64,000 nucleotides of DNA from Paucibacter sp. Y2R2-4 (GTDB lineage: Bacteria; Pseudomonadota; Gammaproteobacteria; Burkholderiales; Burkholderiaceae_C): assembly GCF_025717535.1 (NCBI RefSeq), contig NZ_JAJIRO010000001.1, positions 1,364,001 through 1,428,000 of the forward strand, read 5' to 3'. Positions 1-64,000 of this stretch are shown here, one piece after another; position 1 is the stretch's first letter; every line of letters starts with the position of its first letter. The notes under the pieces are model-generated. The model was not told the DNA's origin, ran no database searches, and saw only the letters and a program-made list of their open reading frames with translations. The translations under genes and the position numbers were made by a program.

Positions 1-13
1 CACACCGAATAAT

Positions 14-89
14 TCCTCGATAGCTCAGTCGGTAGAGCGCCGGACTGTTAATCCGTAGGTCCCTGGTTCGAGCCCAGGTCGAGGAGCCA
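14..89 (+). tRNA. tRNA-Asn (GTT)
   Basis: A complete cloverleaf can be drawn: the acceptor stem TCCTCGA pairs with TCGAGGA, the anticodon loop is CTGTTAA with anticodon GTT, the T loop is TTCGAGC and CCA is encoded at 87-89. The 3' end coincides with the left boundary of the prophage, and the antisense strand of positions 48-89 encodes the end of the serine recombinase. No terminator follows on the + strand; the likely original one lies beyond the prophage at 48714-48745. Confidence 0.97.
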
Positions 90-1625
90 ACTATGCTCAC
101 TGCGAACCGAATTCCCGTCCATCTGGATGAGGCATTCGGGCTTGTAGTGAACTATCACCTCAGTCCCCTGCACCACGATCATTTCAGCGATCGAGGCCAC
201 AAAAGCCCGCAGGATCTTGGGGTCATCACATTGAGTCACGGTCGCGCGGAAGATTTCCGCCGCGTCTTCTGCACTGACTTCAATCGTGCCAACCATAGGT
301 TCTTCTTCGTTCTCAATTGAGACCAGCGCCGCCTCGATCTTGGCGATTTGCTCATTGAGCTGTTTGATGCGTGGCCCCAGCTCATTGACGCCAGGCGCGT
401 CAGCCCCGCCGGTTTCGATCACGTCATAGAGCTTTGAGCGACGGTTCTCGGCTGTGCGCAGCTCGAGGACAAGCGCCGTGCGTCGGGCGGCCCGATCCTT
501 GACCCAGCGGCCGGCAGCATCGTCCAGCTGGTCGAGCACGGCCTGGATGGTCTGGCGGCTCAGCAGCTTGTCCAGCAACTGGTCCAGCAGCCAGGGGTCG
601 AATTTGTCAGCCCTGACATTCTTGAACTCGCAGCGCTTGCCCTGGAGATGGCCCCGGCAGGCGTAGTAGCTGTACAGCTTGGCGCCGCGGCCGGTACCGG
701 TTTGCACTTGCAGCGATGAATTGCAGATGCCGCAGCGCAGCAGGCCTGTGAAAACGTGCATGCTGGCCGGCGAGCCGGTCTCGGGTGTTGGCGCGCGTCC
801 ACTCAGGCCGGCTTGCACCAGGTTGAAGATTTCCGCGCTCACCAGGCCCTCATGGGCCTGCACGCGGATCCACTCTTCCTCGGGCCGGGGGGAGCGGGTC
901 TTCTTGTGCATGCGGTTGTAAATGACGGTCCCCATATAGGCCTCGCTCTTGAGCATGTAAAGGATGGTGCCCTTGGACCAGGGCCGGCCTCGCATCTTGA
1001 GGCCTTGTGCGTTGAGATCCAGTGCGATCAGCTTGGCACCAATGCCGCGCTGCGCGCTGTCGAAGATGCTGCGAACGATCGATGCATCTGGCTCGATCGG
1101 GATGAGTTTTCGGCGCTTGCCGTCTATGGCCGCCACGGCCTGATAGCCAAAAGGTACGTGTCCACCCATCCAATACCCCTCTCGCGCTGCTTTCATCATG
1201 CTGCGCTTGGTGTCGGCGCTGACCTGGCGGCTATAAGACTCATCGACCACCTGCTGAAAGCTGTCAAGCATCCAGCCCTCATGCGACTCGAGGTCAATGT
1301 TGCCTTGGGCATAGATCAGCTTGGTGCGGTAGCTGACCAGCTCGCGCTTGTAGCTGATGGCGTCATGCTGATCTCGCGCGAAACGGCTGGAGCTCCAGCA
1401 GATGAGGTAATCCACATCACCAAGCGCGCACCGATTGATGGCTGTCCGGAAGCCCGGCCGCGCATCTGTGGTGCCCGATATCCCCTCATCCCGAAAGACA
1501 TGCAGCACGGCAGCGCCAAGGCCCTCCGCTTTTGTCCTGCAGGCCTGGATTTGGCTGTCGATGGATAGGCCCTCATCGGCCTGCCGGTCAGTGCTGACTC
1601 GGGCGTAAATGACGGCGCGCTTCAT
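48..1625 (-). CDS. Large serine recombinase (phage integrase)
   Basis: A 525-residue site-specific recombinase expected to integrate and excise the prophage. It has an N-terminal resolvase domain with the catalytic serine at residue 11 in YARVSTDRQ, a recombinase domain at roughly 150-270, a zinc ribbon with Cys 298, 301, 323 and 332, and a coiled-coil segment around 365-440. This is the usual layout of large serine integrases. The last 13 residues (WLLDLGSNQGPTD) are read from the antisense strand of tRNA-Asn, so the gene spans the attachment site and its natural C-terminus is different in the excised phage. Its ATG overlaps the end of the upstream regulator gene by 4 bases, so the two are probably co-translated. 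Confidence 0.93.
   Translation of the reverse strand: MKRAVIYARVSTDRQADEGLSIDSQIQACRTKAEGLGAAVLHVFRDEGISGTTDARPGFRTAINRCALGDVDYLICWSSSRFARDQHDAISYKRELVSYRTKLIYAQGNIDLESHEGWMLDSFQQVVDESYSRQVSADTKRSMMKAAREGYWMGGHVPFGYQAVAAIDGKRRKLIPIEPDASIVRSIFDSAQRGIGAKLIALDLNAQGLKMRGRPWSKGTILYMLKSEAYMGTVIYNRMHKKTRSPRPEEEWIRVQAHEGLVSAEIFNLVQAGLSGRAPTPETGSPASMHVFTGLLRCGICNSSLQVQTGTGRGAKLYSYYACRGHLQGKRCEFKNVRADKFDPWLLDQLLDKLLSRQTIQAVLDQLDDAAGRWVKDRAARRTALVLELRTAENRRSKLYDVIETGGADAPGVNELGPRIKQLNEQIAKIEAALVSIENEEEPMVGTIEVSAEDAAEIFRATVTQCDDPKILRAFVASIAEMIVVQGTEVIVHYKPECLIQMDGNSVRSEHSWLLDLGSNQGPTD
83..90 (+). other. Putative attL core (GGAGCCAA)
   Basis: The last bases of the tRNA-Asn acceptor end plus the following A. 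The same 8 bases occur at 48700-48707 in the same orientation, and 10 of 11 bases match if three upstream bases are included. This is the only candidate direct repeat I could find at both prophage ends. It is short, which suits a serine recombinase better than a lambda-type integrase. Confidence 0.55.
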
Positions 1626-2641
1626 GCGGGCACTTTACCGGCCGCGGCCAGGCGCTTCAGATGACGATAGCTCAAGGTTTCACCCAGTTCAGTTTTGATC
1701 ATGGCGTAGATCTCGCGCGGCTTCAGGCCTGCGGCCACCAGTGTCTCGATGTAGCGGTTTCGTTGATATCGATCGAATGAGCGAACAGACCGCAGGCGCA
1801 GCTCGATCTGGTGGTTTCGATCGCGCAGCGATGGGTCGGAGGACCAGGCGCGCCAAAGCGCCACAAAGTCGTCATAGCCAACCAAGCGAGCCACGGACAG
1901 CCAAGAGGCGCTCAAGCCTATGTCGACCAGTTCGGCATGCCTCGGGTCAGCTTGGCCGCGTTGAGGGGCGCCAGGGCCTGTTTTGCAGGCCTGCGCGACG
2001 ATGGCTCGCTCCAGATGCCCTGGGAATAGGTCAGGCTTGTCTGGAGAGTGGGCTGTGCGGCGCAGCCGATCTTGTAAATAAGGGCTCAAGCCTGTGTCGC
2101 CATAGGCCGCAAAGCGCTTGTCTGACCAGCCTGAGCTCGCCACCTTTTTCACGGCCGTATAGCTCGTTTCATGGTCGCCCAGGTGTGAGCGCACCAGGCC
2201 ATGGATCTCGATCGGCGTCAGCCCCATGCCGGCCAGCCGCCGGATGTACAGATCCCGCTGCATGCGCTCGTACCAAAAGAAGTCGCGCAGGCGCAGAAGG
2301 ATCTGGCCATCCTCGGTCAGCACGCTCTTGTCGGCGGATAGGTGCCGCCACAAGGCCATGAACCGGTCAAAGCCGAGCAGCTGGGCGGCCGCCAGCCAAA
2401 TTTCCGACAAGCCGATCTCGGTCAACTCGACCAGGCGCGGCTCAAGCGCACCGGGCGCGATTTTCGAAAATTCTGGAGGGGTGCATTCATCCTGGTACCC
2501 ACCTCCCCCACCAGGGGGGACGGGGCGGGCCTGCCGAGCCCCCACCCGGGGTGCGGGGGTGGCGGCAGGGCCACCAGGCAGCTCAGGCCAGAGCTCAAGA
2601 TTTGCTCCAGCAGGTAAAGCACTGCGTGTTTGATGTGTCAT
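1622..2641 (-). CDS. Mor-like DNA-binding protein with duplicated domain
   Basis: A 339-residue protein of unknown function. After a Pro/Gly-rich N-terminus it carries two copies of a domain of about 100 residues (roughly 72-170 and 238-334). Each begins with an IGLS..WL..A.LLG..F.ALWR-type helix pair and ends in a helix-turn-helix-like segment (R..YI..L...GL.P.EI). The layout resembles a tandem Mor/C-type phage activator, but this is pattern recognition, not a proven family. The start at 2641 was chosen for the AAGGGGG ribosome-binding site; an upstream ATG at 2671 is less well placed. The 4-base overlap with the serine recombinase suggests a regulator or directionality partner of it. Confidence 0.7.
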   Translation of the reverse strand: MTHQTRSALPAGANLELWPELPGGPAATPAPRVGARQARPVPPGGGGGYQDECTPPEFSKIAPGALEPRLVELTEIGLSEIWLAAAQLLGFDRFMALWRHLSADKSVLTEDGQILLRLRDFFWYERMQRDLYIRRLAGMGLTPIEIHGLVRSHLGDHETSYTAVKKVASSGWSDKRFAAYGDTGLSPYLQDRLRRTAHSPDKPDLFPGHLERAIVAQACKTGPGAPQRGQADPRHAELVDIGLSASWLSVARLVGYDDFVALWRAWSSDPSLRDRNHQIELRLRSVRSFDRYQRNRYIETLVAAGLKPREIYAMIKTELGETLSYRHLKRLAAAGKVPA

Positions 2642-2877
2642 TGCATCCCCCTTGTCATAGAGCAGCACCACCCCATGGACTGCGCCTTTTGATAGACCAC
2701 GCAGTGCGCAAGCGCGGGGAGTATGTGTAAACCTCCCCGAGTTAGCCCGCTCTTGTTACAGTTTTGGGCGACACGCGAGAACGTCTCACGCCATCGATAA
2801 ACACTGTGTATTGCTCGCAGGCGCAGGGTCACGGAATAGGCGTTGTGTAATCCAGTCGGGGCGATGGACGGCCGCAT
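2638..2877 (-). CDS. Possible small hypothetical protein
   Basis: A 79-codon frame between the tyrosine recombinase and the Mor-like gene. It has an AGGAG ribosome-binding site about 10 bases before its ATG, and its TGA overlaps the next ATG as ATGA, the coupling seen between other genes here. Against it, the protein is basic, Cys-rich and matches nothing I recognise, and the stretch contains a motif shared with other intergenic regions (2679-2693). It could equally be a leader region. Confidence 0.28.
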   Translation of the reverse strand: MRPSIAPTGLHNAYSVTLRLRAIHSVYRWRETFSRVAQNCNKSGLTRGGLHILPALAHCVVYQKAQSMGWCCSMTRGMQ

Positions 2878-2888
2878 GTCTTGAGCTC

Positions 2889-3902
2889 CTACAGCCTTTT
2901 CAGCACTTCGGAAACTGGCGACTTGATCTTGCCCAGCGGGCCTGACTGGTCGAGCGCCTTGGTCTTGCGCCTGATCACCATCGAGTCATAGATGCCTGTC
3001 GACTTGGGGTCAGCGTGCCCGAGCAGCTCTTGCCGCATGATCACGTCCACGCCGTCCTCGCTCAGCTCCACACCGAACAAGTGCCGGATGGCGTGCGGGT
3101 GCCGCTCATGCGCAGGGATGCCGGCCGCCTCCCCGTAGGCCTGCATCATTCGCCACACCGCCTGGCGCGAGATCCGCACCGCTTCGCCTCGGTACTCGTC
3201 AGCCGGTACACGGGTGTTGCGCAGATTGACGAAAAGCACCTTATCCGGCCTGCCGGCCGCCTCTATATCTCGATCAAATCCGCGCAGGCCCTCATGATCC
3301 AAATAGATCCGCAGCAGCATCTCGGCCTCTTTGGGCACCGGCAATTGCCGCTCTTTCTCGCCCTTCTCGATCACGCGCACGACCAAACGCACCGCGCCCG
3401 ATATCTCAGCGTTTCGCAAGTCGCTCTCGTTCAGACTGACCAGGCCCGACACCCGAAGCCCGCAGCCGATCAAAAGAGCCAAGATTGACGCATCACGGAT
3501 CCCGGCCAGCGTATTCAGATCTGGCGCCCACATCAGCCGCTCCGCGTTAGCCAAGCTGAGCTGTTCCGGTAGCGGCTTGGCCGTCTTCGGGTGCCGCAGC
3601 TCTGCCGCTGGGTTATCGGTGCGCTGGCCCCGCAGCTGGGCCCAGTCATAGAAGCCCTTCACGGCGCTGATATACGGCTTACGCGATCGCGCCACCACGC
3701 CGCGCTTATGCAGCCAAATGCCGCAAAAGGCCTCCAGCGCTTCCGGCGTGATCTCGAGCAAGGGTTCCCCCTGCTGGAATTCCTGCAGCTTGGCCAGGCT
3801 CATCCGATAGGCCTCGACCGTCCTAGGCCTGCGCCCGAGTGAGCCTTGCAGATACGTGCAGAACCCGTCGACCGCTTCCAGGTCACTCATTTTCTCGGCC
3901 AT
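2889..3902 (-). CDS. Tyrosine recombinase, XerC/D-like
   Basis: A 337-residue site-specific recombinase. A SAM-like core-binding domain (about 5-105) is followed by a catalytic domain with Arg150 (GLRVSG), a Lys in the beta-hairpin region (about 183), His270-x-x-Arg273, His296 (LLGHAD) and the nucleophile Tyr305 (GIYDSM). All catalytic positions are present, so it should be active. It is the second recombinase of this prophage beside the serine integrase. It may resolve multimers, or belong to an older element, rather than act at the tRNA site. The repeat cluster at 4013-4314 lies directly upstream and could contain its binding sites. Confidence 0.9.
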   Translation of the reverse strand: MAEKMSDLEAVDGFCTYLQGSLGRRPRTVEAYRMSLAKLQEFQQGEPLLEITPEALEAFCGIWLHKRGVVARSRKPYISAVKGFYDWAQLRGQRTDNPAAELRHPKTAKPLPEQLSLANAERLMWAPDLNTLAGIRDASILALLIGCGLRVSGLVSLNESDLRNAEISGAVRLVVRVIEKGEKERQLPVPKEAEMLLRIYLDHEGLRGFDRDIEAAGRPDKVLFVNLRNTRVPADEYRGEAVRISRQAVWRMMQAYGEAAGIPAHERHPHAIRHLFGVELSEDGVDVIMRQELLGHADPKSTGIYDSMVIRRKTKALDQSGPLGKIKSPVSEVLKRL

Positions 3903-4012
3903 TTAATCAATCTCCCGGGAGGGGTGGCGTATTTCACGCGTGGATGCGTGGACACCCCATTTTATAACCATGCAAACCCAGTATTCATGCGGGTTTGCGG
4001 GCTTTTCCCAAA

Positions 4013-4314
4013 CCACGGGTTACCCGTGGATGACCGCCCCAACCCGTGGTTACAAAACTTACAGCATTCCCCAACCCGTGGATTTACTTTTGCTTTTATT
4101 TTCCCTCTCTTTCTCTCTTTCTCTAATTAAATCAAAGAGATAGAGATATAGAAGGATCAAAAAATCAAAAACCAATCAAAACCAAGACCCGAGTAAAAAA
4201 CAGGTCAACCCGTGGAAAAAACATAACAACCCGTGGACGCAAAAGTAATACCAATTCGGCCCGCTCATAGAGGAAACATAGGCAAAAGCTATAACCATCC
4301 ACGGGTCCACGGAT
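4013..4314. repeat. Iteron-like cluster of ACCCGTGG octamers around an AT-rich core
   Basis: Perfect copies of ACCCGTGG or its complement lie at 4013-4020, 4022-4029, 4042-4049, 4074-4081, 4208-4215, 4229-4236 and 4299-4306, with a one-mismatch copy at 4307-4314. The first two form the palindrome CCACGGGTTACCCGTGG. Between the two groups (4082-4200) lies a strikingly AT-rich stretch with a TCTCTTT/AAAGAGA inverted segment. The arrangement resembles a replication origin with initiator sites flanking an unwinding region, or a regulator/recombinase binding array. No protein partner can be assigned. Confidence 0.75.
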
Positions 4315-4617
4315 ATTTGCAGCCGCCACCGCTCCCATTTTGTAAAACTGAACACAGCGCCCGGCTTTGCCCTTGTTTTCCTCCCCGCAGGGGCTGACCC
4401 GCGTTCTAAATCGCATTGGGGGGTGCGGGGGAAAGGGGCCGAAGGGTGCGGCCGGCCTGGTCGCTCAAGTTGTAGGCCTGCGGTCAAGAGGGGAGGCAAG
4501 GCCTCCAGGCGGCCGCCGGCGGGCCTGGAGCAAGAGGGGCGAGGCTCAGGCAGCAGCTGGCCAGCGCGCGAGATCCGGGGCGATCTACAGAAAAGCGCAC
4601 TCCGGTAAAAATAACAC

Positions 4618-4645
4618 TTGCTTTTTCGTTTCGCGTAACGATAAT
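4618..4645 (+). promoter_or_regulatory. Candidate sigma-70 promoter for the DUF932 gene
   Basis: TTGCTT at 4618-4623, 16 bases, then GATAAT at 4640-4645, immediately after an AT-rich patch in otherwise GC-rich DNA. It would give a leader of about 65 bases containing the hairpin at 4682-4698. Confidence 0.4.
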
Positions 4646-4670
4646 ACAGGCCATGGGCAGCAAGAACGCA

Positions 4671-4708
4671 GCCCACCGACGCCGGCCGGATGCCGGTTCT
4701 CTACGGAG
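4671..4708 (+). promoter_or_regulatory. Hairpin leader upstream of the DUF932 gene (copy 1)
   Basis: GCCCACCG followed by a CCGGC/GCCGG hairpin and TTCTCTAC just before the ribosome-binding site. A closely similar leader precedes the next gene (5655-5695). The closing base pair is G-T here and G-C there, and the loop differs (CGGAT versus CGGTA), which is consistent with a conserved RNA structure. It could belong to a known cis-regulatory RNA class found before anti-restriction-type genes (the radC motif is one candidate), but this is untested. Confidence 0.45.
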
Positions 4709-4716
4709 ATTTCCTC

Positions 4717-5583
4717 ATGTTTGTTTCTACACTCGCCCACGACTTCACCATTGGCGCCCAACTTCGCCGCGCACAACAGCCTCTGACTGAGGACATGCTG
4801 CGCAAAATCGCGCCGTCTGTGTTTGCTGAGTCGGCCCATGACAGCCGCAGCGAGCGCTACGCCTACGTGGCCACAATGGAAATTCTGCGCGGCCTGTCCC
4901 GCGAGGGCTTTGAGGTCTACAGCGCCAAGCAAGCCACGGCCCGCAATGCCGACAAGGCCGGCCATACAAAACACATGCTCCGCCTGCGCCATCGTTCCAT
5001 GCAGGCCCTGGCCGTGGGTGATTCGGCCCCCGAAATCGTGCTGATTAACTCGCACGACGGCAGCAGCTCCTATCAGATGATGGGCGGCATGTACCGCTTG
5101 GCCTGCAATAACGGCCTGATGGTGCCCGATGGCGTCTGCCAAACCGTGCGCGTCCAGCACTCTGGCAAGATTCTGGACCGAGTCACGGAGGGCGCATATG
5201 AGGTGCTCGACGGTCTCACTCGAGTCATCGGCAGCCGCGATGAAATGCGGGCGCTGACACTCAACGAAGGCGAACAGCGCGCATTCGCTCAGGCTGCGGC
5301 GCTCTTGCGATTTGAACCCGCCGAAGGCACCGAAGCGCTGCCCGTCACACCTGAGCAAGTCAACCGAGCACGCCGCACCGAAGACCGCGCCGGCGACCTT
5401 TGGACCACGTTCAACCGCGTGCAAGAAAACGTGATCCGGGGCGGGCTGCGTGGGGCGACGGTCGACGCGAACGGCCGCCGTCAAGTGCGGCGCACGCGTG
5501 AAGTCAACGGCATTGACCAGGACGTGAAATTGAATCGCGCTTTGTGGACCCTGGCCGAAGAAATGCGCCGCTTGAAGGCCTAA
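4717..5583 (+). CDS. DUF932 family protein
   Basis: A 288-residue member of the DUF932 family, often found on plasmids, integrative elements and phages beside anti-restriction and replication genes; its biochemical role is not established. The family body is recognisable in SYQMMGGMYRLACNNGLMVPDG (given here only by its key stretch MYRLACNNGLM) in the middle of the protein. ATG 4717 was chosen because GGAG lies about nine bases upstream; an upstream ATG at 4690 falls inside the leader hairpin. It begins the rightward accessory block. Confidence 0.85.
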   Translation: MFVSTLAHDFTIGAQLRRAQQPLTEDMLRKIAPSVFAESAHDSRSERYAYVATMEILRGLSREGFEVYSAKQATARNADKAGHTKHMLRLRHRSMQALAVGDSAPEIVLINSHDGSSSYQMMGGMYRLACNNGLMVPDGVCQTVRVQHSGKILDRVTEGAYEVLDGLTRVIGSRDEMRALTLNEGEQRAFAQAAALLRFEPAEGTEALPVTPEQVNRARRTEDRAGDLWTTFNRVQENVIRGGLRGATVDANGRRQVRRTREVNGIDQDVKLNRALWTLAEEMRRLKA

Positions 5584-5654
5584 GCCCACCGCCTGGCCAA
5601 GCCCTCCCGGCCTGGTCAGGCATCAGAAAGGCGCAGTGATATAAACCCACAGTC

Positions 5655-5695
5655 GCCCACCGCGACCCGCCGCCGGCCGGTAGCCGGCTCTCCAC
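5655..5695 (+). promoter_or_regulatory. Hairpin leader (copy 2)
   Basis: CGCCCACCG followed by a GCCGGC/GCCGGC hairpin and TCTCCAC, matching the leader at 4671-4708. It is preceded at 5622-5637 by the dispersed motif ATCAGAAAGGCGCAGT and a possible TATAAA box (5640-5645), so this gene may have its own promoter. Confidence 0.45.
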
Positions 5696-5731
5696 TGCCG
5701 AACAGGCAGCACAAACCAACTGGAGATCACC

Positions 5732-5977
5732 ATGGCAAATTTTTACGCTTACAAGAAAGAAACGGATTCATCTGGCGCCGCGGTTTACAAGGAACTGCAA
5801 CTCCACCAGTTCCCCACCAAGACTGGGCGCGATGAATGGTGCGACAAGAACTCAGCGAAGGCCGTAAAGGCGTCAGAAATTCCCGCGCGTCACTTGAGCC
5901 TCTTCCGTCAGTTTGGCCGGTCCCGCCGTGCTGATGGTGGGTTCTGGGGAGTCGTGGATAGTGGCTCAAACTCATGA
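5732..5977 (+). CDS. Hypothetical small phage protein
   Basis: An 81-residue soluble, Lys/Ser-rich protein with no recognised family. TGGAG stands eight bases before the ATG, and a structured leader similar to that of the DUF932 gene precedes it, which supports it being a real gene. It is followed by a Rho-independent terminator at 6027-6049, so it probably ends a short transcription unit with the DUF932 gene. Confidence 0.7.
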   Translation: MANFYAYKKETDSSGAAVYKELQLHQFPTKTGRDEWCDKNSAKAVKASEIPARHLSLFRQFGRSRRADGGFWGVVDSGSNS

Positions 5978-6026
5978 ATCCCACTGCGGCTGCTAGTTGA
6001 GCCCCCCCAAAAAACCATCACCCCAC

Positions 6027-6049
6027 AAGCCCGCCCCGTGCGGGCTTTT
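6027..6049 (+). terminator. Rho-independent terminator
   Basis: Stem AAGCCCGC / GCGGGCTT with a five-base loop and a TTTT tail. It closes the DUF932 unit. Confidence 0.75.
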
Positions 6050-6073
6050 GACCTGTTAACTCATGAGGTCGTG

Positions 6074-6337
6074 ATGACAAGCAAACACTACGGATGGCAG
6101 AAGCGCTGGCGCGTGGATCTGGCCGCGCGCCAGGCCGTGCACGAAAGCGGCCTGATCGTGGAATACACCCAAGACCCCGCCGACCCGGCTGCATGGGATG
6201 GTGAGCTGCTGCCAGATCCTGCGGTGCATGCAGCGCTGATCGCAAAGCACGGCCCGCACAATATCGGCCCAATGATGGCCCGCCTCATGCGTGAGGCCGG
6301 GCAGATATACAAAGAGGCCCTCAATGACAGACACTAA
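6074..6337 (+). CDS. Hypothetical protein
   Basis: An 87-residue protein, unrecognised. ATG 6074 has GAGG at the right spacing; the in-frame GTG at 6038 lies inside the preceding terminator and was rejected. Its end overlaps the start of the next gene by 14 bases, indicating translational coupling with the RHH-type protein. Confidence 0.65.
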   Translation: MTSKHYGWQKRWRVDLAARQAVHESGLIVEYTQDPADPAAWDGELLPDPAVHAALIAKHGPHNIGPMMARLMREAGQIYKEALNDRH

Positions 6338-6590
6338 GCCCATGGCGAAGAGCGCGGCAGTATCCCCAGCCCCTGCAACCCGCGGCCGCCCGGTCACCGG
6401 CAAAGCCCTCAGCGGCGCCGATCGCTCCCGACTCCGGCGCGCCAAGCTGGCCGAAGAGGGCAAGCGGCAAATCAGCGGTGTGACCCTCAGCCCCGCAGCC
6501 GCTAACGCACTGACCCAGCTGAAGGCCCAAGGCCTGACGATTGACCAGGCCGTGAGCCGAGCCCTCGAGGCCCTCGCCCGGTCGATCTGA
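6324..6590 (+). CDS. Putative ribbon-helix-helix DNA-binding protein
   Basis: An 88-residue protein. The N-terminal half is basic and disordered-looking (RGRPVTGKALSGADRSRLRR). The C-terminal half (GVTLSPAAANALTQLKAQG...VSRALEAL) has the strand-helix-helix rhythm of RHH regulators. It overlaps the preceding gene. Start 6324 was chosen for the AGAGG upstream; ATG 6342 is an alternative. Its target is unknown. Confidence 0.6.
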   Translation: MTDTKPMAKSAAVSPAPATRGRPVTGKALSGADRSRLRRAKLAEEGKRQISGVTLSPAAANALTQLKAQGLTIDQAVSRALEALARSI

Positions 6591-6630
6591 GCCCCTGCCG
6601 GGAGGCAAAAAGGGCCGATCTGACCCCTAG

Positions 6631-6673
6631 CACCATTCCGGAATCACCCCGAGCACTACTCCGGAATGTGGTG
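6631..6673. repeat. Inverted repeat around ATTCCGGAAT
   Basis: CACCATTCCGGA (6631-6642) and its near-complement TCCGGAATGTGGTG (6660-6673) flank 17 bases. Each arm contains the CCGGAAT/ATTCCGG core. It has no T-run, so it is more likely an operator than a terminator. It lies between the RHH gene and the zinc-ribbon gene. Confidence 0.45.
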
Positions 6674-6762
6674 GGCTTTAGCCCTGCAAAACACCGCTGA
6701 CCTTATGCGTTACCCTACTGCGCCTTTCATGCAAAGGCGCAATCAAACAAAAGGGGGAATCC

Positions 6763-7086
6763 ATGGCGCTCATCACTTGCCCAGATTGCAAGGCACAAGT
6801 CAGCACTGATGCTTCTAAATGCCCGCATTGCGGCGCTCGAACCAAACCCAAGAGCAAAGTTTGGATGTGGGTATTGGGCGCCCCTTTGGCCTTGTTCGTG
6901 TTCTTCGCAATAGTGGGCAGCAACAGCCCTGATGCTGACGCAAAGCGGCAGGCGAGGGCCGTGATCGACGTCTGCATGTCTGACATGAAAGACCCGCTGA
7001 AGCCAGCTCAAACAAGAGAGGCTGCGCGCTGGATGTGTGAACGACTGCGCGACGATTTTGTTCGCAAGTATGGCGTTCAGCCCTAA
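6763..7086 (+). CDS. Zinc-ribbon membrane protein
   Basis: A 107-residue protein. The N-terminal zinc ribbon has CPDC and CPHC pairs (residues 6-9 and 20-23), followed by one hydrophobic helix (about 33-52, WMWVLGAPLALFVFFAIV) and a charged C-terminal domain. It has a strong AGGGGG ribbon-binding spacing before the ATG, that is, a good Shine-Dalgarno. It is probably a lysogenic-conversion (moron) gene, as it lies alone at the end of the rightward block and is preceded by the motif ACTGCGCCTTTCAT (6717-6730). Its last bases overlap the convergent minor head gene. Confidence 0.75.
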   Translation: MALITCPDCKAQVSTDASKCPHCGARTKPKSKVWMWVLGAPLALFVFFAIVGSNSPDADAKRQARAVIDVCMSDMKDPLKPAQTREAARWMCERLRDDFVRKYGVQP

Positions 7087-8216
7087 CTCTGCTTGAGTCG
7101 CCGCTTCACCGCCCCCACCGTCGCCCGCACCATGCCCCGCGTCAACACGCCCTGGTCGAAGTAGGTCGCCTTGGTCGGGCCCAGCACGCCGGCGCGCAGA
7201 TCTGGCCCCAGGCGCTCCAGCGCCTGCATCGTCGTTTCCTTGCCGGCCTGGTCGGCAGCCGAGATCTCCGGGGCAAACACCGCCACCACAAAGCTCAACA
7301 CATTGGGGTGCGGGGGCCAAGGGCAGCGGGCGCGATCGGGGTACACACCCGGCCCCAGGCCGTACAGGTTCTGCTTGGCGTACAAGTCGCAAATGTCCAC
7401 CCTGGGGTGGCGAGGGCTCAAGAGGAAGCGAAAGCCCACCACGCCAGGCGCAGCCGCGGCGCCGCTCATATAGGCCTCGCCATGCGCCCGATTGATCTCG
7501 GTGCGCGCCACGCGCAGGCTGTTGGCCAGGGCGCCTGAATCCGCGTTTTCCAGCGTGGCCACGCCGGCCTGCACCACCTTGCCCACATCCGCCGCGCCTT
7601 GGGCGCGCTGCGTGTCAGGTGGCACGGCCTGGCCGCGCATCATCAGCTCTTGCGCCGCCTGGTCAGCGCCCCAGCCCTGCACCACCGCTTGCTCAATGCC
7701 ACGGTGAATCGCCTCCCGCGCGCCCCGGTCCACCCGCCACAGCCGATCGCTCAGATTCAAGCCATCGGCCGCCCTGAAGTTGCGAGTGAACAGCACCGCC
7801 GCGTCCACCTGCTCCAGCGCCTGCATACGGCTCAATACGCCATGTGGCGCATGGCCCATGGCATCGAGGCCCGCATGCCCGCCGGCCGCCCGCATCCCCT
7901 CTTCCGTCAAAGGCTCCACGCCCAGGCCGGCCGCCTCGCGCAGCGCGTCAATGATCAGCTGGGTGCGCGCCGAGGCCAGCGCATCCAGCACATGGTCAAT
8001 GCGCTCGAGCAAGCCGCGCAGCTGGTCCAGCTTCACCCGGGCCGCGCCGGCGGCCGCGCCCTCGATGGCCGCCCGCACCTGCTGCGCTGCATCGGTGTAG
8101 ATCCGCCGCAAGTCTTCCACCATGCGCTCATCCAGCGTCTGCATGCCCGCCTGCGCCGCTGAGCTGGCGCGGCGAATCGCTGCACCCACGGCATCCGAGT
8201 AAAGCCCCGCCGGCAT
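7083..8216 (-). CDS. Minor head protein (Mu gpF-like head morphogenesis)
   Basis: A 377-residue structural protein with the family signature of an ARTEINRAHGEAY helix followed by a C...P.PPHPN segment (CPWPPHPN near residue 300). Such proteins bind the portal and help head assembly or DNA ejection. Its start overlaps the stop of the portal gene in TGATG, so it is coupled to the portal in the terminase-portal-minor head operon. Confidence 0.8.
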   Translation of the reverse strand: MPAGLYSDAVGAAIRRASSAAQAGMQTLDERMVEDLRRIYTDAAQQVRAAIEGAAAGAARVKLDQLRGLLERIDHVLDALASARTQLIIDALREAAGLGVEPLTEEGMRAAGGHAGLDAMGHAPHGVLSRMQALEQVDAAVLFTRNFRAADGLNLSDRLWRVDRGAREAIHRGIEQAVVQGWGADQAAQELMMRGQAVPPDTQRAQGAADVGKVVQAGVATLENADSGALANSLRVARTEINRAHGEAYMSGAAAAPGVVGFRFLLSPRHPRVDICDLYAKQNLYGLGPGVYPDRARCPWPPHPNVLSFVVAVFAPEISAADQAGKETTMQALERLGPDLRAGVLGPTKATYFDQGVLTRGMVRATVGAVKRRLKQS

Positions 8217-9682
8217 CAGCCGCCCCGGCCTCGGCCGCCATTGCTGCCCTTCACCCCAATGCTGGTGGCGCTACCCCCCTTGGGGGCATTGCCGGGGGTG
8301 ATGCTGACTCGGGCGCCACCTTGGGGGGCTGCGCTGCCTGCACCGCCCCCAACAGGGGGCATGCCCGGCTGGCCCCCCTCCAGCGTGGGGGCATCCCCCG
8401 GATAGGGGTTGCTGCGCTGCGCCCACTCATCAGCCGCCGCCGCCACCTGCACCGGGTCACGCCCGATCTCGGCCCACACCATCGGCGGGGGCAAGCCCAG
8501 CGCTTGCAGCTTGAGGCCCATGTCCGCGATCTGGTTCGGCGTCTCGGTTCGGCGCTCGCTGAAACGCAGGCTGAACTCTTCAGGCCCCGCCACAATGCCC
8601 TTGAGCAGCAAGTGGATCCGAAAGATCGACTCATACTCCCAGGCCAGCGTGTCCTGCAGGCTGTCGATCTCGTCGTAATAGTCGCGCTTCAAGTCCTCCA
8701 GAATGTCGCGGCTCAGCCCCTCGGTGTAGCCCATCAAGCCCTTGGGCAGCGGCGTGCCAGCAAAGAAGCTGTCGAGCAGGTGCACCACGTCGGCAATCTG
8801 GTCCAGGTTGGCGTCCCCTTGCACCGGGCTCACGGCGCCGCGCCGGTTGCTGTAGAAGTCCGTGGTGATCTCGCCTTTCTCGCCCTCCACATTCTTGCGG
8901 TAGATCTCCAGGTCTTCTGTCGTGGCCCCCTCCAGCACATGGCTCAGCCGCATTGGCGCGCGCTGGCGGCGGCGGATCACCATGTCCTCTTCGGTCATCA
9001 CCAGCTTGCGCCAGGTCTCGGCCACCGAGTCCAGCATGGGCCGGCCCATCTCGCCCATATCGTCATAGTTCAGCGGGTCGAAGCGGGCCATCTGCAGCTG
9101 GTAGGCCGCAAAGGTGGCCAGCACCTCGCCGGTCAACACATCGCGCTGCTCATAGGCCCTCGTAGGGTCTTTGAACCGGCCATTCGCATCCACGATCGGC
9201 ACGATCGTCTCGGCCGGCATCCGCACCGCCGCCACCACCCGCTGGCGCTCATCCAACACCAGCTGCAGCGGCAAATTGCCCTCGCTCACCAGGCCGCGCG
9301 CATCGCTGCGCAGCTTCTGCACCCGCGTCAGCTGCAGCCGCTCGGCAAAGTCCATCCACTCGCGCCGCAGGGTTTCGGCGCTGCTGGATTCCTGGAACTG
9401 CATCAGCAGGCCGCCGCGAATCGTGTCGCGGGCCACGCGGCCGTGGATCCGCTTCACGCGGCCGTCGCGCACCTCCATCTCGCGCAGCATGACGATCTTC
9501 TCGCGCACCTCGGTACTGACCGCAAACTGCCGATAAAAGCGCTGCATCGCCACATCCGCTGGCGTGCGCGAGCCTCGCTCCCCCGCTGGGCGTGAATACA
9601 GCGGCGCCAGCGCCTGGCGCAGCAAGTCTGCCCCTGCGGTCTTGGCCGTGCCGGCCAGTTCTTTCCAGTAGCCCATGGCCAT
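8216..9682 (-). CDS. Phage portal protein
   Basis: A 488-residue protein forming the ring through which DNA enters the capsid. It has a typical portal core (phosphate-contact and clip segments about 50-400, including VLDERQRVVAAVRMP and LKRDYYDEIDSLQDTLAWEYE) and a disordered Gly/Pro/Ala-rich tail of about 70 residues. It lies directly after the large terminase gene, the usual order. The C-terminal coding stretch (8220-8400) is rich in C and G runs. Confidence 0.88.
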   Translation of the reverse strand: MAMGYWKELAGTAKTAGADLLRQALAPLYSRPAGERGSRTPADVAMQRFYRQFAVSTEVREKIVMLREMEVRDGRVKRIHGRVARDTIRGGLLMQFQESSSAETLRREWMDFAERLQLTRVQKLRSDARGLVSEGNLPLQLVLDERQRVVAAVRMPAETIVPIVDANGRFKDPTRAYEQRDVLTGEVLATFAAYQLQMARFDPLNYDDMGEMGRPMLDSVAETWRKLVMTEEDMVIRRRQRAPMRLSHVLEGATTEDLEIYRKNVEGEKGEITTDFYSNRRGAVSPVQGDANLDQIADVVHLLDSFFAGTPLPKGLMGYTEGLSRDILEDLKRDYYDEIDSLQDTLAWEYESIFRIHLLLKGIVAGPEEFSLRFSERRTETPNQIADMGLKLQALGLPPPMVWAEIGRDPVQVAAAADEWAQRSNPYPGDAPTLEGGQPGMPPVGGGAGSAAPQGGARVSITPGNAPKGGSATSIGVKGSNGGRGRGG

Positions 9683-9693
9683 CTCCTTTTTGG

Positions 9694-11295
9694 TCAGCCC
9701 AGGGCCAGGCGCCCGCCCTGCCCCAGCAAATCCTCGCGCCCCACGCGCCGGCTCTGCACCACAGCGGGCGCGTCTTCCAGCCCCCGCGTCACCAGCGCAT
9801 ACACGGCGGCGCAGAGGCCATCGAACAAGTCATCCCCGATCTTCTGGTCAGCCATCTGAAAGCTGCTGTAGCTCGCCTTGGTGGGCAGCGCCTTCATGTT
9901 TCCGACCTGCCGCACAAAGGCCAGCCACTCCGGGTCTTCCTGAGCCCAGCCCGTGTCGACATAGGGCAAAGCCATGCGGCCGTGGTGGAACAGCTCGCGC
10001 ACCGCGCTGGCCATCACATGCTTGGTCATGCCCTCAAAGCGCATGGGCGCAAAGGCCCACTTGTTCCACGCGCTGGCGGTGCTGTTGCCGTCATCCACCG
10101 TCTCGCGGTTGATGTGCGTCAGGCCCTGGTTGAACAAGTCATCATTCACCGCGGTGAGCATGCCCACGCCGTAGGCGTCACCAATCGCGTAATCCGGCCG
10201 GAAGTAGTCCCACGCCGCCACCAAGTCGCGCCGCAGCGTCTGGTCGCTAACGCCCGGCGCCCACAGCTTCACATACGGCACCGTGACCCAATTGCCCACT
10301 GTCTCGGTCACCACCAAGCTGCTCTTGGAGGCGGCCGGGTTCTCGCCGTGGCCAGTGTGGTCATAGCCAAAGCTGAGCAAGCCGCGTTTCTTGTAGCGCT
10401 CCCCCGGCAGCGGCCCGGCGCGTGTCAGGCCCGCTTCCAGGCCCACGGCCAGTGCGCGGCGGATGTGCTCTTCCCAGATCCAGTTGCGCGCCTGGATGTT
10501 CTTGCACAGAAACTGCCGGATCCACTCATCCGCCGGCAGCTGGATCCGCATGCTCTCGGCCCAGCCCTTGTCGATCGCCCCCAGCAGCTGGCCCAGGTGC
10601 ACATCGACCGTGGTCAGAATTTTGTACTCGCCGGTGTTCAGCAGGCTTTGCAACACGCCCGCGCCCTTGAACACCCCGCAGATGCGAATCTCCGGCTTGA
10701 ACTTCGCCACGCCGGCGTCCACGCCCAGGCGCCGTGCCGCGCCCAGCATCGGCAGAAAACGGCTCATCAGCCGATCCTGCGGCATATCGTCCACCTCTTC
10801 GATGCTGGCGATCGTGATCGCGTCACCGTCGATCTGGCTCATGATTCCGTACGCGCCCGCCTTGCTGTGGTTGGCCAACTCAAAGCCGGTGTCCTTCAGC
10901 TGCGGCCGGCCCTGCTTGTAGGCCACATAAGCGCTCAGCATCGGGCTGCGACGAATCGCCTCCACCATGTAGTCCAGGTTGTTCTGGCTCTGCTGCAGCC
11001 GCGGCGCCACGATGCCGCATTCCTGGTAGCCCTCGGTGGCCAGGCGCTCCAGGTTGTACATCTCTTTTACGGCCGTCTTGCCCGTGCGCCGGCAAGAGAA
11101 GTCCGCCGTGTTGCGGTGCTGGTCCATCTCCACCATCTTCAGCGCCTGCACCGGATCGAGCTCGACGTTGTGCACATGCTTGTGCCATAGCACATGCGGC
11201 CGCAGGCCCGTGGCCGGGTCCACCTGCGCATAACGCATGATCTCGGTTTCAGCCACGCTGGCATGCTTCACCCGCTCAGCGCCTGTCACCCTCAT
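9694..11295 (-). CDS. Terminase large subunit
   Basis: A 533-residue DNA-packaging ATPase/nuclease. It has a Walker A-like CRRTGKT at 68-74, a hydrophobic strand with acidic residues (ITIASIEEVDD, about 160-170) as Walker B, and a C-terminal RNase H-like nuclease with conserved acids (GYDHTGHG, IGDAYG, GDDLFDGL). Length is normal. It overlaps the upstream gene by 4 bases and is followed by the portal. Confidence 0.9.
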   Translation of the reverse strand: MRVTGAERVKHASVAETEIMRYAQVDPATGLRPHVLWHKHVHNVELDPVQALKMVEMDQHRNTADFSCRRTGKTAVKEMYNLERLATEGYQECGIVAPRLQQSQNNLDYMVEAIRRSPMLSAYVAYKQGRPQLKDTGFELANHSKAGAYGIMSQIDGDAITIASIEEVDDMPQDRLMSRFLPMLGAARRLGVDAGVAKFKPEIRICGVFKGAGVLQSLLNTGEYKILTTVDVHLGQLLGAIDKGWAESMRIQLPADEWIRQFLCKNIQARNWIWEEHIRRALAVGLEAGLTRAGPLPGERYKKRGLLSFGYDHTGHGENPAASKSSLVVTETVGNWVTVPYVKLWAPGVSDQTLRRDLVAAWDYFRPDYAIGDAYGVGMLTAVNDDLFNQGLTHINRETVDDGNSTASAWNKWAFAPMRFEGMTKHVMASAVRELFHHGRMALPYVDTGWAQEDPEWLAFVRQVGNMKALPTKASYSSFQMADQKIGDDLFDGLCAAVYALVTRGLEDAPAVVQSRRVGREDLLGQGGRLALG

Positions 11296-12266
11296 TTGGC
11301 GCTGCTCCTGCCCGTCTGCGCTTCATGCTCGAGCAGCACCGGGTCTTGCGCCGCAGCCTTACGCGAGGCCTCCACCAGCGCCGGCATGCGCTCCAGCGCA
11401 GCCGCCATGCGGTTGCTGAAGTCTTGCAGCATCTCCACCGGCTTGGCATCCGCCCCCAGGCGCCCGCGCAGCTGCGCCTCTTCGTCCTCTTGCGCTTTGA
11501 TGGTCATGCCCAGGTCGCTCAGGCTCAGGCCCAGCCGGCTGACCAGGTCGGCAATCGGCTTGAAGGCCGGGTTGGCCGAGTACTCCATCACATTGCGCAG
11601 CTGGCCATGCTCATCCACATAGGTGAGCGTGACGCAATTGCCCTCCTTGTCCACATGCACCTTGGGCACCTTCAGCACCACGCCATCACCCAGCACCGCC
11701 TGCAAACACATTTGCAGCGAAGCCACCAAGGCCGCGTGCAAGTCGCCGTGGATCTTGGCCAAGGCCTTGGGGTTCTTCTGCTCAAACGCCGCGCTGTGCA
11801 GCATGAAAAGCTCGGTTTGCTTCACGCAGGCCGGCTGCTCGCCGCACCAATACCGGTTCACCTCGCAGCCCGAGCAGAAGGCGTATCCATCCGGCTTGGC
11901 CGGGAAGTAGTGGGCCACCCGGGCATTCAGCCCGTGCTTCATGGCATTAAAGCGGGTGCGCAGCGCTTCCTCCGGCGTGGGGTGGCCCTCCAGGTTGGCG
12001 GCGCTGTTGGCCTGGCCGGCTGGCGTCTTGGGGCCGGTGCTCATCTGGTGCGCCTTCAGCAAGGCGCGCTCCCACGGGGCCTGCGGCTGGTGCTCTTCGT
12101 CGCAGGCGGGGCAGTTGCCGTAGTAGCGGAAGGGGTGGTGAGCCGCGGCCGGGTCGGGGTCAGGCTCCACCAGGTCGGGCTGGGCGGCCCAGTCGTGACG
12201 ACACACCAGGCAACGGAAAGTCACCCGGTCCATTTCTGCCGACCAATCTCTTGTACCTCTGCGCAT
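11292..12266 (-). CDS. Putative terminase small subunit-like / zinc-binding protein
   Basis: A 324-residue protein directly upstream of and overlapping the large terminase. The N-terminus has paired cysteines (CLVC and CPAC, then CSGC) like a zinc finger. A STGPKTPAGQANSAAN...NAMKHG motif, recurrent in phage and mobile-element proteins, occurs around residues 76-112. A helical C-terminal half follows. Position suggests a DNA-recognition role in packaging, but I do not recognise a definite terminase small-subunit fold. A start at 12233 is also possible. Confidence 0.6.
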   Translation of the reverse strand: MRRGTRDWSAEMDRVTFRCLVCRHDWAAQPDLVEPDPDPAAAHHPFRYYGNCPACDEEHQPQAPWERALLKAHQMSTGPKTPAGQANSAANLEGHPTPEEALRTRFNAMKHGLNARVAHYFPAKPDGYAFCSGCEVNRYWCGEQPACVKQTELFMLHSAAFEQKNPKALAKIHGDLHAALVASLQMCLQAVLGDGVVLKVPKVHVDKEGNCVTLTYVDEHGQLRNVMEYSANPAFKPIADLVSRLGLSLSDLGMTIKAQEDEEAQLRGRLGADAKPVEMLQDFSNRMAAALERMPALVEASRKAAAQDPVLLEHEAQTGRSSAK

Positions 12267-12340
12267 CGTGCCGGCAGACTACCGGCGTGCTCAGGTCAAT
12301 TGCAGAGGGGGCACGGGGCCGCTCAGGGGCGGCCAGCCGA

Positions 12341-12721
12341 TCAAGGCATCTGCGCCGCTCTTGCCGCTGCCAGGCTCTGCTCCACCTGATCGGCGGGCTG
12401 TGCGAGCAAATGCCGCACCGCCGCCACAGACACCACGCCTCCCGGCGCGGCTGCAGACAACACATCCAATACCGCCTGGAGGCTTTGATGGGCCTGATTC
12501 AGCCCAGCCTCCAGATCGGCCAGCGTCTCTTGGCTGCGCTCATGCCTTAGCTGCAGCGCCTCGGCATCCCGGGCGGGCTTGCCGTAGGCAGGAAAGCCCG
12601 GCGGCAAGCCCGAGCAAAAACAGCGCGAAAACTGGCCCAAGCGTGAAAAAGGGCCAGCCTTGCTGCATCCATTGTCAGAGCCGTGCGTTTCCTTCGCCGG
12701 CTGCTTGTTCTCTGTGTGCAT
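12341..12721 (-). CDS. Hypothetical protein upstream of terminase
   Basis: A 126-residue protein. The N-terminal 50 residues are polar and Cys-containing; the rest is predicted helical (LRHERSQETLADLEAGLNQA...). It could be a small terminase or a DNA-binding accessory factor, since it precedes the terminase genes on the same strand. No family is recognised. Confidence 0.5.
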   Translation of the reverse strand: MHTENKQPAKETHGSDNGCSKAGPFSRLGQFSRCFCSGLPPGFPAYGKPARDAEALQLRHERSQETLADLEAGLNQAHQSLQAVLDVLSAAAPGGVVSVAAVRHLLAQPADQVEQSLAAARAAQMP

Positions 12722-12850
12722 TTCTTGGCTTTCAGCTACTACTACGAACTATCTTTTCCAGTCTGGACCAAGAATGAACGGCGCGCTCGCTCGCCAGATG
12801 AGCCTCCCCCCACTTAAACAGGGGGGGGAGACCGTTTTTGCGGGATTCGT

Positions 12851-13042
12851 TCACGGTTCACGCCTCAGATTTCTCTCGGGACCACCAATTTCTCCACGCC
12901 GCTCAAGCCAAGACTCCACACCTAACCTCACCAAAGTCACCAACATCCAATTCAGGCTCCGGTCCTCTTTTTCGGCAAGCTCTTTGACCTGCGCATGGAG
13001 AGGCTGCGGCAGCCTGGTCATCAGCCCAATGATGTCTTTCAA
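12851..13042 (-). CDS. Arc-family ribbon-helix-helix regulator
   Basis: A 63-residue protein with the Arc/Mnt pattern: a short strand (LMTRLPQPLHAQVKELAEKEDRSLNWML) leading into two helices. The start is TTG 13042, seven bases after AGGGGG; an internal ATG eight codons on is the alternative. It is transcribed divergently from another Arc-like gene (13116-13316) with palindromic operators between, so the two probably cross-regulate. A C6/G8 hairpin (12803-12830) lies downstream. Confidence 0.75.
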   Translation of the reverse strand: MKDIIGLMTRLPQPLHAQVKELAEKEDRSLNWMLVTLVRLGVESWLERRGEIGGPERNLRREP

Positions 13043-13063
13043 AAGGCATCCCCCTAGGTTCGT

Positions 13064-13116
13064 AGTGACACCGTGTCACTATACAGACGGTGCGCCATAG
13101 TGTCAGAGTAGTGTCA
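13064..13116. promoter_or_regulatory. Divergent operator/promoter between two Arc-like genes
   Basis: A perfect palindrome AGTGACACCGTGTCACT (13064-13080) plus two direct half-site copies TAGTGTCA (13098-13105 and 13109-13116), the last running into the ATG of the rightward gene. A leftward promoter fits closely: CTGACA (13106-13101), 17 bases, TATAGT (13083-13078), each 5 of 6 to consensus. A weaker rightward pair is GTGTCA 13073-13078, 17 bases, CATAGT 13096-13101. The sites cover both promoters, as expected for an autoregulated switch. Confidence 0.7.
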
Positions 13117-13316
13117 TGACTGACCAGCACCGCAGCCAATACCGGTTGCCTACCGATCTACACGACAAGCTCCAGCACGCTGCCCGCCTGAACCAGCGCA
13201 GCGTCAACGCTGAATTGGTGGCCCGCTTGCAAGCCAGCTTTGACCCGCCTGCCGCCCAAGAGGCCCTGCAAGACTTGATCGAAAACGCGGTGCGCCGAGG
13301 TCTGGGCGAGCGGTAA
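13116..13316 (+). CDS. Arc-family ribbon-helix-helix regulator
   Basis: A 66-residue protein beginning QYRLPTDLHDKLQHAARLNQRSVNAELVARL (family core at residues about 8-40), a clear Arc-type DNA-binding protein. Its ATG overlaps an operator half-site, and it has no clear Shine-Dalgarno. It is divergent to 12851-13042. A repressor role on the shared operator is inferred. Confidence 0.8.
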   Translation: MTDQHRSQYRLPTDLHDKLQHAARLNQRSVNAELVARLQASFDPPAAQEALQDLIENAVRRGLGER

Positions 13317-13344
13317 TCAAACGCCGGTGCGGCTGACGCACGGT

Positions 13345-13569
13345 TCATTTCACTTTCGACCAATCAATGCTTCGCGTGCGGCCAAAGTGAAACGCACCGC
13401 AGCCGCAGCCATAGGCCCGCAAAAAGCTCACGATGCGATTGCCTTGCCGCTCGCGCTGACGCGTCAAGGCTGCTGCAGCAGCTTGGGCCGCGTCCAAGGA
13501 AGGGAATGGCCGCTTCCCCTGCGGGCAGTGGCGGCGAGGCGCTGCGGCCTGCTTTGAAGTTTTAAGCAT
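13345..13569 (-). CDS. Small phage protein with CGCGxFHFG motif
   Basis: A 74-residue basic protein ending in a Cys/His cluster (YGCGCGAFHFGRTR), reminiscent of small zinc-binding phage proteins. It overlaps the next upstream gene by 8 bases. Function unknown. Confidence 0.6.
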   Translation of the reverse strand: MLKTSKQAAAPRRHCPQGKRPFPSLDAAQAAAAALTRQRERQGNRIVSFLRAYGCGCGAFHFGRTRSIDWSKVK

Positions 13570-13768
13570 GCTTCTTCTCTTCCCACAGCGCCTTCATCGT
13601 GCGGCGCAGCCGCTCCACTTCTTCAGGCCCACGCTTATGCGCCAGCGACTCCAGCCAGGCACGGCGCTGAGCCAGCGTCGGCAAGGCCGCAATGGTCTGG
13701 GCCTCACACTGGTGCCGCCAAGCCTCGGAGGCGCTGTCCACCTCGGTGCCGTCGATCAGGCGGGGCAT
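13562..13768 (-). CDS. Conserved small phage protein (DUF7696-like)
   Basis: A 68-residue helical protein (MPRLIDGTEVDSASEAWRHQ...ALPTLAQRRAWLE) of a type common in Burkholderiales phages; function unknown. Family name from memory of similar proteins. Confidence 0.65.
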   Translation of the reverse strand: MPRLIDGTEVDSASEAWRHQCEAQTIAALPTLAQRRAWLESLAHKRGPEEVERLRRTMKALWEEKKHA

Positions 13769-13771
13769 GGT

Positions 13772-14098
13772 TCAGTGCCTCCAGGCCTGCAGCAAGGCCG
13801 TAGCATCAAAGCGCTGAGCTGCTGCCTCGGCCTCTTGCACCTGCTGCTCGGGCACTGCCTTCTTGTTCACAAACAAACCCGCGCGGCCGTGGCCCCCGAC
13901 CCGATCGCCCAGGTTCACCACCTCGCCGTCTCGCACCAGCATGTAGATGGTGTTGCCGATCGCTTTAGCGCTTAGATTCAACGCCGCCACCAGCTCCGGG
14001 ATCCGGCGGGGTTTGTTCAGCTGCGATCGCACCCGCTGCTTGATCGAGCCCGTGTACCTCGGGCTGGTGTATCGCCGTTCGCTTTGAATCGTGCTCAT
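13772..14098 (-). CDS. Putative winged-helix DNA-binding protein
   Basis: A 108-residue protein whose middle (IPELVAALNLSAKAIGNTIYMLVRDGEVVNLG) fits a helix-turn-helix with wing. It could be a phage transcription or replication accessory protein. Same strand and near-contiguous with its neighbours. Confidence 0.6.
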   Translation of the reverse strand: MSTIQSERRYTSPRYTGSIKQRVRSQLNKPRRIPELVAALNLSAKAIGNTIYMLVRDGEVVNLGDRVGGHGRAGLFVNKKAVPEQQVQEAEAAAQRFDATALLQAWRH

Positions 14099-14122
14099 TG
14101 AAGTCCTGCCTTTCTCTTCAAG

Positions 14123-14347
14123 TCAAAGGGTTGATCCAGCCGTGGGCATATCCGCCCACTTGGTCACCCGGCTGGTGAACGTGCCGCCGGTGGCCGCGTC
14201 TCGCCAGCAGAGCGATTCGGTGTCCCAGTAGCCAAACCAAGTCGGCTCATCAGCGCCTTCAAGAGCAACCAACACGGTGGTGTCTGAGTCTGGGAAACCG
14301 GCTTCCGGCAAGTGGTTCCAGGTGATGAGCTCTGTGGATGTGCTCAT
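14123..14347 (-). CDS. DUF551-like small protein
   Basis: A 74-residue protein with the DUF551 rhythm: W..LPEAG..DSDTTVLVALE...WFGYWD...W and a final W-x-x-MP. Such proteins are frequent in phage accessory regions, with unknown role. It overlaps the methyltransferase gene by 4 bases. Confidence 0.6.
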   Translation of the reverse strand: MSTSTELITWNHLPEAGFPDSDTTVLVALEGADEPTWFGYWDTESLCWRDAATGGTFTSRVTKWADMPTAGSTL

Positions 14348-14856
14348 GCCGCACCGCCTTCAGTGGCCTTCATGAACACCAGCCAATGCGTGCCCGCCTT
14401 CTTGCCCGATGTATTGCCAAAGAGCGGCCGATGGGGTGTCAGAGCCAGCACTTCGCTGAGCTTCACCTGGGTCTCGTTCCACTTGAAAACCAGCACGCCG
14501 TCGGTAGACAGCACGCGGAAGCATTCAGCGAAACCTCGCCGCAAGTCATCGCGCCATTCGGGGCCGAGCTTCCCGTATTTGGCTGCGAGCCATGAGCGTG
14601 GCCCAGCTCGCACCAGGTGCGGCGGATCGAAGGCCACTAGCTTGAAGGCGCCGTCTGGGTACGGCATCTGGCGGAAGTCCATCAGAGCGTCAGGCTGGAT
14701 GTGCAGCGTGCGCGTGCCTTTTTCATTCCCATGGCTTCGGTCGGTGACGGTCAGCGTTTCGCTGCGGCGATCTCCGAAGATGACATTGGGGTTCTTCCGG
14801 TCGAACCACATCATCCGGCTTCCGCAGCATGGATCCAGAATCTGCTGAGCGCTCAT
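14344..14856 (-). CDS. Phage class I SAM-dependent (DNA) methyltransferase
   Basis: A 170-residue methyltransferase. Motif I is DPCCGSR at residues 8-14 and motif IV is DPPH at 77-80 (DPPY type, typical of N6-adenine or N4-cytosine enzymes). A C-terminal strand region is VLVFKW and HWLVFM. It is short, with no obvious target-recognition domain. It could protect phage DNA from host restriction; the substrate is not shown. The 4-base overlaps with both neighbours place it in a tight operon. Confidence 0.75.
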   Translation of the reverse strand: MSAQQILDPCCGSRMMWFDRKNPNVIFGDRRSETLTVTDRSHGNEKGTRTLHIQPDALMDFRQMPYPDGAFKLVAFDPPHLVRAGPRSWLAAKYGKLGPEWRDDLRRGFAECFRVLSTDGVLVFKWNETQVKLSEVLALTPHRPLFGNTSGKKAGTHWLVFMKATEGGAA

Positions 14857-15485
14857 ACCGCACCGCCGTTCTGTTCAAGCCGCTTGAACTCGACCACCCA
14901 GACCCAAGGGTTCAGTGCCCAGGCCTCGGCGCCGTTGATGGACTCCCAAAGCGCCTGGAATGCGCGCTGGGTGCTGGGGAACTTGTTGCCGTTGCTGACA
15001 ATCTCAGCCGCCCAATCGGCTGCACCTTCGGCATGGGCGTCATCGTTGCTGATCTCCTGCAGCCGCTCCAGACGCACGCCGGTGATCTCCAAGGTGATGC
15101 GGCTGGCGTGGCGTGGCATGTGGATTGAAGGCGTCCAACGCTTCTTCTCGCCAAGCAGGTCACCAAGTCGATCGCCATGCGTGTAAGTTGCCCTGTAGTC
15201 GGTCTCGATCCAGGGGCGCGTCTGCCCGTCGATCCTGGCGAAGGCCTCTCTCACCCACAGCCGATCGCCCGGCTGGCCGTAGCGGCACCATCGGATTGCT
15301 TCGCTCTGGCCTTCTACGGTATCAAGCCAGTTCACCTGATTGAACCCCTTGCGATCGCGTCGACCGGGAAACTCCAAGCGACCCAGCGTGAGCATCGTGG
15401 GCACCACCCGCCGCGTCTGTGTCTTCGTGCCGGCCAAGATTGCGCGCACCATCGGCGCGCTGAAAAGCATGGGCCGCTCTTTCAT
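14853..15485 (-). CDS. ASCH-domain-like protein
   Basis: A 210-residue protein with the sequence pattern of phage ASCH/YqfB-like proteins: KERPMLFSAPMVRAILAGTKTQTRR at the start, a central GDRLWVREAF strand, and ITLEITGVRLERLQEIS leading to a W-x-x-x-N helix. ASCH domains are thought to bind RNA or modified nucleosides. Similar phage proteins are often mislabelled morphogenetic. Confidence 0.75.
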   Translation of the reverse strand: MKERPMLFSAPMVRAILAGTKTQTRRVVPTMLTLGRLEFPGRRDRKGFNQVNWLDTVEGQSEAIRWCRYGQPGDRLWVREAFARIDGQTRPWIETDYRATYTHGDRLGDLLGEKKRWTPSIHMPRHASRITLEITGVRLERLQEISNDDAHAEGAADWAAEIVSNGNKFPSTQRAFQALWESINGAEAWALNPWVWVVEFKRLEQNGGAV

Positions 15486-15856
15486 GCCGCACCGCCTTTC
15501 TGCTCAATCTCGGCCACCTCAAAGACCGGGCACTCTTCCCCGGACTTCAAGGTAACGAACACCTTGTTGATGATGAACAGCCCGCCGCTGGTGTAGTTGC
15601 AAGGGCCGCCGGAGTACTTGAAGGCCGCCGCAGCAGCTGCGGCCCGGTCACCGGTGTAGCGGCCCACGCAAGAGAAGGCCACGGAACCCTCGGGCGCTCC
15701 AGCTGCGCGCCAGTCCTGCACGGCTGCAACATGGCCACAGCTCGGGCAGACGAATCGCCATTTCAAAGGGTCAGCGCCAAAGCGCTCAACAGCTTGGGCC
15801 CGCCAGGCGTCCTCGGTCATGCGGGTGACGGGCTTGATTTGGTGCATGCTGCTCAT
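15482..15856 (-). CDS. VVA0879-like small zinc-binding protein
   Basis: A 124-residue protein with CPSCGH (about residue 38), a second cysteine region (FSCVGRYTG) and a GPCNYTSGGLFIINKVFV segment typical of a conserved phage family. ATG 15856 has GAGG upstream; an upstream in-frame start would run into the neighbouring gene. Function unknown. Confidence 0.6.
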   Translation of the reverse strand: MSSMHQIKPVTRMTEDAWRAQAVERFGADPLKWRFVCPSCGHVAAVQDWRAAGAPEGSVAFSCVGRYTGDRAAAAAAAFKYSGGPCNYTSGGLFIINKVFVTLKSGEECPVFEVAEIEQKGGAA

Positions 15857-15860
15857 GGCC

Positions 15861-17039
15861 TCACTCCCCCACCAAAGAAATGCCAGAGGCTTCCGCCCGC
15901 AGCAGCATTTGAAGCAAGGCCGTAAGTTCACCCAGGAACCCATTCAAGACAGTCAAGGCCTGATCCAGTTCATCGCCATCAATGAACTCGACAAGCCCAG
16001 ACATAGTGTTCAGCAAGCCGCCGCAGGTGGTCTGAATTTGAGCGCGGAGCTCCTTGGCGGCTGCGCAGGTCCGGATCGGTTGATGCTCGGGTTGCTGCGG
16101 CACTCCCTCGGCCTGCGCGGGGTCTGCCTGGGGTGCGGCAGCGAGCGTGTATGCCGTCATTGCATCGCGGATGCCGGCTGCGTATTGACGATCCTCTTCG
16201 CTGTCGCTGGCCGCGTGTAGGCGCTCACGATCTTCCAGTTCATCCAACCAATCGGGGCGGACGGTCGGCATCTGTGGTTTCGATGCATCGAGCATGGCCT
16301 GCACAACAGGATTACGTCTAGCGTAGTCGGTCGCATCACCCCAAAGGGCGGCTACATCGGCCTCGTCCGTCGTTCCGCCTTCCACATACGCGGCACGCAC
16401 CGCATCAAAAAGATCGCGCCGGTCAACTTGGACGCACCCGGCCGGAACTCCCTGGGCCTGCTGGGGCTCTGCCTGGGGTGCGGCAGCGGAAGTCCATCCC
16501 GCATTGAACGACCCGGCAATGTCGGGGACGATGGCGCAGTCGTCGCACTCGGCTAAATATTTGGCAAATGCTTTTGCGTTTTCGGCAACGCTTGGCACTA
16601 CCTGGGCCTGCACGGGCTGTGCCTGGGGTGCGGCAGCGAGCATCGCGTCAACCATGCGCTGGGGCGTGCCGTCCAGCCCGCTAGCGCGCAGCAAGACCTT
16701 ACAGGCAGCAACATGCTGTTCTTTGGTGAGTTTGGCGGGCATTTCCTGGGCCGTTCGCTCAGACTTGCCGCGCAGATACGCTTGGTACAGAGCCTCAGCA
16801 TTAACAGAAAGCTCCGCAAGCTCAGCCGCATGCTCATGGGCGATAGTCGCACCAAGGGGCTTCTCGATCAGTTCGCCATACTGAAGCACATTCGGAGTGC
16901 GCCATCCGGGCGTCTCCATGCAGGTGCCGCTTCGGCGGGCTGGCATCCAGTTTGAAGGAGTGCCGTCAGAGAGTTCGAAGCGAACCCAGCACCAAGCGTT
17001 TTCCTGAAGATTTGCGGGCATCCGCGTTGCTTCGCTCAT
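15861..17039 (-). CDS. Ea22/Ead-like modular phage protein
   Basis: A 392-residue protein of unknown function. It is built from helical blocks joined by three near-identical linkers of the form AAAPQAxPxQAxxVP, encoded by direct repeats at 16101-16145, 16446-16489 and 16597-16641. Such modular Ala/Pro/Gln-linked proteins occur in accessory regions of lambdoid phages. ATG 17039 with GGAGG upstream was chosen over a much longer upstream extension that overlaps the next gene. Confidence 0.6.
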   Translation of the reverse strand: MSEATRMPANLQENAWCWVRFELSDGTPSNWMPARRSGTCMETPGWRTPNVLQYGELIEKPLGATIAHEHAAELAELSVNAEALYQAYLRGKSERTAQEMPAKLTKEQHVAACKVLLRASGLDGTPQRMVDAMLAAAPQAQPVQAQVVPSVAENAKAFAKYLAECDDCAIVPDIAGSFNAGWTSAAAPQAEPQQAQGVPAGCVQVDRRDLFDAVRAAYVEGGTTDEADVAALWGDATDYARRNPVVQAMLDASKPQMPTVRPDWLDELEDRERLHAASDSEEDRQYAAGIRDAMTAYTLAAAPQADPAQAEGVPQQPEHQPIRTCAAAKELRAQIQTTCGGLLNTMSGLVEFIDGDELDQALTVLNGFLGELTALLQMLLRAEASGISLVGE

Positions 17040-17254
17040 GGTTGGACCTCCAATGGAACGGTGAACTCGACGCGAACGACCTTGGCCTTGAATCCCGCCT
17101 CGATCAAGGCGCGCTTGTGGGAGACGGCAAATCTGCGCTGAGAAAGCGTCCAGACCGGAGGAAGAATTCCTCGATCCGATGCGCACAGGTAGCCACTCCC
17201 GTCCTTGCGATTGATGCTGACAGACCATCCGTAGCGCTTTGATTCGGTACTCAT
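17036..17254 (-). CDS. Hypothetical protein
   Basis: A 72-residue protein (YGWSVSINRKDGSGYLCASDRG...) with alternating beta-type sequence. It overlaps both neighbours by 4 bases, which supports translation. No family recognised. Confidence 0.6.
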   Translation of the reverse strand: MSTESKRYGWSVSINRKDGSGYLCASDRGILPPVWTLSQRRFAVSHKRALIEAGFKAKVVRVEFTVPLEVQP

Positions 17255-17880
17255 ACCCGACCCCCAGTCACCGCCAGCACCCAGCTGCTCGCCGGCTGCT
17301 CATGACAGCCGATCGGTGCAGAGGCAAAGCCACCCACCACGGGGCCGGTCACGGCATAGCGGTGCGCCGGCGGCGAAGGCAGCACCGTGCGCTTGGTGTG
17401 AGGGGTGATGATGGGCTCCACCGCGTCCAGGGCGGCCCGCTTGGCGGCGCGGCCGGCGGCGTCTCGGGCCTCGGTCTCGCGGCGCTTGAACAAGACTTCA
17501 GACAAGGTCTTGTCGTTTCGGCTCAAGGTGCTGGGCGAAGCGCGCGGCGCGCGGCGCGTGTTGCGGGTCACGGCGGGCTTTTGCGCACGCTGGCCCACAT
17601 GCAGGCCGGGGCGCACATCGGGCCGGGCCACCCAGGCTTGGGCGTCGGCCAAGTTGGCAAACCAGCGCAGCTCGGCGCTGCTCTTGGCGCCCACGCCCAC
17701 CTTGTAGGCCACACCGCCGCTCACCAGGCGGTTGGCCGTCAGGTTGAGCTGGTGGCGGGTCAGGCCGGTGTCGGGGTTGGCCAGCTGGCGCTCCAGGTCG
17801 TTGAGGCCAAGGCCCAAGGGGCCAGCGGCTTGCACGGCGGCCAGCACCAGTTGGCGCGCGGTGGTCTTGGTGCTGCTCAT
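17251..17880 (-). CDS. Hypothetical protein with N-terminal helix-turn-helix-like region
   Basis: A 209-residue protein. Residues about 8-75 (LVLAAVQAAGPLGLGLNDLE...TRHQLNLTANRLVSGGVAYKVG) look like a winged-helix domain. The rest is basic and low in predicted structure. It may be a DNA-binding accessory factor; overlaps its neighbours by 4 bases. Confidence 0.55.
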   Translation of the reverse strand: MSSTKTTARQLVLAAVQAAGPLGLGLNDLERQLANPDTGLTRHQLNLTANRLVSGGVAYKVGVGAKSSAELRWFANLADAQAWVARPDVRPGLHVGQRAQKPAVTRNTRRAPRASPSTLSRNDKTLSEVLFKRRETEARDAAGRAAKRAALDAVEPIITPHTKRTVLPSPPAHRYAVTGPVVGGFASAPIGCHEQPASSWVLAVTGGRV

Positions 17881-18131
17881 AGCCCGGTGCTCCCCATCGC
17901 ATCATCCAAGGCGGCGTAGAGGTCAGAGCCGCGGCCCATCACCGTGCCGTCTTCTTCGACCAGCTCCACCACCGGGCCGCCGCCAAACACCAGCTCAAAG
18001 CACTGAATGCTCACATCACCTTGTGCTGCCAGCCAGCTCAGGCGGCTGGTGTTGCGGCCCAATTCCTCGGCCGGGGTGAGCGTGCTTTTCAAAGGCAGGG
18101 GCGCGCTCTTCGTCACTTCTTGGGTATCCAT
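17877..18131 (-). CDS. Hypothetical protein
   Basis: An 84-residue acidic protein with a beta-rich centre (ISIQCFELVFGGGPVVELVEEDGTV-like; exact text differs slightly at the start). Four-base overlap with the downstream gene. Unrecognised. Confidence 0.55.
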   Translation of the reverse strand: MDTQEVTKSAPLPLKSTLTPAEELGRNTSRLSWLAAQGDVSIQCFELVFGGGPVVELVEEDGTVMGRGSDLYAALDDAMGSTGL

Positions 18132-18132
18132 C

Positions 18133-18369
18133 TCAGCTTCTCCTTGGGTTGTCAGCCAGGCGCCGCGCCAACCCGTGGGTGATGCGATCGCTGACCGTGT
18201 TGAATTTGTCTTTGCACCAGGCCGCGCGAGCCAGCAGCTCGCCCTGCAAGGCCGGGTCGCCGGGGCATTGATGAGCGGCCTGGCGCAAGGCCTGCTCCGC
18301 GCTGCCGAGCTGGGAGGCCAGCTCGTACAGCGGGTTCTTGAAATTGCTTGGGGTGCTTTGTGGGTTCAC
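18133..18369 (-). CDS. Hypothetical protein
   Basis: A 78-residue helical protein (LYELASQLGSAEQALRQAAHQ...) lying just downstream of the primase-helicase and one base from its own downstream neighbour. Unrecognised. Confidence 0.55.
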   Translation of the reverse strand: MNPQSTPSNFKNPLYELASQLGSAEQALRQAAHQCPGDPALQGELLARAAWCKDKFNTVSDRITHGLARRLADNPRRS

Positions 18370-18381
18370 GGGGTGCTCCTT

Positions 18382-21198
18382 TCAGATCACGGGTTCGGGG
18401 TGTTCCACCGGTGGCGTGGCATGCAGGCCGTACTGCTCCATGGCCTCGAGGGACAAGCCCACCATGTGGCCCACGCGCTTGCCCGCATGGGTGCACTCCA
18501 TCTGCTCGACAAAGACCACGCCGGCATTGGCCAGGGCTCGCTTGAAGACGCGATCGCTCTTCACGGGCAAGTCATCCCAGAAAGCGCGAAGCGAGGGCTC
18601 GCGCGCCAGGTGGTCCATGACATGGGCCGTTCGAACAGCCAAGACCTCCACGCCTTCCACCTTCTTGAACACAAAGGGGTAGCGGAAGTTGCCGCGAGCG
18701 ATCTCGCTCAACAGGCTCTTGACGATCCAAACCCACGGATGGCGATCGCCCTCGGTGTCGGCAATGTGCAGGTTCATCTGGCGCGTCAGGTCGCCCAGAA
18801 AATCACCTTGAGACACATCGATGCCCGCAAAATCGCACAGCAGCGTCCAGGCTGCACGCACGGCGCCGTAGTTGGTCAACATGCGGGCGGCGCCGGCATC
18901 GTCATCAGCGGCTGAGCAGCTGCGGCGCAGCTCGGCCATGCAGCGGGTGTGCAGCTCTTGCACCCGCGCCTTGGGGATGGTGCAGAGGTATTCCATCCAC
19001 TGCCGCACCGGAAACACCGGCAAGTCTTCAGGCATCAGCTTGCCGCGCTGAGCCTTGGTCATCATGTTGCGGACCACCTTGCCGGCCAGCGTGTCCACCG
19101 GCACATCCTCACCGGCCAGCAGCACTGGCGCGCAGAGCAAGAAGTCTTTGAGGTCAGAGCCGCGGCGGGTGTGGCTGTACTGGTAGCACTCTTGCAAGTT
19201 GGCCACGGCCTTGGTGATCAGGTCTTGCTTGTTGGCGCTGAGCTCGCCCCAGCCCACGGGGTGGCTGGTGTAGCTCACCGAGGTCATGATGCGGAACTCG
19301 GTTTGCATGGTCTGGCGGCTGAACACCGTCATGCCGATGCTGCGCTCCAGCCGCTTGATCACCGTGTCTTTACCCACCCCCTTGTCGGCCTGCATGACAA
19401 AGTGCGGCCAAAAGCCCAGAAAGGCCTTCAGGTGCGCGCCCAGGCTCCACACCAGCATCTGCGCCGCTGAGTTGCCGCCAAAGGTGCTTTGGTAGGCGTC
19501 GATTACCTTGCGCGCATTGGCGGCCGGGCCCGAGGGGAACACCAGATCCGCATAAGGGCACTGCTGCGCCGGGTCATTGAAATAGCAGTCAGGCCCCTGG
19601 TTCACCACCGCCTGGCCATTGCGCCAGGCCAGGCCCACAAAGTTGACCGCATCACGGGCGCCGATATCGGCGGCTCGCTCCATGATGTTCAGCATGCGGC
19701 CAAAGTTGGGCGCGGAAAACACGGGGCCCAGGCGCTTCCAAACCTCGATGTTGTGCAGCTGCTCATCGGTCACCACGCGGCGCAGCAGCTTGGAGCCATG
19801 GCGAGGCACCTGCACGCTGAGCGCAAAGATCGTGCGCGGGCTGGTGTCCACATCACCGGTCATGGTGCTGGTGGGGCTGGCGATGGTGACGCGGCTCAGG
19901 CCTGCGACCCGAAAGCCGCAGACGTTCTCCATGCTCAGGATATTTTTCTGTTCAGGGTTGTCTTCGTCGTTCTCAAACTTGCTGATCCAGCTGGTGAAGT
20001 CCTCTTTGACGCGATAGCGCCAATAGGTCTGCTGGTCGTGAAAGGGCAAATACAGGCGCGGCTTGCCCTGCTGGTCTTTGCCCGGCATGCCGGGTATCAG
20101 CCACGGCTCCAAGCGCCTGACCGAGCCGGCCAGCTTCTCCGCGCCGGCGTCCTGCAGGTAGGCGTTGACGCTGGCCATGGGCTGCTCGTCATCGTCAAGC
20201 CACTCGTCCTGGTCGACCATCAAGGCCGCAATGTCCAAGCCAATCAAGGCCTCATGCACTGCCCACGCGGCCTGCTGGCCAGGGCAATAGCCCTTGCCCG
20301 ATCCAGACTCAATGGGCTTGCCTGGGCAGATGCAAATCACCACCTGCTTGCCGCGCATCAGCCGCCAATCCACCTGGTGGGCGGTCCAGGTGCTGCGAAT
20401 GGCCACAGCCACGGTGCTGGGCAGGTTGCAAACGTCGATGCTCAGCGCATCCAGCGGGCTGAGCACTACCACCACTTTGTGCGCCTTGGCAAAGCGCTTC
20501 CAATCGCTGCACCACAGCGCGCCCACATGGCCGCCGTATTTGGCCGTAGACAAGCCGCCGTTGTCCTCGGGGTGCAAGTACTCCAGATCCACCGCCAGCA
20601 CCGCGCCATCGTCAGGGCTGCGCACGATGGCGGCCAGGGCCTCGCCGCCATAGTGCATCTCGCCCTTGGCCAGGCGCGGGCTGGTGTAGTCGTTCATGCC
20701 CAGCGTGCCGGCTTCAATCGCAGCCATCGAGGTGCGCTCAGTGATGCCGCGATCGGCCAGCCAACCCTGCAGAATCAGCCGCTGCTCGCCGTTGAGCATG
20801 GTGTCTTGGCTGCGCTGGGCCGCAAAGTCCATGCGGGTGGGCTCAGGCTGGGCAGCGTCTGGGCTCACCGGGCCGAGCAGCTCCCCGTACAGCTCGACGA
20901 TCTTCATCAGCGCATCGATGGCCTTCAGGTCCAGCACATACATCGCCAGCTCGAGCGGCCCGCCGCCAATGCAGCGCCCCTCATCGTCGGTGTGGTCCTC
21001 GTCCTCAAAGCGGCTCAGGCTCTCAGCAGTGCGGGCGTAGCAGCGAATGCAGGGCGTGGCCGTCTTGCGGCGCGGGTTGAAGAACTTGCCCTTGTCTCCG
21101 GGGCGGGGCAGGCTTAGCCGGATGGCCAGATCTTCACAGTCGATCTTCTGGTCAATCAGCTCGTACAGAGAGGGTGGGCTGGCGTCTGTTGTTTTCAT
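18382..21198 (-). CDS. Phage replication primase-helicase
   Basis: A 938-residue multidomain replication protein. The N-terminus has a CxxC element (CIRC, residue about 50). A Toprim-like primase region spans about 195-355 (KVVVVLSPLDALSIDV and QVVICICPG strands), followed by a DUF927-like/SF3-type helicase with Walker A ADKGVGKDT at 604-612 and a C-terminal regulatory tail. It should initiate and unwind at the phage origin. It is the only replication gene seen, so the phage presumably recruits the host polymerase. Preceded by a tight leftward run of small genes. Confidence 0.82.
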   Translation of the reverse strand: MKTTDASPPSLYELIDQKIDCEDLAIRLSLPRPGDKGKFFNPRRKTATPCIRCYARTAESLSRFEDEDHTDDEGRCIGGGPLELAMYVLDLKAIDALMKIVELYGELLGPVSPDAAQPEPTRMDFAAQRSQDTMLNGEQRLILQGWLADRGITERTSMAAIEAGTLGMNDYTSPRLAKGEMHYGGEALAAIVRSPDDGAVLAVDLEYLHPEDNGGLSTAKYGGHVGALWCSDWKRFAKAHKVVVVLSPLDALSIDVCNLPSTVAVAIRSTWTAHQVDWRLMRGKQVVICICPGKPIESGSGKGYCPGQQAAWAVHEALIGLDIAALMVDQDEWLDDDEQPMASVNAYLQDAGAEKLAGSVRRLEPWLIPGMPGKDQQGKPRLYLPFHDQQTYWRYRVKEDFTSWISKFENDEDNPEQKNILSMENVCGFRVAGLSRVTIASPTSTMTGDVDTSPRTIFALSVQVPRHGSKLLRRVVTDEQLHNIEVWKRLGPVFSAPNFGRMLNIMERAADIGARDAVNFVGLAWRNGQAVVNQGPDCYFNDPAQQCPYADLVFPSGPAANARKVIDAYQSTFGGNSAAQMLVWSLGAHLKAFLGFWPHFVMQADKGVGKDTVIKRLERSIGMTVFSRQTMQTEFRIMTSVSYTSHPVGWGELSANKQDLITKAVANLQECYQYSHTRRGSDLKDFLLCAPVLLAGEDVPVDTLAGKVVRNMMTKAQRGKLMPEDLPVFPVRQWMEYLCTIPKARVQELHTRCMAELRRSCSAADDDAGAARMLTNYGAVRAAWTLLCDFAGIDVSQGDFLGDLTRQMNLHIADTEGDRHPWVWIVKSLLSEIARGNFRYPFVFKKVEGVEVLAVRTAHVMDHLAREPSLRAFWDDLPVKSDRVFKRALANAGVVFVEQMECTHAGKRVGHMVGLSLEAMEQYGLHATPPVEHPEPVI

Positions 21199-21263
21199 GG
21201 GTCAGTCAATGCAGCAGCTGTGCCTGCTGGTGAGGGGCTTGCGTGTTGGGTGAGGGTTGCGGC

Positions 21264-21563
21264 CTAGAACAAGGTCGCGTTGCGCTTGCTGCGGGAGGCC
21301 TCAGCCGCAAGCTGTTTTTGATAGACCGCCTCCACCGCAGCAGCCACGGCCGCCTGGTAGGACCGGGCCGCGTCAGACCGGCGGCCGATCTGCCGGTACC
21401 AGGTCCACACATCGCGCTGCATGACCCGGGGCACCTGCCGCCAATGCGGCAGGCACATCAGAAAACCGGGCTGCACCAAGTGCTGGCAATTGGCTGTTGC
21501 ACATTCGGCAGTGGGCAGGCAGTTGGCTGCGGCCGCACGGGCTCGGGTGATGGGGTGGCTCAT
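21264..21563 (-). CDS. Hypothetical Cys-rich protein
   Basis: A 99-residue protein with four cysteines near the N-terminus (C15, C21, C26, C37: CLPTAECATANCQHL...LMCLPHW), probably a small zinc-binding fold, then a helical C-terminus. ATG 21563 has a GGAAGGGG ribosome-binding site. It lies upstream of the primase-helicase. Confidence 0.65.
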   Translation of the reverse strand: MSHPITRARAAAANCLPTAECATANCQHLVQPGFLMCLPHWRQVPRVMQRDVWTWYRQIGRRSDAARSYQAAVAAAVEAVYQKQLAAEASRSKRNATLF

Positions 21564-21565
21564 GG

Positions 21566-21721
21566 TCAGATGCCCCTTCCTCGGAGCGCGATCACGGCCA
21601 AGTAGCGGGCCGAGCCGAGCTTCAGCAAGACGATGGCCTCTGCGGCCTTGCGGCCCTTGGCCTCCACCACCATCTGGCGCCGGCGCTGATAGTGGTCCAC
21701 ATGGGTGACTTTGAAGGTCAT
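21566..21721 (-). CDS. Small protein (51 residues)
   Basis: ATG at 21721 and TGA at 21566-21568. The protein starts MTFKVTHVDHYQRRRQMVVE and continues AKGRKAAEAIVLLKLGSARYLAV. Its start overlaps the previous gene's stop as ATGA, and it ends two bases before the next ATG, so it fills the operon exactly. A beta-beta-alpha-like small phage protein of unknown role. Confidence 0.65.
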   Translation of the reverse strand: MTFKVTHVDHYQRRRQMVVEAKGRKAAEAIVLLKLGSARYLAVIALRGRGI

Positions 21722-22281
21722 GATGCGGAGGCCTCCGCAGGCTCAGGCGTGGCAAAGCTCTCATCCTCCAACACGACGAACTCGGCCATGCCCTGCGCGC
21801 TGAGTTCTTTGGCCTTCGCCGCGGATTGGCCAGGTGCAACGTAGAACACCCAGGGGTGGCCGTAATACACGCCGGTGCCGCGATCACCTGCATCGCGCAG
21901 CTCTTCGCGGATCTCGGCCAGCGAGGCGCTAAGCGCTTGGCGATCGGCCTCTTCTTTGGCATCGATGAGGGCATCATTCAGCGCGGTAATCAACTGGCTG
22001 ATGCTGTCGATACCCAAGCTCACACTGAACACTGATTCAGTCCAGTGGTTCTGCCTCAGAATCAGCGACAGCTGCACGCTGTCCCAGTCCTTGAATCGAA
22101 ACACTTGGGCCCGTGCTGCTGGGCCCTCTTTGGGCCGTGTCTCATCTGTCAGTTCGATGGTGGCGTGGGTCTCGCTCGTAGGCTTCACGCAGTCCTTGCC
22201 CAGGTAGAAGAGCTGGTTAACGCCAGATCCGTCAGATTCCAAGTAAGCCAGCACTCGGGGTTTGATCAGGACCTTGCTCAT
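21718..22281 (-). CDS. Hypothetical protein
   Basis: A 187-residue acidic, soluble protein (VFRFKDWDSVQLSLILRQNHWTESVFSVSLG...). Four-base overlaps on both sides. It lies between the small recombinase and the replication genes; an early-region role is likely but unassigned. Confidence 0.6.
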   Translation of the reverse strand: MSKVLIKPRVLAYLESDGSGVNQLFYLGKDCVKPTSETHATIELTDETRPKEGPAARAQVFRFKDWDSVQLSLILRQNHWTESVFSVSLGIDSISQLITALNDALIDAKEEADRQALSASLAEIREELRDAGDRGTGVYYGHPWVFYVAPGQSAAKAKELSAQGMAEFVVLEDESFATPEPAEASAS

Positions 22282-22937
22282 TGCCGCCCCCCTGCTTGTT
22301 GTTGCATCGCCAGGCTGCGCGCCTGGGCCTTGGGCATGCGGCGGCCGTCGACCTGGCGCAGCTCCTGCGCGTATTCCTCTCGGGCGCAGTCGGTGTACAT
22401 GCCAGTGCTGGCCAGGCTGGTGTGGCCCAGAGCGCGCTGCGTGGTCTTCAGCGGGCTGGCACCGCGGCTGCGGCGCATGATGTTCATGGCCCGGCTGTGG
22501 CGCAGGCTGTGGACGGTGAAGCGTGGATCCAGCCCCGCCTCTTTCACCCAGAGCTTGAGGCGCGACTGGTAGCTGCGCACGGCCAGCGGCTGGCCTTCGC
22601 GGCCCCAGATCAACGGGGCTTCTTCGCCCAGGGCCGGGGTCTGCTCTTGGCGCGAAATCATGATCAGCGCTTGCAGGTGCAGGCGCACCGTCTCGGTCAC
22701 CAGGTACTCATGAGCTTTTTTCTTGCCCTTGCGCTGGTCGGGCGTTGACACCAGCCAGCCAGTGGCCAGCGCGGCCTCGGCCTGGGTCAGGGTCCACAGG
22801 CTGAACTCAGTCACGCGGGCACCCGTGCTCAGCATCAGGCCCATCCAGTGATAGTCGCGCTGCGCCAGTGGGTCGCGCCGGCTCTTGGCCGCATCCAGCA
22901 AAGCCTTCTGCTGGGATTCGCTCAAATACTTGATCAT
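22278..22937 (-). CDS. Compact tyrosine recombinase (catalytic domain only)
   Basis: A 219-residue recombinase. All catalytic positions are present: Arg41 (STGARVTE), a Lys about residue 74, His143-x-x-Arg146 (HSLRHSR), His172 (LGHTS) and Tyr181 (TGMYTD). It lacks the usual N-terminal core-binding domain, and the C-terminus is a basic/Gln-rich tail. ATG 22937 has AAGGAGAGG upstream; the longer in-frame extension has no support. It is the third recombinase in this prophage, embedded in the early operon, so a resolvase- or regulator-like task is more likely than integration. Confidence 0.85.
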   Translation of the reverse strand: MIKYLSESQQKALLDAAKSRRDPLAQRDYHWMGLMLSTGARVTEFSLWTLTQAEAALATGWLVSTPDQRKGKKKAHEYLVTETVRLHLQALIMISRQEQTPALGEEAPLIWGREGQPLAVRSYQSRLKLWVKEAGLDPRFTVHSLRHSRAMNIMRRSRGASPLKTTQRALGHTSLASTGMYTDCAREEYAQELRQVDGRRMPKAQARSLAMQQQAGGRQ

Positions 22938-23027
22938 CAAACACCTCTCCTTCGTCTTCGCCGTTGAAAGAAATGGCCTGCGCAGTGAAGAAAAGCACTG
23001 CCAGCGCCACACGACTGAGCCACGCCT

Positions 23028-23450
23028 TCATGGGGTGCATGTGCTCAAGGTCAGGGTTTGATCTGTCGCCAGCGGGCAATAAGGGCGCCGCGTGCGCAGA
23101 TCAATAACTTTTGGGCTGACCGAGGGTCGGCCAGTACTTCGTCCAGGCTCCGGTAGCGCTGGCGCCAGTAGCTGCTGCGGCAGCGCAGCGCTTCGGCTTC
23201 TTCCAGCACTTGCTCGGGGGCGGGGTCCAGGGCCAGGGCGCGCTGCGCATGTCGGCCGCGTTGAATCAGCGGATACGGTCGCTTGGCTGTTTGCATCGGG
23301 AACTTTCCTTTGCGCATCCAGGGCCTTCTTGAGCTGCGGCCCAAACAGAAACACCATTCGCTCGACCAAGGCGGCCCCACCGGGCAGCTGGCCTGCTGGC
23401 AGCTGATGGCGCACGGTGGCGCCTTCAAAGGGCGGCTTGATCGTCGGCAT
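23028..23450 (-). CDS. Possible overlapping hypothetical protein
   Basis: A 140-codon frame whose first 50 or so residues (MPTIKPPFEGATVRHQLPAG...MVFLFGPQLKKALDAQ) look like real protein and fill the space between the CII-like gene and 23296. The second half turns Pro/Arg/Ser-rich and lies out of frame over the 23051-23296 gene. Either a true overlap or only the 5' part is meaningful. Confidence 0.4.
   Translation of the reverse strand: MPTIKPPFEGATVRHQLPAGQLPGGAALVERMVFLFGPQLKKALDAQRKVPDANSQATVSADSTRPTCAARPGPGPRPRASAGRSRSAALPQQLLAPALPEPGRSTGRPSVSPKVIDLRTRRPYCPLATDQTLTLSTCTP
23051..23296 (-). CDS. Hypothetical basic protein
   Basis: An 81-residue, Arg-rich helical protein (RHAQRALALDPAPEQVLEEAEALRC...YWRQRYRSLDEVL). 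ATG 23296 follows AAGGA. It overlaps another frame of the same strand (23028-23450). Unrecognised. Confidence 0.55.
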   Translation of the reverse strand: MQTAKRPYPLIQRGRHAQRALALDPAPEQVLEEAEALRCRSSYWRQRYRSLDEVLADPRSAQKLLICARGALIARWRQIKP

Positions 23451-23919
23451 CGACGTAGTCCTCAATCCGCTTCACCAGGCTCATCAGGGCGCTGACGGCA
23501 TCAAAGGCTTCAGCACGAACCCGGCGGGCCGCGTCCAAGCTGAAGCGCTTTTCAGCCAGGCCCTGCAGCAGTGCGCTGTTGAATTCGCCGGTTTCCTTGC
23601 CGAAGTTGGCCAGCAGCTCCAGCAGGGCCTCATCCGAGGTGCCCGCGTACTGCGCACAGTCAAAGCTGGCGCGGCCAAACATGCGGTTCAGGGCCTCGAT
23701 CACCCGCAGGTCACCCCGGTAATGAGTCGCCAGCACCAGCTCGCGCAGCGTGGGCTGGTTGTGGGTTTCCTCGCCGGCATCGGCCTTGTTGTAGAGGGTG
23801 CCGGTCTTGATGCCCATGAAAGCGGCCAACTCAGCCACATCGTCCAGATAGACCAGCTGGCGGAAGGCCTCGTACACATTGGGGTCCAGGCTGCGCCGCA
23901 TTGCGCTCTTGTTGCTCAT
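23425..23919 (-). CDS. Phage regulatory protein CII-like
   Basis: A 164-residue protein with the pattern of the phage CII regulator family: DPNVYEAFRQLVY near the N-terminus, a helix-turn-helix region (MGIKTGTLYNKADAGEE), then HNQPTLRELVLATHYRGD and a helical C-terminus. Such proteins activate lysogeny promoters. It lies beside the divergent Arc-like switch (24008/24289), where a decision regulator is expected. Confidence 0.75.
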   Translation of the reverse strand: MSNKSAMRRSLDPNVYEAFRQLVYLDDVAELAAFMGIKTGTLYNKADAGEETHNQPTLRELVLATHYRGDLRVIEALNRMFGRASFDCAQYAGTSDEALLELLANFGKETGEFNSALLQGLAEKRFSLDAARRVRAEAFDAVSALMSLVKRIEDYVDADDQAAL

Positions 23920-24007
23920 GAGCGGCTCCCCCAGTTGTTTTCATTGGTGCCCAGCAGCTGGCGCGCCGAAACTGCCAGCCATGCACTCAAATCAATCAGC
24001 GCGCACA

Positions 24008-24199
24008 TCACCGAGCACCTCGGCCAGACACCAGGGCTGGCGGGAAGTCCTGCGCCAGGGAGGCTTCCAGGCGCACGCGCAGCTCTGCGCTGCGGCTGCG
24101 ATCGGAACTTTTTGCCGCAGCGTCCAGCTTCTTCACCAAGGCCAGAGGGAACTTGGCTACGATGGCTTTGTGCGGGTCGGGCTTTTTGGTGGCTCGCAT
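24008..24199 (-). CDS. Arc-family ribbon-helix-helix regulator (switch, leftward)
   Basis: A 63-residue protein with the RHH core IVAKFPLALVKKLDAAAKSSDRSRSAELRVRL (residues about 13-44). No ribosome-binding site is visible; TAATAC at 24208-24203 lies about seven bases before the ATG, so the message may be leaderless. It is divergent from 24289-24630 and heads the early leftward operon (CII-like, recombinase, replication), the position of a Cro-type gene. Confidence 0.75.
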   Translation of the reverse strand: MRATKKPDPHKAIVAKFPLALVKKLDAAAKSSDRSRSAELRVRLEASLAQDFPPALVSGRGAR

Positions 24200-24218
24200 G
24201 TTTTGGTATTACCGGGTG

Positions 24219-24259
24219 TGAATCAGATATGAATCATGATGCATCATGAATCTGAATCA
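24219..24259. promoter_or_regulatory. Divergent operator of the second Arc-like pair
   Basis: A 16-base perfect palindrome TCATGATGCATCATGA (24234-24249), extended with one mismatch to 22 bases, embedded in four TGAATC copies (24219, 24230, 24247 and 24253). The first two are 11 bases apart, one helical turn. Candidate -10 boxes sit directly before both start codons. This looks like the main immunity operator. Confidence 0.7.
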
Positions 24260-24288
24260 CGCAATACCTAACGCGTAAAATTTGCTGC

Positions 24289-24630
24289 GTGAACACCATT
24301 TCCAAAATCAAGGTGAGCGACATTCCGCCCACCACCTTGCGGCTCCCGCCTGACCTGCGCGACCAATTGCTGCGCGAGGCCACCATCAACGGCCGCTCTT
24401 TGAACCAGGAAATCATGATCCGGCTCAAGCTGAGCACGGACCCTGGCCCGGGTGACCCGGGGGCCCTGGCCATGCAGCAAGAGTTGCGTGATCTACGCAA
24501 CCAAGTGATGCATGGTGTTGAGTCACCTGCGACTCAAAAACTCAGTGATTCAGAGCGGATGCTGCTGGTGCTCTTCGCCACCATGCCACCAGAAAAGCAG
24601 CTCAGCCTTCTGACCCTTTTGCGCCGCTGA
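24289..24630 (+). CDS. Arc-family ribbon-helix-helix repressor (switch, rightward)
   Basis: A 113-residue protein. The N-terminal RHH domain (TTLRLPPDLRDQLLREATINGRSLNQEI, about 15-42) is followed by a C-terminal oligomerisation-like region absent from the smaller Arc proteins here. The start is GTG; TAAAAT (24276-24281) lies seven bases upstream, suggesting a leaderless mRNA as for lambda cI from PRM. It is the only gene on the + strand in this region and has its own terminator, which fits a prophage repressor. Confidence 0.75.
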   Translation: MNTISKIKVSDIPPTTLRLPPDLRDQLLREATINGRSLNQEIMIRLKLSTDPGPGDPGALAMQQELRDLRNQVMHGVESPATQKLSDSERMLLVLFATMPPEKQLSLLTLLRR

Positions 24631-24662
24631 TCAATCAGTCAGCCCTGACCATCGCCCCAAAG

Positions 24663-24699
24663 AAAAAGCCCGCCCGGCTATGCACCGGCGGGCTTTTTT
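24663..24699 (+). terminator. Rho-independent terminator of the repressor gene
   Basis: AAAAAGCCCG pairs with CGGGCTTTTT, extended by an inner CCGG/CCGG with one bulged base and a seven-base loop, followed by T-rich DNA. It can act on both strands and separates the repressor from the end of the late operon. Confidence 0.85.
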
Positions 24700-24717
24700 G
24701 TTGGAGCCTGGTGTGAA

Positions 24718-24879
24718 TCAGATGCAGGCTTGCGGCTGTGTCTTGCACACCACCGGCTGCACGCTGCGCAGGGCCTCTTCGTCCTCGGCATCAGATCCTC
24801 CGCCACCACAGGCACTTAGCAGCAAAGCCAAGGCCAGGCAGAGCCAAAGACGCCAGGCGGTGATGAATGGGGTAGACAT
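24718..24879 (-). CDS. Small lipoprotein
   Basis: A 53-residue protein with a signal sequence (WRLWLCLALALLLSAC) and a lipobox LLSAC, then GGGGSDAEDE and a short Cys-containing tail. ATG 24879 has GGAG upstream. It is the last gene of the late operon. It is not proline-rich like Rz1, so it could be a superinfection-exclusion or surface-modifying lipoprotein; function inferred from form only. Confidence 0.7.
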   Translation of the reverse strand: MSTPFITAWRLWLCLALALLLSACGGGGSDAEDEEALRSVQPVVCKTQPQACI

Positions 24880-24892
24880 GCGAGGCTCCGTT

Positions 24893-25438
24893 TCAAGGGG
24901 CTGAAGGGGTGGGCGGCGCTGGAGCAAGAGGCACGGCCGCCAGCTCGGCCTCGTTTGTAGCGTCCTCGATCTGGCGCCACAAATGACGCCAGGCCGCCTT
25001 TTCTGTCAGCACCTCAGTAAGGCGCAGTACCGCCGCAGCGGGTGGCGCTTCGCCCAGCAGCTGCGCTTGCGTGATCTCGCTGGTGGGTCGGCTCACCTCA
25101 ATGTCCAGCGCCGCCAAAGCCTCCAGCACAGGAGCTTTTCGGCCATGCTTGCGGTAGGCCAGCGTGGGCTTGGCCAGCCAGTCCCAGGCGGACTCATCCC
25201 AGACCCAGGTCTGATAAACCGAATCGGCCGGGCGCGTCGGCGTGCGCCGCACCGCCACTGCTTGCTGCACCCCAAAATCGTCTGTGATCAGCTGCACGAT
25301 ATGGGTCTTGGGGTCATAGACGCCGAGCAGCCACGCATGGCCAGGCGGCGTGTTGAGCGCCAGCAAGTCTGCGCTCATGCAAAGCCCGGTGAGCTCGCCC
25401 GTGGCCAGGGCAAATTGCGAATGGGAGGAAGTCTGCAT
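24893..25438 (-). CDS. Hypothetical phage protein
   Basis: A 181-residue protein after the tail module (FALATGELTGLCMSADLLALNTPPGHAWLLGVYDP...). It is Trp-rich with a disordered, Pro/Ala-rich end. ATG 25438 was chosen because upstream in-frame codons lie over the previous gene. It resembles small phage tail-associated proteins; function unknown. Confidence 0.6.
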   Translation of the reverse strand: MQTSSHSQFALATGELTGLCMSADLLALNTPPGHAWLLGVYDPKTHIVQLITDDFGVQQAVAVRRTPTRPADSVYQTWVWDESAWDWLAKPTLAYRKHGRKAPVLEALAALDIEVSRPTSEITQAQLLGEAPPAAAVLRLTEVLTEKAAWRHLWRQIEDATNEAELAAVPLAPAPPTPSAP

Positions 25439-25452
25439 GGTCACGGCGCGCC

Positions 25453-25791
25453 CTACTTCTTGATCAAGATGAAACTCACCTTGGGCGTCACGCCAATGCT
25501 GCCCAACCCGCCCCCATAGGTGTAACGGACCACATCCACAGACACGGTCCAAGGTGTGTTGCCGCCGGGGTAGTCCAAAAACACATGCGCCGTGGCGGCC
25601 ATACGGTCGATGAACACTCGGGCCATCTGCCCGCCGCCGCCGTTAAGCACCTGACACTCGAGCGTGATCGTCGCATTTCCGCTCATCGGGAAGCCCGCAT
25701 CGTTGCTGAGGTTGGCCGAGTAAACCCCGGACAGAATGACCTCAAGCCGCCCCGCCTGCGGCCTCGCATAAACAATGGTTTGCGCTGCCAT
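25453..25791 (-). CDS. Hypothetical phage protein
   Basis: A 112-residue beta-rich protein (GVYSANLSNDAGFPMSGNATITLECQVLN...YTYGGGLGSIGVTPK). It follows the J-like protein by five bases, so a tail-tip or fibre accessory protein is likely. Confidence 0.6.
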   Translation of the reverse strand: MAAQTIVYARPQAGRLEVILSGVYSANLSNDAGFPMSGNATITLECQVLNGGGGQMARVFIDRMAATAHVFLDYPGGNTPWTVSVDVVRYTYGGGLGSIGVTPKVSFILIKK

Positions 25792-25796
25792 GGCCG

Positions 25797-28700
25797 TCAG
25801 GTGATGTTGCTGAAAGTGAAGCCCGGGAAGCTCGCCGTGGCCACGCCGGTGGCGGCTTCGTTCTCCAGCTCCCAGGTGCCAACAGAACCTTGGCCAACAT
25901 AGGGGCGCCAGGCGCCGCTGATCCTTTGGAACGCCTTGGTGCTACTGATCCATATGGCACCATCAGGCGCACCGCTAGGCTCAGAATCTTGGAAGTAGTA
26001 CGGGTTTCTTGTGGCGTAATCCTCCGGCTTGCCGGTACCGCCAGGGATACCGGTCCAGAGTGCTGTCAGCCCTAGATTGGCGTCATCTGTGATTGAGGCC
26101 GTGCCATTGACATAGGTACCCGCCAGCACCCAACTGCTACCCAGCCAGATCTTGATGGTGCGAGGCGTGACGCTGGTGTCGATCCAGAGGGTGCGGAGCG
26201 CGGGCGAGCCGGGCGCAGAGCTGGAATAGACCACCTCGTTTTTGGTGGCGTCCAAATCGCCAGTGAACCCTGTCCAGCCAACGCCTCCGCTCACTTGCCC
26301 GTTCTGCAAAATCCATGGAAGCTCAATTGCGTCCGACTGGGTGGTGGATAGCATTTCAAGACCTTTGCCCTCGCCTTGTCTGCAAATACCGACAAGTGCG
26401 TAGCAGGCGCGGTATTTGCCGATAAGGGTAGGCAGACGGTTCCGGCTTGCTCCGATCCCGTACATCGCCTCCAACAAATTTGGCGGCAGCATGTTGCCAC
26501 TCGGGTGATCGTTCGTCCAAACGCAGACGATCCAATCGCTTGAGTTGCCATTCAGAACGCCTGCAATTTCGTCGGCCTTGCTCTGAGGGTCGCCGTTCAT
26601 CCAAGTCCGCGTAATGTCAAGCGCGCCCGTGTTGCGGTTGATGAACCGGAAGTTCCACCATGCCCCCGAGCCATCTAGCTGCGTTACTCCTTCCCACAAG
26701 CCGATGCCAAGACGCGCCTTAGTTGACTGATAGCCAAAGCTGCTCAATGTGAAGAAACGGGGCTTGCCCGCTCCCGATGTGCCAGCCCAGGTCGCCGTCT
26801 TCGCAGACTCCTGATAGATCAAATCGAGCAAGTCACGGCGGGCGTTGTAGTAAGCCTGCCATTTGGCCGCGTCAGTTGCGGGTGTGATCGATGTGTTCTT
26901 CGTTGTGTCGTAGAAGTCAGCCAGCGTCCCGATGTAGCTGTTCAAAGCACCATAGGCCGCTTCGTATGCGTCTCGCGTCGCCGCCGCATTGGGCGTTGCC
27001 GTGCCTCGGTTGTAGAGCGTGTAGCGCTCATCACGGATGAGTTGCCATTCCTTCAGCAGCGCGGGTTTCTCGGCGGCATCGATGATTCCGTTGCTGCGCA
27101 TGTCTGCGAGCATATTCAGCGCTGAGACAGCGCTCGTTTGAGCATCATCGGCTGCCTTCTTTGCCGCCGACACATCGGTTATGTCCGAAATTTTGAAGTC
27201 GCTGACATAGTGGCGCGAGGTAGGCGAGCCCCCTCCGTAGTTGGCCAAAAACACCAGCTTCATGCCAATGACACCGGCAGGTACAACGGCTCCGGCGGCC
27301 CCGAATACGTTTGAATAGTCAGTGACTGCGATGTTCGGAATACCGTTGACTAGCCCAAAGTAAGAGTAGGAACCGTTACTCCATCCAGCAGGGTCATTGC
27401 CCGCCGTCGCCGTACCGCCAATTTCATTGGAGTTGACAACTACCCCGCCCGAACGAATCCACATTACCCCCAGGTAAGCTCGCCCATTGCCGTCAGTCGA
27501 GAACACCTTGGCCGAAACTTTGTACGTCCTGCCCGGTGTGTACGGGATCATTTCCGCACTCTGGATTTGCGGCGCGGTTCCGACCGCAGAGCCAACACAA
27601 GTACCCCCCGGAACTCCAACCACATCCTTAATAAAATGAGTTCCAGCCCCGCCCTCCCACGCTGAAGGCTTAGAGCACTCAGGGTCGGCATTTAATGCCC
27701 CGCCACGCGGAAGGCCCACATTGCTATTCAACCACCCTGGATCCGGCGTGATCGACCCAGCCCCCACATTGATCGCATTGCTCACCGTGATTTGCGTGCT
27801 GACCGGGTTGCTCCCATTGCCCGAGGTGTCCACATGCACCGCCCACACGGTGTAAGTGCCGGGTGCTGGCCATACCCAGTCGTAGCCGGTGGCATCGCCT
27901 TCGCCTGGCAGCGAGGTCGCCGTGGCCCAGTTCGGCCCTACGCGCAGGTAAGTCGTTTTGTAATCGGCATCAAGGCAGGTGTCATATCGCACGCGCAGCA
28001 CGCCAGGCTTGATGCTGGCAGTCAAGAAGACCACAGGCCCTGGGGGCTGCAGCTTGCCGAGGTGCAGCACAGCCGCGCTGCGCCAATCGCCCGTTGCGCC
28101 CATGCCGTTAATCCAGCGAGCGCGGAACAAATAGACCGAACCCTCTTCCAGGCCCAGGATGTAGGCATGGTTGCTGGTGCCTGCGGCATCAGGGGCACGC
28201 TGCCACACAGAGTCACTGTCACGGCGGTACTCAATCTGCAATGCGCCACTGCTGCGCACCAAAGCGTCTGAGCTGTCGAGGTAGCTGAGCTTGACCCGGC
28301 TCAGAATGCTGCCATCGGTCTGGCGGATCAACGTGGCGGTTCCGCTGGTGGCCACCAAGTAGTCCACCGGATCCACCTTCCATGGATCCACCAGCGTGGT
28401 ACTGGTGGGCGGCAGGCTGGCTTGGGCGTCGGTCAGGTCATACACGCTGGGCGCGTCTTGGCGAAGCGTCAGCAGCACCGGCTTACCCACGGACCAGTCG
28501 CGCTTGACCACCCGAAACACCACCTGGTTGATGCCCAGCTTGCTATTGCTCAGCCGCACCCGTTGGCCAGGTTTGAGCTGCAGCGCGCGGCGCTTGGCGG
28601 GAAACACCATCGCCTCCCCGCGGCTCTGCTCCACGGTGATGCGGGCCAGTTGCCAGCAGCGCCAGATCTCGTCGGTGAAGGGGTAGCTGCGATCGGCCCA

Positions 28701-30185
28701 AAGCAAATCGCCGCCGTCCTCGGCCTTGAAGGCTGCGTTTTGGTAGGGTGGGTAGTCGGTGAGCTCGCCCAGCTGCAGCGGGTCATAGAACTGGCCGCGC
28801 ATGCTATTCACCACCTCATGGCCCGGCGAGCCAGCCAAGGTCTCGATGCTGCCCAGACAGTCGGCGTCCACCAGGTCCATCACCGGCGGGCTGTACACCC
28901 CGGCCTGCAGCGACCACATGCCGCCCGATCGGATGGCGTTGCCGGCCATGGCCAGGCAGAGCTGCTCGAGCGTGGCATCTGGGTCGGTGTCGGTGTGGAA
29001 GGCTCCATTGATGGTGTAACGCGGCGCGCTCAGGGTCTGAGTTTGGCCACCAGGCAGGGTCACCACCGGGGTGATGACCTGGGCGCAGTCATTCGCCGCG
29101 GTGATCATCGAGCTGGTGAGCATCTGCGTGGCGGCTGCGTTCTTGCCGAATTCGGCGCGGATGAAATCAGCGGTGCACAGCGCAGCGTTATTGGTCCAGG
29201 CCGTGACGCCAGTGCGGTAGTCATAGACCTTTTTGCCGCGAATGCGAGCTCGGGCCGGCAGCGGGCCGCCCTGGAATTCTTCATTGTTCAGGTCATAGCG
29301 CACCACGCTGTAGCAAATGCCTCGCCCACGGTCGCTGGCCTTCCAGTCAACCGGGCAAGCGGCCATCAAGACAGCGTCGGCCACCTGGTCAGCGCCGCCC
29401 AAGTGGTGGCTCACCTGCAACCAGGTGGAGGCCGGCAGCTCTTCGTCATAGCTGGCCAGCACCGTCTTGCCCGCCCAAGCGGTCACAAACTCCGAATTCA
29501 CCCGCAAGGTGGCGCCGCCATCGGGGCCGTGCGGCATGATGCTGAACTGGCCGGGGGCCAAGGTGCGGGTGCGGTCCTGGCTGTCGCTGATGACAAGCAT
29601 CCGCGTGGGCCGGTGCGACATTTCACCGGCGCCCTGCGCGTTGAGGTTGACCGTTTCGGTCACGGTGTCGGGGTTGGCCGAGATCCAGGCTTCGGCGTTT
29701 GAGAAGCCGCCCGTGTCCAAGCCCCCAACGCTCTTGCCGGCCAGCGTGAAGTCCACAATGGCCTCGCACTCATGCACCGCCCAGACGTAGACCACGTACT
29801 TGTACTGGTCCTTGTCGCCCGAGGTCAGCACGGCGGCCACCAAGACCGGCGTGACCCAGGTTTCTCCGTAAATTACCTGCCAGGGCGAGCTGGCGCCCTG
29901 CACCGTCACATTGCGATCACGCAAGCCTTCGTTGTAGGCATCTTTGGCGGCATTGGCGGCCTTGCGGGCCTGATCCTGGCCATAGGCGATCTGCGCCACG
30001 ATCAAGACCGCTGCCACGTAATAGGCGCCGTACTGCATGGCCGCCACGATCAGAATTGGGATCGCCTGCGGCATCGCCAGCCAAAGGCCATCAGGAACCG
30101 GCGGGAAGAACCAGACCCATGCCGCCTGCGCAAGCACGCCAAGCAGGGTCAGGCCCCAGCTCACCCAAGGCTTCATACGGCCCAT
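25797..30185 (-). CDS. Host-specificity / tail tip protein J-like
   Basis: A 1462-residue central tail-tip protein that should contact the receptor. It has a strongly hydrophobic N-terminus with two membrane-type helices (about 10-85), a body of the J/TipJ type with beta-rich tail-hub segments (VIYGETWVTPVLVAAVLTSGD; FPAKRRALQLKPGQRVRL), then fibronectin-III-like domains (about 660-800) and a long C-terminal part with beta-sandwich and helical linker segments. The region around 26300-27700 is less GC-rich than the rest, suggesting an exchanged receptor-binding segment. Start 30185 has GAGG upstream; 30176 and 30260 are alternatives. Confidence 0.8.
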   Translation of the reverse strand: MGRMKPWVSWGLTLLGVLAQAAWVWFFPPVPDGLWLAMPQAIPILIVAAMQYGAYYVAAVLIVAQIAYGQDQARKAANAAKDAYNEGLRDRNVTVQGASSPWQVIYGETWVTPVLVAAVLTSGDKDQYKYVVYVWAVHECEAIVDFTLAGKSVGGLDTGGFSNAEAWISANPDTVTETVNLNAQGAGEMSHRPTRMLVISDSQDRTRTLAPGQFSIMPHGPDGGATLRVNSEFVTAWAGKTVLASYDEELPASTWLQVSHHLGGADQVADAVLMAACPVDWKASDRGRGICYSVVRYDLNNEEFQGGPLPARARIRGKKVYDYRTGVTAWTNNAALCTADFIRAEFGKNAAATQMLTSSMITAANDCAQVITPVVTLPGGQTQTLSAPRYTINGAFHTDTDPDATLEQLCLAMAGNAIRSGGMWSLQAGVYSPPVMDLVDADCLGSIETLAGSPGHEVVNSMRGQFYDPLQLGELTDYPPYQNAAFKAEDGGDLLWADRSYPFTDEIWRCWQLARITVEQSRGEAMVFPAKRRALQLKPGQRVRLSNSKLGINQVVFRVVKRDWSVGKPVLLTLRQDAPSVYDLTDAQASLPPTSTTLVDPWKVDPVDYLVATSGTATLIRQTDGSILSRVKLSYLDSSDALVRSSGALQIEYRRDSDSVWQRAPDAAGTSNHAYILGLEEGSVYLFRARWINGMGATGDWRSAAVLHLGKLQPPGPVVFLTASIKPGVLRVRYDTCLDADYKTTYLRVGPNWATATSLPGEGDATGYDWVWPAPGTYTVWAVHVDTSGNGSNPVSTQITVSNAINVGAGSITPDPGWLNSNVGLPRGGALNADPECSKPSAWEGGAGTHFIKDVVGVPGGTCVGSAVGTAPQIQSAEMIPYTPGRTYKVSAKVFSTDGNGRAYLGVMWIRSGGVVVNSNEIGGTATAGNDPAGWSNGSYSYFGLVNGIPNIAVTDYSNVFGAAGAVVPAGVIGMKLVFLANYGGGSPTSRHYVSDFKISDITDVSAAKKAADDAQTSAVSALNMLADMRSNGIIDAAEKPALLKEWQLIRDERYTLYNRGTATPNAAATRDAYEAAYGALNSYIGTLADFYDTTKNTSITPATDAAKWQAYYNARRDLLDLIYQESAKTATWAGTSGAGKPRFFTLSSFGYQSTKARLGIGLWEGVTQLDGSGAWWNFRFINRNTGALDITRTWMNGDPQSKADEIAGVLNGNSSDWIVCVWTNDHPSGNMLPPNLLEAMYGIGASRNRLPTLIGKYRACYALVGICRQGEGKGLEMLSTTQSDAIELPWILQNGQVSGGVGWTGFTGDLDATKNEVVYSSSAPGSPALRTLWIDTSVTPRTIKIWLGSSWVLAGTYVNGTASITDDANLGLTALWTGIPGGTGKPEDYATRNPYYFQDSEPSGAPDGAIWISSTKAFQRISGAWRPYVGQGSVGTWELENEAATGVATASFPGFTFSNIT

Positions 30186-30595
30186 GCTTCGGCCTCGTAG
30201 TTCATCGGCAGCAGCACCAAGCCTGCGGCGCCAGGTGCCAGCGCAAATTCGCCCTCGCACAAGGCCAGCACAGGCCAGCGCCCCTGCGGCAGCAGCACCA
30301 AGTCGCCCCGGGTGGCCAAAGTCGCCAAAACCGGCTCCAGGCCGGCGCGAGCCATACCCGCTGCAATGCCGCCTCGCTGGCGGATCCGGCGCAGTGCTGC
30401 GGCCGCGCTGCGGCGTGGTGTGTCACGGAACTCTTGCAAGGCGTCGTCGCCCCGCAGGGCCCGCACCACGTCAGCCGCCCAGTTGCAGCAATCATTGCGG
30501 CCCCAGGCAAAGGGCTCAGTCAGGCGCTCGCGCACCAGGGCATCGAGGCGGTGGGGCCAATCGGGCAGGCGCTTGGGAAGGGTGCTCATGATCAT
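30173..30595 (-). CDS. DUF6950-like tail assembly protein (NlpC/P60-type)
   Basis: A 140-residue protein with FAWGRNDCCNWAADVV, the active-site-like Asp-Cys motif of NlpC/P60-like phage tail peptidases (DUF6950 group). Such proteins sit in the tail tip and may open peptidoglycan. ATG 30595 overlaps the previous stop; ATG 30589 is also possible. Confidence 0.7.
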   Translation of the reverse strand: MIMSTLPKRLPDWPHRLDALVRERLTEPFAWGRNDCCNWAADVVRALRGDDALQEFRDTPRRSAAAALRRIRQRGGIAAGMARAGLEPVLATLATRGDLVLLPQGRWPVLALCEGEFALAPGAAGLVLLPMNYEAEAWAV

Positions 30596-31170
30596 CAACG
30601 GCGCTGGAATCGAATGCTCAGCCAGGGCTGGGGCTTGGAGCCAAACTCTTCCACCCGGGCGAAAAACGTGTCACCCGGAAAGCGAGCCTGGTGCTGGGCG
30701 TTGTTGAGGCGCAGTGACTGCGGCGCCCGCTTGTCGCGGCCCTGCAGCTCGCAGCGCATCACGGCCTGCGCGGCCTGGTCGGCGCCGTCACCGGTGCGCA
30801 GCCGCACCTGGTCCATCAGCCCGCTCCAGAGCAGCTCGGGTGTGCCTTGTAGCTGCAGCACCGAGTTCATGGCGCCCAAATAGATCAATACCGGCCGGCG
30901 CCGGTAGGTGTTCACACTGCCTCGGCACAAGGCCAGCAGCGAGGGGTCTTGTACTGCCAGGCCCAAGTCAACAGCGGGGTATTGAAGGCCCTCCGCATCT
31001 TGCAAGCCACTCACGCTCATCAGTCGGCCCGCGCCTTGCCAACTTTGGCCCAAGGCCTCCAAGCTGTGGCTCCAGCTGCACAGGCGCACGGTACCGGTGG
31101 TGAACTGCATCTCCACCAGGTAGACCAAGCCTGCCGTGGGCGCGGCGACTTGCTCGCTGTGGGTGCTCAC
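30595..31170 (-). CDS. Phage tail protein (DUF2163-like)
   Basis: A 191-residue tail-tip protein. A beta-rich start (LVYLVEMQFTTGTVRLCSWSHSLEALGQSW) and an end FSKPQPWLSIRFQRR-like tail resemble the minor tail proteins between tape measure and J. Four-base overlap with its upstream neighbour; the family assignment is by position and pattern. Confidence 0.55.
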   Translation of the reverse strand: MSTHSEQVAAPTAGLVYLVEMQFTTGTVRLCSWSHSLEALGQSWQGAGRLMSVSGLQDAEGLQYPAVDLGLAVQDPSLLALCRGSVNTYRRRPVLIYLGAMNSVLQLQGTPELLWSGLMDQVRLRTGDGADQAAQAVMRCELQGRDKRAPQSLRLNNAQHQARFPGDTFFARVEEFGSKPQPWLSIRFQRR

Positions 31171-31775
31171 GAAAACACCTCTTCCAGCGCAAAGGTCACG
31201 CCAGGAAAGCGCGCCCCTTGCTGCTTCATGGGTGGAACAGGGCCCTTCAAGATGAACAGGGCAGTGGGTTTGAACAGCAGTAGCGGCGTGCCAGGCGGTA
31301 CCGGCGCGCGCAGCGGCGGCTCCACCACCAGGTCGGCGCGCCCATCGGCTGCGCTATTGGCTGTGAGCAGCAGGCGCTTGAGCTCACCGTTCACGCCGAT
31401 CCAGCTGCCCGCCTTGAGCACGCCGGGCACATTAGCCGCCCAGAGATCGGTGTTCAGGGTGTTGCCCGTGGCGGCCGGGGCCGTCAGTCGGGTTTGGGGT
31501 GTGCCGGAGGCCGGGCCCAGCGGGGTCTCGCGCCGCCAGTCCCAGCAGCGCAGGCGGTTCACACTGCCATTCAGCCGACCCAGCAAGGCCTCCCACTCGG
31601 GTACTTCCTCGCGGCGCAGCGGGCCGGTAGTGACCTGCACCATCCAGCGAGGCGCGCCCACTATGTCGATTTGCGGCGAGCCATCAATGCCGCGCTGCAC
31701 TTCTTGCGGTACGTACAGGCCCCACTCCACCTCAGCGGGGCGCAGGGACAGGGGGAAGTCGATGTACTCGGCCAT
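31167..31775 (-). CDS. Phage minor tail protein
   Basis: A 202-residue beta-rich protein (IDFPLSLRPAEVEWGLYVPQEVQRG..., ending PGVTFALEEVFS) upstream of the other tail-tip genes. Tail tip assembly inferred from position; no catalytic motif. Confidence 0.6.
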   Translation of the reverse strand: MAEYIDFPLSLRPAEVEWGLYVPQEVQRGIDGSPQIDIVGAPRWMVQVTTGPLRREEVPEWEALLGRLNGSVNRLRCWDWRRETPLGPASGTPQTRLTAPAATGNTLNTDLWAANVPGVLKAGSWIGVNGELKRLLLTANSAADGRADLVVEPPLRAPVPPGTPLLLFKPTALFILKGPVPPMKQQGARFPGVTFALEEVFS

Positions 31776-31872
31776 GCCCTCAGTGTGGGCTGGGCGCTTG
31801 GACGATTGCAGGGGCGAGGCGGGGCCAAGACAGCGCCGAAATGGCCCAGCCCGCCCCCCGCTCTGAGCGGAC

Positions 31873-32232
31873 TCAGTTCATCAGCCGCGCTTGAGCCAAA
31901 GTGCGCAGCACTCCGCAGCCGGGCAGTTCATCCCACTCCACCACGCGCTTCACATCTTCGGCAGAAAACGGGTGTTGTTGCCCATCGTCGTGAAGCGCCT
32001 GCCAGCCCCGCTCGGCGCAATAGTCAGCCACCGCCTGGGCATCGCCCAAGTCAGCAAACAGCGCCAAGATCTGATCCAGCATGGTGCCCGCGTCATCGCC
32101 CGCAACCAGCCGGGCCTTGAGGTCCAGCAGCGCTTCCAGCTCCGCTTGCAAGCGCCGCAGGCCTTCAGCCCGAGCGCGGTACACCCGCTGCACAGCCGCC
32201 AAAGGCTGCGCCAACGGTGGGGCGGGCATCAT
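31873..32232 (-). CDS. Hypothetical helical protein
   Basis: A 119-residue, mainly helical protein with heptad-like segments (VYRARAEGLRRLQAELEALLDLKARLV). It overlaps the next gene by 4 bases and belongs to the group with the BRO-N antirepressor inserted into the tail operon. Unrecognised. Confidence 0.55.
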   Translation of the reverse strand: MMPAPPLAQPLAAVQRVYRARAEGLRRLQAELEALLDLKARLVAGDDAGTMLDQILALFADLGDAQAVADYCAERGWQALHDDGQQHPFSAEDVKRVVEWDELPGCGVLRTLAQARLMN

Positions 32233-32468
32233 GGCTCCACCTCGAGGCCCAGCTGCAGCGCCGCCGCCGTCAAGCCGTCACACGCCAGGTCAAGCCGCGT
32301 ACGCACACCGTCGAGCAAGGCCACGAGTCCACCACCTTCCAGCGTTGCACTCTGCGCGCCTTGCAGCAGGCTCACCAAAAAGGCGACGCCATCGCGCGCG
32401 CTTCGCGCGTCGGACAGGGCCGTGATCATGTCGGTGGCCAAGATGGCTTGATCAAGCGCGGCGCTCAT
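32229..32468 (-). CDS. Hypothetical protein
   Basis: A 79-residue Ala/Leu-rich helical protein (ATDMITALSDARSARDGVAFLVSLLQGAQSA). It overlaps both neighbours by 4 bases and is probably co-translated with the antirepressor. Confidence 0.55.
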   Translation of the reverse strand: MSAALDQAILATDMITALSDARSARDGVAFLVSLLQGAQSATLEGGGLVALLDGVRTRLDLACDGLTAAALQLGLEVEP

Positions 32469-33052
32469 GCTGCTGTACCGGCTGCGCCACCCTCCCCGCC
32501 AACGCCCGGCAAAGGCTCTTGCTGCATGCCTGGGGCCAAGCTGCGCAAGGCGCGGGGCTGGATGCCCAGCAGCCGGCTGACCTGGCGCAGGTTTTCATAC
32601 AACTCTTCAGCGGCGGCGCGCTGGGTGGCGCCGCCCAGCTCGCGCACCAGGCTGCGCCGCTCTTTCAAGAAGGCCAAGCGCTGGGGGTAGGTCATGGTGC
32701 CGCTCTGCTGCGGGGCCTCGCGCCCCTCCAGCACATCCAAGACCCAGCGCCGGAAGGCCGCCGCCCGCTCGGTGCGAGAGAGCATGCCCAAGAGGTGAGC
32801 GCCGCGCAGGCTGAAGATGCGCACCGGCTGGATGCCGCCAGCGGTGGGCAGCTCCAAGACCTGGGTCATGTCGGGAGTAAATTCGTCGGCGTTGGACTGG
32901 TAGACCTGTTGGACGCGTTGGCGACCATTTAAGTACCCCAAGGCGTCCGCAATTTGCGTACCCCTTAGCCACGGAGAGCCGTGCAAGTCAACGATATCAA
33001 ATTCGGTATCTTGGAAGACGAGCGCGGCTGCGCCTGCTGAGTAAGTAGCCAT
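32465..33052 (-). CDS. BRO-N domain antirepressor
   Basis: A 195-residue protein. The BRO-N/Ant N-terminal DNA-binding domain covers about 10-110 (FDIVDLHGSPWLRGTQIADALGYLN..., FSLRGAHLLGMLSRT, AFRRWVLDVLEG), followed by a helical linker and a Gly-rich tail. Such antirepressors inactivate phage repressors and trigger induction. ATG 33052 has GGAG nine bases upstream. That ribosome-binding site is complementary to part of a C4-like RNA encoded just upstream, as in the P1/P7 immI systems. Confidence 0.8.
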   Translation of the reverse strand: MATYSAGAAALVFQDTEFDIVDLHGSPWLRGTQIADALGYLNGRQRVQQVYQSNADEFTPDMTQVLELPTAGGIQPVRIFSLRGAHLLGMLSRTERAAAFRRWVLDVLEGREAPQQSGTMTYPQRLAFLKERRSLVRELGGATQRAAAEELYENLRQVSRLLGIQPRALRSLAPGMQQEPLPGVGGEGGAAGTAA

Positions 33053-33116
33053 TTGTTGCTCCAGATTCGCTATCGAACATGAAGCTGCCACCCCTGCTAA
33101 AGGGCGGCAGCCCAGG

Positions 33117-33225
33117 ACGGGTTAGCAGACCGGGCGAATCGCGGAGCGAGTAACCGGCGAGCCTTGCGGCTCCCCGTCTGGGCCACCATTGATCGTATAG
33201 GGACGAACAAGGTCCAGAAACGGCA
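33117..33225 (-). ncRNA. C4-type antisense RNA (antirepressor control)
   Basis: Read on the - strand, the segment around 33150-33215 matches the conserved body of phage C4 antisense RNAs as I know it from P1-like and enterobacterial elements (the run around CCTATACGATCAATGGTGG, a GAGCC/GGCTC hairpin and CGCCGGTTAC). Its 3' part carries a'-like GCTCCGCGATTCGC (33134-33147), which can pair with the antirepressor ribosome-binding region GCGAATCTGGAGC (33058-33070), and b'-like CTGCTAA (33122-33128), complementary to TTAGCAG at 33094-33100. A second copy of both target-like sequences lies upstream (33253-33280). Ends are approximate. Confidence 0.75.
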
Positions 33226-33341
33226 AAGCCGCATGGTACTGCGGCTTCTGTGCCGCGATTCGCAAAGGGCTGCTAAACCCAACTGCATTTCTGCAGTGCG
33301 ATCACTCTACATCAGGAAAGGCGCAGTGCGCAAGGCCAAAA

Positions 33342-34133
33342 TCAATCCTGGATCATCGTCACACGCCCCTGGGCAAAGTGGATACGCCCTCGGGAATAAA
33401 TCCAAACCTCGCTGGTTTGTCGTTCGGTTTGAGTCCGAATTGAGTCCTTTGGTGGCCCCCACTGCGAGGCCAAAACTTCTTGGGGGGTCATGCCAATTTT
33501 TGGCACCGGCTTAGCCACCAACAGCGCCCTCTCCCGTGCTTTCTCATCGTCGTACTGCTTCCTCTTTGCTGCAGCGTTAGCGTTTGCTTTCGCTGCCTTC
33601 GCTCTTGCCTCTCGCATCTTGATTGCTGGATCAGTTGCGTAGATGTGGCTATTGCTATCAATCAGAAAATTCTCATCTCTACTTCTTTCAAGTTTCCGCT
33701 CAAAGTCATCTTGAGCAAGAAAGCCTATTTGCCCATTTGACAGAGCAACTTTAAGAAAACGATTCTCTTCGAATGCATAGCCAAATCTAGGGTCTACAAC
33801 TATTGCTGTAACCACAAAACTAAGCGGCTCTTTTACTGAAAACATGCGACCCGTACCAAGAGCAATTCTTGGCTCGACCAAAAACTTGAATCCAGGGCTA
33901 AGAGGGTCAGATTTATCCAGCACGGAATGGCGGGAGTCGCCAGGTGCACCCAGGCTCCTTTCTTGCTCAGGACGAATCCAGTACTGCTTTTGGATATAGG
34001 TCTGCCCACGGGCTTCCGCCTGAAGCGCACGCCTTTCTCCTTCGCAATTTGAGTGAGTGCATTCAGGCTCACCGGCGGCCAAACAAATAGCTATGTGACA
34101 GCCAACAAGCAGCGTGAAAAACAACTTTTGCAT
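33342..34133 (-). CDS. Secreted cargo protein with SmpA/OmlA-like C-terminus
   Basis: A 263-residue protein with a signal peptide (KLFFTLLVGCHIAICLAAG). A long central region rich in charged residues contains a helical Ala/Lys/Arg stretch (about 170-205). The C-terminal domain starts GMTPQEVLASQWGPPKDSI and ends in WIYSRGRIHFAQGRVTMI, the pattern of the SmpA/OmlA small periplasmic fold. It is less GC-rich than the phage genes around it and flanked by inverted copies of a motif (33311-33327, 34166-34179). Probably a lysogenic-conversion gene; function unknown. Confidence 0.7.
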   Translation of the reverse strand: MQKLFFTLLVGCHIAICLAAGEPECTHSNCEGERRALQAEARGQTYIQKQYWIRPEQERSLGAPGDSRHSVLDKSDPLSPGFKFLVEPRIALGTGRMFSVKEPLSFVVTAIVVDPRFGYAFEENRFLKVALSNGQIGFLAQDDFERKLERSRDENFLIDSNSHIYATDPAIKMREARAKAAKANANAAAKRKQYDDEKARERALLVAKPVPKIGMTPQEVLASQWGPPKDSIRTQTERQTSEVWIYSRGRIHFAQGRVTMIQD

Positions 34134-34175
34134 GAGCCCCTCAGCATTTTTTGATTCGGCACTGTACTGCGCCTT

Positions 34176-37154
34176 TCATGCCGTTCCACGCTCCATCTCA
34201 TCCCGCATTTCAGCCTTGGCCTGGCGCACCGCCATGAGGGCCAAACTGGCCACTTGCGCCTGGTCGGTGCGGGCGTCGATGTGGATGGTGACGTGCTGGG
34301 TGATGCTGGGGCGGCTGCTGCCGCCGGCCTTGGCCACCGCTTCGACTGGAGCCAGCGCCCGCATTTGACCCTTGGTGAAAACGCCCTCGCCGCGCTGCAA
34401 GATGGCCGGCACTTCGTCGTGCGCCAGGCCTCCCGTGTGATAGCGGCGAGCGCCTGCCCAGGTGTTGACAGGGAAGCTAGCCGCGCGGCCTTCTCCTGCG
34501 CCCATGATGGCACCGGTGTGGGCCACCGTGGCTGCAGCTTCACCGCCGCCGTTGCTGAAGAGGCTGGCCAACATGCCCGCGAACCCGCCTCCACCACCAC
34601 CGCCACCACTGCCTGAAGATGACATGGTGCTGAGCGCCAAAGCGGCAGAAGTGGCGGCGGAGGTCAGAGAGTCCAGCGCCACAGTGCCGAGGGTCAGGCT
34701 TGTGGCCTGGGCCGCCATACCGGATGTTGCCGCACCCAAAGCCGCTGTGTTGGCGGTAACGGCAGCAGTGCCGGCAGTAACCGCCGCCGTATTGCTGGTG
34801 ACAGCTGCGGCCTCTGCGCTCTTGGCTGCGCTGCCGGCCCCATCACCTAGGGCTTCAGCGGCAGGTTTGGCGATTCCCATCCAGCCGGCCACGGTGTCGC
34901 CGGCCTGCTGCATCATCGGCGCGACCTGCTGCCGATAGGTCAGCTTGGCAAACTCGCCCAGCGCAAAGTCAGTGAGGCTTTCGATATTCACCTTGCCGGT
35001 CTTGATGAACTCGACCCAGCCACTTTCACCGGCGCGCAGCCAGCCGGTTTGGAAGTCGTCGTAGGCCTCGCGCATGAGGCGAGTGTTGTCTTTCCATGCC
35101 TCCAGCATCTGCTGCCATTCAGGCTTGAGGTCTTGCACCATGCGGCGATTGATGAGATCGATGGCATCGGCCTTTCTCTGCTCGGCCTGGGTCATCTCGG
35201 TCTTGATGCCATCGACCGCATCGGGCTGCAAGATCTCGGCTATGGCCAGCCGCGCCTTGAGGCCTTTCGCCTGCTCGGTGTAGTAGCGGTTGAGCTCGGC
35301 AATGTCGAGCTTGGCCCGCTCGGTCGCACGCTTGTAGGGGTCGGCAATCAAGTCCACCGCCGCAGACGCATTGCCATAGCGCAGCTGCTCGCTGAATTGG
35401 CTCAGCGCTTGGCGGCGCTGGTTCAGATCATCAATGAAACGATCTTGCGCAGCAGCGCCGGCACTCTCGGTCGCACGGTCGGCAGCAACTTCGGCTGCAG
35501 CTTGCTGAGCGACCAGACTGCCGCGCTGAGCCTTGAGCTCGATGATCTTGCTTTCTTGCTGGATCTCGACTTCGCCGCGGCGCGCGGCGAGCTCGATGAG
35601 TCGAGCTTGTTGCTGGCTCGCGTCTGCGGCGTTCTCAGGCTTGCGGCGCGCCTCGGCCGAGATCTCGGCATCAATGACAGCCGCGCGGCTCTGGGCCAGG
35701 CGAGCCTCAGCGCTGATCTGCGCATCAACCACCTGGATCTGCGACTGCAGGCCCTGCTGCTCCAGGGTCTTACGGCGCTCAAAGTAGTCCGCCGTGCCTA
35801 CGCTATCCCGATCGCGCAGGCTTTCCAGAGTGGCGCTTTGGCGTTGCTGTAGAGCCTCGCGCTGCCGTGCAGCTGCTTGGCTGACTGCCAGATCTCGATT
35901 GATGATGGCCTCGCGCTGCGTGGCCGCTGCACGGGCTTGTGCCAACTCGATAGCGAGGGCTGCTTCTACGCGAGACTGGTCAAGCTGGCGAAGCGCCTCT
36001 TGAGCCTGGGCTACAGCGCCAGATGCTTCCATGCCTCGTTCTTGAACCCTAATGAGGTCTCTGTTAGCGAGGTCAACGGCTTGCAGTGCCTTTTCGTAGC
36101 GTGATTCTTCCCACATGCCCAGCAAGCCGCCACCGCCTTGGTTGGGTAGAGCGCGGAATCGTTCGATATCACTCTTTGCCTTAGCAAGCCGCTGGCTGAG
36201 GGTGTCTTCTCGGCCGTAGCTAAGCATTTCATCCCACGAACTCTTGGCGGCATCTTTGACGCCAACCCAGGCACGCTCGAGAAGCCCGAGGTTCGATGCC
36301 ACCTTGGCTGTGCGTGTACTCATGGCCTCTGCATAGGCCTTTTGAGCCAAGGCGCCGGCATCAGCCTCCCGGCCGGCGGCCATCAGAGCGCGGATCTCTT
36401 CGTACAGCGCAGCGGTGAGGTAGTTCACCCCGCGATTGAGTCGCAGCGTAGCCTCCAGCGGCGCGCGGCCCAGGTCGGTGAAGCGCTGGGCGGTTTCGCT
36501 CAAGGGTTGGTCCAGCGTGCGCTCCATGCGGATGGCCAGATCTGCAAAGCCCTGCAGATTGCGCTGGGCCACTTCGCCTGTTGAAGCCATCGCGGCCAAG
36601 GCCTGCGCGGCCTTGCCCTGCGTGCCCACGGCCTGGGCAATGCTGCGGGCCATGTCGGCCATTTGCCCTGCGTTGGTGCCGGCTGCGTTGCCGGTCATGA
36701 TGAGCGCTTGGTTGTAGGCCTGGGCCTCATGAGCCCCTTGCTGATGAGCCATGAGCAAGAGCAGCACGCCCGCAGCCGCACCGCCGGCGGCCAAGCGGGC
36801 CGGGCCGAGTGCTGCCGTGATCTCGCGGAACATGGGCCCCACGCCGCCAAAGCTGTCTTTGATTTGGCCGCCCTGCTGGATGGCGATCAGCCAGGCCGGT
36901 TGTCCGCTGGCCAAGCTGGTGACCACATCGGTGATCTGCGCCGGCAGCAAGCGCCAGGCGGCTTGCACTTCTTTGGCGCTCTTGCCCATCTGGCCCATGG
37001 CGGCAGTGGTGCCACCCATAGGTTTGCCTGCGGCTTCGACCTTCTTGCCGTAGTCCTCCACCGCCTGGCCGGCCAAGGCCACGCCAGCGGTGGTTTCAGG
37101 CACGCCCAAGGCGCTGAGGCGGATGCCCAGTTCTTCAATGTTGCTGCTGCTCAT
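34176..37154 (-). CDS. Tail tape measure protein (lambda gpH-like)
   Basis: A 992-residue protein that sets tail length and spans the tail tube. The N-terminal region has the lambda-type tape measure domain (AAWRLLPAQITDVVTSLASG, GGQIKDSFGGVGPMF), the centre is long alpha-helical coiled coil, followed by an Ala/Thr repeat (TAAVTAGTAAVTANTAALG) and a Gly-rich end. ATG 37154 has TGGAGG upstream. Its length predicts a tail of about 150 nm by the usual 1.5 A per residue rule. It overlaps the tail chaperone T frame by 20 bases. Confidence 0.88.
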   Translation of the reverse strand: MSSSNIEELGIRLSALGVPETTAGVALAGQAVEDYGKKVEAAGKPMGGTTAAMGQMGKSAKEVQAAWRLLPAQITDVVTSLASGQPAWLIAIQQGGQIKDSFGGVGPMFREITAALGPARLAAGGAAAGVLLLLMAHQQGAHEAQAYNQALIMTGNAAGTNAGQMADMARSIAQAVGTQGKAAQALAAMASTGEVAQRNLQGFADLAIRMERTLDQPLSETAQRFTDLGRAPLEATLRLNRGVNYLTAALYEEIRALMAAGREADAGALAQKAYAEAMSTRTAKVASNLGLLERAWVGVKDAAKSSWDEMLSYGREDTLSQRLAKAKSDIERFRALPNQGGGGLLGMWEESRYEKALQAVDLANRDLIRVQERGMEASGAVAQAQEALRQLDQSRVEAALAIELAQARAAATQREAIINRDLAVSQAAARQREALQQRQSATLESLRDRDSVGTADYFERRKTLEQQGLQSQIQVVDAQISAEARLAQSRAAVIDAEISAEARRKPENAADASQQQARLIELAARRGEVEIQQESKIIELKAQRGSLVAQQAAAEVAADRATESAGAAAQDRFIDDLNQRRQALSQFSEQLRYGNASAAVDLIADPYKRATERAKLDIAELNRYYTEQAKGLKARLAIAEILQPDAVDGIKTEMTQAEQRKADAIDLINRRMVQDLKPEWQQMLEAWKDNTRLMREAYDDFQTGWLRAGESGWVEFIKTGKVNIESLTDFALGEFAKLTYRQQVAPMMQQAGDTVAGWMGIAKPAAEALGDGAGSAAKSAEAAAVTSNTAAVTAGTAAVTANTAALGAATSGMAAQATSLTLGTVALDSLTSAATSAALALSTMSSSGSGGGGGGGGFAGMLASLFSNGGGEAAATVAHTGAIMGAGEGRAASFPVNTWAGARRYHTGGLAHDEVPAILQRGEGVFTKGQMRALAPVEAVAKAGGSSRPSITQHVTIHIDARTDQAQVASLALMAVRQAKAEMRDEMERGTA

Positions 37155-37533
37155 CCCAGGCCTCCAGGGCTGCGGTTTCCATTTCCTGCAAATGCTCAAA
37201 CAGGCGGCGCCTGCGTTTCATTTGGCCCAAGCGCATGACTGCCTCGACGGCGTCATAGCGCAACCCTTGCAGCGTGCCGCAGGGCTTGAAGCGCCATTGG
37301 GTTTGCAGGCGCAAGAAGAGCTGCAGCACGGTCCAGTTTTCGGGCCAGATCTCCAGAGGGCCGGTACTAGGCCCAAGGTCTTGAGCGTCTGAGTCTTCGG
37401 GCTCTTCGCCGTCTACCTCTTGGGCCGCCAGCCAGGCCTCGATGGCTTGTGGATTCGCGCCCAGCTGGGCCAGCTCTTGTGGCCGCAGGTCTTCGGCGGC
37501 CGGGGCTTGCTGCCGGCCGCGCTGCTCGGCCAC
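37135..37533 (-). CDS. Tail assembly chaperone T-type extension (DUF1799)
   Basis: A 132-codon frame of the DUF1799 type (WPENWTVLQLFLRLQTQWRF...GLRYDAVEAVMRLG). Read alone it could start at GTG 37533, but it lies in the -1 frame of the upstream chaperone and continues without a stop from the slippery site, so it is probably made mainly as the C-terminal part of a G-T fusion of about 266 residues (37135-37934). In lambda the equivalent gpGT recruits the tape measure protein to the tail tube. Confidence 0.75.
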   Translation of the reverse strand: MAEQRGRQQAPAAEDLRPQELAQLGANPQAIEAWLAAQEVDGEEPEDSDAQDLGPSTGPLEIWPENWTVLQLFLRLQTQWRFKPCGTLQGLRYDAVEAVMRLGQMKRRRRLFEHLQEMETAALEAWDEQQQH

Positions 37534-37550
37534 CCAGCGCCGAGCAGCGT

Positions 37551-37934
37551 CTAGCCGTTTTTTCGGGCTGCGCCTCCACTCATGGCCGCCATATAGGTGG
37601 CCACGATGGCGCTGCGCACAATGGGCGCCAGCATCAGCTGCTCCAGGGCCTCGGGGCTGAAGGGCACGGGCTCGCCGGCGGCGTTTTTCAGATCCGGCCA
37701 GCCCACCACCACGCGGCGGACGATATCGGCATCACTCGGCAAGGCCTCGCCCTCAGCCAGGCCAATGCCACGGAACTTGTCGAGCTGCGCCTGGTCGACC
37801 TGCACAAACTCCAGCGGCAATTTGGCAAACTGGTACTGGTCTTGGCCCGGTACCGGCACGTTCACGGTCCAGGTGAAATTCATCAGTGCAGCGCCCAGGA
37901 TGAAGGCGATGGGCGGGGCTTGGTCTTTGTTCAT
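37551..37934 (-). CDS. Tail assembly chaperone (gpG-type)
   Basis: A 127-residue protein between the tail tube and the tape measure genes. The start is hydrophobic-beta (PIAFILGAALMNFTWTVNVPV), the body acidic, with a helix near the end (LEQLMLAPIVRSAIVATYM). It carries a -1 frameshift site in its last codons, so a fraction is extended into DUF1799. Position and frameshift together make the assignment secure even though sequence conservation in this family is low. Confidence 0.8.
   Translation of the reverse strand: MNKDQAPPIAFILGAALMNFTWTVNVPVPGQDQYQFAKLPLEFVQVDQAQLDKFRGIGLAEGEALPSDADIVRRVVVGWPDLKNAAGEPVPFSPEALEQLMLAPIVRSAIVATYMAAMSGGAARKNG
37557..37563 (-). promoter_or_regulatory. Programmed -1 ribosomal frameshift site (A AAA AAC)
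   Basis: On the - strand the heptamer A AAA AAC spans the last sense codons (CGA AAA AAC GGC TAG) of the tail chaperone, in the exact phase needed for -1 slippage. After slipping, the frame continues CGG CTA GAC and leads into the DUF1799 frame without a stop. The site, position and neighbouring genes match the lambda G/GT arrangement. Confidence 0.85.
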
Positions 37935-37969
37935 GGTGGGTGCTTTCAGGGGGGTTGCGCGGCCGTGGC

Positions 37970-38899
37970 TCAGGTGAAGGTCAGCGTGAGCTTGTTCCGC
38001 ACCACATGCAGCTCGCCGCTGAGCATGGCGGCGCCCTGCTCATTGCTGAGCTTGGGCTTGAAGAGCTGGGCCTTGGGCACGGCCACCGTGACGATGTTGC
38101 CCGCGGTGGTGCCGTGGACGATGGTGAGGGAGTCGGTCAGTGCCTCGCTCATCACACCGCCGGTGCCCAGGAAGTTTTTCTGGGCCACGGTGGGCAGCTC
38201 GATGGAGATGGAGCCCGAGGTATTGCGGTCGATGATGCTCACATCCTCACGGCCCGTGAGATTGCGGTACTGCACATCGTTGTTTTGGTTGATGCTGAAG
38301 CTGCTGAGCAGCGCCGTGAGTGCGCCAAAAGTCACCTGGGTGTTGGCTTTGTTGCAGGCCATCGGGCGGGGCATCGTGGGCTCTGTGGGAACCGGAATGC
38401 TGGCATCCACCATGGGGTTGCGCAGGCCCATGCCCTTGAAGGCCAGCAGCGCTTGCTTCTTGGCGTTGAACTTGAGCTCCCAGCTGCCGCGCACACCCGT
38501 CATCCGTTGCATGACCTGGTCGAGGTAGTAGTAGAAGGTGGCGCTTTCGTCCAGGGTATCGATGGGGCTGTACACGCAGCTGACGGCATTGGTCAGCACG
38601 CGGGCCATGCCGCAGCAGCGCAGCACTGGGTCGAAGTTGGGCACGGTGGACGCGCTGCCCAAGGGCATACCGCCGCCGCGCAGCGGCATCTCAAAACTGA
38701 TGGTGCTCCACACCGCGCCCACGATCTTTTCATCCTGGCCGAAGGTGTTAGAGGCGGTGGCCTGGTCATCGGTCTCCATCTCGACCGGGTTCACATCGAT
38801 GTTTTGCACCGCCAACCAGTTGGCCGCGGCGGTGGGCACCGGGTCGACGTTATAGGTCGCTTCGTTCTTGGCCAGCAGCATCTGCAGTTTGGCTTTCAT
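37970..38899 (-). CDS. Major tail tube protein
   Basis: A 309-residue protein upstream of the tail chaperone, in the place of the tube subunit. It is beta-rich (VWSTISFEMPLRGGGMPLG; ISIELPTVAQKNFLGTGG) with an Ig-like end (SGELHVVRNKLTLTFT). It should polymerise around the tape measure protein. ATG 38899 is the only good start. Confidence 0.82.
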   Translation of the reverse strand: MKAKLQMLLAKNEATYNVDPVPTAAANWLAVQNIDVNPVEMETDDQATASNTFGQDEKIVGAVWSTISFEMPLRGGGMPLGSASTVPNFDPVLRCCGMARVLTNAVSCVYSPIDTLDESATFYYYLDQVMQRMTGVRGSWELKFNAKKQALLAFKGMGLRNPMVDASIPVPTEPTMPRPMACNKANTQVTFGALTALLSSFSINQNNDVQYRNLTGREDVSIIDRNTSGSISIELPTVAQKNFLGTGGVMSEALTDSLTIVHGTTAGNIVTVAVPKAQLFKPKLSNEQGAAMLSGELHVVRNKLTLTFT

Positions 38900-38905
38900 G
38901 GGGGC

Positions 38906-39118
38906 TTACTCCTGAGTTGCGGGGGTGGATTCATCCGGGTCTGGGGACAGACTGCCGTCAGAGTTGCGGACGAAGCAGCCACCAGTGCGAGGCACTTCGA
39001 GCGCGGCCGGTGCCTGGGCTTGCGGCTCTTGCGGCTCTTGCGGCTGGCTGTTGCTGGCGGCTACGGCGGTGGTTTTTTGGGTGGAGGCTACGGCGGTGGT
39101 TTTTTTGGTGGAGGCCAT
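38906..39118 (-). CDS. Hypothetical low-complexity protein
   Basis: A 70-residue protein from internal repeats: KKTTAVAS and QKTTAVAAS at the start (a tandem repeat of about 27 bases at 39060-39115) and QPQEPQEPQAQ. It lies between the tail tube and membrane protein genes with a Gly/Cys-containing end. Possibly a capsid decoration or tube accessory; unassigned. Confidence 0.5.
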   Translation of the reverse strand: MASTKKTTAVASTQKTTAVAASNSQPQEPQEPQAQAPAALEVPRTGGCFVRNSDGSLSPDPDESTPATQE

Positions 39119-39121
39119 GGC

Positions 39122-39502
39122 TCACGGTTCCTTACTGAGATCGGCGGACGCCGGCGGGTTGATGGTCACGCTGATGCCCAGCCGCTGTTTCACCAGCAGC
39201 AGCACCAGGTCGATGAATGAGGCGGTGCCCAGGCCGCTGAAGATGCTCAAGCCGAGCAGCAAGGGCAGCTCGCCGTCGAGCTTTTTGTAGGCCATCAGGA
39301 ACACGGCGAAGCCCCAAGCCAGGCTGTGCAGCACCGAGCCCAGCACCACCCGCCAGGTCAGCGCCTGGTTGCTGCGCAGAAGCATGCCCAAGGCCAGCAT
39401 GGAGGCCCCGGCGCCGCCCATCAGGGCAAAGACCAGCCACAGGCTGGTGTCATCGATGGCGTTTTGCAGGTTCTGCAAGGCGCGACTATTGGGTTCAGAC
39501 AT
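39122..39502 (-). CDS. Membrane protein, putative holin
   Basis: A 126-residue protein with three hydrophobic helices (about 20-42, 50-72 and 78-100; WLVFALMGGAGASMLALGML, VVLGSVLHSLAWGFAVFLMA and LPLLLGLSIFSGLGTASFID) and short charged ends, the build of LydA/class I-type holins. It lies in the head-tail gene run. A second holin-type domain is fused to the endolysin (44279-45565), so this may be an additional holin or another membrane function. Confidence 0.55.
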   Translation of the reverse strand: MSEPNSRALQNLQNAIDDTSLWLVFALMGGAGASMLALGMLLRSNQALTWRVVLGSVLHSLAWGFAVFLMAYKKLDGELPLLLGLSIFSGLGTASFIDLVLLLVKQRLGISVTINPPASADLSKEP

Positions 39503-39932
39503 AGAGCGCCTCCAGTTCCATCACCACCCAGGCCACCGGTGCGTCCAGGCCGCGGCTGTAGGTGGATTTGGTGATGTAGACGGTGTCAAGCGGCGCGCTC
39601 TTGCGGGCTTGGCACCATTCAATGATTTCTTGCTCGAGCTGCTCTTCCAGCTGCTCGACGCGGCGGGTGATGCCTGCGGCCGATTCATCCGACAGGCGGC
39701 CATAACTGACGATGGCGAAGCGCAGCGTGCTGTCGTCGGACTCGCTGCCCACGACTCCGCTGAAGTCGCCCCGGCCCTCGGCAATGAAGGTGTGCAGGCC
39801 TTGGCGCAGCGCCTGGTCGCCCACCTCGGCGGGGTCTTGCATACCGCGATCGACCAGGCGCGCTGGGTACAGGGCCTGCAGCGAGGCCTCGGCGGCGGCC
39901 ATGAAAAGCGCGCGACGGTTGGAGCCGGTCAT
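39495..39932 (-). CDS. Tail terminator-like protein
   Basis: A 145-residue protein upstream of the tail tube, in the usual place of the tail terminator (gpU type). It alternates beta and helical segments (FAIVSYGRLSDESAAGITRRVEQL; VYITKSTYSRGLDAPVAWVVMEL). Overlaps the neighbours by 4-8 bases. Confidence 0.6.
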   Translation of the reverse strand: MTGSNRRALFMAAAEASLQALYPARLVDRGMQDPAEVGDQALRQGLHTFIAEGRGDFSGVVGSESDDSTLRFAIVSYGRLSDESAAGITRRVEQLEEQLEQEIIEWCQARKSAPLDTVYITKSTYSRGLDAPVAWVVMELEALYV

Positions 39933-40489
39933 GGCTGAGCCCCCCGAGATCTGGCGATGCCACGCTGCACGGCGGCCACCAAGGTGGTGTGCACGTCTTG
40001 GCGGTGATGCTCGGCGGTGGGTTTAACGAAGGGCTGAGGCTTGATGCCCCAGGCTCGCACATGGCGAGACCAGGCGAGATAGCGAGTCTCCAGCTCCTGC
40101 TCAAACTCAGAGGCGCGCCGGCTCCCCTTTCTGGGCTTGCGGTACTTGGGGTTCAAAGCCTGCTGGGCGTTGACCAGGCGGCGGCGCAGCCACTCAACAG
40201 CAGGCAGGCCCAGCGCAAAGCGCGGCAGGCCCTTGCCGGGCTTGCGGCCCTTCTCCTCATACACCGCATAGTCTTGGGTGGGCTCCACGAAGTACTCGAG
40301 CGCGCTGCGGCGGGTGGCCCTGATGGTATTGCCCAATAGGCTGAGATCCTTGGGGGCCTTTTGCCGCATGGTGGCGGTCACCTGCTGGGCCAAGGTGGGC
40401 AGCGCGGCGCTGAGCTCGGCATGGATGGCGCGCCCGGTTGCTTTGACACGAAAGGCCACCTGGGCCGCGTTGTGTTGAATGCCGCTCAT
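39929..40489 (-). CDS. Head-tail joining / tail completion protein (HK97 gp10-like)
   Basis: A 186-residue protein with the HK97 gp10 pattern: LPTLAQQVTATMRQKAPKDLSLLGNTIRA followed by beta segments and a basic C-terminus (KPTAEHHRQDVHTTLVAAVQRGI). It should join the head to the tail. Start and stop overlap adjacent genes by one and four bases. Confidence 0.65.
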   Translation of the reverse strand: MSGIQHNAAQVAFRVKATGRAIHAELSAALPTLAQQVTATMRQKAPKDLSLLGNTIRATRRSALEYFVEPTQDYAVYEEKGRKPGKGLPRFALGLPAVEWLRRRLVNAQQALNPKYRKPRKGSRRASEFEQELETRYLAWSRHVRAWGIKPQPFVKPTAEHHRQDVHTTLVAAVQRGIARSRGAQP

Positions 40490-41106
40490 CAGGTCGCCCC
40501 CTCAAATTCGGCCAGCAGCTGGGCGTAAAGCGCAGCGGGGGTGCTGTTGCGCGGTGTGCCACTGAAACCGTCCCTGACGGTTACCGGCTTGTTGATGTTG
40601 CGCATGCTGAGCTCGCGCAGGGCTTCGGCCTGGGCACGCAGCAGCAGCAAGGGGCGGTCGACGGCCTGCACGGTGCTGCCAGTGGCGTCGAGACGGTGCT
40701 GAGCGAAGTACCAGAAGCGGAAGCTACTTCCGAAAGCGGCCAGATGGGCGGCGCTGGGGGCTGGGTCGAAGACCAGCGCGCCGGCCTGTTCTTTCACGCG
40801 GGGCAAGGCGCCGGCATAGCCTTTTGACCAAGGCTTGCAAGGCTTGTTGCCCCACAGATGGGTTTTGTAGTCGATAAATTCGGCCTGCACTTCAGCAGGC
40901 AAGGGGTAAATGTCTTGCTCTGCCTGCAGCGTGATGGTGCCCAGCAAGGTGCGCCGGCGCTTCCGGCTGAAAGCGGCGAGCGCCGTTTGCAGATGGCGCT
41001 TCCAGTCGGCCTGGTCGGGTGCACTGAAAACGGAGGCGGCGTCATGCAGCGAGCGCTGGAGATCGTCCAGCACATCAGCTTGAGTCATGCCGCCGGCCAT
41101 GGCCAA
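40489..41106 (-). CDS. Phage head-tail connector-type protein
   Basis: A 205-residue, mixed alpha/beta protein (LQRSLHDAASVFSAPDQADWKRHLQTALAAF..., FIDYKTHLWGNKPCKPW). By position, between the capsid and gp10-like genes, a connector or neck role is likely, but no family is certain. Confidence 0.5.
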   Translation of the reverse strand: MAMAGGMTQADVLDDLQRSLHDAASVFSAPDQADWKRHLQTALAAFSRKRRRTLLGTITLQAEQDIYPLPAEVQAEFIDYKTHLWGNKPCKPWSKGYAGALPRVKEQAGALVFDPAPSAAHLAAFGSSFRFWYFAQHRLDATGSTVQAVDRPLLLLRAQAEALRELSMRNINKPVTVRDGFSGTPRNSTPAALYAQLLAEFEGAT

Positions 41107-41505
41107 TTACTCCGGTGCGCCGGTTTTGGCCTGGGCGCGCTGCAGCTGCAGCTCGGTGATCTCGGCCAGCAAACTCTTGCGCGGGGTGTCGCTGATCTGC
41201 TCCAGGCGCAGCAGGTGCGCCAGGGTCTCGTCGCTGGACTCGGGCAGCGTGGCCACGATGGACTTCACGTTGCCCTTGAGCAGGTCGAGCAGATTGGCCT
41301 CGATGGCCGCCAAGAGGGCCGACTCTTCGTCGGGCTCCAGCAGCGGCAAGTCTTGCTCAGGCCAGCCGTCTCCGGTGGACTCAGCCTCTTGATCTGGGTG
41401 GAACTGGGCATCGACTTCGCGGCCGTCATGGGCCGGTACCAGCACGCCGCCAATGATGCGGGGCTGGTCGGAGTCGTTGTGGAAATAGCGCTTGTTCGGT
41501 GGCAT
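41107..41505 (-). CDS. Hypothetical phage protein
   Basis: A 132-residue acidic protein (YFHNDSDQPRIIGGVLVPAHDGREV, then a helical half). It directly follows the connector gene and precedes the capsid. The first half resembles a small beta barrel; its phrase RIIGGVLVP has a parallel in the tail spike start (PRVIGGELLQPG), so both may share a capsid- or tail-attachment motif. Confidence 0.5.
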   Translation of the reverse strand: MPPNKRYFHNDSDQPRIIGGVLVPAHDGREVDAQFHPDQEAESTGDGWPEQDLPLLEPDEESALLAAIEANLLDLLKGNVKSIVATLPESSDETLAHLLRLEQISDTPRKSLLAEITELQLQRAQAKTGAPE

Positions 41506-41592
41506 GGTGGTGTCCTGCTGTCGCTTTGCACAAACCCGCCAGGTCGGCGTGACCTGGCGGGGGCTGCTTTCGCGCGGGGAGGTGTCCGATGG

Positions 41593-44235
41593 TTAGGAGG
41601 CGCGAGGCACGCGACCGGCAAGGCTGTACAGCACCAGGGACGTGCAAGCGTTACGGCGCATGGTTGGCGTGTGGCAGGCAATGAACTGCTCACCGTAGCT
41701 TTCACCGGCACCGATAAAGAGGCCGTTGGTGTCGCGGGCCTGCTCGATGGCGTTCATGCTGAAGGCACGCAACATGCGGAAGCGGGTATTGCGCGATTCG
41801 CCAATGATGATGCGCGAATCAGCCATATCCAAGCCCGGCGCCTTGGTGTTGAAGGCAGGGATGTTCTTGATGATGGCCACGCTACCGTCAGGGGCCAAGC
41901 CGTAACCCGGGCGCGAGCTGTTGGCTTGGAAGGTCTTGGCTTGGCCGAAGGCGTTGTCCACAGCACCACTCATCAGCATCATGTTGGCGGTGTAGTAGCG
42001 GTCGTTTTCAATAGTGACCTTGCGGCTACCAATGAGAGTTAGACCACGGTCGTACACATCGGCAAGGGTGTCAGGGGCGTTGCCCACATCCAGATTGAAC
42101 TTGGCCGCGTTCAGGGTGGAAGAGCCCACAACGGTAAGAGTCCAGCCACTGGTCGGGGTCTGGAGCACGCCTGCTTCGTTCACAAAGCGGAACTCGCCCA
42201 GGTTGTAGTCCATCACCCAGTAAAGGCCTGCAGATAGCGTGCCGCCGGTGTATTCGGCACGCTGCGTGCCGTTGAGCGTGATGGTGAGAGGATTCAGCGT
42301 CGAGCCGACCTGGTTGCCCTTCATGTCGAAGATGCGGCGGGGGCGGACGATGGGGAACTGCGAGGTGACAAAGATGCGGTTGGTGCCGTTGACTTGCCCG
42401 GTGAGCGTGTCGTTCAAAGGGGTCACCATGGCCTCATCGGTGGCGCGCAGGATTTCGTTTTGAATCGTGCGGTCGGTGTCTTCCGAGACGATGCGGGTGA
42501 TATTGCGCACGTTCTCTGCGACCGGCTCAAAGTCGATGGGGCTGGCTCCCAGCAGGTAGCGCATTTCATTGCTGAGCTGGAAAGCGAGCTTTTGCGGGAT
42601 GGGGCGAGCCTCTTCCGTGGTCTGGATCACGCCGGCGCGCTTGATGCCTTGCAGCTCATAGGTGCGCAACTGGGCCGTGCCTGCCGCGCTGGTGTCGCGG
42701 TAGGAATACGGGATGGTGACCACGTTGGCGAATTCATAGGTGCCCACGTCGCAGAAGTTCAGGCCCACCACCTGGTAGAGCTGCTCGCGCAGCACGGTGC
42801 GCTCGACCGAAGCCGGCACGGCGGTATCGCCAATACTGCCCACGCCGCCCGAGAGCATCTTGTGCTCTTGCGCCAGGCGGTGGCCATGCTGAGCATCGAA
42901 CTGGGCCAAAGCCTTCTCGGCAAAGGCCTTGTTCACCGCCAGCAGAGTGCCGCCGGTACGGGCAAAGCGCTCACGCTCAGACAATGTGGTGATGCCCAGG
43001 CGGCGGTCCATCTGCTCTTGCAGGGACTTGATCTGGTTGGAGCTGTCGACGCTGATGTGCACCGTGCCCTCGGGCAAGCGATAGCCCAAGCCAGCCAGCT
43101 GCACAGCGGCGCTGGTCTTGTGCGCCTGGCTCAGCATGACGGTGGCCATGCTGGTGATTTGAGCGTCGGGGGCTTCTTTGGTGACCAGGGGCGAAAGCTG
43201 ACCGATCAGGGCGGTCTTCTCGTCTTCGCTCAATACCTTGTCAGCCTGGATGGTGTCGCTCAGCAGCTTGACCTTGTTGGCCACCGTGGTGGCATCAGCA
43301 GCAGCGGCCGCAGCTTGGGCGGACAGCAAACGCTGCACTTCGTTGGCCACGCCGGTGGCATCCAGGCCGCCACCCACGGTCAGGGTGATGGGGCCGGCGC
43401 TTTGCCCAGTGGCGCTGAGCGTGCGCAGATGGGCCACCAGGGTTTCGCCGGCGGCGGCGAACGAGTCGACCACGGAGAGGCACTTGGCTTCGTCGGTACC
43501 GGCGTCAGCAAGTTGCTTCTGAGCGGCGGCGAGGATGGGGGCGATCTGCTCCAGAGTCAGACCTTGAGAGAGCAGCTTGCTCTTGAGTTGTTCGAGGTAG
43601 TTCATGGCGGATTCGAGCTCCAGGGATTTGATGAGGGTGGGATGCACGGCCAGCTTGGTGGCCGGGTTGGTGGTCTCGCCTTCACTGAGGCGCACCGGGT
43701 CCAGGTGTTTGATGACAGGTCGGGTGGTGAGGCCAGCACCTAACAGCACGCATCCACGCACCGGGCCGCCTTCGTTGTCACTCCAGGCCTCATGAAACTC
43801 TGCGCTGAGGTAAGCGAATCCACGCTTGCGAACGGCTTCAATCCCGAAGTCCGTCCACTCAACCAGGGCTCTGAGCTTGTTGCCCTCCACCGCCAGCTGC
43901 AGCACTTTGGCTGCGGCGCCGTTGGAGGGTTTGTGGTCTACATCAATGAATACATCTTGCCCTTGCACACCCGCTTTGAAGTTGGCCACCATCTGGGCCA
44001 GCATGTAGGGGGTGATATCAAAGGTGCCATAGCGCGGATCTGTGAAGGTACCCGTGCGGGTGACAGTGACCCAGCTTGACCGCGCCCCTTCTGATAGTTC
44101 CACCGGTACCGAGAGAAAGCGCACGCGCTCAGGCGCCGCACCTTCTGACAAAAAGAAGTGGCGCGCCGGCCTTGCCAGCTGGCGCGCCAGAAACCCGGCG
44201 AAGGGAGAAGGAGATGGCTTCATAGTGGCGCCCAT
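41593..44235 (-). CDS. Protease-scaffold-major capsid fusion protein
   Basis: An 880-residue polypeptide combining three morphogenetic functions. A prohead protease domain of the Mu gpI type covers about 40-195 (VTRTGTFTDPRYGTFDITPYML, VDHKPSNGAAAKV, GAGLTTRPVIKHL); a helical scaffold-like middle spans about 205-440; the capsid subunit follows from about 440 to the end (TTEEARPIPQKLAFQLSNEMRYL, ESRNTRFRMLRAFSMNAIE). The protease would cleave the scaffold from the capsid domain during head maturation. Fusion in a single gene is uncommon. An alternative start is 44223. Confidence 0.78.
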   Translation of the reverse strand: MGATMKPSPSPFAGFLARQLARPARHFFLSEGAAPERVRFLSVPVELSEGARSSWVTVTRTGTFTDPRYGTFDITPYMLAQMVANFKAGVQGQDVFIDVDHKPSNGAAAKVLQLAVEGNKLRALVEWTDFGIEAVRKRGFAYLSAEFHEAWSDNEGGPVRGCVLLGAGLTTRPVIKHLDPVRLSEGETTNPATKLAVHPTLIKSLELESAMNYLEQLKSKLLSQGLTLEQIAPILAAAQKQLADAGTDEAKCLSVVDSFAAAGETLVAHLRTLSATGQSAGPITLTVGGGLDATGVANEVQRLLSAQAAAAAADATTVANKVKLLSDTIQADKVLSEDEKTALIGQLSPLVTKEAPDAQITSMATVMLSQAHKTSAAVQLAGLGYRLPEGTVHISVDSSNQIKSLQEQMDRRLGITTLSERERFARTGGTLLAVNKAFAEKALAQFDAQHGHRLAQEHKMLSGGVGSIGDTAVPASVERTVLREQLYQVVGLNFCDVGTYEFANVVTIPYSYRDTSAAGTAQLRTYELQGIKRAGVIQTTEEARPIPQKLAFQLSNEMRYLLGASPIDFEPVAENVRNITRIVSEDTDRTIQNEILRATDEAMVTPLNDTLTGQVNGTNRIFVTSQFPIVRPRRIFDMKGNQVGSTLNPLTITLNGTQRAEYTGGTLSAGLYWVMDYNLGEFRFVNEAGVLQTPTSGWTLTVVGSSTLNAAKFNLDVGNAPDTLADVYDRGLTLIGSRKVTIENDRYYTANMMLMSGAVDNAFGQAKTFQANSSRPGYGLAPDGSVAIIKNIPAFNTKAPGLDMADSRIIIGESRNTRFRMLRAFSMNAIEQARDTNGLFIGAGESYGEQFIACHTPTMRRNACTSLVLYSLAGRVPRAS

Positions 44236-44278
44236 CTTCAGGCGCCACGCTTGACATTTGCAGCCGCTAGACAGAGCC

Positions 44279-45565
44279 CTAAGCGGGGCTCGGTTTGCCG
44301 TTTTGCAGCTCGGTTTTGCGGGCGCTGGAGAAGCTGGTGCCGAGCCAGTAACCCGTCAGCCCAGTGAGCACGCCAGTGATCACGCTGGCCACCACCATGG
44401 AGCGCACCTCAGCAGAAAAGCCCGGCTGGGTGAGCACAGCCCAGGCGGTGAAGTACACCAAAGGCAACAGAGCGCCAGACACCCACAGGGCTGGATTGAG
44501 CCATGGTTTGGCGCCAGCAGCTGCAGCTTCGGCGGCGGCCTGGCGCGCGGCAAGGATGCCGCTGCTGTCAGGGGTGATCTCATACCAAATCGACTGCACG
44601 GCGTTGTTGACGGCCTGCAGCGTGCCGGGATCGGCCGTCTTGAGTGTCTCGATGAGGTCTTGCTCATTGCGGGCGCCGGTGGCGTCTTTGGCGGCCTGCA
44701 CCACCAGCTCGGCAGCGCGGGCATTGCGCTCGGTCACGGCTGAGCTGCCAAACAAACGGATCAGCGAGGGCACGGCTTGTGCCACCGCCTCAAAGGCGAG
44801 CGGAAGAAAGGCGGACATGGCGGGTAGCCTCCAGGGTGTTGACTCGGCCGGCGGCGCTGGCTCAGGGTCAGGGTGCTGAGGGGGTGGAAGAGCGGGTGAT
44901 GGGGTCAGCATCTCAGGGGCTGGTGTGGGCAATGGCGCATCACTTGCCTCCAAGGCCTCGGGCTCGGAATCTAGTAATACCGCCGTCAGCTGTCGCAGCA
45001 AACGCAGGCGATCGTCTTGGCCATTCAGCCCGCCATTGATAGCCCGGGTGATGGCGTCAAACTGGCAAGCGTCAGCCAGTGCATTCAATCCATGTTGAGC
45101 CCAGTACTCCCCTGCCGAGTACGCCGCCCAGATTGGCTCGGCCAGGCGCAAAGGATCGGCCTCAAAGTCGGGGACAGTCAGGCCTGGGCAGCGCAGGCGC
45201 AGCCAGTCACGCATCTGCGCATGATTGAAGCGGCCGGTGACTTGAATCAGCCCATGGCCCCGAAACTTTGCCCCGTCACCGGGCTGGGTGTTGCCCAGGT
45301 CGTAAGCCAAGCTGTTGATCTTGTGCCCACGGAGCCAAGGCGCGCTAGGGGCGCGCTCATAGCGGCGCTGCGCAACGGTCGGGCCCCAGATCTCAGTGGT
45401 GAACTGCAGGCGGGCAGACTCATGCAGGATCTGAGCAAGAAACGCCGCCTGGCGGCCTGAAGTATTGATCTCATAGAGTTGCAATACCGGTTGAAGGAGC
45501 GGCACCCACTTGCTGGCTAGAGGCTCAGGTATACCAATCAGGCGCAGGAGTTTGAAGAGGTCCAT
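44279..45565 (-). CDS. GH19 endolysin fused to 3TM-type holin domain
   Basis: A 428-residue lysis protein. The N-terminal glycoside hydrolase family 19 domain (about 1-200) contains the catalytic Glu in ILHESARLQFTTE and the FRGHGLIQVTG loop. A Pro-rich linker (about 205-240) leads to a C-terminal domain like the 3TM holins (FEAVAQAVPSLIRLFG...) with three hydrophobic segments (residues about 340-420: PALWVSGALLPLVYFTAWAV, VVASVITGVLTGLTGYWLG). Both lysis functions would then be in one chain. TTG 45574 is an alternative start. Confidence 0.75.
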   Translation of the reverse strand: MDLFKLLRLIGIPEPLASKWVPLLQPVLQLYEINTSGRQAAFLAQILHESARLQFTTEIWGPTVAQRRYERAPSAPWLRGHKINSLAYDLGNTQPGDGAKFRGHGLIQVTGRFNHAQMRDWLRLRCPGLTVPDFEADPLRLAEPIWAAYSAGEYWAQHGLNALADACQFDAITRAINGGLNGQDDRLRLLRQLTAVLLDSEPEALEASDAPLPTPAPEMLTPSPALPPPQHPDPEPAPPAESTPWRLPAMSAFLPLAFEAVAQAVPSLIRLFGSSAVTERNARAAELVVQAAKDATGARNEQDLIETLKTADPGTLQAVNNAVQSIWYEITPDSSGILAARQAAAEAAAAGAKPWLNPALWVSGALLPLVYFTAWAVLTQPGFSAEVRSMVVASVITGVLTGLTGYWLGTSFSSARKTELQNGKPSPA

Positions 45566-45570
45566 AGCGA

Positions 45571-45882
45571 TCAAAATCGAGAGGGGCCAAGGTGGCGCAG
45601 TTTGACCACGCCACCTTCTATCGTGAACTCACAGCGCTGTTTCTTGCGATCAGCCTCTATGCGAGTCACGCCGCATTCCTGCACCACCTTGAGCAGCAGA
45701 TCTCTCCACTGATCACGGGAGATATCGCCCCGCTTCGACAAGGTTCCGTGGATCAGCACCGAGTCCGGATGGCTGGGGCTGATTAGGGCGATCGCTTCAT
45801 AGGGATCGCCATAGACAAGCCCTGGCCCTAGATGGCGAGCCACGTAGGCAACCGGGGTTAGCACGGGCTGTAGATGCCACAT
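45571..45882 (-). CDS. Conserved hypothetical phage protein
   Basis: A 103-residue protein (SVLIHGTLSKRGDISRDQWRDLLLKVVQECGVTRIEADRKKQRCEF) upstream of the endolysin. The fold looks like a small alpha/beta domain. Two bases before its end the endolysin frame begins. Unassigned. Confidence 0.6.
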   Translation of the reverse strand: MWHLQPVLTPVAYVARHLGPGLVYGDPYEAIALISPSHPDSVLIHGTLSKRGDISRDQWRDLLLKVVQECGVTRIEADRKKQRCEFTIEGGVVKLRHLGPSRF

Positions 45883-45915
45883 GATGCGAGGCGGCGAGGG
45901 TGGTGATGCTGAGAG

Positions 45916-46128
45916 TTAGGCTTGGCTTGCTGGAGCGTCAGCGCCCTTTTCTTCAATCACGACGCGCCGCGTGCTGGTCAAGTACTGCTCGGTGATCTGG
46001 CAGGGATTGTTGATCTGCACAGAGCCCGGCTGATCAATCCACTGGCCCTCGGCGTTCTTGTGTTGCACGGTGACGCGCACCGGCCAGTTGCTGGTGTCGG
46101 CGTTCTCGATGCGGACTTGCTTGGTCAT
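45916..46128 (-). CDS. Hypothetical beta-rich protein
   Basis: A 70-residue protein (VRIENADTSNWPVRVTVQHKNAEGQWI...VVIEEKG), all beta in appearance, of the size and type of small phage structural proteins. Unassigned. Confidence 0.6.
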   Translation of the reverse strand: MTKQVRIENADTSNWPVRVTVQHKNAEGQWIDQPGSVQINNPCQITEQYLTSTRRVVIEEKGADAPASQA

Positions 46129-46245
46129 GATTTGCCTTCGTTTTTACGAGTTGGAAATAGGCGGGCGGGTTGGAGGTGTATCCACTTAGCCACCTTGGTG
46201 CATTCGCGCGACCAGGCAGACCGTCCCATTGAGTTTTTCTAGCCC

Positions 46246-46509
46246 CACCGGCAGGGTCTTGGAAGTTAGGCTCGTCCGAGGGACAATGGACGCTTGTGAA
46301 CGCGCAGTGCTGATGCGCAAATATCAATCGCGGATGAAAGCACCAGAGCCGAGGGCGACGACGAAAAGGTGGCCAGTCCGAGGGTGACGTAAAACGCCCA
46401 GCCGCGAGAAACACCGAAGCCGGAGATCAGCACCGGCCACAACCTCAGAGCCAGCACAAGCTGGCTTTGTTGTTTTTGGAGCGCTTTCATAGTCACCGGC
46501 AGGGTCTTG
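46246..46509. repeat. Direct repeat pair CACCGGCAGGGTCTTG
   Basis: Identical 16-base copies at 46246-46261 and 46494-46509 flank the small membrane-protein gene, 248 bases apart. Suggests that this gene was duplicated or inserted by recombination. Confidence 0.7.
46266..46490 (-). CDS. Small membrane protein
   Basis: A 74-residue protein with two hydrophobic segments (LVLALRLWPVLISGFG and WAFYVTLGLATFSSS...ALVLSSAI). No strong ribosome-binding site. It is flanked by a 16-base direct repeat (46246-46261, 46494-46509), which lowers trust in the annotated limits. Could be a lysis or membrane cargo protein. Confidence 0.5.
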   Translation of the reverse strand: MKALQKQQSQLVLALRLWPVLISGFGVSRGWAFYVTLGLATFSSSPSALVLSSAIDICASALRVHKRPLSLGRA

Positions 46510-46512
46510 AAA

Positions 46513-48453
46513 TCAGGCGTAGCAGCCAACTGTCGGAGCTGTGAGCAGCATCGGCTTGCCTTCAATGTCTCGGGTGTATTGCATGGTTACACCGTTCTCG
46601 ACGTAGGTCAGCGTAGGCACTCCCTTGCCGCGCAGCGCCGATCCAACCAGGGGGCGGCCAACATCATCAAGAGCGCACTTATTGATGTTTATGCCGTTGT
46701 GGTTTTGTCCTGCTTGGCAGTTCGAGTCCGCGCCCCCAACCATCGCCGCCTTATGAGATGCAAGATCAAACTTGGGGTTGCTTTGGTTCAGCGATGACAG
46801 TGCGCCGCTACCGATCATGTAGTAGTTGCTATTGCCGCTGATACCGGTGTACGACTGCAGGCACAGCGCTGTCTGAGACGCCCCCTCTTGACCGTCCACG
46901 AGGTACAAGTTGTTGCTGTGCTCAATGGTCGGGTTAGTCGCGTAGTTGTTGGCTGTGTACCCGCCTTGCATACCGCCCGAAACGTTCAGGTCACGCAACC
47001 ACCGGAATGTGTTGTTATGCACTTTCAGACCCGTGCCGCTGACGAGCGCCCAGCCGCGCACGGGCATGTCCACGCCCAGATTGAACGCGAACTCGTTGTT
47101 GATGTTTTTTGTGTTGGTGCTGTCGAATGTTTCCGACTGCGTGGCGAGGCCCGCACTCCAGAAAGCGCAGCCCGCCACACCCGAACCCATCTGCCGGATC
47201 GAGCCCTGTGGGTCGCTGTAGCCGATGTTGTACCGAGCCTTCAAGTTCGACACCGAAGACCACAGTTCTGCAATTGAGGCGCCGCCAGGATTGCGACTCC
47301 TGCAGCTCTGAAGCAGGGCCCCGTTGATGTACGAAAACTCGTAAGCGTTGTTGATGCAGTTATAGGCGTAGTTATTGGTGACCGTGAGGTTGGTCATTCG
47401 CGCACCATCGTCTCGCCCGTAGAACAGGAAAGCGTCGTTTGCCCGGTTTTCGACCGCGCTGTCCACGCCCGCGTTCCCGGCGATGCAGCCCGACACGGTT
47501 ATGCCGTCTGCAGCATTGCCCATCGCAACAACAGAGAAGGAAGTGTTGCGTCCACCAATGGTGTGCAGACCCATGATCTGCACGTTGCCCGACACACCGC
47601 CGTCATCAAACACGCCTAACCGCAGCGCATTGGGCAGGTATGCGTTGATTTCCACCTGCCCCAAATTCGGGTCTTCGTTACTGAATGGTCGAATGATGAC
47701 CGTCAGGGTTCCAGCCGAGTAGCTGGTGAACATGGTTCCGCCGCTGCTGGCCTTTACGGCATTGGCGCTCAGTAGGCGCAGCAAGCGCGCATTATTCTGA
47801 AAAACGTCGACCTCACCGGAGCCCTGGTTCGCAAGACCTGTGATGGCGATTCCGTATGTGCCGTCGCCAAGCGAATTCCAGTCTTTGCGCACCGCATTGG
47901 CTGAAATGATCGGCAGGCGGGGGTTGTCGCCGTAGGGCACGATGCGGAAATACCCGCCGTCGTATGTCATGCCGCCCACGCCGCCGTTCGACTGCAAGTC
48001 CAACATGCCACGGTAAACAGAGCCGCGCTTCATGCCCAGGGTGGTTTTATTCTTGCGGCCTTTGGCAAAAGTAGGGATCTGTGGAATCTGAAAGGGCGAA
48101 CCGAAAGTACCGCTGCCATCCACCATCGCACTTGGATCGCAAAAATGGGTGCAGGGGTACTCGGCTGTGAATGCCAGGTGGGCAGCCCGAATTTCTTTGG
48201 TGACTAGGGCTGCTGTCTGCAGCGCTAGGTCAGGAGTCCACATATTGAGCAGATTCCCAGAACCTGCCACGATAGATTGCAAACGGGGCTCATTCAGCGA
48301 TCCACTTACTGGGTCAAAGTTGACGGCCACCCGAAGAGGTGGCAACCCAGGTGCGGCGCCGTCTTCAACCCATGTGCCCTCACCTGGCTGGAGCAACTCA
48401 CCGCCAATGACGCGAGGGCCGCTCGCCTTGTTCTCCACCCAGACCTTGGCCAT
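46513..48453 (-). CDS. Tail spike / right-handed beta-helix protein
   Basis: A 646-residue protein. A short N-terminal attachment segment (KVWVENKASGPRVIGGELLQPGEGTWVEDG) is followed by a long beta-helix pattern of short G/N-rich repeats (about 110-560: GVFDDGGVSGNVQIMGLHTIGG, NAYEFSYINGALLQSCRSRN), as in pectate-lyase-like phage spikes and polysaccharide depolymerases. It may bind or cut capsule or O-antigen. ATG 48453 has GGAG upstream. The gene is less GC-rich than the structural genes beside it. Confidence 0.75.
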   Translation of the reverse strand: MAKVWVENKASGPRVIGGELLQPGEGTWVEDGAAPGLPPLRVAVNFDPVSGSLNEPRLQSIVAGSGNLLNMWTPDLALQTAALVTKEIRAAHLAFTAEYPCTHFCDPSAMVDGSGTFGSPFQIPQIPTFAKGRKNKTTLGMKRGSVYRGMLDLQSNGGVGGMTYDGGYFRIVPYGDNPRLPIISANAVRKDWNSLGDGTYGIAITGLANQGSGEVDVFQNNARLLRLLSANAVKASSGGTMFTSYSAGTLTVIIRPFSNEDPNLGQVEINAYLPNALRLGVFDDGGVSGNVQIMGLHTIGGRNTSFSVVAMGNAADGITVSGCIAGNAGVDSAVENRANDAFLFYGRDDGARMTNLTVTNNYAYNCINNAYEFSYINGALLQSCRSRNPGGASIAELWSSVSNLKARYNIGYSDPQGSIRQMGSGVAGCAFWSAGLATQSETFDSTNTKNINNEFAFNLGVDMPVRGWALVSGTGLKVHNNTFRWLRDLNVSGGMQGGYTANNYATNPTIEHSNNLYLVDGQEGASQTALCLQSYTGISGNSNYYMIGSGALSSLNQSNPKFDLASHKAAMVGGADSNCQAGQNHNGININKCALDDVGRPLVGSALRGKGVPTLTYVENGVTMQYTRDIEGKPMLLTAPTVGCYA

Positions 48454-48699
48454 AACAATCTCCAGCAACAGTAAAGGGCACGAAAGTGCCGCCGCTGCTA
48501 GAGATTGGAGAGGTTATGCCCGGACATTTGCAGCCGGCAGGGCAACCCCGAAAAGCGCCGTTTTGGTTCGCAGTTAGCTCAAGACGCCCGCGAAAGGCCC
48601 GTAAAATCTAGGCCGCACGCAAAACCACCCGCCCGGTTGGCTCCATCCATTCACTCCGCGTAATCGTCAATGTGGCGGTTCGCAGCAAGCGCGAAACGG

Positions 48700-48707
48700 G
48701 GAGCCAA
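48700..48707 (+). other. Putative attR core (GGAGCCAA)
   Basis: Matches the tRNA-Asn 3' end plus A, lies 13 bases before a tRNA-style terminator, and precedes the first host gene. An inverted copy (TTGGCTCC) lies at 48637-48644 inside the prophage arm. Confidence 0.5.
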
Positions 48708-48713
48708 ATGAAG

Positions 48714-48745
48714 AAGCCCTGATGCGCAAGCATCGGGGCTTTTTT
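48714..48745 (+). terminator. Rho-independent terminator, probably that of tRNA-Asn
   Basis: A 12-bp stem (AAGCCCTGATGC / GCATCGGGGCTT, one G-T pair) with loop GCAA and a T6 tail. No gene on the + strand ends just before it in the present arrangement. Joined to the tRNA through the attachment core, it would sit about 15 bases after the CCA end. Confidence 0.85.
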
Positions 48746-48779
48746 CATGGCGTCCACCTAGCCCTGCCTCCATTCACCC

Positions 48780-49169
48780 ATGAAGCCACTCATTCGATTG
48801 TTCTTTCGCACGCTGCGCCTGCTGCTTGGCCCCGTGATGCTTTTGAAAGAACGCCTGACGCGCCCTCAGGGCCTGCAACGTCAGCCTGCAGAACAAGCCC
48901 GTATTGATCGCGAGTGCGAAGGCCTGGTCTTGTATCAATTCAAGACTTGCCCGTTTTGTATCAGGGTCAGGCAAGAAATCCATCGCCTGTCATTGCCCAT
49001 CCCATTGCTGGACGCACAACACAACGCACAACACCGCGCCGAGCTGCTGCAAGCCACAGGCGCGAGCAAAGTGCCTTGCTTGCGGATTCGCGATGCCAAC
49101 GGTCAATCACAGTGGTTGAGCGAATCCAAGGCCATCAATGCCTACTTGCAAGGACGCTTCGCCAATTGA
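48780..49169 (+). CDS. Glutaredoxin family protein with N-terminal membrane helix
   Basis: A 129-residue protein. The first 25 residues are hydrophobic and basic (IRLFFRTLRLLLGPVMLL), followed by a glutaredoxin fold with CPFC at about residues 57-60 and a conserved VPCL turn and S.AI..YL end. Probably a membrane-anchored thiol-disulphide enzyme. First host gene after the prophage. Confidence 0.82.
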   Translation: MKPLIRLFFRTLRLLLGPVMLLKERLTRPQGLQRQPAEQARIDRECEGLVLYQFKTCPFCIRVRQEIHRLSLPIPLLDAQHNAQHRAELLQATGASKVPCLRIRDANGQSQWLSESKAINAYLQGRFAN

Positions 49170-49227
49170 AGTTGATCGCGTCAAGTCGATACTGCGGTCG
49201 GCACTAGCACCGCGCAAGTACAAACAA

Positions 49228-49262
49228 AAATGCCCTGCTCGCCGATTGCGACCAGGGCATTT
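49228..49262 (-). terminator. Terminator of bfd
   Basis: Stem AAATGCCCTG / CAGGGCATTT with a 15-base loop; on the - strand it is followed by TTTTTG. Confidence 0.75.
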
Positions 49263-49297
49263 GCATTTCTAGCGTCGCGGGAACAACTACGGCCGCA

Positions 49298-49537
49298 TCA
49301 AGTTCCGAAAATGGCGATTGGGCTCACCGTTGGGGCGGCGCATGCCCCAGGGCAAGCCGAACAAGCCGACTGCTTCAGCATGGCCTCTTCAAAGACTTCG
49401 CGGGCGCAGTCATGGCAGCAACCGCAGGCCGAGGCCACGCCGGTTTCATCTTGCAGCAAATCAAAATTGAGAATACCACCCTCAACCTGGCGGCGGATGT
49501 CGCGATCTGAAACTCGGCGGCAAAGACAAACAATCAT
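49298..49537 (-). CDS. bfd: Bacterioferritin-associated ferredoxin
   Basis: A 79-residue [2Fe-2S] protein with ligands Cys4, Cys6, Cys38 and Cys41 (CLC and CGCC, the Bfd spacing). It reduces haem in bacterioferritin to release iron. A Fur-like site lies upstream at 49593-49605, consistent with expression under iron limitation, and bfr is the next gene on the same strand. Confidence 0.92.
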   Translation of the reverse strand: MIVCLCRRVSDRDIRRQVEGGILNFDLLQDETGVASACGCCHDCAREVFEEAMLKQSACSACPGACAAPTVSPIAIFGT

Positions 49538-49592
49538 GTTCGGACAGATGGAAACGCGCTCTTTTTGAGCACGCTCTCACTTTATCGCAAAC

Positions 49593-49605
49593 GAGAATGT
49601 TTCTC
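49593..49605. promoter_or_regulatory. Fur-like operator before bfd
   Basis: GAGAATGTTTCTC, an inverted GAGAA/TTCTC pair within AT-richer DNA 55 bases upstream of the bfd start. Similar in type to beta-proteobacterial Fur boxes. Confidence 0.5.
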
Positions 49606-49638
49606 AATACTGTTCGCAACAAGCCCTTGTGAGGCTGC

Positions 49639-49667
49639 GGGGCTTGCCTTGCGCCTCCGCAAGCCCC
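49639..49667 (-). terminator. Strong hairpin after bfr
   Basis: GGGGCTTGC pairs perfectly with GCAAGCCCC around an 11-base loop just after the bfr stop. No T-run follows, so termination is only probable. Confidence 0.45.
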
Positions 49668-49676
49668 ACTACCAGA

Positions 49677-50156
49677 TCAAGAAGCCGAATCGCCCATCTG
49701 CGATTGCAACCAGTTCTGCTCACCCACCTGGGCGACCAAGCCGATCTGCGTTTCCAAGTGGTCGATATGGTCTTCAGTGTCTTTCAGGATGCTGCCCAGC
49801 ACATCGCGAGAAACAAAGTCCCGCACGCTTTCGCAATAGGCCATGGCCTCCTTCAAGCCCGGCTGTGAGCCTGCCTCGAGCTTCAAATCGCAATGCAGCA
49901 CTTCCACTGCGGACTCGCCGATATAGAGCTTGCCCAGGTCCTGCAGATTCGGTAGGCCCTCAAGCATCAGGATGCGGTCCATCAGCTTGTCGGCATGCTT
50001 CATTTCTTCAATGGACTCATCGTGCTCATGCTTGGCCAACTTCTCAAAGCCCCAGCTCTTCAACATGCGGTAATGCAGGAAGTACTGATTGATGGCCGTC
50101 AATTCAATCTTTAGTTGCGCATTCAGGTATTCCAGAACCTTGGCATCGCCCTTCAT
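49677..50156 (-). CDS. bfr: Bacterioferritin
   Basis: A 159-residue iron-storage protein. Ferroxidase ligands Glu18, Glu51, His54, Glu94, Glu127 and His130 and the haem-ligand Met52 fit the family. ATG 50156 has GGAG upstream and normal family length; a longer in-frame extension is not supported. Divergent to hemP with a Fur-like site between. Confidence 0.93.
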
Positions 50157-50290
50157 CTCGCTCTCCTTTTTGTCATTCAACAGCATCGATTGTGAATGGC
50201 TCCGCGCGGCGCTGGCGCAAATCCGCAAATATTGAGTCGGCATAGGAAGCGTTCGCATGCACGCCAAAGGCCTGCATCAAAATCATTGCC

Positions 50291-50310
50291 ATTACGAATC
50301 ATTCTCATTT
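50291..50310. promoter_or_regulatory. Fur box between bfr and hemP
   Basis: ATTACGAATCATTCTCATTT, whose right half GAATCATTCTCATT is a near-consensus Fur half-site. It lies just upstream of a possible -10 (TAAGAT, 50310-50315) of hemP. Confidence 0.6.
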
Positions 50311-50321
50311 AAGATGTAGGC

Positions 50322-50528
50322 ATGCACAGCATCACCGAACTCCCAACAAGCCCCGACGCCACGCTGCAAAAGCTGGCCTCCGGCATCCCGGCTGCAGCGC
50401 TACAGCCTCGCAAGCAAATCAGCAGCCGCTCTTTGCTGGAAGACCAGCGAGAGGTTGAAATTGAACATGCCGGTCAAATCTACCGTCTCCGCGTCACCGC
50501 CTTGGGTAAATTGATCCTGACCAAGTAA
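50322..50528 (+). CDS. hemP: Hemin uptake protein HemP
   Basis: A 68-residue protein with the family core SRSLLEDQREVEIEHAGQ and IYRLRVTALGKLILTK at its C-terminus. HemP is needed for or regulates haem uptake in Burkholderiales. A Fur box precedes it. Confidence 0.9.
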   Translation: MHSITELPTSPDATLQKLASGIPAAALQPRKQISSRSLLEDQREVEIEHAGQIYRLRVTALGKLILTK

Positions 50529-50642
50529 GGCCAATCTCCGCCCAGACTCGGGGAGCCCTGCGGCTCGACCCATCCTTCGCACCCGCCAGCCTGATTGCCA
50601 GCACCGTGCCTCAGCTGTTCTTTCAAGAAGAAGGCGCACACG

Positions 50643-51881
50643 ATGCAAAGCAATACCGTCTCAAACTCCAGCCTGCCCAACGCAGCTGAGTCCCTCGGCT
50701 CACGACGCCGCCGCCTTTGGGATCTACCCTCGCAAGCGCTTTGCCCCGTCATCGGGGTCTGTTTGCCCATGCCCTTGCTGCGGCGCCGACTGGGCAAAGT
50801 GTTGGGCGGCTCATTGCAAGCCAATGACTATGAGCTGCATTGCGGCGCCATCAAGGAATGCCAAAGCCGCAGCCCGATCGCGGAAAGCTTGCAGCGCGAA
50901 CTCGAACAGCGCTTCATTCGCACCATTCGCCTGGCCAATCAACACAAGACCACCAAGGCGCTCGAGCTTTGGTGGTCTGAAGCGCGAGAGAGTCATGAGG
51001 TCGCCGCTGGCCTTTGGGCCACTTTGACGCATGCCCGCTGTGATGCCCCCTTGCAAGAGCAAGTGCTGCAAGACATCCACATGCTTCAGCATCAGCTCGG
51101 CAGCGCCAATCGAGCTGACTTGCAAAAACTCAGCGCACTCAGCGACGAAAACAGCGTCTTGGCTCGAGAACTTGCACAGGTTCAGCTTCGCAGCACCCGA
51201 CTGTTGCAAGAGCGCAGCCTAACGATTGAGCAACAAGCCGCCGAGCTATTGCGCCTGCGCGCTGCTTTATTGGGCCGCGAGACCTTGATCGAAAGCCTCC
51301 AGGCCGAGATTCAAGAACTGCATGCTGCCTCGCCGGCACTCAAATCACGCCAGGAACAAGCGCTACAAATTCGTCAACATCTGGCGCGTATCGCCGACCT
51401 TGAACAGCGCTTGCACAAGACCCAAGAGCAACTAGTTGAGGAACGCCTACGCAAGCAGCCTCTTAGCCACCACTCGCAGGCCAGCACCGCGCCGAAGGCA
51501 GAAGCTCCACCCATCCGGCCCAGCGAATCCGAGCTGCCGAAAATGAACCAAGCGGTACTCTGTGTTGGCGGAAGGCAGGCCGCCGTGCCCATCTATCGCC
51601 AGCTGATCGAGAAGATCGGTGGACGCTTTCTGCACCACGATGGCGGCGAAGAAGACGCCACCAGCAAGCTCGACGCTAGCTTGGCGGCCGCCGACCTTGT
51701 CATTTGCCAGACCGGCTGCATTAGCCATGATGCTTACTGGCGCGTCAAGGAACATTGCAAGCGGCTGGGCAAGCGCTGCGTGTTTGTGGACAAACCCAGT
51801 CGCAGCAGCTTGCAAAGAGCCCTGACCGGCCTGAACGCGACGGACCAGCCGCCTGCCCAAGCCCAGAACAAGCAGTCCTGA
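50643..51881 (+). CDS. DUF2325 domain protein
   Basis: A 412-residue protein. A long helical coiled-coil region (about 60-290) is followed by a C-terminal DUF2325 domain (VLCVGGRQAAVPIYRQLIEKIGG, VICQTGCISHDAYWRVKEHCKRLG). It follows hemP on the same strand and probably shares its iron-related regulation. ATG 50643 was preferred over an upstream in-frame start. Confidence 0.78.
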   Translation: MQSNTVSNSSLPNAAESLGSRRRRLWDLPSQALCPVIGVCLPMPLLRRRLGKVLGGSLQANDYELHCGAIKECQSRSPIAESLQRELEQRFIRTIRLANQHKTTKALELWWSEARESHEVAAGLWATLTHARCDAPLQEQVLQDIHMLQHQLGSANRADLQKLSALSDENSVLARELAQVQLRSTRLLQERSLTIEQQAAELLRLRAALLGRETLIESLQAEIQELHAASPALKSRQEQALQIRQHLARIADLEQRLHKTQEQLVEERLRKQPLSHHSQASTAPKAEAPPIRPSESELPKMNQAVLCVGGRQAAVPIYRQLIEKIGGRFLHHDGGEEDATSKLDASLAAADLVICQTGCISHDAYWRVKEHCKRLGKRCVFVDKPSRSSLQRALTGLNATDQPPAQAQNKQS

Positions 51882-52075
51882 ACGACTGAACGGGAAATGA
51901 ACCCCTCTTCCAACGATGGACTGCGGCGAATCCGTGTATTTCACACAAGCCCCATAGATACCACTTGCCTACCGACTTCCCTTCCGCTTCTGCTTCCCTA
52001 AGAATTACTGCAACACGGAAAAACAGCTTTTCGTGGCGATACCTCCGCATCAATTCGCTCAAAAAAGGGATTCAA

Positions 52076-53092
52076 GTGAAGCACAAGATGATCAGTCGCA
52101 AGAATGGTATTCAATTGGTTTCATTCGCAAGTGCCATGCTGGCAGCAAGCCTTGCCCAAGCGGTTCCCGTGCTCGACCTCGGCGCCGCCAGCGCCTATAG
52201 CGGCTTCTTTTTCGGCAACGTGACTCAGCACTCGGACATCGAAGGCCGCATGGCTGTCAAGGGTGACCTGAGCATTGCCAGCATTTCAGTCGGCTACCGC
52301 AACCCTTACGGCAGCACCGGTCCCTCGGTGGTGGTTGGCGGCAATGTCAACGTCAAGGACGGCGCCATTTACAACGGCCCCAAGGACTCCTCCATCAACA
52401 CCAACCAGTCGATGGGCCCCTCCACCGCACCTTGGGTGGGCGCAGGCACCGTGGCTGGCACCGGCATTTACGGCGGCAGCAATCTGGGCAATACCTCGCT
52501 GGGTTTCAGCAAAGGTGACACCGCTGCCATCAACAAGCTGTTTGCCGACAGCGCTAGCTACTTCACCAGCTTCCAGCAAAGCCTCGCGACCCAGGCCAGC
52601 ACCGGCAAGATCAGCACAGGCTGGGACATGACGCTGTCAGGAAGCAGCAAATCGGCCACGCCGCAGGTGCATGTCTTCAACATCGGTGACAACAACCTGA
52701 AGGCACTCACGCTGGACAAGGCCAGCTTTGGCGCCAAGGACTGGATCGTTGTGAACCTGACCGCCAGCGGCACCATCAAGTTTGGCAGCGACTACTTGGG
52801 CAGCAATCTCGACTCGTTCAAAGACCGTCTGCTGTTCAACGTCACCAACGCGCAAAGCATTGAATTGCACTCTGGCTACGGCAGCTTGGTGGCCCCCAAG
52901 GCTGACATCCTGGGCGCGAGCAGCGGGCACTGGGAAGGCAATGTGATCGCCAACAACAACTACTCGACGATCGAAATCGGCTACGAGCCCTTCGTGCCCA
53001 CTTCGCCCGTCCCCGAACCCGAAACCTACGCCATGTTCCTGGCTGGCCTGGGCGCTATCAGCTTCGTCGCGCGCCGCCGCAAATCGACTTGA
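52076..53092 (+). CDS. PEP-CTERM protein, choice-of-anchor A family
   Basis: A 338-residue exported protein with signal peptide (LVSFASAMLAASLAQA), a beta-helix-like choice-of-anchor A domain (GAASAYSGFFFGNVTQHSDIEGRMAVKGDL..., SSGHWEGNVIANN) and a C-terminal sorting signal (VPEPETYAMFLAGLGAISFVARRRK). It should be processed and anchored by the exosortase system. GTG 52076 has AAGGG at the right distance; ATG 52088 is the alternative. Confidence 0.88.
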   Translation: MKHKMISRKNGIQLVSFASAMLAASLAQAVPVLDLGAASAYSGFFFGNVTQHSDIEGRMAVKGDLSIASISVGYRNPYGSTGPSVVVGGNVNVKDGAIYNGPKDSSINTNQSMGPSTAPWVGAGTVAGTGIYGGSNLGNTSLGFSKGDTAAINKLFADSASYFTSFQQSLATQASTGKISTGWDMTLSGSSKSATPQVHVFNIGDNNLKALTLDKASFGAKDWIVVNLTASGTIKFGSDYLGSNLDSFKDRLLFNVTNAQSIELHSGYGSLVAPKADILGASSGHWEGNVIANNNYSTIEIGYEPFVPTSPVPEPETYAMFLAGLGAISFVARRRKST

Positions 53093-53129
53093 TTGCTCCG
53101 CTCGACCGCAAGTCACACTAGCTAGCAAT

Positions 53130-53152
53130 GGGCTCCTTCGGGAGCCCTTTCT
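53130..53152 (+). terminator. Rho-independent terminator
   Basis: GGGCTCC-TTCG-GGAGCCC followed by TTTCT, after the choice-of-anchor A gene. Confidence 0.8.
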
Positions 53153-53372
53153 CATTGCAGAGCCGGATTCACCACCACCCGCGAAAGGGATTCTCGAGTC
53201 TTGCTGTTCAAGACTTGAAATCACTCAGGCCCGGTGGTCCACAGAAGCGCAACTGGACCAGAGTGCCCAGCAAGCTCAGTCGCCGTTTGCCAACTACCGT
53301 TGACCCAGGAGAAGCGCTGCACCCACCGACGCCAAGCACACCATCACAAGGAGGCCTCGCGCGAGCACCAAC

Positions 53373-53399
53373 GAAAAAGGGCGCCCTTTAGGCGCCCTT
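53373..53399 (-). terminator. Rho-independent terminator of the leftward PEP-CTERM gene
   Basis: AAGGGCGCC / GGCGCCCTT with a five-base loop; on the - strand a TTTTT run follows. Confidence 0.8.
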
Positions 53400-53448
53400 A
53401 TCAATGACTTCTTGGCGAAGCTCAGGCCACTCGGCCCAAGGCAAGCCT

Positions 53449-54132
53449 TTACAGGCTCGTGCCCTTTCCGTTGCGGCGGCGGCCGCAGAAGGCAACAAAA
53501 CCCAGCAGCCCCAGGCCCATCAACAAAGCGCTGCTGGGCTCAGGGACCGCAGTCACGGTCAACAGATCCTGAAACTCTTCATGATTGAATCGGGTCAGGC
53601 TGTAAAGGTCCGGGCCCTTGTACTGCGAGGCCAAGCCCAGGTAGGAATTGACTTGCTCGACAAAGGCCGAGTCACTGGCCAAACCACTCGAACCACTGAC
53701 AGCAAACACGCCGGCATTCTTCTGCACATTCAGAGCGGACAAATCGCTCTCATGGGTAATTTCCCAGATGGCGGTTTGAAATGCGGCCTGATCGGTGGAA
53801 GTCTTCAAGCCGGCATAGCTGGTGCTGAACAGCCCTTGCAACAAGCTTGTCTCGCGAGCCGAAAAGCTACCCAGGGAATAGGCTTGCGTGAGATCTGAGG
53901 CCTCGGCATGGTCTTGCATCAGATCGACGCAATAGGCATAGAAACTCTGGCCGCTCTGGCTGTTGCGAAACTCCATCGCACCGGTCAGATAGTTGCTGCT
54001 GAAAGTCGTGGTGAGCAATTCACCTGGGCCATTGCCTACAAATTCCAGATCAACCATCGCAGCAGAAGCATTGGCGCTCAGCAACAAGGCACCGGCCGTG
54101 GCGACAAGAATCTTTTTCATACTGACACTCAT
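53449..54132 (-). CDS. PEP-CTERM sorted protein
   Basis: A 227-residue exported protein with signal peptide (ILVATAGALLLSANASA), a mixed body with LQGLFSTSYAGLKTSTDQAAFQTAIWEI, and sorting signal VPEPSSALLMGLGLLGFVAFCGRRR. The AAF..AIWEI segment is typical of a family with a domain thought to be cross-linked or calcium dependent; the role is unknown. ATG 54132 has AAGGA upstream. Confidence 0.85.
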   Translation of the reverse strand: MSVSMKKILVATAGALLLSANASAAMVDLEFVGNGPGELLTTTFSSNYLTGAMEFRNSQSGQSFYAYCVDLMQDHAEASDLTQAYSLGSFSARETSLLQGLFSTSYAGLKTSTDQAAFQTAIWEITHESDLSALNVQKNAGVFAVSGSSGLASDSAFVEQVNSYLGLASQYKGPDLYSLTRFNHEEFQDLLTVTAVPEPSSALLMGLGLLGFVAFCGRRRNGKGTSL

Positions 54133-54185
54133 GGAAAGTCCTTTGACAGTTTTCTTCTAATTCAGATCAATGAATTCTGATCAAG

Positions 54186-54755
54186 TCAGACGCGACGGCC
54201 GCGGCGGACATACAGCACGGCCCCCAGGCCCAACAGACTCAAGGCAAGGCTTTGCGGCTCAGGCACAGCGTTCACGCCGTCCAAGCGGACGATGTAGCGG
54301 TCAGCGTCCTTTTTATTTGCAGCGATTCCGCCCTTACCTTCAATATTCAAGGTCCAATCGCCAGCTTCAAGCTTCTGTCCGGGGGCTACTGCCCATTGCT
54401 CCACGCCCTTGGTCCTTGAGCCCGCAAGCTCAGTCCCGGCCACTGGGGTCAGGAAGACCTTGGCCCCTTGCTCATTGCTGAAATAGACGTTCCGAATGTC
54501 CAACAGTGGGTCAAGAAATCTCTCGCCTTTTTGCTGACCTTGGGTCTGCAAGGTACCCGAGATCACTTGTGCAGCAATCAAGTGAAATTTGTAGCTGTCG
54601 CTGAATTCTTCATTCTTGATCGCGCGATCATCGCCCACGCTTTCCACGAACTGACCGCCGGACTGAAACTTGACGGGCCCAGCCACAGCCGAGCTCATCG
54701 CAGCAAGCACCGCGACCGCTCCCAGACCCATCACCGTTGTTTTCAATTTATTCAT
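54186..54755 (-). CDS. PEP-CTERM sorted protein (FxDxF-like)
   Basis: A 189-residue exported protein with signal peptide (GLGAVAVLAAMSSAVAG), a FSDSYKFHL element resembling FxDxF-type PEP-CTERM proteins, and sorting signal VPEPQSLALSLLGLGAVLYVRRGRR. It lies 53 bases upstream of the other leftward PEP-CTERM gene; probably one unit. Confidence 0.82.
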   Translation of the reverse strand: MNKLKTTVMGLGAVAVLAAMSSAVAGPVKFQSGGQFVESVGDDRAIKNEEFSDSYKFHLIAAQVISGTLQTQGQQKGERFLDPLLDIRNVYFSNEQGAKVFLTPVAGTELAGSRTKGVEQWAVAPGQKLEAGDWTLNIEGKGGIAANKKDADRYIVRLDGVNAVPEPQSLALSLLGLGAVLYVRRGRRV

Positions 54756-55080
54756 TGCTCACCCTCGTTTGGATAGAGTCCTACGCCAGCCATCGCCTCT
54801 GCAATCGGCGCGGGGCCATTGGCTTTGAACACAGTGAGAATCCTAGGGCAGTACCCCTGCAAAGCAGCCCCCTCAAGCCGGGGCTCACCAAGGCCAAACG
54901 TGTGAAAAACACGAGAAAGACCGCCCTGTTCGAGGGGTTGCTATTAGGGAGAGCAGCCAGTGGATTCTCAAGACACGTCGGGACAAGAAAAAAGGGTTGC
55001 AAACACCCAGGAATGCAACCCTTGTCTTGACACTCGACCGCCTGCTAGCAAGCGGTTCGACGGCATCAACCCTGTCTAAG
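54756..55080. other. 325-base intergenic region
   Basis: It contains the upstream region of the leftward PEP-CTERM gene and the secA terminator (54988-55021). I see no gene in it. Confidence 0.7.
54988..55021 (-). terminator. Rho-independent terminator of secA
   Basis: GGGTTGCA / TGCAACCC with a 12-base loop; on the - strand followed by TTTTTT. Confidence 0.8.
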
Positions 55081-57816
55081 TCAACTCAGCTTGCCGTGGC
55101 AGGCCTTGAACTTCTTGCCACTGCCGCAGGGGCAGGGGTCGTTGCGGCCCACATGGCCAAACTGAGTGGCGGGGTCTGTTTCTTGAGAAACCGAGCCGTC
55201 TTCGTTCGGGTGGGTGTAAGTCACATTGCTGACGTGTTCGGCGCGAGCCTCAATGGCCTGAGCCGCACGATCGGCCTCATCTTGCGACTGGATGCGCACA
55301 TTCATCAAGGTGCGGGTGACTTCCATCTTCACTACATCCAAGAGTTGCGAGAACAACTCAAAGGCTTCGCGCTTGTATTCCTGCTTGGGGTTCTTCTGCG
55401 CATAGCCGCGCAGATGGATGCCTTGGCGCAGATAGTCCAGCGAAGCCAGATGCTCGCGCCAGTGTTGGTCAATGCTCTGCAGCAAAACCATGCGCATGAA
55501 CGGCGTCAACTGCTCCAGACCAACCCGCTCGACCTTGTCCTCAAATGCGGCATCCGCAGCCTTGACGACGGCTTCAAGGACTTCTTCGTCGGTGATGGAG
55601 TCACTCTTCTCCACCAAAGCTGAGAGCGAGATGTCCAATTGCCATTCGTCGCGCAACACACGTTCCAGCCCTGGCAAATCCCACTGCTCTTCCAAGCTGT
55701 CTGCCGGCACAAAAGTTCGAACCACATCAGCCATGGTGCTAGAACGCAGATTAGCGATCTGAGCCACCAAGCTCTGCGCCTCAAGAATGTCGTTGCGCTG
55801 CTGATAGATGACCTTGCGCTGGTCATTGGACACGTCGTCGTACTCGAGCAGTTGTTTACGCACATCGAAGTTGCGAGCTTCGACCTTGCGCTGCGCGCTC
55901 TCGATGGAGCGCGACACGATGCCCGCCTCAATGGCCTCGCCTTCTGGCATCTTCAAGCGATCCATGATGGCGCGCACACGGTCACCCGCAAAAATGCGCA
56001 TCAACTGGTCGTCCAGTGACAAATAGAAGCGTGAAGCACCTGGGTCACCCTGACGACCGGCACGACCCCGCAACTGGTTGTCGATGCGACGGCTCTCATG
56101 ACGCTCAGTGGCGATGATGCGCAATCCACCTGCTGCCTTCACGGCATCGTGCAGACCTTGCCATTCATCCTTCAGCTTTTGAATCCGCACAGCGCGATCG
56201 GCATCCGCGATGGAGGCATCGGCCTCCAAGAGCTTGATCTGGTTCTCGACATTGCCGCCCAGCACGATGTCGGTGCCGCGACCGGCCATATTGGTGGCGA
56301 TGGTGATCACACCAGGTCGACCGGCCTGCGCAACGATCTCGGCTTCCTTGGCGTGCTGCTTGGCGTTCAGCACAGCGTGCGGCAGCTTCTCGGCTTCCAG
56401 CAGCTTGGAGATGTATTCGGAGTTCTCGATCGAGGTCGTGCCCACCAACACCGGTTGACCACGCTCGTGGCAATCTTTGATGTCGGCCACCACGGCGAGG
56501 AACTTCTCGCGCGTGGTCTTGTAGACCAGATCCTGCTCATCCTTGCGCTGACGCTGACGATTCGGCGGGATCACCACAGTTTCCAGGCCGTAGATTTCCT
56601 GAAACTCATAGGCTTCGGTATCGGCGGTACCGGTCATGCCGGCCAACTTGCCGTACATACGGAAATAGTTCTGGAAGGTGATCGAGGCCAGCGTCTGGTT
56701 CTCGCTCTGCACGGCCACGCCTTCTTTGGCTTCAACGGCCTGATGCAGACCGTCGCTCCAACGGCGACCGGTCATCAGACGTCCGGTGAACTCGTCAACG
56801 ATGGTGACCTCGCCGTTTTGCACCACGTAATGCTGATCGCGGTGATACACATGGTGCGCACGCAGGGCGGCGTACAAATGATGCATCAACGTGATATTGC
56901 CGGCGTCGTAGAGGCTGGCACCTTCCAGCAGCAAGCCCGCTTCGGATAACAAGCGCTCGGCATTGTCGTGGCCATCTTCGGTCAGATAGATCTGATGCGA
57001 CTTTTCATCGACGGTGAAATCGCCCGGCTCGATGACACCTTCTCCGGTGCGGAGGTCCAATTCACCGATTTGCTTCTTCAGCAACGGGGCCACTTTATTG
57101 ATGGCCAGATACACGTCGGTTTGGTCGTCAGCTTGGCCCGAGATGATCAGCGGCGTACGCGCCTCGTCGATCAGGATCGAGTCCACCTCGTCGACGATGG
57201 CATAAGCCAGCGGACGCTGAACGCGGTCCGCCACATCGTGAACCATATTGTCACGAAGGTAGTCAAAGCCGTATTCGTTGTTGGTACCGTAGGTGACGTC
57301 TGCCGCATAGGCCGCTTGCTTTTGCTCACGAGGCATCTGCGGTAGGTTCACGCCGACGCTCAGGCCGAGAAAGTTATAGAGCTGAGACATCCACTCGGCG
57401 TCACGCTGCACTAGGTAATCATTGACGGTCACCAAGTGCACGCCTTTGCCGGTCAGCGCATTCAAGTAGACCGGCAATGTAGCGGTCAGAGTCTTGCCCT
57501 CGCCTGTGCCCATTTCGGGGATCTTGCCGTCGTGCAAAACCATGCCACCGATCAGCTGCACATCAAAGTGACGCATCTTGAAGACGCGTTTGCCCGCTTC
57601 GCGCACCACCGCAAAAGCTTCGGGCAACAATGCATCGAGCGATTCGCCATTGGCGACACGCGCCTTGAACTCGTCAGTCTTGGCCTTCAGCGCTGCGTCG
57701 TCGAGCTGCTCAAACTGAGGCTCCATCGCATTGATCTGTTGGACAACGCGACGATAGCCCTTAAGCAAGCGCTCATTACGGCTACCGAAAATCTGGGTGA
57801 GAAGCTTGGGCAACAT
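55081..57816 (-). CDS. secA: Protein translocase ATPase SecA
   Basis: A 911-residue preprotein translocase motor of normal length. Walker A GTGEGKT is at about residue 103-109, [18 protein letters not shown] follows as Walker B region, helicase motifs continue through the second nucleotide-binding fold (MAGRGTDI), and the C-terminus ends in the zinc-binding [14 protein letters not shown]. It drives proteins through SecYEG, including the PEP-CTERM proteins nearby. The start at 57816 gives the family N-terminus [16 protein letters not shown]. Confidence 0.96.
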
Positions 57817-58120
57817 GCAGCGTGATGGTTTTATCTTGGGAGGTCCGGCGTCAACCCAGGTTGGCACCGTTGAATCGGCGTTTGCTGCCGGCAGATTGAC
57901 TTGCCTTAAGCTTGGCCCTCGATGAATTTCTACTTTCTAGCGTTCGGTGCATGTGGGGCGAGCAAGGCCGGCTGCAAGAGCCCAGCGCCTAAATTTCTGC
58001 CATTGGTGCGCCCGAGCGCAAAACCTTGGCAGTTTAGCATCCGCTCGTTTGCACTCTTACTTTGCACCGCCCGACTTACTGAGCGAGAGCCGCTGGCAAC
58101 GCCCCACTACACTGCCACAC
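57817..58120. other. 304-base divergent intergenic region secA / DciA-like
   Basis: Must hold both promoters; no further feature is visible. Confidence 0.6.
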
Positions 58121-58462
58121 ATGAGTTCCGCCCCGCGCTACAAACCCGCTCCCGCGCCAAAGCGGCAAGTCCCAGACCCCTTGCCTATCGCGCAAGCCTT
58201 GAGTCAGCACGATGGCCTGGCTCGGCTCGGCATTTTGTTGATGGAATCGAACCGTCGCATGGAACTCGTCAAGCCTTGCTTGCCCGGCGCTTTGGTGCGA
58301 TTTGTAAAGCCGGGGCCGATCGATGAAGAGGCTTGGACGCTGCTGGCGTCCAACGCTGCCGTAGGCGCCAAGTTGCGGCACTTGCACCCCCGGCTCGAGG
58401 AATTGCTGCAGGAGTCTGGGCTGCAACCCTACAGAGTGCGAATCAAAGTTCAGCAGCCGTAG
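58121..58462 (+). CDS. DciA-like (DUF721) protein
   Basis: A 113-residue protein. After a basic Pro-rich start the domain (LLMESNRRMELVKPCLPGALV, AWTLLASNAAVGAKLRHLHPRL, YRVRIKVQ) has the DUF721/DciA arrangement. DciA helps load the replicative helicase. It lies divergent from secA, a pairing often seen. Shorter than many family members. Confidence 0.7.
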   Translation: MSSAPRYKPAPAPKRQVPDPLPIAQALSQHDGLARLGILLMESNRRMELVKPCLPGALVRFVKPGPIDEEAWTLLASNAAVGAKLRHLHPRLEELLQESGLQPYRVRIKVQQP

Positions 58463-58540
58463 TCGGTGCAATTTGCCATCGATTCCACAGAATCATGTGA
58501 ACTTAGCGATGGCAAGAGTACGAACAAGGAAAATTTTGGG

Positions 58541-58569
58541 CAAAAAAATACCGCCTGGAGGCGGTATTT
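58541..58569. terminator. Rho-independent terminator (two-sided)
   Basis: AATACCGCC-TGGA-GGCGGTATT flanked by A7 and TTTT. It can end the tRNA-Thr transcript on the - strand and the DciA-like transcript on the + strand. Confidence 0.85.
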
Positions 58570-58577
58570 TCAAACTT

Positions 58578-58653
58578 TGGTGCCGGCTATCGGATTCGAA
58601 CTGATGACCTACCGCTTACAAGGCGGTTGCTCTACCAACTGAGCTAAGCCGGC
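58578..58653 (-). tRNA. tRNA-Thr (TGT)
   Basis: On the - strand: acceptor GCCGGCT, anticodon stem ACCGC/GCGGT, loop CTTGTAA with anticodon TGT, T loop TTCGAAT and encoded CCA. Closely similar to E. coli thrU. Confidence 0.97.
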
Positions 58654-58696
58654 GACACCAGTCCGCTAGTATAGCCTGAATTTTTAGTGACTCAGA

Positions 58697-59308
58697 CTAT
58701 TTGACGCGTTTTAATGCGGGGCGACCCGAAACTGGCCCTGGGCTGTCAGGTTCGTCATCAGGCGCCGGGCCCCCGGACGCAGCATCCGCGACATCCGACG
58801 ACTGTTCAGCTGCAGACGCTTCTTGGGAAACTCCTGCCTCTGAAGTCGGCGCCAAACGCACCGCGCGCAAAGGATTCACCCGAGCTTCGCTAGGAGCAGG
58901 AGCAGGAGCAGGAGCTGCCTCTGCAGCAACTGGCACTTCTGACACAGTCTTATCCACCGAGGACTGAAGTTCCGGCGCAGGGAAAGCCATGCCTTGTCCA
59001 TTTTCGCGGGCGTAGATAGCCACGACATGGTCGACCGGCACCATGATTTCACGCGCTGTACCGCCAAACCTGGCCTTGAACTGAATGAATTCATTGCCCA
59101 GATCAAGGCTGCTGGTCGCATCGAAGCCGACGTTCAGGACAATTTCGTTGTTGCTGACGTATTCCATCGGCACTTGAACGAAACGATCGACGTGGACGGC
59201 GATGTAAGGCGTGAAGCCATTGTCCGTGCACCAATCGTGCAAAGCGCGAATCAGATAAGGCCGGGTCGAGGGGCTCCCTGCCCCGGTCTTGTCACTGCTT
59301 TTTTCCAT
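58697..59308 (-). CDS. sspB: ClpXP protease specificity-enhancing factor SspB
   Basis: A 203-residue adaptor that hands ssrA-tagged proteins to ClpXP. The N-terminal substrate-binding domain (PYLIRALHDWCTDNGFTPYIAV, FQVPMEYV-like strand, FKARFGGTAREIMVPVDHVVAIYARENGQGM) is followed by a long acidic, Ala/Pro-rich linker and the ClpX-binding tail (RPALKRVK). Directly downstream of sspA, as in E. coli. Confidence 0.93.
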   Translation of the reverse strand: MEKSSDKTGAGSPSTRPYLIRALHDWCTDNGFTPYIAVHVDRFVQVPMEYVSNNEIVLNVGFDATSSLDLGNEFIQFKARFGGTAREIMVPVDHVVAIYARENGQGMAFPAPELQSSVDKTVSEVPVAAEAAPAPAPAPSEARVNPLRAVRLAPTSEAGVSQEASAAEQSSDVADAASGGPAPDDEPDSPGPVSGRPALKRVK

Positions 59309-59344
59309 GCTGGAGACTGCCTACTGCTCAAGTCAAGCGCTTGC

Positions 59345-59962
59345 TTACTTGCGCATGACCTTTTCAGACGGAGTCAGCGCTTCGATATAGGCGGGGCGCG
59401 AGAAGATGCGCTCAGCGTATTTCAGCAGCGGCAAGGCGTTCTTCGACATGTCGATGCCGTAGTAGTCCAGACGCCACAGCAAAGGTGCAATCGCCACGTC
59501 CAACATCGAGAAGTCGTCGCCCAACATGTACTTGTTCTTCAAGAAGATCGGCGCCAACTGGGTCAGACGGTCGCGAATCTGCGAACGCGCCTTTTCCAGC
59601 TGCTTGTCGGTCGCCTTGACGCTTTGGCTACGACCTTCAAGCACGTTCACATGAGCAAACAATTCCTTCTCGAAATTCAGCAGGAACAGGCGCACGCGTG
59701 CACGCGCCACCGGGTCGCCGGGCATCAACTGTGGATGCGGGAAGCGCTCGTCGATGTACTCATTGATGATGTGCGATTCATACAGAATCAGGTCGCGTTC
59801 GACCAGAATCGGCACTTCGTTGTACGGGTTCATCAAGGCGATGTCTTCGGGCTTGGCGAACAAGTCCACATCGCGGATTTCGAAATCCATACCCTTTTCG
59901 AACAGCACGAAGCGGCAGCGATGCGAGTAAGGGCAGGTGGTTCCAGAATAAAGCACCATCAT
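59345..59962 (-). CDS. sspA: Stringent starvation protein A
   Basis: A 205-residue glutathione S-transferase-like protein that binds RNA polymerase. N-terminal thioredoxin fold (MVLYSGTTCPYSHRCRFVLFEKG), then NEVPILVERDLILYES and a helical C-terminal half. Upstream of sspB on the same strand and downstream of petABC, as usual in beta-proteobacteria. Confidence 0.93.
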   Translation of the reverse strand: MMVLYSGTTCPYSHRCRFVLFEKGMDFEIRDVDLFAKPEDIALMNPYNEVPILVERDLILYESHIINEYIDERFPHPQLMPGDPVARARVRLFLLNFEKELFAHVNVLEGRSQSVKATDKQLEKARSQIRDRLTQLAPIFLKNKYMLGDDFSMLDVAIAPLLWRLDYYGIDMSKNALPLLKYAERIFSRPAYIEALTPSEKVMRK

Positions 59963-60034
59963 GGCGGCAAGCTCCCGAAGGGGTGAGAAAAAACGATTGC
60001 GCCCCGAGCTGAGTCGGAACGCTCAAAACGCAAA

Positions 60035-60067
60035 CGCAGCGGGAGGCTTTTTGAGCATCCCACTGCG
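60035..60067 (-). terminator. Possible terminator after petC
   Basis: CGCAGCGGGA pairs with TCCCACTGCG (one mismatch); a T-rich run follows on the - strand. Confidence 0.4.
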
Positions 60068-60100
60068 TTCTGGGCCCGGCGCATGCCGGGTCCGAAGTGA

Positions 60101-60883
60101 TTACTTCACGTCTTTCCAATAAGACGCATTCAAGCGCCAGGCAAACACGGTGAAGACCAGCAAGAACAGCAGGACCATCACGCCGAGGCGGAAGCGCTGC
60201 GCCTGAGCCGGCTCACCCATCCACTGCAGATACGCAACCAAATCAGCCACGGCGCTGTCGTACTGGCGAGCATCCATCGAACCCGGAGTCAGCTGCTCAT
60301 AGCCCTTGAAGACGTGAATCTTCTTGCTGTGATCATGCGGATCGGTTTCTTCAGCGAACTTGGCTGCGCGCTGGCCTTGCAGTTCCCACAGCACATGCGG
60401 CATTGCCACGCTTGGGAAGGCCAGGTTGTTCCAGCCTGTAGCCTTGGTCTCGTCGCGGTAATAACTGCGCAGATAGGTGTACAGATAGTCTGCACCCGAA
60501 CCCTTGGCGCCATCGGCGCGCGAGCGAGCGATCACGGTCAGGTCAGGCGGCGTGGCACCAAACCAGTCCTTGGCCTGCTTGGCGTCCAGCGACACCTTCA
60601 TGGTGTCGCCCACCTTGTCGGCGGCAAACATCAGATTGCTCTTGATTTGCACATCCGTCAGACCCAGGTCGCGCAAACGGTTGTAGCGCATAAAGGCCGC
60701 CGAGTGGCAGTTCAAGCAGTAGTTGACGAAGAGCTTGGCGCCGTTTTGCAGGGCGGCCATGTCTTGCATCTTCTCCTTGGGGAACTTGTCCCACTCGATG
60801 CCACCACCGGAAGCTTGCGCACCGGAAGCCAGACTCAAGCCGATCAGCAAGCTGGCCAGCACCTTAGAGATCAGTTTTTTCAT
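60101..60883 (-). CDS. petC: Cytochrome c1 of the bc1 complex
   Basis: A 260-residue periplasmic cytochrome anchored by one C-terminal helix (VMVLLFLLVFTVFAWRLN). It has a signal peptide (KVLASLLIGLSLASGAQA), haem site CLNCH and axial Met in SVAMPHVLWEL. Third gene of petABC; passes electrons from the Rieske protein to cytochrome c. Confidence 0.95.
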   Translation of the reverse strand: MKKLISKVLASLLIGLSLASGAQASGGGIEWDKFPKEKMQDMAALQNGAKLFVNYCLNCHSAAFMRYNRLRDLGLTDVQIKSNLMFAADKVGDTMKVSLDAKQAKDWFGATPPDLTVIARSRADGAKGSGADYLYTYLRSYYRDETKATGWNNLAFPSVAMPHVLWELQGQRAAKFAEETDPHDHSKKIHVFKGYEQLTPGSMDARQYDSAVADLVAYLQWMGEPAQAQRFRLGVMVLLFLLVFTVFAWRLNASYWKDVK

Positions 60884-60900
60884 TCTGTTGACTCCCGGCT

Positions 60901-62313
60901 TCAGTGGGCGTGAAAGGTCACACGGTCAGGCACAGCCTTCGGCGTACCCAGCTTGCTCCACCAAGGCATCAACAAGAAGAAGCCGAAATAGAACAGAGTG
61001 CCCACTTGCGACACCAGCGTGCCTGCATCGGTCGGCGGCTGAATGCCCAAATAGCCCAGCACCAGGAAGAACACCACGAACACGGTGTACACATACTTGT
61101 GCCAGTCCGGGCGATAACGGATCGACTTGACCGGGCTGTGATCCAACCATGGCAAGAAGAACAGGATCACAACCGCGCCACCCATCACCACCACACCCCA
61201 GAACTTCGCATCGAAGATCTTCAGCATGAAGCAGGCTGCAGCAGCAATCACCAGCACCGCCAACTTGGCTTTGCCATTGAAGTTGCCCTTCAAGGCAGCC
61301 AAAACAGCACCCAGACCGATGATGACCACCAGCACGTTCACCATGGTGTCAGTGGTGGCACGCAGCATCGAATAGAAAGGCGTGAAGTACCAGACCGGCG
61401 CAATGTGCGCAGGCGTCTTCAGCGGATCAGCCGGAATGAAGTTGTTGTACTCGAGGAAGTAACCACCCAGCTCAGGGGCAAAGAAGATGATGGAGGTGAA
61501 CACCATCAAGAACAACGAGACGCCGTAGATGTCGTGCACCGTGTAGTACGGGTGGAAAGGCACGCCGTCCAGCGGATGGCCAGCTGCATCCTTCGGAGCT
61601 TTGGGGCCCTTGATTTCAACGCCATCAGGGTTGTTCGAGCCCACTTCGTGCAGCGCGATGATGTGTGCCACCACCAGGCCCAAAAGCACCAAAGGCACAG
61701 CAATCACGTGGAAGCTGAAGAAGCGATTCAGCGTGGCATCACCCACCACGAAGTCACCACGGATCAGCAAGGCCAGATCAGGACCGACGAAAGGCACGGC
61801 AGCAAACAGGTTCACGATCACCTGAGCGCCCCAGTAGGACATCTGGCCCCAGGGCAGCAGATAGCCCATGAAGGCTTCGGCCATCAGGCACAAGAAAATG
61901 CCGCAACCAAACACCCAAACCAGCTCACGCGGCTTGCGATAAGAACCGTAGAGCAGACCACGGAACATGTGCAGATACACAACCACGAAGAAGGCCGAAG
62001 CGCCTGTCGAGTGCATGTAGCGGATCAGCCAGCCCCAGGGCACATCACGCATGATGTACTCGACCGAAGCAAAAGCCAGTGCTGCGTCCGGCTTGTAGTG
62101 CATCACCAAGAAAATGCCAGTGACGATCTGGATCACCAGCACCAACAGTGCCAGCGAACCGAAGATGTACCACCAGTTGAAGTTCTTCGGAGCGTAGTAC
62201 TCCGACAGATGTTCTTTGTAGAGCTTGCTCGCCGGGAAGCGACTGTCCACCCAAGTCAGGAGCTTTTCGCCCAAGGGTGCGCCTGCGGGAGCTTCTTTGA
62301 ATTCAGCAGCCAT
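60901..62313 (-). CDS. petB: Cytochrome b of the bc1 complex
   Basis: A 470-residue membrane subunit with haem-ligating histidine pairs in the second and fourth helices, the PEWY-type loop region (PVWYFTPFYSMLR), and DRVTFHAH at the end. It follows the Rieske gene on the - strand. Length matches single-chain cytochrome b of proteobacteria. Confidence 0.96.
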   Translation of the reverse strand: MAAEFKEAPAGAPLGEKLLTWVDSRFPASKLYKEHLSEYYAPKNFNWWYIFGSLALLVLVIQIVTGIFLVMHYKPDAALAFASVEYIMRDVPWGWLIRYMHSTGASAFFVVVYLHMFRGLLYGSYRKPRELVWVFGCGIFLCLMAEAFMGYLLPWGQMSYWGAQVIVNLFAAVPFVGPDLALLIRGDFVVGDATLNRFFSFHVIAVPLVLLGLVVAHIIALHEVGSNNPDGVEIKGPKAPKDAAGHPLDGVPFHPYYTVHDIYGVSLFLMVFTSIIFFAPELGGYFLEYNNFIPADPLKTPAHIAPVWYFTPFYSMLRATTDTMVNVLVVIIGLGAVLAALKGNFNGKAKLAVLVIAAAACFMLKIFDAKFWGVVVMGGAVVILFFLPWLDHSPVKSIRYRPDWHKYVYTVFVVFFLVLGYLGIQPPTDAGTLVSQVGTLFYFGFFLLMPWWSKLGTPKAVPDRVTFHAH

Positions 62314-62357
62314 ATTGACCTCTGTCCTTTAGCCTTGTTGGGTCTGATTGTTGAAAA

Positions 62358-62954
62358 TCAGGCCTTCTTGTCTTCACCAATGATGAGCTTGGTGTCGGAC
62401 AGATACATGTGCGGCGGCACTTCCAGGTTGTCGGGCGCCGGCTTGTTCTTGAACACACGTCCGGCCAAGTCGAAGGTCGAACCGTGGCAAGGGCACAAGA
62501 AGCCGCCATGCCAGTCATCCGGCAGCGATGGCTGCGGGCCAGCTTGGAACTTGTCGCTTGGCGAGCAGCCCAGGTGTGAACAGATGCCCACGCCCACAAA
62601 GTACTCGGGCTTGATCGAACGGTTCTCGTTCTTGGCGTACTCGGGCGTTGGATAGGCCTTGCGGTCGGACATAGGGTCAGCCAATTGGCCTTCCGTGCCC
62701 TTCATGGCGGCCAGCTGTTCGGGCGTGCGGCGCACGATCCAAACCGGCTTGCCGCGCCATTCCACGGTCAATTTCTCGCCGGGTTTGATGGCACTGATAT
62801 CGACTTCCACCGCTGCACCGGCCGCTTTGGCGCGCTCGGATGGCGAAAAAGTACTGACGAAAGGTACGGCGGTGGCTACGCCGCCTACGGCGCCTGCGCA
62901 TCCTGTGGCGATGAGCCAGGTACGCTTGCCGTGGTCCACTTGCTGGTCACTCAT
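62358..62954 (-). CDS. petA: Rieske iron-sulphur protein of the bc1 complex
   Basis: A 198-residue protein. A TAT/transmembrane N-terminus (RTWLIATGCAGAVGGVATAVPFV) is followed by the Rieske fold with CSHLGC and CPCHGS holding the [2Fe-2S] cluster. ATG 62954 has GAGG at the best distance; 62960 is also possible. First gene of petABC. Confidence 0.95.
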   Translation of the reverse strand: MSDQQVDHGKRTWLIATGCAGAVGGVATAVPFVSTFSPSERAKAAGAAVEVDISAIKPGEKLTVEWRGKPVWIVRRTPEQLAAMKGTEGQLADPMSDRKAYPTPEYAKNENRSIKPEYFVGVGICSHLGCSPSDKFQAGPQPSLPDDWHGGFLCPCHGSTFDLAGRVFKNKPAPDNLEVPPHMYLSDTKLIIGEDKKA

Positions 62955-63167
62955 GAGCATCCTCAAACGAGACTTCTGATCGGGGGCAACCCGGGATTCT
63001 AACGGACGAGACCCGCTGTTCAGACGAGCTTGGTCCTGCCGGCGCATTTTGACACCACAATATCGGCGTTTTACTCTCCTTCAAGCGCCAAGCATCACTC
63101 AAATCAAGCTTTTGATGCTTGGCTTGAAAACATTCCACCGGCCGCAGGCCATCCATGGGAGCACTGA

Positions 63168-63602
63168 ATGTCTGTTTTGTCTGAATTCAAAGAATTTGCC
63201 GTCAAGGGCAATGTGGTCGATTTGGCCGTCGGCGTCATCATTGGCGGCGCTTTTGGCAAGATCGTTGATTCGGTCGTCAAAGACCTGATCATGCCCCTGG
63301 TGGGCAAAGTGGTGGGCGGACTGGATTTCTCGAACTACTTCGTGCTGCTGTCCAACCCACCGGCAGATTTCAAAGGCCCGATGACTTATGAGGCCCTGAC
63401 CAAGGCCGGCGTGCCCTTGTTTGCCTATGGCAGCTTCCTCACCGTGCTGCTGAACTTCATCATTCTGGCCTTCATCATTTTCATGATGATCAAGCAGATC
63501 AACCGACTCAAGCGCATCGAGCCCACACCCGTTGAGGCAGCGCCAGCCACACCCGAAGACATCGTGCTGCTGCGCGAAATTCGGGACTCCTTGAAACGCT
63601 GA
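63168..63602 (+). CDS. mscL: Large-conductance mechanosensitive channel
   Basis: A 144-residue channel that opens under membrane tension. Two membrane helices ([18 protein letters not shown] and [17 protein letters not shown]), the gate-lining GNVVDLAVG segment, and a charged C-terminal helix are all present; length is normal. Confidence 0.96.
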
Positions 63603-63805
63603 GGCGCCGCCTCACCCCGCAGTCAGAGCCGCTCCGTGCGAGCCGCTCTGCTGTAAGCAAAAGTTACGTCTCAACGATTCGTTAGCTATTTGACAGTCGT
63701 ACAGGGCAATACCCGGTTTTCCACGCAATGACCCGGCGTCTTTGGCCTGATACTAGAGGCCGTATAGACTGTGGTAATCAAGCTACAGCGCTGCGTTTTG
63801 CGACC

Positions 63806-64000
63806 ATGAATTCGCCCGAACCCAAACTCAACCCGCACCTGGACGCTGCCGTCCAGCGCATTCGCACGGCCGCCGAGCAGGCCGCCGAGCGTTGCGCGGA
63901 AGGGTTGGGCCTGTCGGCCTTGTCCGCCGGACAAGCCAAACGCCGAGATGCCTTGTTGGCTGCGCAATTTTTGTTCCGCAAGCAGCAAGCCCAGTTTGGC
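63806..64000 (+). CDS. Partial gene, unknown (possibly DUF1631-type)
   Basis: Only the first 65 codons are in the window: MNSPEPKLNPHLDAAVQR, a helical Ala/Glu-rich segment and ALLAAQFLFRKQQAQFG at the cut. The L.AQFLFR helix start recalls DUF1631-type beta-proteobacterial proteins. Assignment is weak because the gene is truncated by the window end. Confidence 0.45.
   Translation, partial: MNSPEPKLNPHLDAAVQRIRTAAEQAAERCAEGLGLSALSAGQAKRRDALLAAQFLFRKQQAQFG

Follow-up and report, generated by a model that had tools for sequence, protein, structure and literature searches.

An antisense RNA switch beside prophage tail genes that probably keeps a Bro-N antirepressor gene silent

The window analysed here is a stretch of 64,000 nucleotides from Paucibacter sp. 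Y2R2-4 (contig NZ_JAJIRO010000001.1, positions 1,364,001 to 1,428,000), in which a C4 antisense RNA and a Bro-N antirepressor gene form a compact cassette. The cassette lies between a tape measure gene (34176-37199, minus strand, Pfam TMP_2) and a distal tail gene on its other flank (31167-31775, minus strand, PHROG 1302); the placement among tail genes claimed by the original prediction is thus found, with all these elements on the minus strand. A 263-aa ORF (33342-34133, minus strand), with a weak match to PHROG 11546 at its C-terminus, separates the tape measure gene from the cassette. The elements of the cassette, from 5' to 3', are the following.

33304-33309, minus strand: -10-like hexamer TAGAGT, with TACACT and similar hexamers there in relatives (alignment with relatives)
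33222-33297, minus strand: IsrK/a1b1-like leader stretch, whose end bears a hairpin and a poor U-tract (weak isrK match)
33270-33276, minus strand: a1, copy of target a on the 5' side of C4, TTAGCAG (position as in P1)
33253-33263, minus strand: b1, copy of target b on the 5' side of C4, GCGAATCGCGG (11 of 11 matched)
33100-33193, minus strand: C4 antisense RNA, Rfam RF01695 (covariance match and predicted fold)
33134-33144, minus strand: b' segment of C4, CCGCGATTCGC (complementarity)
33122-33128, minus strand: a' segment of C4, core CTGCTAA (complementarity)
33094-33100, minus strand: a2 target, TTAGCAG (complementarity to a')
33064-33070, minus strand: b2 target, GCGAATC, adjoining the Shine-Dalgarno sequence (complementarity to b')
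33059-33062, minus strand: Shine-Dalgarno sequence GGAG (read from the sequence)
32465-33052, minus strand: Bro-N antirepressor, 195 aa (Pfam Bro-N, PHROG 5060)
32229-32468, minus strand: 79-aa ORF, ATGA overlap with the end of the antirepressor (homologues first after C4 elsewhere)
31873-32232, minus strand: 119-aa ORF (homologue after a 79-aa homologue behind C4 in genome G036)

The C4-type RNA had been recognised from its conserved core, and the covariance search agrees: cmscan matches RF01695 with 62.1 bits against a gathering threshold of 45 (E 1.3e-9 over the whole window), and the isolated RNA takes a C4-shaped predicted fold (-48.3 kcal/mol, z -3.4). According to the available portion of PMC5320573, RNase P processes C4 into an RNA of about 77 nt, and the RNA of the window may be processed likewise. 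A 63-aa ORF (33097-33288, minus strand) spans a1, b1 and C4 and has its stop at the C4 end; it is reminiscent of orf45 in Gifsy-1, a resemblance that may be due to chance.

The antirepressor identity of the protein behind C4 was also correctly foreseen, since it matches Pfam Bro-N (E 3.5e-8, 34.4 bits, cut-off 25.6) and PHROG 5060, 'anti-repressor Ant' (E 4.3e-47). Its longest frame begins at a GTG at 33091, and its likely start is the ATG at 33052, which is preceded by GGAG and lies 47 nt 3' of C4; it is the first ORF after C4 that bears a Shine-Dalgarno sequence, with no icd-like ORF in between. Two further ORFs follow it. In G036, G141, G262 and G022, a homologue of the 79-aa ORF comes first behind C4, and a homologue of the 119-aa ORF is found behind C4 in one locus, that of G036, after the 79-aa homologue. 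As these homologues stand directly behind C4 in relatives, both ORFs are probably part of the cassette, as its second and third genes.

Two segments of C4, a' and b', are complementary to sites on both of its sides. Downstream, they match a2 and b2 with seven plus seven exact bases, in order, and b2 is one base away from the GGAG; upstream, a1 is matched over seven bases and b1 over 11. When success was defined as both sites in order, each at least as long as observed, the downstream pair was equalled by 1 of 2000 dinucleotide shuffles and the upstream pair by 0 of 2000. The complementarity predicted at the antirepressor ribosome-binding site is therefore present as seven plus seven exact bases, but the mismatched arm of 13 bases described with it is the upstream copy. 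Similarly, the coordinates given for a duplicate of the targets (33253-33280) are right, but the duplicate is not specific to this locus, being the a1/b1 pair as annotated in P1. A large inverted repeat peculiar to the locus was rejected on the same grounds: the repeat is a1/b1 against C4, in the layout of P1, and the cassette thus belongs to an already known kind.

In the P1 record (NC_005856) the order is a1, b1, c4, a2, b2 and icd, and our own comparison finds the same four sites a1, b1, a2 and b2 in P1 and N15. The immI operon of P1 (c4-icd-ant) shares with the window the order promoter, a1, b1, C4, a2, b2 and ORF, at similar spacing, with the ORF some 50 nt behind C4; it differs in having icd between C4 and ant, whereas in the window Bro-N follows C4 directly, near tail genes. 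The name 'c4-a1b1' appears in a table of Weinberg et al. 2010, in the accessible part of that paper (PMC2864571), and Rfam treats the upstream pair as a family of its own, c4-a1b1 (RF03163). Against this family the leader of the window scores 17.2 bits (cut-off 46.7), and against isrK (RF01394) 25 bits (cut-off 50); as both scores are below the cut-offs, the leader is filed under neither family, and despite these scores its a1 and b1 sites are in the right places.

The remaining signals of the leader are clearer across loci than in the window, where a consensus scan of the stretch gave no promoter and the terminator-like hairpin between a1 and C4 is marginal. The 18 nt just 5' of the hexamer TAGAGT are identical in the window and G036. 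In a set of 71 C4 loci, obtained by thinning at 80% identity, 55 have a -10-like hexamer some 26-50 nt 5' of a1; two more distant upstream stretches gave 7 and 6 such loci, and the reverse strand gave 6. By the original prediction, late transcription would also produce the antirepressor; most relatives, however, carry this hexamer of their own, and the window stretch shows no promoter in the consensus scan. A terminator-like hairpin between a1 and C4 is present in 46 of 68 loci and in 82 of 680 plain shuffles. A possible repressor operator upstream of a1 was considered and not retained; the repeat there occurs once in the window, and its shorter pattern is at chance level.

Further evidence comes from the comparison of C4 loci in 399 genomes of the bacterial family. 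C4 was found in at least 48 of them, with at least 83 matches, 81 of which are above the cut-off; these counts are lower bounds, as ten candidates per genome were scored, and the same search found no C4 in 14 control genomes. Target sites were scored in 81 of the 83 loci (the window and 82 others with their flanks), two unparsed loci being left out. With each site considered singly, exact matches of at least six bases between a C4 and its own flanks were found for a in 93% of loci upstream and 90% downstream, and for b in 89% upstream and 85% downstream; when flanks were swapped, the values were 26, 23, 26 and 17%, respectively. With at least seven bases, the values are 90, 89, 69 and 68% in the same order, against 5-6% for swapped flanks. 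All four sites reach six bases in 60 of the 81 loci with their own flanks and in 12 of 810 combinations with swapped partners; the loci of these comparisons and of the leader swaps below were unthinned for relatedness, and the swap control keeps shared ancestry. As the a and b sequences differ among loci and the matches are kept, the three places change together. For example, the cassette of G036 agrees with that of the window at 196 of 259 aligned positions; its a and b sequences differ from those of the window at all three places, yet they are equally matched internally.

Predicted folds point in the same direction. In the window, leader, C4 and start region together reach -124.7 kcal/mol (z -5.6), and the predicted fold of this long RNA pairs a1 and b1 with a' and b' and is not C4-shaped. 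The 68 loci with both a1 and b1 were folded as leader plus C4: the minimum free energy structure holds at least ten leader:C4 pairs in 56 of 68 with the own leader, against 38 of 408 (single folds) with swapped leaders. With downstream bases added, own leaders form at least ten pairs in 49 of 68 loci, the mean of the swapped leaders reaches ten in 5 of 68, and the energy gain is above the swap mean in 55 of 68, all of these being equilibrium predictions. A separate comparison concerned pairing of the nucleotides just 5' of C4 with the main stem of C4, at its 5' strand. A locus's own leader binds this strand better than distant leaders do (for 52 distinct strands, the mean rank on a scale from 0 to 1 is 0.28, with 29 in the best quarter and 2 in the worst). 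A first, weak control gave a better energy in 58 of 87 cases and a worse one in 19, with no difference in pair number. Pairing between the nucleotides before C4 and this strand is therefore offered as a suggestion only, from a test that still contains shared ancestry.

A function of the leader is suggested by the isrK locus of Gifsy-1 (NC_010392), where we found a match to isrK (79.3 bits), an overlapping match to c4-a1b1 (48.1 bits) and then C4 (69 bits). If nt 1 is taken as the first base of the isrK match, the published IsrK mutations G28A and G31A fall in a1 (TTGGCGT, nt 26-32), and the mutations C159U and C162U fall in a' of the Gifsy-1 C4. Moreover, orf45 (nt 107, 45 aa) overlaps this C4, and anrP starts 54 nt 3' of it, preceded by a2 and b2. 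In the sections of PMC4825925 that are accessible, translation of anrP amounts to 4 units in the wild type, 93 and 218 in the a1 mutants, 484 and 926 in the a' mutants, and 224 and 327 in double mutants of a1 and a' in which pairing is restored; IsrK supplied in trans raises a wild-type anrP fusion 114- to 171-fold. The same sections describe orf45 as conserved in nucleotides and variable in amino acids, which is what is expected if it overlaps C4, and liken IsrK to the SeqA/CI RNA of P4. The double mutants remain far above the wild type, which fits the loss of a':a2 pairing, a pairing unmentioned in those sections. Mutations in a1 alone raise anrP, which would not be expected if a1/b1 acted purely as a decoy; their effect suggests that leader:C4 pairing contributes to silencing in cis in Gifsy-1.

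From these positions we infer that IsrK is the a1/b1 RNA and STnc1160 its C4. Six C4-related terms, P1 and immI included, are absent from the text of PMC4825925; as far as the accessible parts go, a review (PMC12197685) has IsrK and c4 as separate entries, and a table in a Xylella paper has C4 and isrK no more than 50 bases apart, with the link undrawn. We did not meet the equation of IsrK with the a1/b1 RNA in the accessible portions of the literature on STnc1160 and on isrK with C4 antisense. Gifsy-1 and the window have in common an a1b1 leader (IsrK in Gifsy-1), C4 and an antirepressor or antirepressor-like gene shortly behind it, 54 nt after C4 in Gifsy-1. Only Gifsy-1 has a clear terminator after IsrK and an orf45 overlapping C4 and coupled to anrP, and its cassette adjoins an antiterminator gene, whereas that of the window lies in a tail operon. 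The Rfam isrK and c4-a1b1 matches overlap in Gifsy-1, and isrK is without a clan in the scan outputs; isrK and C4 follow each other in N15 and Gifsy-1, and also in Vibrio phage 1F53_PE003 (L040, 5721-5943), both above cut-off, before a Bro-N relative.

Relatives of the Bro-N protein place the cassette in a wider context. C4 accompanies two of the nine relatives scanned with Rfam, those of Haemophilus phage Aaphi23 (L038; 48% identity over 60% of the query) and 1F53_PE003 (42% over 74%), in both cases above cut-off and about 50 nt 5' of the gene. At the gathering threshold it was not found beside L031-L035, L037 and L039 (L036 was outside the scan), nor at a low threshold beside L031, L032, L034 and L037; the relatives in G117 and G213 gave no C4 either. 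The a and b sequences of Aaphi23 and 1F53_PE003 differ from those of the window; in Aaphi23 a2 was found, and no a1 of six bases was found within 120 nt. In Acinetobacter phage A1626.2 (L037, 5989-7674), which is among the phages without a C4 match, the Bro-N gene lies shortly 5' of the tape measure gene.

The original prediction contrasted the setting among late tail genes with the immI-type control known in P1/P7; the setting is real, and it recurs, since the C4/Bro-N cassette of 1F53_PE003 is downstream of a tape measure gene, from which a single reverse-strand gene separates it. That phage differs in its record of Mu- and P2-like tail genes (sheath, tube), the window having the TMP_2 tail of a siphophage. 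Within the 399 genomes, the closest relative of the window's Bro-N (54%) is that of G117 (L149, 2957-9661). It is flanked by genes for a tail protein (PHROG 290) and a tape measure (PHROG 1716), and two Arc-like genes take the place that C4 has in the window; the name 'tail chaperone' for L149:4289-4624 was withdrawn, as that ORF has no PHROG match. In Salmonella phage SPN3UB, similarly, an antirepressor with a known antisense RNA stands among tail genes, between the major tail protein and the tape measure, in a module that also holds Arc-like genes; its RNA belongs to a different family (sar, RF00262) and not to C4. This sar RNA adjoins the antirepressor (L035, 7901-7969), a second antisense device in such a place. 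The placements in G117, SPN3UB, 1F53_PE003 and the window indicate that the place recurs and that the silencing device varies. As a general rule, that C4 cassettes sit in tail operons was rejected: at least 3 of 83 C4 loci (the window, G177 and G046) have a same-strand TMP_2 gene no more than 8 kb away, a lower bound because tape measures belong to several families, of which TMP_2 is one, and contigs are often short. The cassette of G177 (L103, 7642-9886) is likewise behind a tape measure gene; besides a DUF5131 protein (270 bits), its cargo comprises a short ORF and an ORF without a Pfam match, with no obvious antirepressor.

Divergent Arc-like pairs adjoin the antirepressors of G117 and SPN3UB. 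The window has two divergent ORFs of the ribbon-helix-helix type beyond the tail fibre gene, one Arc-like (24289-24630, plus strand; Pfam Arc 29.3 bits, cut-off 20.4) and one matching Pfam TraY (24008-24199, minus strand; 25.3 bits, cut-off 21.3), for which the label 'Arc-like' was dropped.

We consider it quite likely that the locus as a whole is a C4 antisense cassette of a temperate siphophage, set in its tail operon. In our best model, C4 would silence Bro-N, and a1/b1 would be a second RNA element acting on C4. The a1/b1 leader and then C4 would be transcribed ahead of the Bro-N gene; a' and b' would pair with a2 and b2 beside the Shine-Dalgarno sequence, so that translation of Bro-N would be blocked and the prophage would stay repressed. 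In the primary transcript, a1 and b1 may pair with a' and b' instead, giving a second fold in competition with that of C4, and a short a1/b1 RNA could also target C4 in trans, in the way that IsrK of Gifsy-1 acts on its own mRNA. Should the action of C4 fail, the Bro-N protein would be made and would presumably antagonise a repressor.

Other explanations account for parts of these data. The leader pair might have no function of its own, being a duplicate left by the formation of the cassette or a mere lengthening of the leader, and the P1 record indeed names a1 and b1 only as 'putative' target sites; we regard this as improbable, as the matches to a' and b' are kept while the sequences change among loci, and as the IsrK experiments in Gifsy-1, in the accessible sections of PMC4825925, speak for an active leader. 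It is also unlikely, if somewhat easier to entertain, that the RNA mainly controls the 79- and 119-aa genes and that Bro-N is a later insertion carried along: this would explain why a 79-aa homologue comes first after C4 in four loci, followed by a 119-aa homologue in G036, but in the window b2 adjoins the Shine-Dalgarno sequence of Bro-N, and the overlap of the 79-aa ORF with the Bro-N stop implies that both would share control.

Very improbable, in our judgement, is a decaying relic in which C4 control of Bro-N has been lost and the gene is simply co-transcribed with the tail genes. The promoter and terminator matches in the window are weak, as such a relic would have them, and a comparison of the 1473-base cassette with the 399 genomes gave as best other match, among the matches listed, query bases 324-636 in G117. 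Against decay, the C4 pairs, a1/b1, a2/b2, Shine-Dalgarno sequence and ORF are all intact and mutually matched, and G036 has the same backbone with a different, equally matched set of sites.

Taken alone, the cassette would be one more probable C4-controlled antirepressor; what makes it interesting is the role of a1/b1. Comparison of the loci makes the purpose of this pair, 'putative' in P1, directly testable, and it joins the stories of the P1 C4 and the Gifsy-1 IsrK. A broader reading, which we put forward tentatively and at slightly less than even chances, is that C4 cassettes are portable two-RNA switches: the a1/b1 leader would be a general partner of C4, IsrK and STnc1160 such a pair, and competing leader and C4 folds would set the state, with specificity changing in a concerted manner, late operons among the sites of insertion, and antirepressors as well as other genes as cargo. 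In such switches the leader would often end at its own terminator, and the concerted change of three places would make each cassette an immunity type of its own.

The cargo in other loci is varied. A first ORF after C4 was called in 73 loci, the other 10 of the 83 being outside the Pfam and PHROG tallies. With Pfam (E 0.001) these ORFs match Bro-N (4), pRha (3), AntA (3), P22_AR_N (2), KilA-N (1) and HTH_36 (4), families that may overlap within one protein; the Pfam counts total 26, so that at least 47 of the 73 first ORFs are without a Pfam match, in a set obtained by simple ORF calling, which picks shadow ORFs in GC-rich DNA. Of the 73 first ORFs, 11 have a match to PHROG 245, 'anti-repressor Ant'. 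One genome, G038, holds at least ten C4 copies (L051, L062, L066, L070, L071, L100, L101, L105, L109 and L113); directly behind C4 in L105 and L109 is an HTH_36 protein that resembles replication initiators in the PHROG tally, and C4 may control replication genes there.
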